From Verrucomicrobiota bacterium (GTDB taxonomy: Bacteria; Verrucomicrobiota; Verrucomicrobiia; JAWXBN01), in the NCBI GenBank assembly GCA_034440155.1, contig JAWXBN010000031.1, positions 1-41,517 on the forward strand: a stretch of 41,517 nt of DNA, in the 5' to 3' direction. This document shows, one piece after another, positions 1 through 41,517 of this stretch. The position numbers and the translations under genes are program-made. Position 1 is the stretch's first letter. The number at the start of each line of letters is the position of its first letter. The notes under the pieces were generated by a model that was given only the letters and a program-made list of their open reading frames with translations, did not search any database and had not been told where the DNA came from.

Positions 1-2
1 AC

Positions 3-275
3 ATTTACCTGATCATAGAGGCCCTCGCCCAAGCCGCCGTGAAAGAAGGACTCCCGGAAACTCTCGCCCTAAACCTCGCGGTCCAAACAGTCAAAGGGGC
101 CGCCCTCATGCTCGAAAAAACGGGGGAAACCCCCTCCAAACTCCGGGATCAAGTCACCAGCCCCGGTGGCACTACCCTCGAAGGCCTCAAAGTCATGGAA
201 TCCAAAGCCATCCGCGACATCCTCCAAGACACTGTCTCCGCCGCTGCTAACCGTTCCCGCGAACTCGGACGGTAA
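3..275 (+). CDS. proC: Pyrroline-5-carboxylate reductase, C-terminal part (5' end outside window)
   Basis: The reading frame is open from the window edge, so the gene begins upstream; an internal GTG at 39 is not its start. Pyrroline-5-carboxylate reductase reduces P5C to proline with NAD(P)H in the last step of proline synthesis. The visible 90 residues match the C-terminal helical dimerisation domain: an EALAQAAVKEG stretch at the left edge, then the family signature DQVTSPGGTTLEGL near residues 49-62 counted from the GTG, and a final alanine-rich helix ending RSRELGR. No frameshift is seen. Two inverted repeats follow the stop. fumC lies 153 bp downstream on the same strand but appears to be a separate unit. 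The family call is firm although only about a third of the protein is present. Confidence 0.9.
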   Translation: MYLIIEALAQAAVKEGLPETLALNLAVQTVKGAALMLEKTGETPSKLRDQVTSPGGTTLEGLKVMESKAIRDILQDTVSAAANRSRELGR

Positions 276-309
276 TCCGGTATATACTAAAATAACTTTA
301 CAAGCTACA

Positions 310-358
310 GGACTATTGGGAGGTAAATAGTCCGGCACCGGGGGAAATTTTACGGTGC
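310..358 (+). repeat. Two consecutive perfect inverted repeats downstream of proC
   Basis: GGACTATT (310-317) pairs with AATAGTCC (326-333) across an 8-nt loop. Immediately after, GCACCG (335-340) pairs with CGGTGC (353-358) across a 12-nt loop. Neither is followed by a T run, so a Rho-independent terminator is not supported. They could be part of the proC 3' end or the fumC leader. Nothing else is recognisable in the 153-bp gap. Confidence 0.4.
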
Positions 359-428
359 ATATCCTTGCGCTGAAAACGTATTCGATCTAATCAATTCACT
401 AAACAAAACGAGAGAATCAATCAATCTT

Positions 429-1844
429 ATGTCAGCAAAACCCTCCTACCCCGCCGGAACAAAAACACGTATCGAATCAGACAGCATGGGCGACATCGAA
501 GTGCCCTGTGATGTTTATTGGGGAGCACAGACCGCCCGTTCCCTCATCCATTTTAATATCGGATCGAATCCCATGCCCCCGGAAATCATCAAGGCATTCG
601 GTATCCTCAAAAAATCCGCCGCCCTCGCTAATAAAGACCTCGGCAAATTGCCCGCGGAAACCTGTGAACTCATCTGTAAATCTGCTGATGAAGTCATCAC
701 CGGTCAGTGGAACTCCCATTTCCCTCTCAATGTCTGGCAAACCGGCAGTGGCACCCAGACCAATATGAATGCCAACGAAGTCATCTCGAACCGCGCCATC
801 GAAATGGCCGAAGGTGAGTTGGGCTCGAAAAAACCGGTGCACCCAAATGACCATGTGAATATGTCACAGTCCTCAAATGATACATTCCCCACAGCGATGT
901 ACGTCGCTGCCGCCTGCCAAATCCAAGAGAAACTCATCCCCGCCGTCCGCCTCATGCGTAATGGGCTCGCCGCCAAGGCCAAGGAATTCACCGGGATCGT
1001 CAAAATCGGTCGTACCCACTTGCAAGACGCTACCCCTGTGACTCTCGAACAAGAATTCTCCGGTTACGTCGCCCTCTTGGACGCAGACATCGAACGCATT
1101 GAAATCGTTCAAAAAGGTCTCTTCCGCCTGGCTATCGGTGGAACAGCCGTCGGCACCGGCCTAAATGCCCATCCGGAATTCGGTGACCGCGCGGCAAAGT
1201 ATATCGCCACGGCCACCGGCCTTCCGTTCGTGTCCCACACAAATAAATTCGCCTCCCTCTCAGCCCATGATGAACTTGTCTTCGCCAGCGGGGCACTCAA
1301 AACACTGGCGTGTTCACTCATGAAAATCGCCAATGACGTGCGTTGGCTCGGCAGCGGACCACGCTGTGGACTCGGTGAACTCAACCTTCCTGAGAATGAG
1401 CCCGGTTCATCCATCATGCCCGGCAAGGTGAACCCGACCCAGAGCGAAGCCATGACCATGGTTTGTGTCCAAATGATCGGTTATGATACGGCGATCGGTA
1501 TCGCTGGTAGCCAAGGTAATTTCGAGCTCAATGTCTTTAAGCCGGTGATGGCTTTCGACTTCCTTCACGGGCTCAAGCTCCTCAGTGAATCCTGTGTCTC
1601 CTTCCAGGAACATTGTGTCGAGGGAATCACGGTCAACCGCGAAGTCATCGACGGTTACGTGGAAAAATGCCTCATGCTCGTGACCGCGTTAAATCCCGTC
1701 ATCGGTTACGACAAAGCCGCTAAGATCGCGAAAAAGGCACACAAGGAAAAAATCAGCCTCAAGGAAGCGGCTATCGCCTTGGAGTACCTCACCGCAGAAG
1801 CTTTTGACAAAGCTGTCGTGGCCGAAAGAATGACCCGCCCGTAA
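429..1844 (+). CDS. fumC: Class II fumarate hydratase
   Basis: This is the TCA-cycle fumarase that interconverts fumarate and L-malate; class II enzymes are homotetrameric, iron-free and cytosolic. At 471 residues it has the usual length. The three superfamily regions are all present: [12 protein letters not shown] near 107-118 together with VNMSQSSND near 143-151; [13 protein letters not shown] near 194-206, carrying the catalytic His197; and [13 protein letters not shown] near 327-339 with the mobile-loop serine. The ATG at 429 starts the expected N-terminus. No strong ribosome-binding site precedes it, only a weak purine stretch near 409-414. A strong terminator follows at 1857-1889, so it is probably transcribed alone. 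Aspartase is an alternative within the superfamily, but the substrate-loop sequences favour fumarase. Confidence 0.97.
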
Positions 1845-1856
1845 TCATTTCCTACA

Positions 1857-1889
1857 AAAGGCCCGTGGGAACACGGGCTGTTTTATTTC
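1857..1889 (+). terminator. Rho-independent terminator of fumC
   Basis: GCCCGTG (1861-1867) pairs perfectly with CACGGGC (1872-1878) across a GGAA tetraloop (1868-1871). It is followed by TGTTTTATTT. The hairpin starts 16 bp after the fumC stop. Confidence 0.85.
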
Positions 1890-1965
1890 CGCCGACAAAC
1901 TCATCAAACATTTTGCCCCGATTCAAAATCTCCTTATGAATAAACTCAGAGTATAATTCCCCCTC

Positions 1966-2829
1966 ATGAAAAGACCTTTTATTGCCATGGATACGAATTT
2001 CTTTACGGAGCTCGGCTGGTACACATTCGAGTCCCGTGCCGAGATGCTCGCCGAGCTGGGTTATGACGGCATGACCTTTACCATTTTTGAAACCGGTTAC
2101 AAACCCCTCTGGCGTCAACAAGCCTTTGACGACATCGAGAAGATAGCTGCGATCCAGAAGAAAACCGGGATCGGAGTGGACTCGATCTATATGAATCTCG
2201 ACTTGTCCAAAAGCCCTGCTGAGGGGGACAATGCCGATATTCCCCGGATACTCTCCCAAATGACCTCAGAGACTTGCGCGAATTTGGAGTTAAGCGTTTG
2301 TTTTACGGATAATTCCGTCGCCAAATCCGATGCCTCCGCCGACGGCAAATTGCTGCAATGGCTCGAACCAATCATTCCTGTCTTAGAAAAAAACAATTTG
2401 CACCTGCATCTCTACCCTCATTCCGGGTTCTGGATCGAGCGAGTGGAAGACTCCGTCCGCCTGAAAAAGAAAATCAATCACCCCCGGATCCATGCTGTAT
2501 TCTGCGGGCTCCACTGGTTTTGTGTGGATGGTCAGGATATCGAGGGCAAATTGCGCGAAGCGGCCCCTCACTTGGGTTCGGCTAATATCTCCGGCATGCG
2601 GGTCACGGGTGAACACAAACAAATTGTTCCCTTGGACGATGGGCAACTGGATAATTCCCTCATCATCGGCCTGCTCGACCAATACGGCTACAAAGGCAAA
2701 ATCGCCTTACAAGGTTTCGGTTGTGCCGGGGATGTCTATACTCATCTCAAAAAGTCGATCAACACCTTCCGCGACATCGACACCCGAGTCCGAAACCACC
2801 CGTCCTGGAGCCAGCGTTTCCCGGCTTAG
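1966..2829 (+). CDS. Sugar phosphate isomerase/epimerase-like TIM-barrel protein
   Basis: This 287-residue protein resembles the xylose isomerase-like/AP-endonuclease-2 TIM-barrel family, which includes sugar and inosose isomerases and epimerases using a divalent metal. Family-like strands are visible: an N-terminal FTELGWYTFESRAEMLAELGYDG; LHLHLYPHSGFW near 145-156, whose His residues suit metal or substrate binding; IHAVFCGLHWFCVDG near 178-192; and a late KGKIALQGFGCAGD. There is no signal peptide. The ATG at 1966 is preceded by a pyrimidine-rich stretch rather than a Shine-Dalgarno, and a 6-codon mini-ORF (1936-1956) ends just upstream. A terminator-like hairpin follows. The substrate cannot be read from sequence; two motif copies (GCAAATTGC at 2345 and 2546) lie inside the gene. 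Confidence 0.75.
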   Translation: MKRPFIAMDTNFFTELGWYTFESRAEMLAELGYDGMTFTIFETGYKPLWRQQAFDDIEKIAAIQKKTGIGVDSIYMNLDLSKSPAEGDNADIPRILSQMTSETCANLELSVCFTDNSVAKSDASADGKLLQWLEPIIPVLEKNNLHLHLYPHSGFWIERVEDSVRLKKKINHPRIHAVFCGLHWFCVDGQDIEGKLREAAPHLGSANISGMRVTGEHKQIVPLDDGQLDNSLIIGLLDQYGYKGKIALQGFGCAGDVYTHLKKSINTFRDIDTRVRNHPSWSQRFPA

Positions 2830-2842
2830 ATAAATTTTCCCT

Positions 2843-2879
2843 ATTCATCATCCTCGATGAATGGTGGATTTTTTGTTTT
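2843..2879 (+). terminator. Probable terminator after the isomerase-like gene
   Basis: ATTCATC (2843-2849) pairs with GATGAAT (2856-2862) across a 6-nt loop. A short GGTGGA spacer separates it from TTTTTTGTTTT. The stem is AT-rich and the spacer slightly long, so confidence is moderate. It lies between two converging genes. Confidence 0.55.
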
Positions 2880-2906
2880 AGTCTGCAAGCCGGGGAGAAC
2901 CCATCC

Positions 2907-4193
2907 TTATTGTCCAACCTGATAATGCCTTCTAGCCCAAGCATAATACTGCATGTCACGCCAGACCCGGGATTCATATTTTCCCTCGATTTTCTGCAGG
3001 AGTTGTTTAGCCATTTTATCATCCTCTGCGATACAGGCCAAATAGGCGTAATCATTAATAATTAGATTTGAATTTGGATAGTCCGCCACAGACCCATCAA
3101 AAGAGTCCTTAACAATCTTCCATTTAAAGTCCGTTTCTTTAAAAAAATCACTGCCATAATAACTAATAATATAAGAACAGATTTTACTATAGATTAGCTT
3201 GCCTTCTGGGTGGGTTTTATAAAGTTCCAAAGCGAATCCCTCCATCTCCCCCCTTTCTCCATACCAACGTGGCATGAGATAATAGGCCTTATAGGTATAT
3301 AAGGGAATATAGCCCGGCCATAGTTTTATCCCTTCCTGGTAAAAATTTTCAAAACCCTCACGCTCTACCCCCTGCCCCATGGCGATCACCATCATAATGC
3401 GGTAATACTCAGGATTTGAATCCGGCAGGGTAGAGGCTTCAAGCATGACTTTTTGGGCATTATCCAAGAATTGATGGAAGTATTTCCATCCGTCTTCACT
3501 CACTGAATGAGCATACCCCGATCCACGTGCTTCCCAAGCCATATCCACCCATATATCAGCCTCGACGAGTCTTGCTGTCATGGAGTTTGGATACTGTTCT
3601 TTCCATCGGTTGATCATCTCCAGCTTCTGCTGGTAGTGGGGAATGCCACTATTTGAATAATTACCTATGGAAATAAAATAATTAGTTAACTTCCATGACC
3701 CTGTTGTTGTTCTTGCTTGGGAATCTTTGAGATCTTTGGCGATTTGCTCAAGTTCATCAAATTTTTCAGCAGCTAAAAGAGCTCGAATGTAGGCTTCGGC
3801 TTGTTCCATTAGCAAGGTTTCCTGACTTAATCCTGCCTTCATTTTGACTTCCGGGACTACAAACTCTTTTGGTTTTGCTTCGGGAGGGGCTGCATTTTGA
3901 GCTACGGCAGCCGGAGCCGCAGGGAGGGGAGTGGGTGTGGGTACGGGTTTCGGCGGTGGCTCTTGGTCATTCTGGGCAACGAGATCCACCTCGATAACCT
4001 TTCCTTTTTCGATGGTTACATCCCCCCCTTTATAGGAGAGCACTTTCTTTTCCCCCTCTTCAATAATTCCCACTGGTTTGCCCAGCTCTTGAACGACTTT
4101 GTCTTCAGTGTCATCTATATATATCCATGCGTGAAGGGGAGAAAAGAGTGACACGAATAAAAGCAAAAAACTGGTAATGGGGAGAAGTCTCAT
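2907..4193 (-). CDS. Secreted protein: BamE/SmpA-like N-terminal segment and DUF4034-like domain
   Basis: This is a 428-residue exported protein of unknown function. Residues 1-22 form a signal peptide ending LHA. Residues 23-70 (DKVVQELGKP, then a KGGDVTIEKGKVIEV strand pair) resemble the small SmpA/BamE-type fold. A Pro/Ala-rich linker covers about 75-110. The remainder, about 120-428, is helical and rich in Trp and Tyr. It contains a WVDMAWEARGSGYAHSV stretch and a MPRWYGERGE stretch that recall DUF4034, a TPR-like domain family. There is no membrane anchor or lipobox. The start overlaps the stop of the upstream 84-residue gene by 4 bp (ATGA), so the two are probably translated together. 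The fold assignments are from memory of the families and are inferences. Confidence 0.7.
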   Translation of the reverse strand: MRLLPITSFLLLFVSLFSPLHAWIYIDDTEDKVVQELGKPVGIIEEGEKKVLSYKGGDVTIEKGKVIEVDLVAQNDQEPPPKPVPTPTPLPAAPAAVAQNAAPPEAKPKEFVVPEVKMKAGLSQETLLMEQAEAYIRALLAAEKFDELEQIAKDLKDSQARTTTGSWKLTNYFISIGNYSNSGIPHYQQKLEMINRWKEQYPNSMTARLVEADIWVDMAWEARGSGYAHSVSEDGWKYFHQFLDNAQKVMLEASTLPDSNPEYYRIMMVIAMGQGVEREGFENFYQEGIKLWPGYIPLYTYKAYYLMPRWYGERGEMEGFALELYKTHPEGKLIYSKICSYIISYYGSDFFKETDFKWKIVKDSFDGSVADYPNSNLIINDYAYLACIAEDDKMAKQLLQKIEGKYESRVWRDMQYYAWARRHYQVGQ

Positions 4194-4444
4194 AGTGGCT
4201 GGATGAATTTAATAAACAGTGTGACGCCAAGTAAAGGCCAATATTCCATCTTCAATAGATTGCCTGCCCGGTATTCGCCGGAACTCAAGTTTTCAAGACT
4301 CTCGACATACATATACCCTATATTACTTTCCGGGCGGGCGGGGGCACCGACATTGGACAACCACACTTGGGCATTTTTTTGATTGGTCACATTTGCAATC
4401 AACCCTGTGATCTGGACAATGTCCCCTTTGATCAAGGATTTCAT
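4190..4444 (-). CDS. Small hypothetical protein, possible OB-fold
   Basis: This 84-residue protein is not recognised by name. It begins MKSLIKGDIVQITGLIANVT, a basic, beta-rich start that resembles an OB-fold nucleic-acid or ligand-binding barrel, and ends in a hydrophobic strand (GVTLFIKFIQPL). There is no signal peptide. Its stop overlaps the start codon of the DUF4034-like gene (ATGA), which argues that it is real and works with that exported protein. No convincing ribosome-binding site is seen. The 184-bp gap upstream is the divergent promoter region shared with the Sel1/protease gene. Confidence 0.6.
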   Translation of the reverse strand: MKSLIKGDIVQITGLIANVTNQKNAQVWLSNVGAPARPESNIGYMYVESLENLSSGEYRAGNLLKMEYWPLLGVTLFIKFIQPL

Positions 4445-4628
4445 TTTCTTTTGATCTCGGGATTAGCGGGAATGAATGGGAGGTCAATGGTGGAAGGAAA
4501 TATTTGCGAAGTAGGAATCGACGGTGGGTCAGGATAAAGGATACTCATGTCCCTACTGCCTTTATTGATAATGAAATCTCACAAGCAAATGATTGATTTG
4601 GGTAAGGAATACTGTTAGTTGATACGTT

Positions 4629-6155
4629 ATGGGGTCTGACAATTTTCGTACAAGAGGAAATCAACTGCGTATTTTTCTGTTAATCCTGTTATTTATCCCC
4701 CTGATTGTCCGGTCACAGGAAAATAATTACGATTCGGAATACCAAAAAGCTAAGGCACTCACTGAAACGGGGGCTTACTCACAAGCCATTGAAACTTTCA
4801 AAAAACTTGCCGAGGCCGGATTTGCCCCGGCACAAACCTCCCTTGCCATGTTTTATTTACAGGGGAATGGAGTCGATAAAAACCCTTCGCTTGCCTTTGA
4901 AAATTTCCAGAAGGCAGCCAACCAAGGTGATATCCAAGCTCAGGTTTATCTTGCAGGATGTTACGCAAATGCCATCGGGACCCCTAAAAACGTCGAGGAA
5001 TCAGCTGTGTGGTTCAAGAAAGCAGCCGATCAGGGGAATGCTAAAGCCCAACACTATTTGGGCACCTATTACATGACAGGGACCGGTGTGAAACCGGACA
5101 TTAACGATGCAATCAAACTTTTTAAATTTGCGGCGAATCAGGGATACCAACAATCCCAATTCCAACTTGCCCAAATCTATCAAAATGGACAAGGCACAGA
5201 TAAAGACATCAAGGAATCCGTCAAATGGTATAAAAAATCCGCCGAGGCCGGGCACGCGGAATCACAATTCAAATTATCCCTCTATTATGCCAATGGCCAA
5301 GGAGTACCAAAAGATGAAATTGAATCCTTGGCCTGGATGAATATTGCTGCCAGTAGCGGTAATGAAACGGCCGCCCGTACCCGCACCGCGATGGAGGTAA
5401 ATCTCGGCAAAGAAATCACGCTTTATGCCCAGCAACGCAGCAAGGAAATCCTCGACGATATCAAAATGTCAAAAAAATCCCATGACGAGTATAACTCCAT
5501 GTCAAAGGCCAAGGAATTTAGCGGCAATGTCAGGGGATTTGGTACAGGGAGCTTTATTTCAAAAGACGGACTGCTCCTCACCGCAGCACATGTCATCGAA
5601 GACAGTAAAAGGATCGAGGTCATGACGAGTACCGGAAAAGTAAAAGCAAAAGTAATCCAGGTCGATTCATCAAATGATGTTGCGCTCTTGGAATGCTCCG
5701 GCACTTACGAAGCCCTCCCGGTGGTCACGTCAAAACTCGTCAAACTCGGACAAGGGGTTTTTACTATCGGGTTCCCAAATGTGGACATTCAAGGCTTTAG
5801 TCCAAAGCTTACAAAAGGCGAAATCAGTAGTATGTCCGGATTCAAAGATGATCCCCGTTCCTGGCAAGTAAGTGTCCCCGTCCAGCCCGGAAACTCTGGA
5901 GGCCCCTTATTAGATATGAATGGAAACCTAGTCGGCATCATTGTTTCCAAGCTAAGTGCCACCCAAATGGCGGCATCACGCGGGGATATCCCCCAAAATG
6001 TGAATTACGCGATCAAATCGAGTTATATCCAGCCCATCCTCGATAAATATACCAGCCGATTACAGTCCTTTGATACACTTACCCCAAATACATCTTTTGA
6101 GAAAATCGTCCAAAAAACCCAGAACTCCGTTGTATTGATCGTCACCTACGATTAA
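4629..6155 (+). CDS. Sel1-repeat / trypsin-like (HtrA-type) serine protease fusion, exported
   Basis: This 508-residue protein joins Sel1-like repeats to a chymotrypsin-fold serine protease of the HtrA (S1C) type. A hydrophobic segment near 14-28 is a signal peptide or membrane anchor. About six Sel1 repeats run from 36 to 250, recognisable by repeated A..WF.KAA..G...AQ..LG..Y..G.GV patterns. The protease spans about 300-480 and has a complete triad: His321 in TAAHVIE, Asp350 in SSNDVALLE, Ser423 in QPGNSGGPLL. No PDZ domain is visible; the Sel1 array takes the place of a C-terminal regulatory domain. It probably acts outside the cytoplasm in protein quality control or signalling, which is inference. 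It stands alone, divergent from the small-protein pair. Confidence 0.85.
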   Translation: MGSDNFRTRGNQLRIFLLILLFIPLIVRSQENNYDSEYQKAKALTETGAYSQAIETFKKLAEAGFAPAQTSLAMFYLQGNGVDKNPSLAFENFQKAANQGDIQAQVYLAGCYANAIGTPKNVEESAVWFKKAADQGNAKAQHYLGTYYMTGTGVKPDINDAIKLFKFAANQGYQQSQFQLAQIYQNGQGTDKDIKESVKWYKKSAEAGHAESQFKLSLYYANGQGVPKDEIESLAWMNIAASSGNETAARTRTAMEVNLGKEITLYAQQRSKEILDDIKMSKKSHDEYNSMSKAKEFSGNVRGFGTGSFISKDGLLLTAAHVIEDSKRIEVMTSTGKVKAKVIQVDSSNDVALLECSGTYEALPVVTSKLVKLGQGVFTIGFPNVDIQGFSPKLTKGEISSMSGFKDDPRSWQVSVPVQPGNSGGPLLDMNGNLVGIIVSKLSATQMAASRGDIPQNVNYAIKSSYIQPILDKYTSRLQSFDTLTPNTSFEKIVQKTQNSVVLIVTYD

Positions 6156-6237
6156 GGAAAATTATTTCCATCATCTGGATCGGTATTTTGCTTGATCGTG
6201 TTTTGGATTAATTTCTAAGCTCTCGACGTAAACGACT

Positions 6238-6471
6238 TCACAAGCTCCGCCATCCGCAGAGACTCTGATATGTTTCATGATCAATAATCCCCGAATATTT
6301 GGTTTGAGTATTTAAGTAATCCCCCCCACTCCAGCGGGCAAAGTAAAAAGAATCATGTGGATTCCCCGTGTTTTCGTGAATACAAAACCAAGGCTCTTCC
6401 TCCTTAATGGAATTTCCTTTTTTAGTAAACTTCCATTGACTTTCGGTTTGTTTCTGGGAAATCGGGATTAA
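6238..6471 (-). pseudogene. Possible gene remnant in the 318-bp gap before the GH2 gene
   Basis: The gap 6156-6473 has no annotated gene, but on the minus strand a frame is open for 77 codons between a TGA at 6472-6474 and a TGA at 6238-6240. It contains no ATG, GTG or TTG that could start it. The translation looks protein-like, with segments EEEPWFCIHENTGNPHD, FYFARWSGGDYLNT and YSGIIDHETYQSL, and no low-complexity bias. This suits the tail of a decayed gene cut off by the GH2 gene. An open frame of this length could also arise by chance (about 2.5% per frame). Confidence 0.3.
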
Positions 6472-6473
6472 TC

Positions 6474-9400
6474 ATGAAACATCTTTCTTCTCTCCCCTTA
6501 AAATCACAGTGGACAGCATTCCATAAAGACTTTTCCTCCTCCCTTCATTACGAATCCGTTGCTGGAAAAGAAACTTTTGTTTTCGACCTACCTATGGACA
6601 CCCGGCAATTGATGTTCCTCCACGGAAAATGTCCCGACCCCAGAATCGGTGATCTCTCCACACAATCGGATTGGGTAGCGACCCGGGAATGGTGGTTCAT
6701 TAACCATTTTGAAGGGGCTGCACTCGAAGAAGGACAAAAGGCATTCATCCGCATACGTGGCATGGACCAACTCGCCGAAATCTTTGTCAACGGCATACAC
6801 CTCGGGAGTAGTGAAAGCTTTAACCAAGTCCATTATTTTGATGCGACTACGGCCTGGAAATCCGGCACGAATGAACTTTCCATCCGACTATGGACTTGTG
6901 ATCCGACGGATATTCAAAGTACCGATGAAGCCGCCAAAAACCAACTCGGTGGGGATGCCGCCAATATGAATATGGGCATGGCAGGCCTTTTCAAAGCCAC
7001 CACCCAATCCCTCAAGAGCCGTATGCTCTACGGAGGGGACCAGAACCCTTTTATGCTCTCCTGTGGTTTGGCCATCGCCCCGGAAGTCATCATCGCCCGT
7101 TATGTATTACCGGAATTCATCCGCAGTGAGTATGAATATCATGCCGATAATTACCACGTCAGCGGCTTATTCCTGATCCAAGCCCAAGCTTGGGGTGCCA
7201 GCGATTATGAATTAACCATCCGCCCGAAAAATTTCGAATGGGAAAGTTTCACCCTCCGCGGCAAATGGACAGAACCCTCCTCTTTCCTCACGATCCCATT
7301 CAGTCATTTACCCCTGAAACCTTGGACGGTATTTGACCTTGGCTTCCCCCATTGTTATGAATTAATCCTGAAAACCGGTGGACAAACCCTCACGGTGACA
7401 ACGGGATTCCGCAAATACGAAAGGCGCCTTAATACTGCATTTAAAAGTAGTCCGCCCGCCAGCGCCTTTGATTGGAATGGTTACGAGAATCAAAGTTACG
7501 GGCAGGATTATTATAAGGGGTATGAAACGGTCGAAGAAGGGGGAGATAAAGCCTGGCCAGAAGTTCCGCGGGAATATGGGACATACCATTTCGACCACTA
7601 TCTCAACGGTCAAAAGTATTTCGCCAAAGGGGGATCAGTGGTGCCGACAAACCTTTTCTGGTCGGATTGGGACGGGGAACACCTCCGCCGCGTTGTCCGT
7701 CGCGCCCGTGAATCAAATAATAACACCCTCCGAGTCTGGGGTGGTGGCTACCTCTCCGGGGATGAATTCTTCGAGGAAGCCGACCTCCAAGGGGTCAGCA
7801 TTTCCCAGGATTTCCTGAATTTTAGTGGGGGGACAGATAAAAGCCTTTTCCACCAGAAACGCCTCGAAAATGAATTCCGTAATGTGATCAGCCAGCTCAA
7901 TATCCACCCGAGTGTGGTTGTCTTGAATGGGGGTAATGAACTTTACCAATTCGGCACTATTAACCGTCCGACGGACCCGATTTTCCAGATGATGGAACGG
8001 GTCATGAGACAGATGGGGCAAAACCAGTATTTCCACCGTTCCAGCCCGATCAACCCCGAGCTCCACGGCCCTTGGCATTTTGACTTAGACCATGCCTCAC
8101 GCTACAATTCATGCCGCGCGATTTTTAATTCCGAATGCGGAATCACCGGGTCAGCCTCCCTGAAAAGCCTTAAACGATTTCTACCCCATGACCAACTCCA
8201 CGACATCTACGGGAGCGTCTGGCACCACAGGATGCCAGACCGGGGTTACTTCGCCATCTTTGAATCATATCCCGACCTCTTTATTGAACGTAAACACCTG
8301 AGCGTCGAGGATTTTGTCCGTTACACCCAGTGCATTCAAGCTTGGGGATACCAGTATGTCGCGGAAGAGTACCGCCGCCAGAAACCGGTAAAAAGCGGAT
8401 TCACGACCTGGGAATTTAATGAACCATGGACAGACTTTAACTGGGGAATTATCGACAGTGAGTTGATTCCAAAACATTCGTTCTATACTTTTGCCCGGGG
8501 TTGTGCCCCCGCGCTAGTTTCCGCACGTTTTAACAGTTATGTCTGGGCGGCGGAGTCAAAATTCCACGCAGGCATTTGGTTTTCCCTCGAGGGTGGTCAA
8601 CATCGCCATGCCACGGTCCGGACCAGTGCCTGTGACGATCACGGAAATATCCTTTTCGAGGGATCATACGAAGGCTGGAGTGGTGGCGACTCGATTCCCT
8701 TGGGAGATGTATCATTTAAAGTCCCCGCAAACGGGGCGTTTTTCCTGAAGCTCCAAGCCCACCTCGACAATGGTCAGACACTGGATAATGACTATGCTTT
8801 CACCGTCATCCCGAAATGTGATGCAGCCCCGTTAAATATCCTTTTCCTCTCGGGAAAAGTGTATGAACGGCATATCATCAACGAATATTTCAAGGCTGCG
8901 CAATTTGTTCTGGATGAAAGGATCATTAGTCCTCAACAGCCATTAAATCCTGATGAGATCAACCTCCAGAAATATGACGCTGTCGTCCTCGCCCCCGTTT
9001 TTAATCCGCTCCAATCCCTCGGCGACGGCTTTTTCGATAAACTCAAAAAAGCCATCCACGACGACGGCCTTGGGTTTGTCTATTTCCCTTTTAACTCCTC
9101 CGCTTACGTCTCAGGCCGCTTCGATGTGGATCCACTCTGCGGCTCCGTTTTAGAAGAGCTCCTGCCTTTCTCATTCGCGCCAAACCATTATAGTAATAGC
9201 GATGAACACTCCGCCCAATGGAAAATCCTCGATGATCCATCGGCACAATCCACAGCCGCACCATGGGAACCCCGTAATGATGGCCTGAATAAAGTACGGG
9301 ATCATCTCATCTGGAATTTCATCAATACCGATATACAACTGCCGATCCTCTCGATCCGGGTGCAAACCGCCTACAAAAACAGTGATGACATTATCGGGAT

Positions 9401-9923
9401 CGAAGGGAGACAGCCCGTTCTTGGCGTTAAACAATCCGGCAAAGGCCGGATCGTGGCATTTGCCGGTCCCTTCGGCGGCCATAACTTCTCCCAAACACCC
9501 TTCCGTCGCTGGATCGATGCCGAGCAATTACTGATAAATCTGGTCGAATATGCTGCCTCAGGAAATGTATCCCGAAAGGTCGGAGGACACACTCCCTTGG
9601 CAGCCCTCGCCCATCTCCCCCCATCCAAAGCGGAAATCGCCGCCAAGGAACTGGAAAGGACTCCAGAGAAAATCTCGTGGCATATCTCCGTCAGGAACAC
9701 TTCCCCGATTCCTCTCGTTTATTTTACTATCGAGAATACATCACCCCAAGAAGGGCAGGTTTTCGACTGGCACGTTTCTGATAATTATCTCCTCCTCATG
9801 CCCGGAGAATCAAAGGAAGTCCACGCCTGCGTCACCGCTAGAAACAATCACCCGCTTCCAGAACACATTGATCTAGCGACCAGCGCATGGAATCTCCAGG
9901 CGCGCGCGCTAAAGGTTACTTGA
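6474..9923 (+). CDS. Glycoside hydrolase family 2, beta-mannosidase-like, with C-terminal amidotransferase-like domain
   Basis: This is a 1149-residue enzyme of the GH2 retaining family. The N-terminal galactose-binding-like sandwich lies at about 35-180 (REWWFINHF, then FIRIRGMDQLAEIFVNG). The TIM barrel begins near 375 and includes LRVWGGGYLSGDEFFEEAD at 419-437, typical of beta-mannosidases. The acid/base is Glu489 in LNGGNE and the nucleophile is Glu554 in FNSECG; the barrel closes around TTWEFNEPWTDFNWG. Residues about 785-1020 (LNILFLSGKVYERHI, YDAVVLAPVF, GFVYFPFNSSAYV) resemble a GATase1/ThuA-like fold, and a beta-sandwich ends the protein. No signal peptide is seen, so it probably acts in the cytoplasm. 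The last 8 bp overlap the converging gene. The exact substrate is inferred. Confidence 0.85.
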   Translation: MKHLSSLPLKSQWTAFHKDFSSSLHYESVAGKETFVFDLPMDTRQLMFLHGKCPDPRIGDLSTQSDWVATREWWFINHFEGAALEEGQKAFIRIRGMDQLAEIFVNGIHLGSSESFNQVHYFDATTAWKSGTNELSIRLWTCDPTDIQSTDEAAKNQLGGDAANMNMGMAGLFKATTQSLKSRMLYGGDQNPFMLSCGLAIAPEVIIARYVLPEFIRSEYEYHADNYHVSGLFLIQAQAWGASDYELTIRPKNFEWESFTLRGKWTEPSSFLTIPFSHLPLKPWTVFDLGFPHCYELILKTGGQTLTVTTGFRKYERRLNTAFKSSPPASAFDWNGYENQSYGQDYYKGYETVEEGGDKAWPEVPREYGTYHFDHYLNGQKYFAKGGSVVPTNLFWSDWDGEHLRRVVRRARESNNNTLRVWGGGYLSGDEFFEEADLQGVSISQDFLNFSGGTDKSLFHQKRLENEFRNVISQLNIHPSVVVLNGGNELYQFGTINRPTDPIFQMMERVMRQMGQNQYFHRSSPINPELHGPWHFDLDHASRYNSCRAIFNSECGITGSASLKSLKRFLPHDQLHDIYGSVWHHRMPDRGYFAIFESYPDLFIERKHLSVEDFVRYTQCIQAWGYQYVAEEYRRQKPVKSGFTTWEFNEPWTDFNWGIIDSELIPKHSFYTFARGCAPALVSARFNSYVWAAESKFHAGIWFSLEGGQHRHATVRTSACDDHGNILFEGSYEGWSGGDSIPLGDVSFKVPANGAFFLKLQAHLDNGQTLDNDYAFTVIPKCDAAPLNILFLSGKVYERHIINEYFKAAQFVLDERIISPQQPLNPDEINLQKYDAVVLAPVFNPLQSLGDGFFDKLKKAIHDDGLGFVYFPFNSSAYVSGRFDVDPLCGSVLEELLPFSFAPNHYSNSDEHSAQWKILDDPSAQSTAAPWEPRNDGLNKVRDHLIWNFINTDIQLPILSIRVQTAYKNSDDIIGIEGRQPVLGVKQSGKGRIVAFAGPFGGHNFSQTPFRRWIDAEQLLINLVEYAASGNVSRKVGGHTPLAALAHLPPSKAEIAAKELERTPEKISWHISVRNTSPIPLVYFTIENTSPQEGQVFDWHVSDNYLLLMPGESKEVHACVTARNNHPLPEHIDLATSAWNLQARALKVT

Positions 9924-10491
9924 GGGCTCCTCGGAAAGCAGACATTTGGTCATCAGGCAGATAAATCGTCACGTAAACCATATCCCGGGGTTTACGTACG
10001 ATGATCCCTTTTTTGGCCAGAATCATGGCATAAGCTTCGACCAATTGTTTATGGGCATCTCCTGATAGGATTTTTTTGAGTGATGCAAAATAAAAGGACT
10101 CCGCCGCCTGTGTTTTTTGGAATAATTGAACCATCAGGCAGAGTTTGCCGATAACCGCCTGCACTTCTTGGGGATAATGCTTCAGCACCTGTGCAAATTC
10201 CTCAGCGGCCTCTTGATATTTTTCCTTTCGCAGGTAAAGGTCTGCCCGTGCATAAGAAAGGATCGGTTTTGCTGCCCGTTCATTAGGGAAAAACATCCAG
10301 CCCATTGAGTGTGAAAATAACTCTGTAAAGGGTGTGGAGATAATCAACCCTGCCGTCACTAACAAACCGACTCCGATAAAAGCATTCCCCCCTCCTTGTA
10401 AAGCTAGATGGATGGCGATGAATATCAGAGGCACCACAAAAAGCAGACGAAAAGCAATTTGCTTGAGGAATTTAACCCACACAGATTCCAT
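9916..10491 (-). CDS. Membrane-anchored TPR-like protein
   Basis: This 191-residue protein has two predicted membrane helices near 12-31 and 37-56. A cytoplasmic or periplasmic helical region follows, with TPR-like pairs (AKPILSYARADLYLRKEKY, then EAAEEFAQVLKHYP) near 74-110. The C-terminus ends in a short beta-rich piece. It lies 18 bp downstream of tadA on the same strand and is likely cotranscribed with it. It converges on, and overlaps by 8 bp, the GH2 gene. No enzyme motif is visible and I do not recognise the family. Confidence 0.65.
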   Translation of the reverse strand: MESVWVKFLKQIAFRLLFVVPLIFIAIHLALQGGGNAFIGVGLLVTAGLIISTPFTELFSHSMGWMFFPNERAAKPILSYARADLYLRKEKYQEAAEEFAQVLKHYPQEVQAVIGKLCLMVQLFQKTQAAESFYFASLKKILSGDAHKQLVEAYAMILAKKGIIVRKPRDMVYVTIYLPDDQMSAFRGALK

Positions 10492-10509
10492 AGTGATTCC
10501 GGAAAAAAA

Positions 10510-11055
10510 CTAGTTCAGCCCCCGTGCCGGCGGTGTGGACTCGTCCCCATTATCCCGGCGTTGGCGTTGTTCTTTAAAAAAACTCTTGAGCATCATTTGG
10601 CATTCATTTTCTCGAACCCCACCGGTGGAGGAGCATTTATGGTGAAGCCCGGGGAGCTCAAGGATATTCAGGGCTCCGCCCGCTCCGCCGGCTTTGGGGT
10701 CCCCCACACCAAACACCACGCGTTTGATCCGAGAAAGCATGATAGCTCCCGCACACATCGGGCAGGGTTCCTTTGTGACATAGAGCGTGCACTCCGTGAG
10801 CCTCCAATCATCCACGACCTGCTGGGTCTGGCTGATGGCTAGAATCTCGGCGTGAGCGGTAGCATCTTTAAGCATCTCCACTTGGTTATGGGCGCGTGCC
10901 ACGATTTTGCCGCCCCGGACCATGACCGCCCCGATGGGGACTTCTTCGCCTGCATAAGCCTTTGCCGCCTGACGTAAGGCCTCACCCATAAAATAATCGT
11001 CACTGGATAAATCAATGACTTGGTCATCAGGGGGTAAGGCGAAAAATTCGGACAT
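10510..11055 (-). CDS. tadA: tRNA(adenine-34) deaminase
   Basis: TadA deaminates A34 of tRNA-Arg(ACG) to inosine for wobble decoding. The cytidine-deaminase fold and zinc site are intact: HAE at residues 68-70 (zinc ligand His68 and proton-shuttle Glu70) and PCPMCAGA at 97-104 (zinc ligands Cys98 and Cys101). Other family features are EEVPIGAVMV near 37-46, an AHN loop near 55-57 and a C-terminal helix with MLKSFFKEQRQRR. The length of 181 is slightly above the usual 150-170, from a 20-residue N-terminal lead and a charged tail. The start ATG at 11055 follows ACCCTCACC, with no good ribosome-binding site; Met23 is a possible shorter start. A membrane TPR-like gene follows 18 bp later. Confidence 0.93.
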   Translation of the reverse strand: MSEFFALPPDDQVIDLSSDDYFMGEALRQAAKAYAGEEVPIGAVMVRGGKIVARAHNQVEMLKDATAHAEILAISQTQQVVDDWRLTECTLYVTKEPCPMCAGAIMLSRIKRVVFGVGDPKAGGAGGALNILELPGLHHKCSSTGGVRENECQMMLKSFFKEQRQRRDNGDESTPPARGLN

Positions 11056-11200
11056 GGTGAGGGTAATTTACCGGAGAAAATTAAAAACCGCAAAACCCTT
11101 TTTCATCGGGCTACTATAAATACCATTGACCTTTTATCCCCCCTTGCTTTGATTCCTTTTTACAAGAAGTACACAAAACCAATAGGAAAAAGTTTAACCT

Positions 11201-12097
11201 GTGAATGAATTGATCAAAAAAGGCATTTTTTTCGACCTCACCAACCGTGCTCGCTTTTCCTTTACAGGGAGTGACCGCGAAAGATTCCTCCAAGGCCAAG
11301 TCAGTAATGACGTCCGGATGGCTAACCCGAAAAATGCTATTTATTGTGCTGTCATGTCCTCCAAGGGGAAAATGAATGGTGATGGATTTATCCACAAATC
11401 GCACGACTCGATTATTTTTGATACCGAACTATCCCTGAGGGATTCGCTCAAGGAGCGGTTCGAACGCTTTATTATCGCTGATGATGTAGAGCTCCAGGAC
11501 ACGACCGACGAGACTTGTCAATTCCATCTCCTCGTACCTGAAAGCCAATTATCCGGACTGCACCTCCCCTTGGTCGAGAGTGCACGCCTCGGTATTCGGG
11601 GGTACGATTTTTTTGCACCCGCCGTTTCGAGAAACGCTCTCTTGGAGCAATTTGCTGCGGCAGGACTGACTCATGGTGATGAGACGCTTTACGAAATAAC
11701 CCGGATCGAGCAAGGCATCGCCCGTTACGGCCAGGACATGGAGGAAGACACCATCCCGAATGAAGCAGGGCTCGAAACCCGGGCCATCTCTTATCACAAG
11801 GGTTGTTACATCGGCCAAGAGGTCATCTCCCGGATCAAGAGTGTGGGGCGTGTTAATTGGAGCTGGAATGGTTTCTTGATCGACTCCCCTACCCCTTTGC
11901 CCACGGACACAAAAATCGTCATCGAAGAAAAAGAAATTGGCTTAATCACCAGCTCTTGCTATTCAAAAACTCTCTCTCGCATGATCGGACTGGGCTATTT
12001 GCGCCGCGGCCATGAGAATGCCGGAATGAAATATTTAACCCAATCAAATATAAAGGTGGAAGTCACCCCTCTTCCTTTTATTAAAGAAACTTTATGA
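11201..12097 (+). CDS. ygfZ: Folate-binding YgfZ/GcvT-like protein
   Basis: YgfZ family proteins bind folate and help in iron-sulfur cluster enzyme maintenance. The signature KGCYIGQE is at residues 200-207, followed by VISRIKSVGRV. The GcvT-like N-terminal fold is recognised by RARFSFTGSDRERFLQGQVSNDV near 16-38. At 298 residues it is of normal length. The start is GTG at 11201, chosen because AGGAAA lies about 11 nt upstream and the protein begins at the usual family position. It overlaps the next gene by 4 bp (ATGA at 12094), implying translational coupling with the cyclophilin. It diverges from tadA across 145 bp. Confidence 0.9.
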   Translation: MNELIKKGIFFDLTNRARFSFTGSDRERFLQGQVSNDVRMANPKNAIYCAVMSSKGKMNGDGFIHKSHDSIIFDTELSLRDSLKERFERFIIADDVELQDTTDETCQFHLLVPESQLSGLHLPLVESARLGIRGYDFFAPAVSRNALLEQFAAAGLTHGDETLYEITRIEQGIARYGQDMEEDTIPNEAGLETRAISYHKGCYIGQEVISRIKSVGRVNWSWNGFLIDSPTPLPTDTKIVIEEKEIGLITSSCYSKTLSRMIGLGYLRRGHENAGMKYLTQSNIKVEVTPLPFIKETL

Positions 12098-12825
12098 GAC
12101 ACCGTTTTAGCCTTTTGCTTGCACTCACACTCCTGACGGCCTGCTCGACTACCCAGCCCACCATCCGTGAGACCAAGACAAAACCTTACAATCCCCAAGT
12201 GGACCGCAAATATGAATTCACCTCCACAGACGATGATGTCGCTGTCATTGATACAAAATTCGGGATTATGGTAATGGAATTCGACTCGGCAGCAGCACCC
12301 CGCCACGTGCAAAACTTTAAAAACCTCGCCGGCCAGGGTTTCTATAACGGACTCCTCTTCCACCGTACCGTTCCCGGATTCATCATCCAAGCGGGTGATC
12401 CGAAGACCCGGGAGGATGATCGCCGGGGTGAATGGGGCACAGGGAACCCCGGATACACCATTCCTGCAGAGGTCCAGCTGCCTAATGTCCGTGGTGCTGT
12501 CGGAGCTGCCCGCCTCGGAGATAATGTTAATCCTGCTCGGGAATCCAATGGCTCTCAATTTTACATCGTGATCCAAGATGCCCCTTCCCTAGACGGTACT
12601 TATAGTGTCTTTGGGCATATCTCCGAAGGTATGGAAGTCTCTGATGCCATTTCCGGACAACAAAAGGATAGCTCGGACACTCCCCTGACCGACATTCCCA
12701 TGAAGGTCACTGTCATCCCCAGATCAAAGCTTTCTGAGTATAAGAAAAATAAAAATGCTCCTCCTGTGGATGCCTCATCGGTACCAGCCCCTGTCGAACC
12801 AGGCCCCTCTAAAAAGAGGAATTAA
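12094..12825 (+). CDS. Lipoprotein peptidyl-prolyl cis-trans isomerase (cyclophilin type)
   Basis: This 243-residue cyclophilin catalyses prolyl isomerisation. The first 17 residues form a lipoprotein signal with lipobox LTAC (Cys17), so it should be membrane-anchored outside the cytoplasm. The cyclophilin domain covers about 48-215. Key motifs are FHRTVPGFIIQAGD at 89-102, with the catalytic Arg91, NGSQFYI at 152-158, and LDGTYSVFGHI at 166-176. A Pro/Ser-rich tail follows, ending in basic residues. It overlaps ygfZ by 4 bp and is followed 23 bp later by a NUDIX gene, so the three probably form one operon. Confidence 0.93.
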   Translation: MRHRFSLLLALTLLTACSTTQPTIRETKTKPYNPQVDRKYEFTSTDDDVAVIDTKFGIMVMEFDSAAAPRHVQNFKNLAGQGFYNGLLFHRTVPGFIIQAGDPKTREDDRRGEWGTGNPGYTIPAEVQLPNVRGAVGAARLGDNVNPARESNGSQFYIVIQDAPSLDGTYSVFGHISEGMEVSDAISGQQKDSSDTPLTDIPMKVTVIPRSKLSEYKKNKNAPPVDASSVPAPVEPGPSKKRN

Positions 12826-12848
12826 TCCCATATTTACGCCCCATCCTT

Positions 12849-13400
12849 ATGAAAGAGCCTCTTCATTGGCCGGTACACGCCCGCAAAAAGGCGGGGCATT
12901 ATCGTATCTTCGATGTCCATGAAGAAGAATGCACCTCCCCGCGCACCAGCCAGAAGCATCACTTTTTTGTGATTGAATGCGCCTCATGGGTCAATGCGAT
13001 CGCCTTGACTCATGACGAGCAAATTGTCCTCGTCAGACAATACCGGCACGGCATCAAAAAAGTCACCCTCGAGCTACCCGGCGGGATTATCGACAGGGTG
13101 GATGAACCCCCGGCGGAAGCCGCCATGCGGGAACTGCGGGAGGAAACCGGATATATCGGAAAAACCGCCAGACAACTTGCTTCCTTTTATCCAAATCCCG
13201 CCGTCCAACAAAACGTCTTACACACCGTCCTTGTCGAAGGCTGCGTTCTTTCAGCGGAAACGGATTTCGACGAGGCCGAGGATATCCAGACCCTCCTGTA
13301 TCCGCTTTCACAAATCCCCGAAATGATCGCCTCCGGGGAGATTACCCACGCCTTGAATATTGCAGCCCTTTACCATTATTTCCGTTTATCTGGAAAATAG
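12849..13400 (+). CDS. NUDIX hydrolase, ADP-ribose pyrophosphatase-like
   Basis: This 183-residue NUDIX enzyme is most like bacterial ADP-ribose pyrophosphatases, which cleave ADP-ribose to AMP and ribose 5-phosphate. The NUDIX box lies near 76-102 (LPGGIID, then AAMRELREETGYIG). The helix part EPPAEAAMREL and REETG is standard, but the loop between the box glycine and the first glutamate has six residues instead of five. Upstream, VRQYRHGIKKVTLELPGG is typical of the ADPRase subgroup. There is no clear ribosome-binding site before the ATG. It probably shares a transcript with ygfZ and the cyclophilin. Substrate specificity is inferred. Confidence 0.88.
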   Translation: MKEPLHWPVHARKKAGHYRIFDVHEEECTSPRTSQKHHFFVIECASWVNAIALTHDEQIVLVRQYRHGIKKVTLELPGGIIDRVDEPPAEAAMRELREETGYIGKTARQLASFYPNPAVQQNVLHTVLVEGCVLSAETDFDEAEDIQTLLYPLSQIPEMIASGEITHALNIAALYHYFRLSGK

Positions 13401-13464
13401 CCGTATCTGTGCATCCTCAAAATAGGCTCTTTGCGGATCAATAAAGATTTGATATAAAGGTCCT

Positions 13465-14685
13465 GTGCGAGTCGTTATCCTGAACCACTTTTTTTACCCG
13501 GACGAAGCTGCTACTGCCCAACTCAACGGGGACTTGGCACAGTCTTTATCAGAATCTGACGACATCACGGTCATCGGACTCTGTGGTGTGACACGTTACG
13601 CCCTTAAGGAAAAACAAGCACCCGGATCTTCCCGGTGGGAAAAAGTAACCATCCAAAGGATGGCTTGCACGGATTTCGGCACAAAAAACATTCCCGGACG
13701 CCTGAGCGACTACGCGACATTTTTTTTTCAAGCGATACGGTACCTTCTCTTTGGCCCAAAAAGCGATCTGGTCATCGCCATGACGTCCCCCCCCCTCATC
13801 GTTATTGCGGGAGTCTTGGCAAAGATATTTCGTGGCACAAAATTAATTTATTGGGTACAGGATCTTTACCCAGAGATCATCGCCCCTGAATCCTCCAAAC
13901 GGGAAAGGCCCGTCTTCCGGGCCCTGATGCATATCGCCCAATGGGTCGATAAACATACAGACATGCATGTCGTTCCCGGTGAATGTATGAGGGAAACCCT
14001 CCGGAAAAGGTCAACCGGACGAAAAATGAATATTGAAGTCATCCCAAACTGGTCAATCGTTCCTACAAACGCAAGTACCCCGCTTACCACCATGGATTTT
14101 AGGGAAAAATGGGATTTGGAAAAACGTTTTGTTATTATGTACAGCGGTAACCTCGGCCGCGCCCATGATTGGAATACCATTGCCGAAGGTTTTCGCCTCG
14201 TTTATGAAAAACACCCCGGTGCTGTCCTGCTCATTATCGGATATGGTTATGGTAAAGACCGCTTGGCTCAATGGCACACTTCCCGCCAGGATATCCCTGT
14301 CACCTTTCTCCCACACCAACCGCGTTCAGACCTCAAAACAATCTTGGGCAGCGCCGACCTCCACCTGATTAGCCAGAGTCCCGAGTTCGACGGCCTTGTT
14401 GTGCCCTCGAAATTTTACGGAATCGCCTCGGTATTCAAACCCGTTCACTTTATCGGTTCCCTCCATAATACCGTTTCAAAAACCATCCACACGCATTGCC
14501 TCGGTAGTGTATCCCAGGCGTATGATCCCGAGCAATTTGCTTCCTGTGTTTCAAAATTCATTTCACACCCCGACTACGCAGTAAATTGCGCTCAAGCGAT
14601 GGAGGAATGGTACTTACGTGAAGGCACTCCCGGTGTCCCACTGGCCCACTGGAAAAAGGCGATCAAAGCTTTATCCCAGAGATAA
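13465..14685 (+). CDS. Glycosyltransferase family 4 (GT-B fold)
   Basis: This 406-residue glycosyltransferase resembles WbuB/WcaI-type GT4 enzymes that transfer sugars from nucleotide donors in surface polysaccharide or O-antigen synthesis. The N-terminal domain begins MRVVILNHFFYPDEAATAQL. The second Rossmann domain includes FVIMYSGNLGRAHDWNTIAEGF near 212-233, and the donor-binding region is EFDGLVVPSKFYGIAS near 308-323. The family's second acidic residue is not in its classical E-x7-E form. The start is GTG at 13465, with AAAGG ending 4 nt before it. A strong bidirectional terminator follows. No other polysaccharide genes are adjacent, so the product is unknown. Confidence 0.85.
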   Translation: MRVVILNHFFYPDEAATAQLNGDLAQSLSESDDITVIGLCGVTRYALKEKQAPGSSRWEKVTIQRMACTDFGTKNIPGRLSDYATFFFQAIRYLLFGPKSDLVIAMTSPPLIVIAGVLAKIFRGTKLIYWVQDLYPEIIAPESSKRERPVFRALMHIAQWVDKHTDMHVVPGECMRETLRKRSTGRKMNIEVIPNWSIVPTNASTPLTTMDFREKWDLEKRFVIMYSGNLGRAHDWNTIAEGFRLVYEKHPGAVLLIIGYGYGKDRLAQWHTSRQDIPVTFLPHQPRSDLKTILGSADLHLISQSPEFDGLVVPSKFYGIASVFKPVHFIGSLHNTVSKTIHTHCLGSVSQAYDPEQFASCVSKFISHPDYAVNCAQAMEEWYLREGTPGVPLAHWKKAIKALSQR

Positions 14686-14687
14686 AA

Positions 14688-14719
14688 AAAAGACGGCCTC
14701 GAAAATCGGGCCGTCTTTT
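14688..14719. terminator. Bidirectional Rho-independent terminator between the GT4 gene and HU
   Basis: AAAAGACGGCC (14688-14698) pairs with GGCCGTCTTTT (14709-14719), an 11-bp perfect stem with a 10-nt loop. A-rich and T-rich flanks give a T run on either strand, so it can end both converging genes. Confidence 0.9.
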
Positions 14720-14747
14720 GCAAGAATATATTCTGAAGCGAAAAAAA

Positions 14748-15029
14748 CTACTTCAGGATTGCGTCTTTAGCCGCTTTGGCTACACGAAATTTCAAAACCT
14801 TTTTGGCTGGAATTTTGATTGTAGCGCCTGTGGCAGGGTTACGACCCATGCGTGCTTTGCGCTGCACCAAAACGAGCTTGCCAAGTCCTGGCAATGTGAA
14901 TTGGTTTTTAGCTTCTTTGTAGGCCAATGCTGCGATTTCGTCGAGAGCTTGAACAGCGAGTTTCTTGCTGATTTCGAGCTTCTTGGCGAGTGTGTCAGCG
15001 ATTGCGGATTTAGTAAGGGCTTTTCCCAT
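14748..15029 (-). CDS. hup: HU-family DNA-binding protein
   Basis: HU is a small dimeric nucleoid protein that bends DNA. The 93 residues from Met at 15029 match the family length. The N-terminal helices (LTKSAIADTLAKKLEISKK) and the signature region FTLPGLGKLVLVQRKARMGRNPATGATIKI are present, with GRNPATG at 62-68, the beta-arm that enters the minor groove. The frame stays open upstream to an ATG at 15086, but the shorter start is chosen because AAGGA lies about 10 nt upstream and the extra 19 residues are unlike HU. A possible promoter (TTGATT, 16-bp gap, CATACT) lies further upstream on the minus strand. Confidence 0.93.
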   Translation of the reverse strand: MGKALTKSAIADTLAKKLEISKKLAVQALDEIAALAYKEAKNQFTLPGLGKLVLVQRKARMGRNPATGATIKIPAKKVLKFRVAKAAKDAILK

Positions 15030-15214
15030 TTTGTTTTTTCCTTTTGTGTGTTTAGTTGTAAAACGTCGGTAAGTATGTGAATTCATCCAATAAAATCAAG
15101 GCTTTCGTGCATTTTTCTTCATTTTCTTTTTACAGTCCAGAACGGAATAATTCATTTTAAAAATGATAGAAATTTTACCTCGCCACAAAAAATAAATCCT
15201 CTTATCATCAAAAA

Positions 15215-16348
15215 GTGACCTCTGCAATTCACTCCACGCACAAAGGATCGTTACTGGTTATTGACGATGATCCGGGTATTATCGAGTCACTTGCTCTCCA
15301 TTGGAAACACAAGGAAATCCCTTATAATATTATCTTTTCTGAAACAGTCGAAGATGCCCTCCGTGTTCTGGCCACACAACAAGTCGATGTCGTTCTCACT
15401 GACCAACAGCTCCCCGATGCCACTGGATTATTCCTCATGACAGAGATCAACCGCAGGCATCCTCTGATTAAAGTCATCTTGATGACGGCGAGGCCTTCAG
15501 AAGAAACACGTTTAAAAGCATTAGCCCTCGGCGCTGTGGAATTCATTGCAAAACCCTTTGACCTTAATACACTGGACTCCCTCCTGCTGAATATCCGTTC
15601 TATTAAACACGTGGGATTTTCAGGGATCATCTACCAGCTTTCCTTGGCGGATATGGTTCAGTTAAAATGCTCAACGTTAGCACGGGTGAAAATCATCCTC
15701 AAAAATGGGCCCCATGAAGGAATCCTTTATTTTGACAAGGGCAGCTTCATTCACTCAAAACTCGGAGGACTAGAGGGGGAAGAAGCATTTTACCAGATGT
15801 TCAGCTGGCAGCGAGGGCAGTTTGAAGAACATCCCTACCTCGATAATCCTGTAAAGAATATCAAACGTAACTGGGAAGGCCTCCTCTTGGAAGCAGCCCA
15901 GAAAAAAGATGAAATCCTCATCTCCAGCGATCAGGATTTTGATTCGCTGCCCCCCCAAGACACCACTCCCGAGCCTCTCCAAGGTGATGACGCGTGGAAT
16001 GAAACAAAAAATCCACCGGACGAGAACGCGGTGATAAACCTTTCCACGTTTCCGGACGTTAAAGGATCATTAATATCCTCCCGCTCAGGCACACTCTTAA
16101 CGGCCAGCCTCGATGAGAATCCGAATCAGGCGGGGGCGCTGGCCTCTTTTCTGGTCCAACAAGGCGAGTGCTTGGCCCGTATCCTCCGCGAGGAGACCAC
16201 ACAAGAAGTATTTATCGAGACGGTCCTAGAAAAGAGGTTTATTTTCCCCCGAGGTCAAAATCTGGTAGCCATTCACTTAGCCCCTGAAACCGCTTCATGG
16301 CCTATGCGTGAAACATTCAAACAATCAATCAAAAGCTCTGACTCATGA
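15215..16348 (+). CDS. Response regulator: receiver, DUF4388/PATAN and C-terminal roadblock-like domain
   Basis: This 377-residue signalling protein has a phosphoacceptor receiver domain at 11-130: acidic pocket Asp17-19, phospho-accepting Asp63 in LTDQQLPDATG, Thr91 and Lys113 in AKPFD. A DUF4388/PATAN-like domain follows at about 135-235 (GIIYQLSLADMVQL, then GILYFDKGSFIHSKLG and EEAFYQMFSWQRGQF). After a disordered acidic linker, residues about 275-365 look like a roadblock/LC7 fold (KGSLISSRSGTLLTASL). There is no DNA-binding domain, so output is likely through protein contacts. The start is GTG at 15215. It overlaps the next gene by 4 bp. The roadblock call is moderate; the receiver is firm. 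Confidence 0.83.
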   Translation: MTSAIHSTHKGSLLVIDDDPGIIESLALHWKHKEIPYNIIFSETVEDALRVLATQQVDVVLTDQQLPDATGLFLMTEINRRHPLIKVILMTARPSEETRLKALALGAVEFIAKPFDLNTLDSLLLNIRSIKHVGFSGIIYQLSLADMVQLKCSTLARVKIILKNGPHEGILYFDKGSFIHSKLGGLEGEEAFYQMFSWQRGQFEEHPYLDNPVKNIKRNWEGLLLEAAQKKDEILISSDQDFDSLPPQDTTPEPLQGDDAWNETKNPPDENAVINLSTFPDVKGSLISSRSGTLLTASLDENPNQAGALASFLVQQGECLARILREETTQEVFIETVLEKRFIFPRGQNLVAIHLAPETASWPMRETFKQSIKSSDS

Positions 16349-16644
16349 GTGATTTTCAAGACACACTGGCAAAAATCGATGGGGTCCAAGTCGCTTGGAC
16401 TTATGACACCCGTGGAAATATTAGATCAAAAACGATCAGTGATTATACCGATGATATCCTGCGTGAAATCAGTACTCTCTTGGCTTCTTTAGCCTTCATG
16501 CACAAAAAAAACAGTAGCACCATATCTAAACTCCACTATCGCTTCAAAAACCACCAGCTCTGGACTTTTTTCGACGGCGAGAATTATACCGCACTCATCG
16601 CAGATGAAGATGCCATGATCGCCGAGTCGATGGACGGCCTGTAA
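16345..16644 (+). CDS. Small roadblock/LC7-like protein
   Basis: This 99-residue protein begins near MSDFQDTLAKIDGVQVAWTYDTRGNI, the typical opening of roadblock/LC7 proteins (helix, then the sensing strand GV..A...D..G). It ends with LWTFFDGENYTALIADEDA, matching the last strands of the fold. Such proteins regulate small Ras-like GTPases (for example MglB) or act as scaffolds. The start overlaps the stop of the response regulator (ATGA), and that protein ends in a similar fold, so the two may form a heteromeric module. No GTPase gene is present in the window. Confidence 0.65.
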   Translation: MSDFQDTLAKIDGVQVAWTYDTRGNIRSKTISDYTDDILREISTLLASLAFMHKKNSSTISKLHYRFKNHQLWTFFDGENYTALIADEDAMIAESMDGL

Positions 16645-16764
16645 ACAAGGGGCAGGAGAGCCTCATCCTCCATCAACGATTTATCAATTTATCTCTTTTT
16701 TCTAAAAAAGTCTTTTTTTCATGCTTGCAGATATTTTAGAATTCCCTTACTACTTTATTTTTAC

Positions 16765-16848
16765 GCGCTCGTGGTGAAATGGCAGACACGCAAGCTTGAG
16801 GTGCTTGTGCCGCAAGGCGTGGAGGTTCAAGTCCTCTCGAGCGCACCA
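16765..16848 (+). tRNA. tRNA-Leu (anticodon GAG)
   Basis: The acceptor stem GCGCTCG (16765-16771) pairs with CGAGCGC, followed by discriminator A and an encoded CCA (16846-16848). The anticodon stem CAAGC/GCTTG encloses the loop TTGAGGT, giving anticodon GAG, which reads CUC leucine codons. A class II extended variable arm (TGCC, GCAA loop, GGCG) and the T arm GGAGG, TTCAAGT, CCTCT are present. The total is 84 nt. Confidence 0.95.
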
Positions 16849-16865
16849 TTTTTCCTCTTCCATCC

Positions 16866-17708
16866 ATGACATTCCATTTTAAAAACGGCACTTGGCCCCT
16901 ACTTTCAGAACCCCGCATATTCGGAATACTCAATGTCACTCCCGATTCATTTTTCGATGGTGGACAATGCTCAAACTTGTCAGACATTCTTGAAAATGCT
17001 GAGAAAATGATCATGGACGGGGCTGATGCCATTGATATCGGCGGGGCTTCCTCACGCCCCGGCGCGCCTACAGTAAGTCTCGAAGAAGAGTTAATCCGGG
17101 TGATCCCCGCAGTCAAAGCCATCAGGAAAGAGTTTAATATCGTCATTTCTGTCGATACTTTCAAACCTGAAGTCGCCGATAGCGCATTGGATTGTGGTGC
17201 CCAGATTATTAATGATATTACTGCGGGCCGTGACGGGAGAATGGCGGAGGTGGTCAAGAAACACGGGGCTGGATGGATACTCATGCACATGCAAGGCACT
17301 CCACAGGATATGCAAGAGTCTCCATTCTACCACAATGTCGCCCGTGAAGTCTTAGATTTCCTGATCGATAAGGTCGACTGTGCCCGTAAGACTGGTATCC
17401 ACCCCCAATGCCTGGCTATTGATCCAGGTATCGGTTTTGGAAAAAATTTCGAGCACAATATGGCCCTGCTTTCCTCTACCGCGCAATTTGCTGAAACCGG
17501 GCTTCCTGTCATGATTGGCACCTCCCGGAAAAGTTTCTTAGGCAAAATTATCGATAATGCTTCCCCTGAATACCGTTTACCGGGTTCTCTCGCCTCCATT
17601 TTATGGGCTTACCAAAGTGGAGCCCAGTTCCTCCGGGTCCATGATGTCCAAGAAACCGTTGACGCCCTGAAGACATGGATGAAAATCGCCGATTTTCCTG
17701 AAGATTAA
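16866..17708 (+). CDS. folP: Dihydropteroate synthase
   Basis: FolP condenses p-aminobenzoate with dihydropterin pyrophosphate in folate synthesis and is the sulfonamide target. The 280-residue protein carries all the signatures: GILNVTPDSFFDGG at 20-33, DIGGASSRPGA at 57-67, SVDTFK at 95-100, INDIT at 115-119, HMQGTP at 141-146, DPGIGFGK at 186-193 and TSRKSFLG at 219-226. It lies 17 bp after tRNA-Leu and 40 bp before glmM on the same strand; a folP-glmM pairing is common in bacteria. Confidence 0.96.
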   Translation: MTFHFKNGTWPLLSEPRIFGILNVTPDSFFDGGQCSNLSDILENAEKMIMDGADAIDIGGASSRPGAPTVSLEEELIRVIPAVKAIRKEFNIVISVDTFKPEVADSALDCGAQIINDITAGRDGRMAEVVKKHGAGWILMHMQGTPQDMQESPFYHNVAREVLDFLIDKVDCARKTGIHPQCLAIDPGIGFGKNFEHNMALLSSTAQFAETGLPVMIGTSRKSFLGKIIDNASPEYRLPGSLASILWAYQSGAQFLRVHDVQETVDALKTWMKIADFPED

Positions 17709-17748
17709 TGCTTTCAGAACCGGAGTGAATCCGTCATATTAGCTCCCT

Positions 17749-19119
17749 ATGGCAAACTCCCGTAAACTCTTTGGAACCGATGGTATCCGCGGTGTCGCGA
17801 ATATAGAACCCCTTTCGGCTGAAACAGCCCTAAAAATCGGGCGGGCTGCCGCCCATTTTTTCAAGAATGACAACCGCCGCCACCAGATTGTCATCGGTAA
17901 AGATACGCGCCTATCGGGTTATATGCTCGAAAACGCCCTCGTCGCCGGGATCACCTCTGTGGGTGTAGATGCCCTGCTTATCGGTCCCCTGCCCACTCCG
18001 GGGGTCGCCTATATCACGCGTTCCCTGAGGGCTGATGCCGGGATCGTCCTGACAGCCTCCCATAATCCTTATGAAGACAATGGGGTCAAGTTCTTCCGCA
18101 ACGACGGTTATAAACTCGATGACACCCTCGAACAACAAATCGAAGACATCGTTTTTTCAGGTGAGATAGATAAAATCCGGCCCACAGCCGAGGAGATCGG
18201 GAAAGCCTTCCGTATTGACGATGCCTTGGGCCGTTATATCGAGTTTGCCAAAGGCTCCATTTCCCGCAAAATGACTCTGGAAGGCCTCAGGATCGTCGTC
18301 GATGTCGCCAATGGTGCAGCTTACAAATCTACCCCTTGTGTCCTCAAAGAGCTCGGTGCCGAGGTCTTTGTGTACCATAACAAACCCGACGGCAGTAATA
18401 TTAACCATGATTGCGGGAGTATGCATCCCGAGGCGATCCAGAAATATGTCAAGATTCACGGTGCTGACGTGGGCCTCGCTCACGACGGGGATGCCGACCG
18501 CTTGCTACTCGTCGATGAAACGGGCTCATTAGTCGACGGGGATGAACTCATGGCTATCGCTGCCTTGGATATGATCAAAAATGGAACCCTCAGGAACAAC
18601 ACCCTCGTGACCACTGAAATGAGCAATGCCGGCCTCGATGAAGCCATTATTAATGCCGGGGGTAAAATCATCCGCACCCAAGTCGGAGACCGTTACGTCA
18701 TCGAGGAAATGATGTCCCATGATTTTAATCTCGGGGGCGAACAGTCCGGGCATATTATTTTCCGCGACTACTCGACTACCGGTGACGGCCTAGTCTCAGC
18801 CCTGCAGATTTTCCAGATTATGAAAGAAACCGGTAAACCACTCTCCGTACTCCGCAAATGCATGCGCCGGTATCCCCAAGAAATCAAGAGTATTAAAGTC
18901 AAATCAAAACCCGCCATCGAAACCTTGTCCGAGGTCTGTGCCGAGATTGAATCCGTCAAAAAAGATCTCGCAGGCAAAGGCCGGGTATTCCTCCGTTATT
19001 CGGGTACGGAACCCAAGATCCGGCTCCTGATCGAAGGCGACCAAGAGTCCAAGCTGAAGGAATACTCCCATCGTATCCTCACGAAAATCGAGGCGATCAT
19101 CGGGACTAAAACCGATTAA
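17749..19119 (+). CDS. glmM: Phosphoglucosamine mutase
   Basis: GlmM converts glucosamine 6-phosphate to glucosamine 1-phosphate on the way to UDP-GlcNAc for the cell wall. The 456 residues match the family. The start region KLFGTDGIRGVAN and the phosphoserine loop TASHNPYEDNGVK (Ser104) identify GlmM rather than other phosphohexomutases. The metal loop DGDADR is at 246-251, the sugar-binding loop is GEQSGHII, and the phosphate-binding loop RYSGTEPKIRLLIEG lies near the C-terminus. It is probably cotranscribed with folP. Confidence 0.97.
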   Translation: MANSRKLFGTDGIRGVANIEPLSAETALKIGRAAAHFFKNDNRRHQIVIGKDTRLSGYMLENALVAGITSVGVDALLIGPLPTPGVAYITRSLRADAGIVLTASHNPYEDNGVKFFRNDGYKLDDTLEQQIEDIVFSGEIDKIRPTAEEIGKAFRIDDALGRYIEFAKGSISRKMTLEGLRIVVDVANGAAYKSTPCVLKELGAEVFVYHNKPDGSNINHDCGSMHPEAIQKYVKIHGADVGLAHDGDADRLLLVDETGSLVDGDELMAIAALDMIKNGTLRNNTLVTTEMSNAGLDEAIINAGGKIIRTQVGDRYVIEEMMSHDFNLGGEQSGHIIFRDYSTTGDGLVSALQIFQIMKETGKPLSVLRKCMRRYPQEIKSIKVKSKPAIETLSEVCAEIESVKKDLAGKGRVFLRYSGTEPKIRLLIEGDQESKLKEYSHRILTKIEAIIGTKTD

Positions 19120-19182
19120 GATTGCATTCCACCTGTCTTTATTCTGAATTCGGTCACAGGATTTTTTTATCATCCTACTATT

Positions 19183-20415
19183 ATGGGCTTCCCTTCTATC
19201 ATTATTAATCCGAAACGCGGTTCCCGCTTCTGGCACCGTCATCCATGGCTTTATCAAAATGAAATCCTCCGCCGGCCCGAAGACCTTGCCGAGGGTACAA
19301 TTGTTGTTTTAAAAGATAAACGCGGAAAAATCTATGGCACGGGTATGTATAACTCCCGCTCACAAATCGCCGTCCGCCGTTACTCGATGGGTGTCAAAGC
19401 CCTCAATGAAGAGTTGATTGAATCGAGGATCCTAAAAGCCCAGGAATACCGCCAAAGTCTTTATAATGGCAAAATGCCTCAGGCCTACCGGATGGTTTTC
19501 AGCGAGAGTGATTACCTCCCCGGGTTGATCATTGACCGTTACGCAAATTGCTTGGTCATCCAGACGATGACTGCTGCTTTTGATCAAAGAAAGGAAATCG
19601 TCGTAGAAATCCTTAAGAAATTATTTTCTCCGGAATGTATTATCGAGCGTAATGATTCCTCCGGACGCGTCGGGGAAGGACTCGAACAAAAAACATCCAT
19701 CCTCCACGGCAAATTGCCCGATGCATTGGTCATTGAGAGCCATGGCGTTAAATTCCTCCTAAACCTCCTTGAAGGCCAAAAAACAGGCTTATTCCTGGAT
19801 CAACAACCCATTTATGCGCAACTTGCCCCCCGGTTTAAAGGCCGCACGGTACTGGATTGTTTCTGTTACCACGGAGCCTTTGGCCTTTTTGCAGCGAAAC
19901 ACGGTGCGAAATCAGTGGAATCTGTGGATGCATCTGCACAAGCTATCGAACACGCGCGGCAAAACGCCGGGCTCAATGGCGTTCAAATAAACTTCACCAC
20001 TGAAAACGCCTTTGACTTCCTGAAAAATAAATCCAAACAAGGAGGCAAATACGACCTCATAGTCCTCGATCCTCCTTCTTTCACAAAAAATAAATTTAAC
20101 ATCGGCGATGCCCAACGTGGATATAAAGAAATCCACCTCCGTGCCCTCAAAATGTTGCCGGTTGGCGGTTTATTAGCCACCTATACATGCTCACATCATA
20201 TCCAGCCAAAAATCTTTATGGAATTCCTCGTAGACGCGGCAGCAGATGTGGGATGTTCCCTGCGACTGATCGAGACTTATGCGCAAAGCCAAGATCACCC
20301 GGTACTCCCTGAGGTTCCTGAAACAGAATACCTCCGCGGTTATCTCTTTGAAATCAGCGCAAAAGATACTCCCAAACCACATGAAATGGTAAAGACCCCG
20401 GATTCTGAAAGTTAA
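19183..20415 (+). CDS. rlmI: Class I SAM-dependent rRNA methyltransferase, RlmI type
   Basis: RlmI-type enzymes combine an N-terminal PUA domain with a Rossmann methyltransferase and make m5C at 23S rRNA C1962 (E. coli numbering). The PUA-like segment is at 5-75 (KRGSRFWHRHPWLYQNEI). Then come TGLFLDQQ at 201-208, the SAM motif VLDCFCYHGAFG at 223-234, the acidic VDAS strand end, and motif IV LDPPSF at 295-300. The TCSHH motif at 335-339 carries the catalytic cysteine position. The length of 410 is normal. Other m5C methyltransferases of COG1092 are possible. A 63-bp gap separates it from glmM. Confidence 0.88.
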   Translation: MGFPSIIINPKRGSRFWHRHPWLYQNEILRRPEDLAEGTIVVLKDKRGKIYGTGMYNSRSQIAVRRYSMGVKALNEELIESRILKAQEYRQSLYNGKMPQAYRMVFSESDYLPGLIIDRYANCLVIQTMTAAFDQRKEIVVEILKKLFSPECIIERNDSSGRVGEGLEQKTSILHGKLPDALVIESHGVKFLLNLLEGQKTGLFLDQQPIYAQLAPRFKGRTVLDCFCYHGAFGLFAAKHGAKSVESVDASAQAIEHARQNAGLNGVQINFTTENAFDFLKNKSKQGGKYDLIVLDPPSFTKNKFNIGDAQRGYKEIHLRALKMLPVGGLLATYTCSHHIQPKIFMEFLVDAAADVGCSLRLIETYAQSQDHPVLPEVPETEYLRGYLFEISAKDTPKPHEMVKTPDSES

Positions 20416-20637
20416 AGAAACTCGTTTCTTTTCCCGACATGAGCACTCACGGGGAAGACTTGCCATTACCAGGCTTTTTTTTAGAAAAGTTTATTTGGAC
20501 TATTTTCTCGAAAATAATATGTGTATTTACCCGATATTCTAGGGTTTTCGCACGGCTAAATTCAAAAAAAACAATGTTTCACTCACGGTTTTTTCCAGAG
20601 AATCATCGAAACAGTTGTTATTTTAAAATATATTTGT

Positions 20638-21276
20638 ATGTTTATTAAATCCTCTATGAAATATAAAACGTTCCTTCTTTTTGGTTCACCCGGTAGTGGA
20701 AAAGGCACCCAAGGCCTGATTTTAGGTCGCGTCCCCGGTTATTTCCACTGTTCATGCGGTGATGTCTTCCGTTCCGTCGATCTCACCAGTGATATTGGTA
20801 AAGAATTTATGGAATATTCCAGCCATGGATCCCTGGTCCCCGATGATGTCACGATCAAGCTCTGGCAGACATCGATCAAAGGAAAAGAACTCACACGAAA
20901 TTTTAAAACAGAGGCTGATTTCCTTATTTTGGACGGTATCCCCCGCAATGTAGAACAAGCCCGTTATCTTGATAATGAACTCGATGTCCTACTGGTATTC
21001 CACCTTGTCTGCCCGGATAAAAAGAAACTCATGGAACGGCTGAAAAAAAGAGCGATCAAAGACAACCGTCATGATGATGCTAATGAAGAAGTCATCAAAC
21101 ACCGGCTGAAAGTATATGAAGATGAATCCAAGCCCGTACTGGATTTTTATGGCCGGGATAAGGTGATTAATATCAATGCCGAACAACGTCCTGACCAAGT
21201 GTTGAATGATATACTCCATTACACGACCAAACTCACCCCTGCGTCATCAGGGGAACCCAAGAATTATACTACATAG
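20638..21276 (+). CDS. adk: Adenylate kinase (short-LID type)
   Basis: The enzyme interconverts ATP, AMP and ADP. The P-loop GSPGSGKGTQ is at residues 16-25, the NMP-binding region contains SCGDVFRS, and the AMP-site motif is LDGIPRNVEQA. The LID region is short (KRAIKDNRHDDANEEVIKHR) and has no zinc cysteines, as in eukaryotic AK1-type and some bacterial enzymes. Either the ATG at 20638 (212 residues) or at 20656 (206 residues, beginning MKYKTFLLFG) may be the start; neither has a Shine-Dalgarno. The 222-bp gap upstream is AT-rich and probably holds its promoter. fmt follows 19 bp later. A UMP/CMP kinase is the alternative. Confidence 0.87.
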   Translation: MFIKSSMKYKTFLLFGSPGSGKGTQGLILGRVPGYFHCSCGDVFRSVDLTSDIGKEFMEYSSHGSLVPDDVTIKLWQTSIKGKELTRNFKTEADFLILDGIPRNVEQARYLDNELDVLLVFHLVCPDKKKLMERLKKRAIKDNRHDDANEEVIKHRLKVYEDESKPVLDFYGRDKVININAEQRPDQVLNDILHYTTKLTPASSGEPKNYTT

Positions 21277-21295
21277 GAGCTCTTGATCCGGACTC

Positions 21296-22240
21296 ATGGT
21301 AAAAATCGTCTATATCGGCACCTCCAGTTTTGCCTGCCCGGCACTTCAGTTAATCGCAGCGACGAGTAACCATGAGGCTGTCGGGGTCATTACCCAGCCT
21401 GATCGCCCTGCCGGACGCCGTCTGGAGCTGACCCCCTCTTCGGTCAAGGAGCTCGCTATGAAGCTCCATCTCCCTGTTTTTCAACCGGAGACGATAAAGT
21501 CGCCGACTGTGATCGAGCAGGTGAAATACCTTCATCCCGACATTATCGTCGTCGCAGCCTACGGCCAGCTCCTACCTCCTGCACTCATGGAAATTCCGAA
21601 ATTCGGTTGTCTCAATATCCATGGTTCACTCCTCCCTAAATATCGTGGAGCTGCCCCGGTTCATTGGGCCCTCCTGGATGGAGAATCAAAAACGGGGGTC
21701 ACTATAATGATGGTCTCCGAGAAACTCGATAGTGGGGGTATTCTCGCCCAACAGGAGCTCACGATCAAACGTAGGGACAACTCTCAAACGATTCATGATC
21801 AGTTGGCTCATATGGGAGCCTCTCTGCTGATGAAAACAATCCCGGACTTTATCTCCGGCAAAATCAAACCCGTTCCACAGGGGGCATCCCCGACCGCTTA
21901 TGCCCGCAAGCTCACCAAGGAGGATCGACTCCTAGACTGGAATAAAAACCCGCTGGAACTCTGGCTCAAAATCCGTGCTTTTGCCCCATCCCCCGGAGCA
22001 TTCACGCTCATCAACCAAGAAGGCTCCCAGAAAACCCTCAAGATATTTGATGTGATCATGTCCCGTGAAAAACAATTTGCGCCTGGGCAAATTGCTCGGA
22101 TCAATAAACACGGGATACTTGTCGGGGCAAAAAGTGGGGCCCTCCTCCTTCGTGAAATCCAGCTTGAAGGCCGCAAACGCATGTCCGCCCGAGACCTAGC
22201 CAATAGTGGTATCTTTAAGACCGGCGATATTCTCGGGTAG
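21296..22240 (+). CDS. fmt: Methionyl-tRNA formyltransferase
   Basis: Fmt formylates initiator Met-tRNA with 10-formyl-THF. The 314 residues match the usual length. The catalytic residues are in place: Asn107 and His109 in NIHGSLLPKYRGAAP, and Asp145 in the EKLDSGG loop. The N-terminus KIVYIGTSSFACPAL is typical. The C-terminal OB-like domain is present (RLLDWNKNPLEL, then LLLREIQLEGRKRMSA). An in-frame stop lies just before the ATG, so this start is secure. AGGAG is at 21275-21279, rather far upstream. The gene is probably cotranscribed with adk and converges on nth. Confidence 0.96.
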   Translation: MVKIVYIGTSSFACPALQLIAATSNHEAVGVITQPDRPAGRRLELTPSSVKELAMKLHLPVFQPETIKSPTVIEQVKYLHPDIIVVAAYGQLLPPALMEIPKFGCLNIHGSLLPKYRGAAPVHWALLDGESKTGVTIMMVSEKLDSGGILAQQELTIKRRDNSQTIHDQLAHMGASLLMKTIPDFISGKIKPVPQGASPTAYARKLTKEDRLLDWNKNPLELWLKIRAFAPSPGAFTLINQEGSQKTLKIFDVIMSREKQFAPGQIARINKHGILVGAKSGALLLREIQLEGRKRMSARDLANSGIFKTGDILG

Positions 22241-22312
22241 GTAGCCGGAAAAGCGTTTTATAAAGCCTTGCCTCATCTGAGGGGGAAGAAAGTTCTTTAA
22301 ATCTTTTCACCT

Positions 22313-22975
22313 TCATCGCGATTTATCTGCGGCCGCTTTGAGTAATTTATCCCTACTCACACATAGACCTTCTAGTTCACAGTTTCCACAATCCGGTTTA
22401 CGTGCGTCACAACGATTCCTTCCATGCCAAATGAGGAGATGAGAAAGATCACACCAGTCTCCAGGCTTAAAAAGTTTCATCAGGGATAATTCTATTTTTT
22501 CAGGGGTCTTTTCCCGAGTCATCCCCATTCTTTGGGAAAGGCGCGAGACATGGGTGTCGACTACCACACCCTCATTGATCCCAAATGCATTCCCCAGCAG
22601 CACATTAGCCGTTTTACGGCCTACACCGGGCAATTGGGAGAGTTCCTCAATCTTACGCGGCATTTCACCCCGGTATTTCTCTAAAAGCATTTTGCAGCAG
22701 GCAATAATATTTTTGGCCTTATTCCGGTAAAACCCGGTACTTTTAACGAAACTCTCCATCTCGAATTGATCTGCCGCAGCAAATTGCTCCACATTCTGGT
22801 AACGTTTAAAAAGTGCGGGCGTAACGAGATTCACTCTTTTATCCGTACATTGGGCCGAGAGGATTGTCGCGATTAATAACTCCAGCGGATTAGAATGATG
22901 AAGCTCACAATGTGCTTGTGGATAAACTCGCCTGAGCACCGAGAGAATCTGCTGTGATCGTTCTTTTAAAGTCAT
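22313..22975 (-). CDS. nth: Endonuclease III
   Basis: Endonuclease III is the DNA glycosylase/AP lyase for oxidised pyrimidines in base-excision repair. The 220 residues contain the helix-hairpin-helix LPGVGRKTAN with the catalytic Lys121, then VVDTHVSR with catalytic Asp140. The iron-sulfur cluster ligands are Cys189, Cys196, Cys199 and Cys205, in the exact C-x6-C-x2-C-x5-C spacing. It is preceded on the minus strand by the large TPR gene with an 82-bp gap. Confidence 0.96.
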   Translation of the reverse strand: MTLKERSQQILSVLRRVYPQAHCELHHSNPLELLIATILSAQCTDKRVNLVTPALFKRYQNVEQFAAADQFEMESFVKSTGFYRNKAKNIIACCKMLLEKYRGEMPRKIEELSQLPGVGRKTANVLLGNAFGINEGVVVDTHVSRLSQRMGMTREKTPEKIELSLMKLFKPGDWCDLSHLLIWHGRNRCDARKPDCGNCELEGLCVSRDKLLKAAADKSR

Positions 22976-23057
22976 AATCTGGTGAATATTTTTTTCAGTT
23001 ATTCATCATTCCGTTAAATTACGGCCCTGAATCACTCTAGAGATTCAGATGGAGGGC

Positions 23058-26045
23058 TTAAGGAGCTTGCTTGGCAGCAGCGGAGTCAGGATATTTAGTT
23101 TTAAGTTGTTGGTAAAGTTTCTTGGCCTCTTCGCCCTTGCCGAGTTTCTCATTCATTTGGGCTGATTTCAAAGTGGCTTCCGAAGCCACATCGGTGAGCC
23201 CCTCGTAAAAGAGGGTTACTTTAATGTAATTCCCGAGTGCCTTATTATAATCTTTCTTACCGAGTTCAGCATCCCCTGCCCCGATCAAGGCCCTTCCTTT
23301 GGATTCATTCGAGCTTCCCTTTGAGCCCGCTACACTTTCAAAGATTTTAATCGCTTCATCAAATTTATTACCTTTAAGCTGCGTCATTCCCGAGTAATAA
23401 ATCGCATCACCCATCAGGGGACTCCACCGATAGTTAGTCTTCATTTCATTAAATTGTTTATCGGCCAATACATATTCTCCCTTATTATAATAGACCAACC
23501 CTAACCCAAAAACACCTTTATCCATTGAACGTGGGCTATTAGCAAAATCCGTCATGATCCGTTCATAAACCTTTAATGCCTCATCCGTCTTTCCTGTGGC
23601 CACTAATGCCCGTCCATAACGGTCCAGATTATCAGCACTGAGTTTTGCATCAGGAGTCTCGGCAAGAATCTTATCAAAAACTACCAAAGCCTCTTTTTGT
23701 TTTCCCTCCTGTTGGAGGATTCCGGCTTGGGTAAAAAGGATTTGGGCTTTAAGATTAGACTTTGCACTGGCCTTATCCGCCAGTTGCCCTAGGTAAGCAT
23801 CCACAGTCACCCCTTCATCCATTTTTCCGGACGCCAAAGTCTGTTTGGCTTTCATCATATTGGTTAATGCGTCACCTGTTCGCAGACTGTCGGGGAAAAG
23901 TTCAAGGAGTCTCTCGGCACTCGCAATCGCATCATTGATTAACTTCTTATATTGTTCCTTTTGATCAGGAGTCATACTAATCGGGCGGCCCATCGATTGT
24001 GCCTTATCAAAGAAAGTAAAAAAGATACGTTCCTGTGCATCCGCACCGACGGGTTTATCCTTATATTTTTCTACTATTTCCGTATACTTCGCCCTCGCCT
24101 CATCATGCTTCTTCTCATTCTCTAACTGGCGTGCAATGGCTAAATAAGCTTGAGGAGCCATATCGCTTTCGGGATACTTTTTGATCAATTCTTCATAAGC
24201 CGCGATCATTTCAGGATACTTTTTAGCTTTTTGGTAACCAATAGCGATTTGATAAGCTGAAATCAAACTCGTTCTTTCATCAGGATACTTTACCATGTTA
24301 TCGCGATAGGCTTTGACAGCATCGTCGAGTTTGCCCTGCTTTTCATAGGTTTGTCCGATAAAATAAAGAGCCAGCGAACCCGTCTTTGCAGGCGGATTTT
24401 TGGACAATAAATCCTGTAATTCCTTAATGGCTTCATCCCCCACCTTTGGATCACTCGGGGACTTCTCCAGCAAAGTACGTGCAATTTGCAATTGGGAATC
24501 AAGCCGGTAAGCGCCATTTGGATATTTCACTAGGTAATCCCGATACGTTTTAATGGAATTATCATACTCCTTCATTTCCATCTCTGTAGTCGCGAGCTGG
24601 AACATGACACTTTCCGCCATGGGCGAATCCTGGTTTTTGGAAAGGAAATCACGGAAAACATCAGATGCTTCCTTGAGTTTCCCCTGAGTACGGTAAACCA
24701 TTGCCTGCCCGGCTAACATCTCCGCAAATGAACGGTGTTTTTCCCCGTACATATCTAAGCTCTCTTTAAAAGCCCCTGCTGCTTTATCATAGAGTCCTTG
24801 ATTCAAATAAGCATAACCAAAAACCAAACCGAACTGGTCACCTTCAGGTGCTTTAGGGAATTGGGAGAAGAAGTCAGTTTTCGCCTTTTCAGCCTGTGGC
24901 ATCAATCCTTGTTGGGAATAACTGATCACCAATTGGTATTGAGCATTCTGGACTTGGCTGGCCTTAAGGAAGGGTAAAAATTGTTTAATGATAATCCGAG
25001 ACTCATCAGGTTTTTGTTGGAGATTATAAATCGTGGCTGATTTGAGTGCCGCATCAACGTACTGGTCTGACTTTGACTCCATCTGGCCGAGCTTCATTCT
25101 TTCATTGCTGAGGTATTTCTGAATGGCTTTGAATTTCACCGGGTCACCCACGGACCCCCGGAGCTCCACCATGATTTCACCTATTTTTTGTTGTTGGAGC
25201 TTGATCACCTCTGATTTGGGCAGGATCTGGCGGAAATTATTTAGGGCTAGGTCATAATCCCCTTTGTTAAAGAGAATCTCCGCCACCTGGAAAAGGGCCT
25301 CGTTTTTAAGCGGGATATCCGATCCATTTGTCACGACTTCCTGGAAAAGCTTTGTCGCCTCCGCAAATTTCGCATTAGCCTCATCCGTTTTTTTTGCTTG
25401 ATCCGCGACAACAGCCTGTGTCGCCTTGACAAGCCCCAAGAGATAAACCGCATCCAAGCGCCCTTTACTGTTTGGGAACTCTTTTAATACCATTTCGAGG
25501 TCTTTGACGGCGTCATCATATTTCTCGAGGAAAAAATAGGTCAATGCACGCCCATTGAGGGCATCTTCACGGAAAATGCTTTTCGGGAATTTGGTGAGGA
25601 AATCTGTATATTGTTTTGCCGCCTTTTCAAAAAACTCTTTTTTCTCGGCAGGATTTTCTTTTTGGGATGTTATCCCCGCATAACACTGGGCAAGGAGAAC
25701 ACTCCCCTGCTCTTGCAGGACAGGATCCAGATTTGGAGTCTTGAGTAATTCATCTAAGGCGGTCGCGGCCCCCTGATATTGGCCTTGGAGTACATAACAA
25801 AATGCTAATAAATAACGTGCATTGGGAATGATGGGGGATGCTTTATACTTCGTCAGCAACTCATCAAGGGCCAAGCTGGCATTCCCCACATTGCCTTCAT
25901 TAACGGATTTTTGGGCTTCATTATATATGTCCTCGGCTTTCACTGCTTGTGCAGAAAGCCGGGACGGATATGCTAATGCGCCAAAAACCGCGATTAATAT
26001 TAAAACCCAAACACCTCTTATGATCGTTTGTGGTTTTATCCTCAT
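23058..26045 (-). CDS. Large exported TPR-repeat protein
   Basis: This 995-residue protein consists almost wholly of tetratricopeptide repeats after an N-terminal signal segment (hydrophobic residues about 11-27, ending RLSAQA near 34). Repeats carry the pattern of A...Y...L..YP.S..A..A.Y.... typical of YbgF/BamD-like periplasmic TPR proteins. Examples are TDFLTKFPKSIFREDALNGR, KNQDSPMAESVMFQLATTEM and KKYPEMIAAYEELIKKYPES. There is no catalytic domain or lipobox. It probably scaffolds envelope complexes. The stop of pnp lies 13 bp upstream, so it may be cotranscribed with rpsO-pnp. I assign no specific function. Confidence 0.8.
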   Translation of the reverse strand: MRIKPQTIIRGVWVLILIAVFGALAYPSRLSAQAVKAEDIYNEAQKSVNEGNVGNASLALDELLTKYKASPIIPNARYLLAFCYVLQGQYQGAATALDELLKTPNLDPVLQEQGSVLLAQCYAGITSQKENPAEKKEFFEKAAKQYTDFLTKFPKSIFREDALNGRALTYFFLEKYDDAVKDLEMVLKEFPNSKGRLDAVYLLGLVKATQAVVADQAKKTDEANAKFAEATKLFQEVVTNGSDIPLKNEALFQVAEILFNKGDYDLALNNFRQILPKSEVIKLQQQKIGEIMVELRGSVGDPVKFKAIQKYLSNERMKLGQMESKSDQYVDAALKSATIYNLQQKPDESRIIIKQFLPFLKASQVQNAQYQLVISYSQQGLMPQAEKAKTDFFSQFPKAPEGDQFGLVFGYAYLNQGLYDKAAGAFKESLDMYGEKHRSFAEMLAGQAMVYRTQGKLKEASDVFRDFLSKNQDSPMAESVMFQLATTEMEMKEYDNSIKTYRDYLVKYPNGAYRLDSQLQIARTLLEKSPSDPKVGDEAIKELQDLLSKNPPAKTGSLALYFIGQTYEKQGKLDDAVKAYRDNMVKYPDERTSLISAYQIAIGYQKAKKYPEMIAAYEELIKKYPESDMAPQAYLAIARQLENEKKHDEARAKYTEIVEKYKDKPVGADAQERIFFTFFDKAQSMGRPISMTPDQKEQYKKLINDAIASAERLLELFPDSLRTGDALTNMMKAKQTLASGKMDEGVTVDAYLGQLADKASAKSNLKAQILFTQAGILQQEGKQKEALVVFDKILAETPDAKLSADNLDRYGRALVATGKTDEALKVYERIMTDFANSPRSMDKGVFGLGLVYYNKGEYVLADKQFNEMKTNYRWSPLMGDAIYYSGMTQLKGNKFDEAIKIFESVAGSKGSSNESKGRALIGAGDAELGKKDYNKALGNYIKVTLFYEGLTDVASEATLKSAQMNEKLGKGEEAKKLYQQLKTKYPDSAAAKQAP

Positions 26046-26058
26046 TATTTTGCTTCGC

Positions 26059-28191
26059 TTAGGAGTTCGTATTTTGCTCTGACTTTTCAGCCATTGCCTG
26101 CTTACGACTAAGCCTTATTTTGCCGCGTTCGTCAACCCCAAGTACCTTCACCCAGACACGATCACCGATTTTAACGACATCTTCGGTCTGGCGAACGCGT
26201 ACATCGGCGAGTTCACTAATATGGCAAAGCCCCTCTTGTCCGGGCAGGACTTCGACAAAAGCGCCAAATTCCTTGGTTCCTGTCACTGTCCCATGATAAA
26301 TCTTACCGATTTCGACTTCTTCAGTCATGGATCGGATAATCTGGACGGCACGGTCAGCAGCTTCGCTATTATTCGAGCAGATTTTTACGAGACCATGGTC
26401 TCCACGGTCATCAATATTGATATCACAACCTGTCTCTGCCGTGATGGATTTAATTGTTTTTCCGCCTGGCCCGATAATAAGACCGATTTTTCCGGAAGGA
26501 ATACGGACCGTGTGGATACGGGGCGCGTATTGGGACATTTCAGTCCGGGGAGCAGCAATGGCTGCTTCCATAATGTCGAGAATATGATAACGAGTGGTTT
26601 TTGCTTTTTCCAAAGCGACTTTGGCTAGATCAAAGGTTAAACCGCGGATTTTTAAGTCGAGCTGGAATCCGGTGATTCCTTTACGGCTACCGGTGACTTT
26701 GAAGTCCATGTCGCCGTAATGGTCTTCGCTGCCGATGATATCGGTCAGGAGGACGGATTTACCACGGTTACCCGCTGCATCAAACTCTGTGCACATCCCA
26801 ATGGAAATACCCGCAACCGGGGCTTTCATCGGCACACCAGCATCGAGAAGCGCTAAGGTACCACCGCAAACACTAGCCATCGATGTGGAACCATTTGACT
26901 CCATGATTTCAGCAGTCAGACGAACTGCATAGGGGAAGTTATCCTTCGGCATCATCGGCTCAATGGAGCGTTCGGCTAAGTTTCCGTGTCCGATCTCACG
27001 ACGTCCGGGGGAACCGAAACGCCCGGTTTCACCCACGCTGAAAGGAGGGAAATTATAATGGAGAATAAAACGTTTTTCGCTTTCACCACCTGAAATAGCG
27101 TCGAATTCCTGGACATCGTCCTCGGAACCGAGGGTTGCAAAAACAACCGCTTGAGTCTCGCCACGTTGGAAAAGGGCTGACCCGTGTGCGCGTGGGTAGA
27201 GGCCGACCTCACAAGTAATCGGGCGGAGGTCTTCGGGGGCACGTCCGTCCATGCGTTTACCGGCCAGTAACTGGGCACGGACTGCATCATTTTCAATCTT
27301 GTGATACGCTTCGCGGAGTTCAAAATCTGTCGCATCCGCGTGATTGGCTTTAATGGCAGCCTTGGCTTCAGCAGCAAGGGCGGCGGAAGCGGCTTGGCGT
27401 TCAAGCTTGCCGGGTATCGAGATGGCGGCATCTACTTTGCCATCGACAGCATTTTTAGCTGTGGCCATGACTTCAGGGCGGACAACAGAAAGCGGGTAAA
27501 TACGTTTGGTTTTATTCACCAGCTTGGCGAGTTCACGTTGAAGGTCGATAATCTCTTTGACTTGGACTTGCGCAAATTGCAGCGCGGCAAAGAACTCGTC
27601 TTCGGTTAATTCCTTTGAGGAACCTTCCAGCATCATGATCTCATTGTCCGTACCTACATAAACGAGGTCCAAATCTGAATCAGCGCGGTCTGAATGGGTG
27701 GGATTCGCAACAAATTGCCCATTGACCCGTCCGACGCGAACAGCTCCGATCGGTCCTTCAAAAGGAATATCAGAAACCATCAAGGCAGTGGATGCACCGT
27801 TAATGCTTAAAATATCGGGATCATTCTCACCATCCAAAGAGAATGTCATGGAGATGATCTGCACTTCGTTGAAAAAACCTTCTGGGAAAAGCGGGCGGAT
27901 CGGGCGATCCGTCATGCGGCAAGTCAGGATTTCTTTTTCTGTAGGACGGCCTTCACGCTTGAAGTATCCACCGGGGAATCTACCGGCAGAAGCGGATTTC
28001 TCCTTGTATTCTACTGTCAGGGGGAAAAAATCTTGTCCGTCCTTGACTGAATCAGCCGCAGTAACTGCGACAAAAACGACTGTTTCGCCATAAGTAAGTG
28101 TTACCGCCCCGTTGGCTTGTTTGGCGAGTTTACCTGTTTCAATGATTAATTCAGTATGGCCGATTTGACGGGCTACTTTTAAATGTGACAT
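26059..28191 (-). CDS. pnp: Polynucleotide phosphorylase
   Basis: PNPase is the phosphorolytic 3'-5' exoribonuclease of the RNA degradosome. The 710 residues hold two RNase PH domains, the first including GRFPGGYFKREGRPTEKEIL and the second GETQAVVFATLG and SNGSTSMASVCGG, with an acidic active site around DIIGSEDHYGDMDFK. A KH domain follows near 555-615 (GLIIGPGGKTIKSI), then an S1 domain near 620-690 (GKIYHGTVTGTKEFGAFVEV). The ATG at 28191 has AAGGA a few bases upstream. It follows rpsO, the conserved bacterial order, with a structured 269-bp spacer. The protein is complete. Confidence 0.97.
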   Translation of the reverse strand: MSHLKVARQIGHTELIIETGKLAKQANGAVTLTYGETVVFVAVTAADSVKDGQDFFPLTVEYKEKSASAGRFPGGYFKREGRPTEKEILTCRMTDRPIRPLFPEGFFNEVQIISMTFSLDGENDPDILSINGASTALMVSDIPFEGPIGAVRVGRVNGQFVANPTHSDRADSDLDLVYVGTDNEIMMLEGSSKELTEDEFFAALQFAQVQVKEIIDLQRELAKLVNKTKRIYPLSVVRPEVMATAKNAVDGKVDAAISIPGKLERQAASAALAAEAKAAIKANHADATDFELREAYHKIENDAVRAQLLAGKRMDGRAPEDLRPITCEVGLYPRAHGSALFQRGETQAVVFATLGSEDDVQEFDAISGGESEKRFILHYNFPPFSVGETGRFGSPGRREIGHGNLAERSIEPMMPKDNFPYAVRLTAEIMESNGSTSMASVCGGTLALLDAGVPMKAPVAGISIGMCTEFDAAGNRGKSVLLTDIIGSEDHYGDMDFKVTGSRKGITGFQLDLKIRGLTFDLAKVALEKAKTTRYHILDIMEAAIAAPRTEMSQYAPRIHTVRIPSGKIGLIIGPGGKTIKSITAETGCDINIDDRGDHGLVKICSNNSEAADRAVQIIRSMTEEVEIGKIYHGTVTGTKEFGAFVEVLPGQEGLCHISELADVRVRQTEDVVKIGDRVWVKVLGVDERGKIRLSRKQAMAEKSEQNTNS

Positions 28192-28281
28192 ATATTCCTT
28201 GTTTATTCTTTGTATTGATTAAGAACAGACAGAATAATATTTCCTGCGCTATGCAGGGAATGAAGAAGTGACTTGAAAGCT

Positions 28282-28346
28282 TAGATTACAGAACGAAGCC
28301 CGCTTTTCCCGGTGGGAAAGATTTGCCAGCTTTGTTCTAGAATCTA
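28282..28346 (-). promoter_or_regulatory. Structured leader between rpsO and pnp
   Basis: A long imperfect hairpin sits in the 269-bp rpsO-pnp spacer. AGATT, an AC mismatch pair and AGAACGAAG (28283-28298) face CTTTGTTCT, AG and AATCT (28330-28345). Inside it is a second hairpin, TTTCCC and GGGAAA around a GGT loop. A smaller bulged hairpin (28241-28260) lies between it and pnp. In E. coli the equivalent spacer carries the RNase III site through which PNPase autoregulates; a similar role here is inference. No terminator or clear promoter is seen in the spacer. Confidence 0.45.
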
Positions 28347-28460
28347 GTCTTCCAGCCGGCACTCATGACTTCCCGCCAGCAAGAATAATACAATCTATCT
28401 ATCGTTTTATTTTTGTGTTTTTTAAAACCGAGCAAGAGAAGCAAGTTGCCGCAAGTATAA

Positions 28461-28718
28461 TTACCTGCGCAACTCGAGTTTCTTGATCAAATCTTGATAA
28501 CGCACTTTGTCAGTACGTTTGAGATAATCTAATAAACCGCGACGGCGGTTTACCATCATCAAAAGTCCACGGCGTGAGCTGTGATCTTTTTTGTGGTCTT
28601 TGAAGTGATGTGTTAATTCATTGATCCGCTTTGTCAAAAGCGCAACTTGCACATCAGCCGAACCAGTGTCCGTACCTTGTTTTTGGTATTCTTTAATTAC
28701 TTCCGCTTTATTCACCAT
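28461..28718 (-). CDS. rpsO: 30S ribosomal protein S15
   Basis: S15 binds the central domain of 16S rRNA early in 30S assembly. The 85-residue length is typical. Family motifs are clear: [22 protein letters not shown], then [31 protein letters not shown]. The start ATG at 28718 has AAGGA about 12 nt upstream. It is the first gene of the rpsO-pnp unit. The cNMP-domain gene lies 67 bp upstream on the same strand. Confidence 0.98.
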
Positions 28719-28785
28719 GTCTCAAAATCCTTTTTGATTGAACGGCCTTGTATACATGAATTACTAAATCGACGCAAGTAGTTTT

Positions 28786-29307
28786 CTAGGATTGTTCTTC
28801 ATCTTCCGCTCCAGCAGAGAGAATACGCATCTTTTGGAGCCCTTCCGGCTCAAGGGTATTCATCCAATAAAGAAAATCTCCGAGCTTTTCATTCGCCGTA
28901 GCCAAGCGGAAACAAGCCGATTTCAGGATTTCCATCAGGATTTTCACTCCGGCTTCTGGGCGTTCATGGATATAATCCAATAAAACATTGTGTTTAATGT
29001 AGTTAATACAGGTATCCTGCGCAGCCACCACTGTGGCTGTTGCACAGACTGAATGAAAAAGGGAAGCTTCACCGAAAAAACCTTTTGGACCAATGTGCGC
29101 GAGTAGAATTTCTTTGTCTTCCTGGATTTTGACCACATCTACACTCCCGGTCTGGACCAGATAGAGGGCATCATTAGCCATCCCCTCCTCAAGAATAACA
29201 TCTTTCTCTTTAAAATAGGCCGTCTTGAAAGTCTCCAAAAGAGCCTGACCATCCACCTCGTCAAGCTTACAGAAGAAACCGAATTCTTTTAAAAAACCTG
29301 CGCTCAT
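28786..29307 (-). CDS. Cyclic-nucleotide-binding-domain protein without DNA-binding domain
   Basis: This 173-residue protein is a single Crp-type beta-roll (about 1-120) with a helical tail. The roll is recognisable in FKEKDVILEEGMANDALYLVQTGSVDVV and LAHIGPKGFFGEASLFHSV. The tail after about 125 has no helix-turn-helix. The phosphate-binding cassette reads GFFGEASLFHSVCATAT, and the arginine that contacts cyclic nucleotide in Crp is missing, so it may bind no nucleotide or another ligand. It is upstream of rpsO on the same strand, with a 67-bp gap. Proteins of this type often serve as sensors or scaffolds; the role is unknown. Confidence 0.75.
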   Translation of the reverse strand: MSAGFLKEFGFFCKLDEVDGQALLETFKTAYFKEKDVILEEGMANDALYLVQTGSVDVVKIQEDKEILLAHIGPKGFFGEASLFHSVCATATVVAAQDTCINYIKHNVLLDYIHERPEAGVKILMEILKSACFRLATANEKLGDFLYWMNTLEPEGLQKMRILSAGAEDEEQS

Positions 29308-29389
29308 ACCTCATATTTAACGGAGCATCCCGTAAAATGTCTATCAGAATTCCTGTAATTTAACTTTCTTTTTTTAGAAGAAAAAGGAG

Positions 29390-29684
29390 CTATGCCAACC
29401 CCAAAATAATCATCAGGGCCTTTGTAGAAGGCTCAGGGACCGCTGCAAATCCAATGAGCCCACTTTGTGTATTATAAAGAATGTCAAAACGATTAAAAAA
29501 ATGCGACCCCCGAATTCACAGCCCCACCAGAGTCTGAATTACTCCCCGACACCGAGATATTATTCCCGTTACTGACATAATTCCACAAGAGTCCGCTCGG
29601 CAAGGAGAGTTTGAGAGTCACCCCGCTTTTGAGATAGTTCCCGACAATCAAGGAATCATCGAGGTATTTATCGGCTTGGTAAAT
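29390..29684 (-). pseudogene. C-terminal remnant of a PEP-CTERM-type surface protein, frameshifted
   Basis: On the minus strand two frames join into one protein tail. The first is open from 29684 and reads IYQADKYLDDSLIVGNYL, VTLKLSLPSG and NISVSGSNSDSGGAVN, then meets a stop after GVAFF. The second continues NRFDILYNTQSGLIGF and ends AVPEPSTKALMIILGLA plus stop at 29390. VPEP plus a hydrophobic helix is the PEP-CTERM sorting signal, here without the usual basic end. The join is a run of seven T; six would restore one frame. The 5' part of the gene is gone. Frameshift by sequencing error is possible, but truncation is not explained that way. Confidence 0.6.
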
Positions 29685-29959
29685 TCAAAGACCTCCACAC
29701 TCAGCATTGCCAAAATGACCAGTCCCACTGATTGGTCTGCCCCTTTCAGACAAATGAATTCGACGAATATACCGTTGTCCTCAATGGCCTACTCAATGTC
29801 GAAACAAATGAAACCACATTCTTTGTTAATGCGGGTCAAGCCATCATTATCCAGAAGGGTGAACGAGTCCGTTATCGTACGCCACATCCTAGCAGAGCTA
29901 AATACATCGCCATCTGCCTTCCCGGATTTTCTCCCGGTGCGGTTCACCACGAGGAATGA
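29676..29959 (+). pseudogene. Truncated, frameshifted cupin-domain gene
   Basis: A cupin is split over two frames. The first (29676 on) reads VNSKTSTLSIAKMTSPTDWSAPF. The second (to the stop at 29957-29959) reads PFQTNEFDEYTVVLNGLLNVE, AGQAIIIQKGERVRY and YIAICLPGFSPGAVH. Together they form a typical single-domain cupin. One missing base in a C run near 29740-29745 explains the shift, since an extra C would read WSAPFQTNEFDEY. The usual N-terminal part before the SIAKMTSP strand is missing. The left end overlaps the end of the PEP-CTERM remnant on the other strand, so both were cut at about 29.68 kb. Confidence 0.65.
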
Positions 29960-30004
29960 TTAACTTCTTCGCATCAAGCAAATTGCTCACCCTTTTAAAG
30001 AGAA

Positions 30005-30016
30005 GGGGGGGGGGGG
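30005..30016 (+). repeat. Homopolymer run of 12 G
   Basis: Twelve consecutive G lie in the gap between the cupin remnant and the helicase stop codon (30027, minus strand), preceded by AGAA. It is outside any coding sequence. Such runs slip during replication and are prone to sequencing error. Confidence 0.8.
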
Positions 30017-30026
30017 AGTCCCTCCA

Positions 30027-31169
30027 CTAAAAGCCGTGCAATTTGATCTCTTGAGTCGCGGTTAAGGGGACTTGTTTTTTCATCTTTTTTTGGATGACCT
30101 GGAAGTGGTGCTCATCCCCCGGGCTGATGAGGGAGATGGCTTGACCGGGTGACTCCGCCCGTCCGGTCCGGCCAATGCGGTGAATATAATCTTTGGGTGA
30201 ACGGGGCAGCTCGTAATTGATTACGTAAGGCAGGAAAGGGATGTCGATACCCCGGGACATGATATCCGTGGAGACAAGCACTCGGAGTTTGCCTGATTTA
30301 AAATTCCTCAGGACATCAGTCCGCGCACCCTGGCTCTTTTTACTATGCATGGCCTCAGCCTGGATATCGTTAATCTTGAGTTTCTGCACGACACTATCCG
30401 CCTTAAAAACCGATGAGGTAAATACCAATACCTGCTGCATATCCTGTGTCTTGATTAAATACCGCAGGAAAGGCCCCTTTTTTTCCTCAGCGATGGCGTA
30501 CGCTATTTGCGTGATCAGATCGAGGTTTTGTTCCTCTTCCTGGATTTCGACTTTCACCGGATCGTGCAGGAGGAATTCAGTCACCGTATCGATATCTTTG
30601 CCAAGGGTGGCGGAGAAGAGAAGGTTTTGGCGTTTCGCTGGGAGCAGCTTAAATATCCGGGTCATTTCCTCTTGGAAACCCATATTCAACATTTTATCCG
30701 CCTCATCCAAAACAAGGATTTTTACGTCCGAAAGATAAACGGCCTTTGACGAGATTAAATCCAGTAACCTCCCGGTAGTGGCGACGAGAATATCGACCCC
30801 GCTCATTTTCATCATCTGGGGATTGATCGAGACTCCCCCGTAAACCGACAGGGTTTTAATCCGCCGGTTTAATGACCGTCCAAAAAGTTTAAAGACTTCA
30901 CCCACCTGTATAGCGAGTTCCCGTGTCGGAACCAGAACCAATACCGGAACATAGCGGTTCCTCCCCGGTGAACGTTTCTCCAGCAAATGAAGGATGGGCA
31001 ATACATAACCCGCTGTTTTTCCCGAACCCGTTTTTGCGATCCCTAGAATATCTTTCCCTTCCAAAATAGGTGGGATCACCTGTTCTTGCACCGGGTATGG
31101 TGCGGCAAATTGATTTTCTGTTAATGCGGCCAGTAATGTATCGGCGAGTCCAAGGGAAGAAAATGTCAT
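30027..31169 (-). CDS. DEAD-box RNA helicase
   Basis: This ATP-dependent RNA helicase of the RhlE/DbpA-like group has all core motifs: Q motif region (FAAPYPVQEQVIP), Walker A AKTGSGKT, PTRELA, GG, TGR, the VLDEAD box, SAT in LLFSATL, then STDIMSRGID and HRIGRTGR. There is no long C-terminal extension, so it is a minimal core of 380 residues. The frame is open 14 codons further up to 31211, but those residues are unlike the family, and the ATG at 31169 begins the usual MTFSSLGL. It acts in RNA unwinding in ribosome assembly or RNA decay; which one cannot be told. It lies downstream of ubiD-ubiX. Confidence 0.93.
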   Translation of the reverse strand: MTFSSLGLADTLLAALTENQFAAPYPVQEQVIPPILEGKDILGIAKTGSGKTAGYVLPILHLLEKRSPGRNRYVPVLVLVPTRELAIQVGEVFKLFGRSLNRRIKTLSVYGGVSINPQMMKMSGVDILVATTGRLLDLISSKAVYLSDVKILVLDEADKMLNMGFQEEMTRIFKLLPAKRQNLLFSATLGKDIDTVTEFLLHDPVKVEIQEEEQNLDLITQIAYAIAEEKKGPFLRYLIKTQDMQQVLVFTSSVFKADSVVQKLKINDIQAEAMHSKKSQGARTDVLRNFKSGKLRVLVSTDIMSRGIDIPFLPYVINYELPRSPKDYIHRIGRTGRAESPGQAISLISPGDEHHFQVIQKKMKKQVPLTATQEIKLHGF

Positions 31170-31333
31170 AGTTATCCAGCTGACTTTAAAGGCAAGGGGC
31201 AAAAAGCCCATCGAGGGGTTTTCCGGCGGTCCGGGGTATTCATGTCGACTGGAGTATTACACCCGCCCGACAAAAGACAAGCTGGATGAAACAAAATTAA
31301 ACTCTCTCCCCAGCACGTGAGCAACTTGCTCGT

Positions 31334-31888
31334 CTACTCGGTTTCGTCTTTCCAACGGCGGGAAATATGGTGGGCGACACCCATGTGGTCGAGGATGCGG
31401 GCGACGACAGTGTCGGCGAGGTCTTCGATGGATTCGGGATTATGGTAATACGAAGGCATGGCAGGGATCACCATCGCACCGGCTTCCATCGCGCTCACGA
31501 TGTTTTTTGCGTGGATCAGGTTAAATGGCGTCTCCCTCGGGACGAGGATCAACTTTCGTTTCTCCTTGAGGAAAACATCCGCCGCACGGAGCAAGGTCGT
31601 CTCGGAAGTGCCGTAAACGATCCGGCCTACGGTCCCCATGGAACAAGGAACGATCACCATACAGTCAAAAATGGCCGAGCCACTGACAAAGGGGACATTC
31701 ATCGTCGCGTCACGGTGGTGGTGCACCCCCTCGCGTAGCTTGAGTTCCCCAATCTCCTCGGCCACGACCTGGTGGGCGAATTTAGTCATGACCACATGGA
31801 CCTCGTGTTCTTGAGGATCGAGGCGGTCGAGGAGTCTCTGTGCGTAGATGGCCCCGCTGGCCCCGGTGATGCCGATGACAAACCTCAT
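31334..31888 (-). CDS. ubiX: Flavin prenyltransferase UbiX
   Basis: UbiX prenylates FMN with dimethylallyl phosphate, making the prFMN cofactor needed by UbiD. The 184 residues begin RFVIGITGASGAIYAQRLL, the FMN-binding signature. Later SGSAIFDCMVIVPCSMGTVGRI and KLILVPRETPFNLIHAKN are also family hallmarks. The start overlaps the ubiD stop by 4 bp (31885-31888), so the two are coupled and cofactor and user are made together. Confidence 0.95.
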   Translation of the reverse strand: MRFVIGITGASGAIYAQRLLDRLDPQEHEVHVVMTKFAHQVVAEEIGELKLREGVHHHRDATMNVPFVSGSAIFDCMVIVPCSMGTVGRIVYGTSETTLLRAADVFLKEKRKLILVPRETPFNLIHAKNIVSAMEAGAMVIPAMPSYYHNPESIEDLADTVVARILDHMGVAHHISRRWKDETE

Positions 31889-33369
31889 AATCCGGGAATT
31901 CCTTTTATCATCTGGTCCACCTTGGTTTTAATTGCATCGGGCATTTCCACCTTGTCTGGCCAGACACGTTTATCATACCCTTCCCCGGGCAATTTGCGCG
32001 TGGCGTCGATCCCTACCTTCGTCCCGATATTCGGCAGGGTCGAAGCGTGGTCGAGAGAGTCGGTCGGGCCTTTGGTAAAAATCATGTCTCGTTGCGGCTC
32101 GATATTCCCGCACATCCACCAGAGCCACTGGCTGTTATTACGCACGTCCACATCATGATCGACGACGACCATGATCTTGGTGAACATCATTTGCCCCATG
32201 CCCCACAGCCCATGCATGATTTTAAATGCCTGCCAAGGGTATTGCTTTTTGATCGAGACAATCACGAGATTATGAAAGACCCCCTCCGGTGGCAGGTGGA
32301 TATCCACGATCTCCGGATGCAGCATTTTCATCATCGGGAAAAAGATGCGCACACTGACATCCCCCATGTAGAAATCCTCCATCGGAGGAATCCCCACGAC
32401 TGTGGCCGGATAAACCGCATCTTTGCGGTGCGTGATCGCCGTGACGTGAAAAACGGGGTATTCATCCTCGGGCGTGTAGAACCCGGTATGATCACCGAAA
32501 GGACCTTCTGTGCGGGATTCAGCCGGATCGACATAACCTTCGATGACAAAATCGGAATTCGCCGGCACCATCAGGTCATTAGTCTCACATTTGACCATCG
32601 GCACAGATTTCCGGCGTAGGAATCCTGCCAGAAGCACCTCGTCAAGCCCGTCGGGCATAGGAGCCGTGGCGGCAAAGGTGAGCACCGGGTCTCCGCCGAG
32701 ACAAACAGATACCGGCATTTTTTTACCTTCCTCATAATAACGCCGCCCGTGGCGTGCCCCGACCTTGTGCACCTGCCAATGCATCCCGGTGGATTTCCCG
32801 TCATAAACCTGCATCCGGTACATCCCGATATTGCGTTCACCGGTATCCGGGTCCTGTGTATAGACATTTGGAAAGGTCACAAACCGGCCGCCATCATGGG
32901 GCCAACATTTCAGCACGGGTAAATCATCGAGGGTAAATTGATTGGCCGGGTCATCCATGAGGTAGATATGATCCTTGCAGGAACCACTCCGGACTGTGGA
33001 AGGTTTTGCATGCAGCATGACGCCTAATCCGAGCTTGAGCAAGGGTATCGCCTCACCGATGGACCTCGGTGGTTTGGCCTTCAAAAGTGCGGAGATTTCG
33101 TCAGCCACCTGCGACACGGGACGATCCCCGAAACAAAGCTCCATCCGACGTTCAGACCCCATGGCATTAATCAGGAGCGGAAAAGCGGAAACTGCTCCAT
33201 TTACCACAGGCTTTTCAAAGAGAAGTGCCTTGCCCCCGCCGGGCTTTTTCATTTCGCGCTCAGCTATCTCGGTGATCTCAAGGTCGGTATCCACCGGCAT
33301 GGTGATCCGGATGAGTTCACCTTTCTCCTCGAGCTTCTGAATAAATTCTCTCTGTGAATCGTAGGCCAT
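31885..33369 (-). CDS. ubiD: UbiD-family decarboxylase
   Basis: UbiD-type enzymes use prenylated FMN to decarboxylate (polyprenyl)hydroxybenzoate and related aromatic or unsaturated acids. The 494-residue length matches. Seen are the N-terminal REFIQKLEEKGELIRI, the PGGGKALLFEKPV segment, AESRTEGPFGDHTGFYTPEDEYP with the conserved acidic and arginine residues, and the C-terminal DATRKLPGEGYDKRVWP. It is followed by ubiX with an ATGA overlap. Quinone synthesis is the likely pathway, either ubiquinone-type or menaquinone through the futalosine route; the choice is not decided by the sequence. Confidence 0.93.
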   Translation of the reverse strand: MAYDSQREFIQKLEEKGELIRITMPVDTDLEITEIAEREMKKPGGGKALLFEKPVVNGAVSAFPLLINAMGSERRMELCFGDRPVSQVADEISALLKAKPPRSIGEAIPLLKLGLGVMLHAKPSTVRSGSCKDHIYLMDDPANQFTLDDLPVLKCWPHDGGRFVTFPNVYTQDPDTGERNIGMYRMQVYDGKSTGMHWQVHKVGARHGRRYYEEGKKMPVSVCLGGDPVLTFAATAPMPDGLDEVLLAGFLRRKSVPMVKCETNDLMVPANSDFVIEGYVDPAESRTEGPFGDHTGFYTPEDEYPVFHVTAITHRKDAVYPATVVGIPPMEDFYMGDVSVRIFFPMMKMLHPEIVDIHLPPEGVFHNLVIVSIKKQYPWQAFKIMHGLWGMGQMMFTKIMVVVDHDVDVRNNSQWLWWMCGNIEPQRDMIFTKGPTDSLDHASTLPNIGTKVGIDATRKLPGEGYDKRVWPDKVEMPDAIKTKVDQMIKGIPGL

Positions 33370-33622
33370 TTGCCCACTAAACTATCACACACCGCTTGAA
33401 GTGCAATATTTGACCTCTATTATCCTGATCCCCCGAATTGTCTCATAAGCTTTGACACCCATGAGGGAAACGGCAATGGTTCAAAATCAATGTGAGAAGA
33501 AATGAACTAACCTCTTGCTCTCAAGCAATTTGCGCGACATTCCTTTGGAATGGCAAAAAGAAGATTTTCAAGGTATCTTAGACATATTCGATTCCATCCT
33601 CACTCAAGAAGGGAGATATTAA
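33370..33622 (+). pseudogene. Gap with the 3' remnant of an unknown gene
   Basis: The first 130 bp after the ubiD start hold nothing recognised. From 33506 a frame is open to TAA at 33620-33622 and reads LRDIPLEWQKEDF, then GILDIFDSILTQEGRY, clearly protein-like. There is no start before it. The stop is directly followed by an ATG (TAAATG), the arrangement of two adjacent genes in an operon. I take it as the truncated 3' end of a lost gene; the family is not recognised. Confidence 0.35.
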
Positions 33623-33907
33623 ATGAGTACTGAACCTGAAAATGATAACTTGAACGTCTCTCACACAAAGTCCACTGGAGACACCCGTGCCTTAGGCGTC
33701 CCGCCCATGGTCTGTGCGGTTCATGGGCAGGATGCCCATGCCACTTGCTTTGGTGATCGAGGCTTTTGCGGAGAAATAGGGTTTCCGAGACGCTGCCGGC
33801 GGGGGAGACAAAGCGAGTCCAGCGTCATTCACTTCAAAGGCCTACGGTCTCAAACAACGGTGTCCAAAGATTCTGATTATCAATCGGCATCAATGCGTTG
33901 GGGTTGA
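33623..33907 (+). pseudogene. Short ORF: start of a lost gene running into an interspersed repeat
   Basis: The ORF of 94 codons starts with MSTEPENDNLNVSHTKS directly after the stop of the previous remnant. It then runs into a segment that translates CAVHGQDAHATCFG and on through arginine-rich, unprotein-like sequence. GQDAHAT is a translation I recall from dispersed repeats in Verrucomicrobiota and Planctomycetota genomes, so the ORF is probably a 5' gene fragment fused to repeat DNA rather than a real gene. Confidence 0.4.
33703..33743 (+). repeat. REP-like extragenic palindrome (GQDAHAT type)
   Basis: CATGGGCA (33722-33729) pairs with TGCCCATG (33733-33740) across a GGA loop, a perfect 8-bp stem. 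An upstream copy GCCCATG (33703-33709) can pair with the same CATGGGC, so two hairpins compete. The element translates as GQDAHAT in one frame. Identification as a dispersed repeat rests on memory and on structure; only one copy is in the window. Confidence 0.5.
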
Positions 33908-34139
33908 TGGTCAGGCTGTATATTGTGCTCTGACCTGAACCGTTTCCGGGCGAGCATAAACCTCTTTTGTCCCGGCATGAGATAGTCCGTGAGCCCATTT
34001 CAGGCCTGTGCGAGTTCTCGATAAACCATGATTGCAAATTGCGCGTAAATCCCGTTATAGTGGCAAAAGAGAACCCCCGCCTGCGACTGTTTTTTCGCAG
34101 AAAAAAGGGCGCTTGAAGATTTACGAAAAAAAATGATTC
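33908..34139. other. Gap before the NRDE-like gene, with candidate promoter and a possible remnant
   Basis: No gene is supported here. On the minus strand a tail reading STIYSLTINPNALMPIDNQN and LWTPLFETVGL ends at a stop near 33834, which looks like the 3' end of a lost gene but is uncertain. A candidate promoter lies at 34032-34061. A short hairpin (CTGCGA pairing with TCGCAG, about 34082-34101) is not followed by T. The rest is unremarkable. Confidence 0.3.
34032..34061 (+). promoter_or_regulatory. Candidate sigma-70-type promoter upstream of the NRDE-like gene
   Basis: TTGCAA (34032-34037) and TATAGT (34056-34061) are separated by 18 bp, giving four and five matches to the -35 and -10 consensus. 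The start codon is 79 bp downstream. The dispersed motif GCAAATTGC (34034-34042) overlaps the -35 box. Prediction by eye only. Confidence 0.35.
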
Positions 34140-34940
34140 ATGAGTACATTGACCTATTATCCACGATCCAAGAATGAGTATTCCCTCCGGTTCAACCGCG
34201 ACACCTCTAAAAAGCGCGGGACCGCCAAGCTCCCCCAAGTTTTCCGCAAAGGGAATGTGCAGGTGGTATATCCTCTGGATAAAGTCGCCAGCGGCCCTTG
34301 GGTAGCGGTCCAGTCCAATGGCACTACTTTTGCCGTTTTGAACCGACCCCGTATCGAGAAAAAAATCGGTGAACGCAGCCGGGACAGACTCATCCTCAAG
34401 CTCCTCGGGTCCATGAGTGAGGGAGAGATCCGCTCCAAAGTCCAGGCCCTCGACCAGCAATCCTATTCCCCCTTTGGTCTCGTTTGTATTATCCAACATC
34501 CTGACGATGGATTTAAAATCCTCAACTGGGAATGGGATGGGCGTATCATGACCTCCCTCGATAAACAAAACAAACCCCAGCTTTGGAGCACCTCAGCGAG
34601 GGAAGAGATCTCGGCGAGGCGTTACCGCCAGCACCAATGGGAAAAACTCATCACCCTAAATGGGGAACCAACCGAGGATATCCTCCACGACTTTCATTTC
34701 AGCACACAAGTCTGTAATGACCTGACCCCCGCCTGCAAAGGGATAAAAGAGCAAACCGCGAGCATATCCGAGATCTACGTCCGTGAGGACTCCATCTCAT
34801 TCCATTATCACGATGGCGGGCCGTGGATCGAAATGCCCTCCCATCAAATCACGATTCAGCGCGCTTTTGGAAGTCAGGAAGATGAAAAACCTCTTCGCCA
34901 AGGAGTCGAAATAAAGCCGGAGAACCGTCTGCAGGCGTGA
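34140..34940 (+). CDS. NRDE/TANGO2-like protein
   Basis: This 266-residue protein resembles the NRDE (TANGO2) family. The N-terminal part reads YSLRFNRDTSKKRGTAKLPQ, where NRDT replaces the name-giving NRDE. VYPLDKVASGPWVAVQSNGTTFAVLN matches the GRD...GGTWLG...G....LTN pattern. The usual N-terminal MC is MS here, so the catalytic-type cysteine is absent. The C-terminal half (HDFHFSTQVCNDLTPACKG) is less typical. The biochemical role of the family is unclear; heme or lipid handling has been proposed. The last 92 bp overlap the converging coaB gene. Confidence 0.65.
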   Translation: MSTLTYYPRSKNEYSLRFNRDTSKKRGTAKLPQVFRKGNVQVVYPLDKVASGPWVAVQSNGTTFAVLNRPRIEKKIGERSRDRLILKLLGSMSEGEIRSKVQALDQQSYSPFGLVCIIQHPDDGFKILNWEWDGRIMTSLDKQNKPQLWSTSAREEISARRYRQHQWEKLITLNGEPTEDILHDFHFSTQVCNDLTPACKGIKEQTASISEIYVREDSISFHYHDGGPWIEMPSHQITIQRAFGSQEDEKPLRQGVEIKPENRLQA

Positions 34941-35556
34941 GGCCCTCTGTGGTGTTTAAGAATCCATAACCCTTACCCCAGGCCGGGCCATTTACCACAC
35001 AACCATCCGTGGCAGATGTTTTTATTTGTTCCCGCCCTTTTTTAATGGCCGTGTCCTGATTCCCATCGACTTCGTATTTCCAACCGATAATCCGGCTCTC
35101 CGGATAAAGTTTACGCAACCGGGGCAGGATTTTCACCGTGGGCTGCATTTCAATAAAAACTTTCGGGTGATTTGTCGGTATTTTGCCATAGGGAAGTGGA
35201 CGCCCCTGCTCATCCCTCACTGAGGCCACCTTAAAATCCCCCACGGCTGCACAATGGAAAATCGCCCCCGCTTGTCCTTTCCGTTTCGTAAATAGCGCCA
35301 GCAAATCATCCGCCGTGGTGAAACGGACTATCTCCAGGCCTTTTTTTCCCATCTGCTCGTGGCCTGCGTCCCCGGTATTGTCCAAAGCCGCACAATGATA
35401 GGTCGCTAATTCCCCGAGCAATAAAGTCACCTCATGACCGAAATCCATCAAGTATAACGCTAACTCCGTCCCTAACCGCCCCGTGGAGAAATTCGTCACG
35501 CGCCGCACTTGGTCGATGGGTTCATAACTCGGGCCTGCTGTGACGATGATTTTCAT
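34849..35556 (-). CDS. coaB: Phosphopantothenate-cysteine ligase (CoaB-type domain)
   Basis: CoaB joins 4'-phosphopantothenate and cysteine in coenzyme A synthesis. In many bacteria it is fused to CoaC; here it stands alone, 235 residues. The start of the fold KIIVTAGPSYEPIDQVRRVTN and FSTGRLGTELA is the CoaB nucleotide-binding signature. Later come AIFHCAAVGDF and a lysine-bearing segment GKIPTNHPKVFIEMQPTVKIL. The frame is open to 35628, but the ATG at 35556 fits the family start. Its 3' end overlaps the converging NRDE-like gene by 92 bp. A separate CoaC is not in the window. Confidence 0.85.
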   Translation of the reverse strand: MKIIVTAGPSYEPIDQVRRVTNFSTGRLGTELALYLMDFGHEVTLLLGELATYHCAALDNTGDAGHEQMGKKGLEIVRFTTADDLLALFTKRKGQAGAIFHCAAVGDFKVASVRDEQGRPLPYGKIPTNHPKVFIEMQPTVKILPRLRKLYPESRIIGWKYEVDGNQDTAIKKGREQIKTSATDGCVVNGPAWGKGYGFLNTTEGLTPADGSPALFRLLGEEVFHLPDFQKRAES

Positions 35557-35602
35557 GGATACTCTTGAATGTTTGACAATTGGGACTGAATTCCCCAGAA
35601 CA

Positions 35603-35620
35603 CTCACTGAAACCAGTGAG
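35603..35620 (+). promoter_or_regulatory. Perfect hairpin enclosing the probable nadD start codon
   Basis: CTCACTG (35603-35609) pairs with CAGTGAG (35614-35620) across an AAAC loop. The proposed GTG start (35616-35618) is in the 3' arm, so the hairpin could hide it from ribosomes. It is not followed by a T run. Confidence 0.4.
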
Positions 35621-36227
35621 AAATTCAAAGACGAAATTCAAAAGAATCGGCCTTTTCGGCGGCACTTTCGACCCCTTCCATACAGGACACCTGCTTCTGG
35701 CCATGGATGCTATCGAGCAATGTGCCCTGGATCATCTCTATGTCATCCCCAGTGCGACCCCCCCCCACAAATGGGAAATATTCCTCCCGGCCAAAAAACG
35801 TTATGCCCTCGTCAAAGCCGCATTATCAGGGATCGACAAGATGTCAGCATCTGATATCGAGATCAAACGAAAAGGGATTTCTTATACCTACCTGACCCTT
35901 AAAGAGTTCAAAAAACAATTCCCCGGGGCGGAACTCTTCTGGCTCATCGGTGCTGATAATGTCAATGAAATCAGCGGATGGCGCCATCCGGAGCAAATTG
36001 CCCGGGACTGCACCCTCGTGATCGCCGCAAGGCCCGGCACGAGAATCAACCCTCAAAAGCTCACCGGATTTACCTTTAAACGGCTCGAAGCCAGAGCCAT
36101 AGACATTTCCTCGACCGAAATCCGCCAAAGACTCGCTAAAAAATTATCAATACACGGGCTTGTGCCCGAGAGCGTAGAAGGTCTAATATCCCCATCGAAA
36201 TCTTATGCCCCCGAAAAAAACAAATAA
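35616..36227 (+). CDS. nadD: Nicotinate-nucleotide adenylyltransferase
   Basis: NadD adenylates nicotinate mononucleotide in NAD synthesis. The nucleotidyltransferase signatures are intact: IGLFGGTFDPFHTGHLLLA with the HxGH-type motif (HTGH), the loop IPSATPPHKWE, GADNVNEISGWRHPEQIA, and DISSTEIRQRL near the C-terminus. The start is uncertain: GTG at 35616 (203 residues) suits the family, while TTG at 35580 would give 215. Neither has a good ribosome-binding site. It overlaps rsfS by 23 bp; nadD-rsfS is a widespread pair. Confidence 0.93.
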   Translation: MRNSKTKFKRIGLFGGTFDPFHTGHLLLAMDAIEQCALDHLYVIPSATPPHKWEIFLPAKKRYALVKAALSGIDKMSASDIEIKRKGISYTYLTLKEFKKQFPGAELFWLIGADNVNEISGWRHPEQIARDCTLVIAARPGTRINPQKLTGFTFKRLEARAIDISSTEIRQRLAKKLSIHGLVPESVEGLISPSKSYAPEKNK

Positions 36228-36717
36228 ATCCGCCCCCGTTAAAAAAGCACTTAAACCTTCCGTAAAAGCCGCGCCGAAAAAGGTGCCGGCCAAAAAATCG
36301 GTGACCAAGGTTAAAAAAGCCGTCTTAAAAAAACCTGTTCCCCAAAAACAGGCGGCCAAAAAAAGGACACCTTCCCTTCCCTCACCGGGTCTTGATCTCG
36401 CACGCAAATTGCGTTCGCTCATCGAAGACAAAAAAGGAGAAGACCCCGTGATCATTAATGTCGAGGGCCTGACTTCATTCACTGATTATTTCCTGATCTG
36501 CTCCGGTATGTCCGATCCACAAATCAGAGCGATCGCTGAGGAACTCGAATTCCAGATGAAACACACGTCCTCCCCTTGTATTGTACGGGATGGCACAGTC
36601 GAAAGTAAATGGATCATCCTGAATTTTGGGGATGTTTACGTCCATATCTTCCACCCTGACGCACGCCGCTACTACGCCCTGGAAGAGCTCTGGAAAGACG
36701 GTCACATCGAGGAATAA
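36205..36717 (+). CDS. rsfS: Ribosomal silencing factor RsfS with a basic N-terminal extension
   Basis: RsfS binds L14 of the large subunit and blocks subunit joining in slow growth. The RsfS domain (about 63-165) shows the family pattern: LARKLRSLIEDKKGEDPVI, LTSFTDYFLICSGMSDPQIRAIAEELE, then ESKWIILNFGDVYVHIFHPDARRYYALEELW. Residues 1-58 are a lysine-, alanine- and proline-rich low-complexity tail of AKK and PKK units, like a histone H1 tail; typical RsfS proteins lack this. It overlaps nadD by 23 bp. The tail could bind nucleic acid or be a composition quirk. Confidence 0.92.
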   Translation: MPPKKTNKSAPVKKALKPSVKAAPKKVPAKKSVTKVKKAVLKKPVPQKQAAKKRTPSLPSPGLDLARKLRSLIEDKKGEDPVIINVEGLTSFTDYFLICSGMSDPQIRAIAEELEFQMKHTSSPCIVRDGTVESKWIILNFGDVYVHIFHPDARRYYALEELWKDGHIEE

Positions 36718-36732
36718 TCCGGCGGAAGAACT

Positions 36733-36781
36733 GGGAAGACGAGAGAGAGATTCTCACGAGACTCGCTTCCCTATAACGACA
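36733..36781 (+). terminator. Possible weak hairpin between rsfS and argS
   Basis: GGGAAG and CGAG (36733-36743) can pair with CTCG and CTTCCC (36772-36781) with one bulged base. There is no T run, so termination is uncertain. It lies between converging genes. Confidence 0.25.
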
Positions 36782-36797
36782 AAAAACGCGGGCTTTT

Positions 36798-38525
36798 TTA
36801 CATTTGCTCGACAGTCTCGATCCCGAGGAGGGCCAATCCCGTCTGGAGGGTTTTTGCGGTCAGCTCGCAAAGGTGCAGGCGGGACTCACGCAAATTGCCC
36901 TCGCTTTTGAGGACCGGACAATGTTCGTAGAAACTGTGGTACATCTGGGCGAGTTCAAAAAGATAGGTACACATCACGTGCGGACGATAATCCTCCACGA
37001 CCACCTGGAGGAGTTCCCCAAAACGCAGCAAGTGTTTGCCTAAGGTAATCTCCTGTGGCTCGACAAGCTCCCATTCGGGCACACCGGATAGCTCCACTTG
37101 TCCCTTGCGGAAGATCGACTGGATCCGGGCATAGGCATTCTGCAAATACGGAGCGGTATTCCCGTTAAGGGAGAGTAATTTGTCCCAGTCAAAGACGTAA
37201 TCAAGTGTGCGGTTCTGCCCGATATCGGCATATTTGAGTGAACCAATCCCTACCACACGCGCAATTTGCTTTTTGGTGTCATCAGTGAATTCACCTTTAG
37301 TCTCGATTAATTTTGCCGCGCGAGCCTCGGCTTCGTCCAAAAGATCGACGAGTTTGACCGGTTCACCCGAGCGGGTTTTAATCGGCTTATTATCGGGGCC
37401 GAGGATGGTGCCGAAGCAGACATGGGTGAGTTTGACATCAATACCCCATTTTTTTGCGGTGGCAAAAAGCTGTTTAAAATGCAGCTGCTGACGACTGTCC
37501 GTCACATAAATGATTTCGTCGGCTTTCCATTCCTCCATACGGTATTTGAGTGTGGCCAGATCGGTGGTGGAGTATAGGGCCGCCCCGTCACTTTTCTGGA
37601 TCAGGAAAGGTTTATCCCCCAGCTCTTTTTCCCCGTCGAAAAATACCACAATAGCCCCTTCGCTCTCCCGGGCAATTTGCGCGGCGATGAGTTCCTGGAC
37701 GACAGCCTTAAGTTTCGGATTATAAAAACTCTCCCCCAGGGTATAGTCAAATCTCACTCCGAGCCGGGTATAGATACGGTCGAAAGAGCCCTTCGACATT
37801 TCGATGAAACGTTCCCAGAGTTCCAGATTTTCACAATCCCCGTCCTGGAGCTTGCGCAGCTCCTCACGCGCGGCATGGATCGTTTCGCTCTTTTCCTCCT
37901 TTTTCTCTTTCTCACATTGGTCATTCACGAGTTTGTAGAGGCGTTCGAGTTCGGCAATCGGGTCACGGTCGAGAGCGGCCTTATCCAAATCGTTTTTGTA
38001 ACCCAAAAGTAATTTGCCGAATTGGGTTCCCCAATCGCCGATATGATTATCAGTAATGACCTCGTGCCCTGAGAAACGCAAGATACTTGCGAGGGTATCC
38101 CCGAGAATGGTGGACCGGATATGGCCGACATGCATTTGTTTGGCGACATTCGGCGAGGAGAAGTCGATAACGATTTTTTTAGGTTTTTCTGTCTTGTCCA
38201 CACCGAGGTTTTGCTCGGTGACCATCCGGGTCAGGCACGATGCTAGGAAATCTTTCCTCAAGCGTAGGTTAATAAAGCCTGCTCCCGCGATCTCGAGGGG
38301 CTCACAAATCGCTGTGAGATCAGTCTCCTTGATGATTTGTTCGGCAAGTTCACGGGGATTACGTTTAAGTTCCTTTGCCAAAACCATGGCGATATTACAC
38401 TGGTAATCGCCGAACTGTGCGTCGAGGCAGGGTTTGATCAAGGACACAACTGGGACATCACGCGCGGCGATCTGGTTAATGACGGGGGAAAACACTTCTG
38501 CAATTTGCAATGGAACCAATTTCAT
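36798..38525 (-). CDS. argS: Arginyl-tRNA synthetase
   Basis: ArgRS charges tRNA-Arg. The 575 residues are of usual length. The N-terminal Arg-specific domain comes first, then DFSSPNVAKQMHVGHIRSTILGD with the HVGH (HIGH) motif at 132-135, and HIGDWGTQFGKLL. The KMSK position is degenerate as is common in ArgRS (around IKTRSGEPVKL). The DALR anticodon-binding domain follows (LRFGELLQVVVEDYRPHVMCTYLFELAQMYHSFY). Four copies of the GCAAWTTGC motif lie in this gene. The 66-bp gap to the EIIA gene upstream shows no terminator. Confidence 0.97.
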   Translation of the reverse strand: MKLVPLQIAEVFSPVINQIAARDVPVVSLIKPCLDAQFGDYQCNIAMVLAKELKRNPRELAEQIIKETDLTAICEPLEIAGAGFINLRLRKDFLASCLTRMVTEQNLGVDKTEKPKKIVIDFSSPNVAKQMHVGHIRSTILGDTLASILRFSGHEVITDNHIGDWGTQFGKLLLGYKNDLDKAALDRDPIAELERLYKLVNDQCEKEKKEEKSETIHAAREELRKLQDGDCENLELWERFIEMSKGSFDRIYTRLGVRFDYTLGESFYNPKLKAVVQELIAAQIARESEGAIVVFFDGEKELGDKPFLIQKSDGAALYSTTDLATLKYRMEEWKADEIIYVTDSRQQLHFKQLFATAKKWGIDVKLTHVCFGTILGPDNKPIKTRSGEPVKLVDLLDEAEARAAKLIETKGEFTDDTKKQIARVVGIGSLKYADIGQNRTLDYVFDWDKLLSLNGNTAPYLQNAYARIQSIFRKGQVELSGVPEWELVEPQEITLGKHLLRFGELLQVVVEDYRPHVMCTYLFELAQMYHSFYEHCPVLKSEGNLRESRLHLCELTAKTLQTGLALLGIETVEQM

Positions 38526-38591
38526 AATCTAACCAAGAGGAATGAAGAAATCCGGCGGATTAATCCAGAAGAATTTCCGGGTGTGCCCTGA

Positions 38592-39053
38592 TTAATCAAT
38601 CGGCACTTGGAAACACTTGGCAATATCTTCTGATGACCCTGCTTGGTCTATCTGAGTCCGGCGGGCGGGATCATTATAGAATTTCGCCAAAACGGATAGT
38701 GTCCTCAAATGTGTCTGGAACTGGAGCTTTGGCACCACTAACAGGGTGACATAATGGACGGGTTTACCATCGAGGGCCTCGAAAGAAATACCTGATAAAG
38801 AACGGCCAAAAGCGGCCACCATCGTTTTTGTCCCGTCATAAGAAGCATGCGGAATCGCTATGCCGTGGCCAATCCCCGTGGTCATGAGCATCTCACGATT
38901 CACGAGAAGGTCATAGACGGTTTTGCGGTCACCTGCGGACAAATGCCCAGCAGCAACGACACAATCAACAAGCTCACCGATACAGCTCCACCTGTCCGTG
39001 GCTTTTAATTCCGGGATAATCACATTTGATGTGAGCATTTCGCTCAATAACAT
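38592..39053 (-). CDS. PTS EIIA-like protein (fructose/nitrogen type)
   Basis: This 153-residue protein is a PTS EIIA of the fructose/PtsN family. The active-site histidine is His69 in TGIGHGIAIPHA. The fold is complete, including FEALDGKPVHYVTLLVVP and HLRTLSVLAKFYNDP. No membrane or EIIB part is present, so it is probably a regulatory EIIA like PtsN rather than a transporter. The ATG at 39053 is chosen because AAAGG lies about 6 nt before it; a TTG at 39071 is the only upstream alternative. argS follows on the same strand. Confidence 0.88.
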   Translation of the reverse strand: MLLSEMLTSNVIIPELKATDRWSCIGELVDCVVAAGHLSAGDRKTVYDLLVNREMLMTTGIGHGIAIPHASYDGTKTMVAAFGRSLSGISFEALDGKPVHYVTLLVVPKLQFQTHLRTLSVLAKFYNDPARRTQIDQAGSSEDIAKCFQVPID

Positions 39054-39128
39054 ATACGACCTTTTAAGCAAAGTCCGGGAGGAACCGCAAGCGTCATCAT
39101 TAAAAAATGTATAATTATATGAGATGAC

Positions 39129-39830
39129 TCATCGAATATAACTATAAATGTCCATAAAAAACCGGTAAACCGTTTTTAATACCCATATATATGCAGCGAC
39201 CGTATTCTCCCAAAGCAAAAGCAAATTGCTCCCCCACTTTAATTCCGGGACGACAAAAAGGAGGAATAACCAGATAATCAGGATATTAATCAGGTAGATC
39301 ACCACGAGGGAAAACACCCATCCATTACTGGTAATATCCGGCTGCACTGTCGGAATCATTTTTAGGGTGAAAACCACATGGAAGGACCATGTTAATCCAA
39401 TCAGGAAATACAACCAGACGAGATATGGCCCGAGATCCCAAACGAGATTACTTAGCCCGTAAATGATCACGAGAAAAACCGTGTAGATCGGGAAAAAATA
39501 CGGCGCCAGCGCGATCCAGAAATTCACCGTGTCCGTCTGTACATACCCTCCATCCTTACCCACCTTGAACCCCGTCACACGCCCGCCCATGGCGAGAACC
39601 CAAATCGCATGGGTTAACTCATGGCCCAGCACATAGAGGCGCATCGGCTTCGGTAACGTAAAAAAAATCACCACCCACGCTAAAAAACCCGACATAAAGA
39701 AGATGAAATACCGGGATTCCAGAAATAAACCCGGATCCCCCATGGACGAGATCGTCTGGAAAAATGTCTGGCTCAGGGCAAATACAAAGGGCAGGAGTTC
39801 GATCCCGATAAATAATTTCAGCCCTTTCAT
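39129..39830 (-). CDS. Multi-pass membrane protein with HExxH motif
   Basis: This 233-residue protein has about five or six predicted membrane helices (around 6-24, 41-58, 104-124, 136-156, 172-194 and a final one). The motif HELTH at 70-74 inside LYVLGHELTHAIW follows a membrane segment, as in site-2-type (M50) metalloproteases. The second M50 zinc motif (NxxPxxxLDG) is not visible; instead there is a conserved-looking GGRVTGFKVGKDGGYV. The length is short for a site-2 protease. It may be a membrane peptidase of another M50-like group, or a non-catalytic relative. Confidence 0.6.
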   Translation of the reverse strand: MKGLKLFIGIELLPFVFALSQTFFQTISSMGDPGLFLESRYFIFFMSGFLAWVVIFFTLPKPMRLYVLGHELTHAIWVLAMGGRVTGFKVGKDGGYVQTDTVNFWIALAPYFFPIYTVFLVIIYGLSNLVWDLGPYLVWLYFLIGLTWSFHVVFTLKMIPTVQPDITSNGWVFSLVVIYLINILIIWLFLLFVVPELKWGSNLLLLWENTVAAYIWVLKTVYRFFMDIYSYIR

Positions 39831-39851
39831 GAATTCCAGAGTCCCGTGGGG

Positions 39852-40157
39852 TTAGGCAATATGATGAAGGATATCGACTTTCACACCGCCATCGCGGGTC
39901 ATCGTTTCCATCGCCGTGAGGAATTCTTTAGTGTAGGGGGCATTCGCATGAAAATCAAAAGCCGCCTGATCTTTAAAATTCTCAAAAAAAACAAAAAGGT
40001 TTTCGTCATTATGGGATTGATGAAAGTCATACTGGAGACATCCCGGCTCGGCACGTGTCTGGGGGATGAGTTTTGTCATAACCCATTCCTTAATTTTTAC
40101 TGAATGCTCGGGTTTTGCATGAATCCTAGCCAGAATCGTGATTTTTCCATTTTGCAT
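39852..40157 (-). CDS. Putative quinol monooxygenase / ABM-domain protein
   Basis: The 101-residue protein is an antibiotic-biosynthesis-monooxygenase (YgiN-like) dimeric alpha-beta barrel. It begins NGKITILARIHAKPEHSVKIKE, then RAEPGCLQYDFHQSHND and LFVFFENFKDQAAFDFHANA, with the family pattern of PGC..YD...... .F.. E.W.. .. ..H. .. . The ATG at 40157 is preferred; an ATG at 40193 would add 12 residues. AGGGGGG directly precedes the ATG, closer than ideal. It belongs to the general cofactor-free monooxygenase family; the substrate is unknown. Confidence 0.8.
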   Translation of the reverse strand: MQNGKITILARIHAKPEHSVKIKEWVMTKLIPQTRAEPGCLQYDFHQSHNDENLFVFFENFKDQAAFDFHANAPYTKEFLTAMETMTRDGGVKVDILHHIA

Positions 40158-40254
40158 GCCCCCCTGTATATCAAAGCCCCGGAAAAGCGCCATTTGATTT
40201 TTTTAGGGACCTCAAGAATCTTACCCGAAACAGGCGTCCGTCCATTGCAGGGGA

Positions 40255-40932
40255 TTACCGGGCTTTGGAGAGTACACCCCTCATGATAAATCTCAACCAC
40301 CGCCACGAATCCAAAAGGGGCATGATCCGACTTTGTCGCCCGTGACGATAAGAGCAGGAAACGGGCATCTGGTGGATATCCCAGCCCAAAGCCGCCGCTT
40401 TCAGGATCATCTCCGACTCGATTTCGAAATAATTACTTTCGAGGCTCCACTGCTGGGCTAACCCCGCCGGGATCAATCGGAACCCGCACTGGCTGTCGGA
40501 CAGGCGTTTACGCGATATCCGCGAGAGGATCATACTCATCAGGCGGTTAGTCAGCCTCCGGGCTAAAGGCATCGATGTCGCAGACCCCATGCGATTCCCG
40601 ATAATCATGGACTGGGGAAAATCGATCGATTCTTTTAAAAATAGGGGGATATCATGCGGATCGTGCTGTGCATCGGCATCCATCAGAATAAGGTTATCAG
40701 CACCTCCGGCCAGGGCATGCCTGATTCCTTCCCTCAGGGCATAACCTTTCCCGATCCTCTTTTTGAGACGGATCACCACCGCTCCGGCCTGCTCAGCTAT
40801 TTGCTCTGTACGATCACTGGAGCCATCATCCACTACATAAATTTTCTGGACAAATTGCGCCGCCACGGAAATAACAGCTCCTATATGATTCTCTTCATTA
40901 TAGGCAGGAATAATACAATTGTTTATTTGCAT
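40255..40932 (-). CDS. Family 2 glycosyltransferase (polyprenyl-phosphate type)
   Basis: This 226-residue GT-A enzyme resembles dolichol/undecaprenyl-phosphate mannosyl- or glucosyl-transferases. The start is IIPAYNEENHIGAVI; the nucleotide-binding acidic motif is VVDDGSSDRT; LILMDADAQHDP carries the DxD-like motif; and GFRLIPAGLAQ with the acceptor-side NYFEIESEMILKAA follow. There are no C-terminal membrane helices, so it is a soluble or peripheral form. ATG at 40932 is preferred over a TTG at 40968. It diverges from the lipoprotein gene over 42 bp. Confidence 0.85.
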   Translation of the reverse strand: MQINNCIIPAYNEENHIGAVISVAAQFVQKIYVVDDGSSDRTEQIAEQAGAVVIRLKKRIGKGYALREGIRHALAGGADNLILMDADAQHDPHDIPLFLKESIDFPQSMIIGNRMGSATSMPLARRLTNRLMSMILSRISRKRLSDSQCGFRLIPAGLAQQWSLESNYFEIESEMILKAAALGWDIHQMPVSCSYRHGRQSRIMPLLDSWRWLRFIMRGVLSKAR

Positions 40933-40974
40933 TGACGAATAAAATGAATACTTTCTAAATAAACACAATATTTT

Positions 40975-41487
40975 ATGGTAACCCTATCCCCGTATATTTT
41001 ATTAATCGTCTCCCTTCTCCTCGTGGTTGCTTGTGGTAAACCCGATATTCCGACCGCGGCAGATCATTTAGCAAATCAAAGTGCCAATCCGGAGGCTTCT
41101 GATCCGGTCACGGCCGCACTCCGAGCCCAATCCCACGCGGAGGAAATGCTCGCCCTAAATTCCGTCTCGGCTGTTGTGAAAATCTTTTTTACGACTGAAA
41201 ACCGTTACCCGATCAGCCTAAATGAACTCATCGAAAAAGGCTACATCAGTTCATTCCCTCCCTTACCCGCAAGTAAAAAACTTTCTTATAACCCGAAAGA
41301 CGGGCGTGTCGAGGTGGTCAGAGCGGATCCACCGACTGATGCACCGTCTCCTCCCACAGAGACACCCTCAAATACGGATTCTGCCCCGCCTTCTGCGTCA
41401 GACACGCCGGAAACCGCCCCGACAGCCCCCGTTGTCCAGCCCATCGCGCCGAAACTTCCCGCTCCTACCCCCGCAGAGAGCCAGTAA
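40975..41487 (+). CDS. Hypothetical lipoprotein with a pseudopilin-like segment
   Basis: The 170-residue protein has a signal segment ending in lipobox VVAC with Cys20. Residues about 60-115 (LNSVSAVVKIFFTTENRYPISLNELIEKGYIS and PPLPASKKLSYNPKDGRVEV) resemble the GspG/type II pseudopilin fold after its helix. The last 50 residues are a Pro/Ser/Thr-rich linker-like tail. I do not recognise it as a named family. It is complete before the window edge; the final 30 bp hold nothing. Confidence 0.65.
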   Translation: MVTLSPYILLIVSLLLVVACGKPDIPTAADHLANQSANPEASDPVTAALRAQSHAEEMLALNSVSAVVKIFFTTENRYPISLNELIEKGYISSFPPLPASKKLSYNPKDGRVEVVRADPPTDAPSPPTETPSNTDSAPPSASDTPETAPTAPVVQPIAPKLPAPTPAESQ

Positions 41488-41517
41488 TTTTCCCCTCCCC
41501 GATTCTCGGAATTATCT

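Follow-up and report, generated by a model that had tools for sequence, protein, structure and literature searches.

A response regulator ending in a roadblock-like domain and its overlapping roadblock partner gene: a candidate two-component input to MglA in Verrucomicrobiota

What does a receiver domain control when its protein ends in a roadblock-like domain and the next gene, overlapping it, encodes a second roadblock-like protein? This question is raised by two plus-strand genes in a stretch of 41,517 nucleotides from a Verrucomicrobiota genome, which we analysed whole and refer to as the window. The first gene (15215-16348, GTG start, 377 aa), recognised from the ORF list, Pfam and a structure model, encodes a response regulator laid out as receiver, DUF4388 (which we take to be the PATAN domain), linker and roadblock-like C-terminus, and the second (16345-16644, ATG start, 99 aa) encodes a stand-alone roadblock protein. 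Both ORFs are present as a preliminary description of this DNA had them, with a 4-bp overlap in which stop and start share the bases ATGA (16345-16348, plus strand), as they do at other loci of the family called type A below. The pair stands without operon mates: a divergent HU-type gene lies on one side and tRNA-Leu, folP and glmM on the other (the tRNA was found by search, the other names were assigned by eye), and inspection of the window's ORFs revealed no kinase gene adjoining the pair.

The domains of the response regulator, all on the plus strand, begin with the receiver (residues 11-130; 15245-15604), which matches Pfam Response_reg over residues 14-122 (E = 7.2e-22); the listed matches of a VIA search with the response-regulator model are all receiver-domain entries of the PDB, with Z about 20. 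The receiver carries D17, D18, D63, T91 and K113, residues conserved across 74 aligned proteins: Asp at position 63 in 73 of 73, the one remaining row being gapped at that column, Thr or Ser at position 91 in 73 of 73 aligned rows, and Lys at position 113 in 74 of 74. Judged by these residues, the phosphorylation machinery of the receiver appears intact, with Asp63 (codon 15401-15403) as the presumed phospho-acceptor and Lys113 (codon 15551-15553) as the conserved receiver lysine. The PATAN domain follows (residues 134-241; 15614-15937), seen in the model and matched by Pfam DUF4388 over residues 137-233 (E = 3.6e-11; 43.6 bits, above the cut-off of 25), and leads through a linker with pLDDT mostly <50 (residues 242-275; 15938-16039) to the roadblock-like C-terminal domain (residues 276-377; 16040-16345). 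PATAN keeps other company as well: an 871-aa protein of the window genome (L060:4254-6869, contig G000:C26) combines receiver, PATAN, protein-kinase and FGE-sulfatase domains, and in two further ORFs (L057:5663-6598 and L059:5549-6547) PATAN follows CBS and cyclic-nucleotide-binding domains, a pattern that a general adaptor might show.

The 99-aa protein was modelled from an alignment of 22 sequences with a pLDDT of 86.4, and its predicted order of elements, H-E-E-H-E-E-E-H, is the complete alpha-beta-beta-alpha-beta-beta-beta-alpha order of a roadblock. Each of the 50 PDB matches listed by Foldseek for this model is either a roadblock protein or a chain from a complex that contains roadblocks (dynein, Ragulator/LAMTOR); among the matches listed, the best has an E-value of 6.9e-7 and Myxococcus xanthus MglB one of 2.1e-6. 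VIA likewise returned an archaeal roadblock at Z 13.2 and M. xanthus MglB at Z 12.3. Predicted fold and structural matches agree in supporting the earlier designation of this protein as roadblock-like. Pfam gave no Robl_LC7 match for it at E-values up to 1; its Pfam matches were DUF2173, below the cut-off (E = 0.0017), and, more weakly, DUF6371 (E = 0.063).

The response-regulator model (pLDDT 81.5) shows, over residues 282-374, the elements E-E-H-E-E-E-H, which is the roadblock order minus its first helix. Pfam Robl_LC7 matches residues 276-347 with E = 0.0019; its score, 18.4 bits when the protein was scanned and 20.8 when the genome was, stays below the cut-off of 23. The matches that Foldseek listed for this model, otherwise receiver domains, include a single roadblock chain (7yh1; 108 columns, E = 1e-7, target TM 0.80); Foldseek gave no residue range for the match, and we infer from the order of elements that it lies at the C-terminus. 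The model therein favours the earlier proposal of a roadblock on a response regulator, save for the first helix. Since the 99-aa model has the complete roadblock order and the response-regulator C-terminus all of it but the first helix, a non-roadblock fold in either region, which had been named as the result that would undo the proposal, is not what structure prediction gave.

Searched alone in 93 genomes of the class, the 99-aa protein found only itself at E 0.001, and relatives were therefore sought by gene order. An alignment of PATAN and the C-terminal region was scanned against named genome contigs. It gave 100 confirmed loci, of which the best 80 entered the analysis, nearly all titled Verrucomicrobiota and a few just 'bacterium'. 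The preliminary description had suggested looking for the gene pair in other Verrucomicrobiota, and it is indeed there: among these best 80 of 100 loci, and besides the window's own, 73 of 80 receiver-PATAN ORFs have a small roadblock-type ORF directly 3', which by match to two family models is of type A in 21 cases and of type B in 52. Seven lack a partner, of which four (L074, L083, L115 and L122) lie at a contig end, two (L066 and L107) have the partner match displaced or in another frame, and one (L085) has none that we found; these seven and L063, a PATAN ORF without a receiver, were left out of the pair counts. In L066 and L107 the roadblock end of the response regulator, or the partner, is out of frame, probably through frameshifts. 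L085 (4333-6330) is a 665-aa ORF in which HEAT-like repeats, recognised by eye, are joined to receiver-PATAN, parts that are neighbouring genes elsewhere. Again among the best 80 of 100 loci, a four-base stop/start overlap occurs in 16 of 22 type A pairs, the window counted (15 ATG, one TTG), and in type B the overlap is one of 13 bases in 46 of 52, as placed by a start-codon script that favoured these positions wherever they were present. Copies inflate the counts only slightly, since just three near-identical response-regulator pairs occur among the 74. Because the gene order recurs in relatives, the pair is more than a chance juxtaposition. A plasmid search with the 99-aa protein gave no match, and the type B C-terminal profile matched 0 of 194 genomes of the phylum, a set without any genome known to match and hence uninformative.

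Downstream of the type A pair at four of 25 loci (L043:5556-6251, and also L064, L100 and L200) lies a HisKA-like family with an H-D-L motif, one member of which matches HisKA (E = 0.001) and another nothing. This family is possibly the phosphotransfer partner of the type A pair.

Profiles of the two families point to the same fold. The best PDB match of the type B C-terminal profile, built without the window, is a Robl_LC7 protein (E = 8.6e-4), as is that of the type A C-terminal profile, which includes the window (E = 0.082). The type B small-partner profile has a roadblock as its sole PDB match (E = 0.018), and the type A small-partner profile reaches a roadblock first at rank 4 and weakly (E = 1.8). 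Compared by hhalign, the small partners of types A and B gave E = 1e-4 with a probability of 52%, and the C-termini of the two types E = 1e-4 with a probability of 58%; neither small family gave any hhalign match to the MglB-like protein. Of 32 response regulators scanned, Pfam found Robl_LC7 in one, namely the window's and below the cut-off, and of 44 small partners scanned in none; most roadblock domains of the type A and type B pairs are invisible to Pfam.

The window has the arrangement by which we define a pair, a receiver-PATAN-roadblock gene with a small roadblock gene immediately after it, and stands far from both families. Family models built without it fail to recognise the 99-aa protein (3.4 and 6.5 bits), and we therefore claim no orthology by sequence for that protein. 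A match of profile A2 to the window was rejected as evidence of kinship, since the window is itself among the sequences of A2 and the match is therefore circular. In trees that took every second or third type B row, and the first of which was missing one intended outgroup row, the response regulator of the window joins neither family and has a long branch, with AU p values of 0.017 and 0.018 against its joining A or B; the type B alignments A6, A7 and A9 used 10, 22 and 26 of the 52 members. With phmmer the 99-aa protein matches the partner in genome G120 at 18.4 bits (E = 0.0022), and BLASTP gave no alignment between the same two proteins. At L206, a PATAN-roadblock ORF without a receiver (153-908) is followed by a longer roadblock-like protein (934-1608); among the sequence matches of the window's 99-aa protein, this one scores highest (18.4 bits). 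The window pair is a very divergent, distant member, placed by architecture, overlap, fold and size and not by sequence.

Natural fusions bring the two roadblock parts into one chain. A 542-aa ORF (L168:235-1863, the same as L205:5063-6691) reads receiver-PATAN-roadblock-roadblock, and a 346-aa minus-strand ORF at L169 reads HEAT (by eye)-roadblock-roadblock, with neither receiver nor PATAN. Models built without L168 and L169 find both domains in each: the C-terminal type at 1e-24 and 2e-20, and the small type at 6e-13 and 2e-26, respectively. L164 and L206 encode a PATAN-roadblock protein and its partner without a receiver. Judging from these fusions and receiver-less loci, what stays constant in the system seems to be the two roadblock parts. 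In the alignments, the last helix is absent from most type A response regulators and their partners are complete, with the opposite arrangement in type B; such a complementary pattern would fit an asymmetric dimer. In a mirror-tree comparison, which omitted short rows and the window, the roadblock-roadblock correlation is the highest of all pairs and hardly above the rest, all four regions being correlated.

The preliminary description had the pair steering a GTPase encoded elsewhere, and the window genome does encode one MglA at the search threshold (contig G000:C45), which matches that of M. xanthus at E = 2.8e-66. Its gene is flanked upstream by one for a PilB-type ATPase and downstream by one for a Robl_LC7 protein (48 bits), so that both MglA and an MglB-like protein are present. 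The stretch around this mglA contains no receiver-PATAN ORF, and the window pair is not near it. G103, the relative with the closest MglA (77% identical), shares the ATPase-MglA-roadblock order, as read from its ORFs, and its type A pair, with an ATGA overlap, also sits away from its mglA. Among the best 80 of 100 loci, type A is near mglA in 0 of 17 loci with enough upstream DNA, the window counted. For type B, in the same best 80 of 100 loci, an mglA-like gene is divergent to the pair in 37 of 52 stretches and in 34 of the 36 with at least 3.5 kb upstream, usually accompanied by an MglB-like roadblock gene. A search of 141 class genomes gave 15 type B small-partner matches, 12 of them strong and three weak; nine of the 12 strong ones lie within 5 kb of mglA on the same contig, one lies 41 kb from it on the same contig, and two are on other contigs. 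The evidence of linkage to mglA comes from the sister family, type B. Of 13 genomes in which the type A profile has a match (counting the window genome and three weak matches), 12 have MglA, versus 46 of 141 overall (Fisher p = 5e-6 by genome, uncorrected for kinship). A version of the test by family was set aside, as its family total had been taken from the highest label. Since the two-gene unit recurs and often lies divergent to mglA, its probable role is to couple a sensory input to MglA. A GTPase as the target is plausible, with more evidence behind it than was available to the preliminary description.

Two other roadblock-like arrangements came to light. Upstream of mglA at L056 (4693-6678), a 661-aa Pro-rich protein has an end that is roadblock-like by eye, and its last 144 residues gave no Pfam match at E 0.5. 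In the window genome (G000:C67), a helix-hairpin-helix gene (L002:1219-1503; HHH_3, 6.9e-14) is directly followed by another Robl_LC7 gene (L002:1507-1848).

We tentatively propose, with a confidence just short of even, that the response regulator and the co-translated 99-aa protein form a phospho-switched roadblock heterodimer that acts on MglA. A histidine kinase or phosphotransfer protein would phosphorylate the receiver at Asp63, as its conserved residues suggest. PATAN and the flexible linker would connect the receiver to one half of the roadblock dimer, with the 99-aa protein as the other half, an arrangement to which gene coupling, recurrence and the natural fusions point. Phosphorylation may then alter the presentation of the heterodimer, which would bind or withhold a roadblock partner of MglA, or MglA itself. 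The GTP state or position of MglA would change and, with it, type IV pilus activity, a last step suggested by the mglA linkage of type B and by PilB beside mglA.

An improbable, if serious, contender is that PATAN itself is the effector, acting directly on the type IV pilus motor as in Synechocystis, with the roadblocks serving only to dimerise or position the protein and making no contact with a GTPase. PixE and similar PATAN response regulators are described as binding PilB1 (PMC7690835), the window genome has 12 T2SSE-type matches, one of them just upstream of mglA, and PATAN adjoins several inputs in that genome (a receiver with kinase and FGE, CBS, cNMP). A PATAN effector leaves unexplained, however, why the L169 fusion keeps the roadblocks without receiver and PATAN and why type B is so tightly linked to mglA, and PATAN is also found without roadblock partners.

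Rather unlikely, in our judgement, is an arrangement without any heterodimer, in which each roadblock part homodimerises and the overlap merely keeps the two proteins at equal levels for their meeting at MglA, like MglC and MglB. The latter are homodimers that interact as dimers (PMC10329633), and the profiles of the two roadblock parts show no similarity to each other in hhalign; yet the two natural fusions hold exactly one of each part per chain. We consider it very unlikely that the type A unit is a scaffold switch working with the adjoining HEAT-repeat scaffold and unrelated to MglA, for although 15 of the 25 type A loci inspected have an upstream neighbour of a HEAT-type family (one member Pfam-checked), HEAT repeats seen by eye are fused in L085 and L169, and type A loci lie away from mglA, the window locus has no HEAT neighbour and nearly all type A genomes contain MglA.

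Returning to the phospho-switched heterodimer, the wider claim, which we advance with a confidence somewhat short of even, is that a response-regulator output domain can be half of a roadblock dimer, and that a phosphorylation-gated heterodimer of this kind gives MglA and type IV pili a two-component input in Verrucomicrobiota, in two paralogous families, one of them back to back with mglA, whose roadblock domains Pfam mostly does not see. If this is true, a phosphorelay can plug directly into a Ras-like GTPase system through the roadblock half carried by a response regulator, in a layout simpler than RomR-MglC-MglB. The pairs would be candidate regulators of pili and polarity for a phylum with little open literature on the subject, and the blindness of Pfam to these domains suggests why they were missed. 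Control of roadblock pairing by a receiver would, moreover, be a question reducible to two small proteins and one GTPase.

The preliminary description had called a two-component input to such modules little described, which overstates the case: RomR, FrzS, AglZ, the conservons and PATAN near mglA are all in print. In Myxococcus, RomR, FrzS and AglZ are response regulators acting on MglA (PMC4316618, PMC10329633), and since such an input to MglA is already known from RomR, the window pair would be a variant on it. The open literature consulted on DUF4388, PATAN, roadblock and Verrucomicrobia, which took in few subscription papers, yielded no account of a receiver-PATAN-roadblock protein with a partner. 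PATAN genes near mglA were noted in 2006 (Makarova) and 2014 (Wuichet and Sogaard-Andersen; PMC4316618); the latter reports PATAN neighbourhoods with MglA or MglB for groups 1 and 5 of mglA and names Verrucomicrobia among the carriers of group 5 MglA, whereas its section 18 mentions neither a PATAN-borne roadblock nor an overlapping small partner.

Actinobacterial conservons (CvnA-D) also combine a two-component part with a roadblock and an MglA-type GTPase (PMC4316618), but they have a kinase and no response regulator, their genes stand all together, and PATAN goes unmentioned in the consulted part of that source. HGbRL of Methylacidiphilum is likewise a fusion of sensory domain and roadblock in Verrucomicrobia, from a genome that encodes an MglA-MglB-like pair, although its input is a globin instead of receiver-PATAN, and the portion of PMC4476040 consulted mentions no private roadblock partner. 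Ragulator/Rag offers heterodimeric roadblocks as GTPase platforms (PMC10329633) and structural matches to the 99-aa model; unlike the window pair, it is eukaryotic and has no receiver, and the Rags unite GTPase and roadblock in one chain. The closest mechanism is RomR-MglC-MglB of M. xanthus, in which a response regulator and roadblock proteins steer MglA and type IV pili (PMC10329633, PMC12719032). In RomR the receiver is followed by a disordered region and a helical, Glu-rich C-terminus, and the roadblock to which it binds, MglC, is a separate protein, whereas the window protein has PATAN, a beta-rich roadblock-like C-terminus of its own, and a private partner in an overlapping gene.
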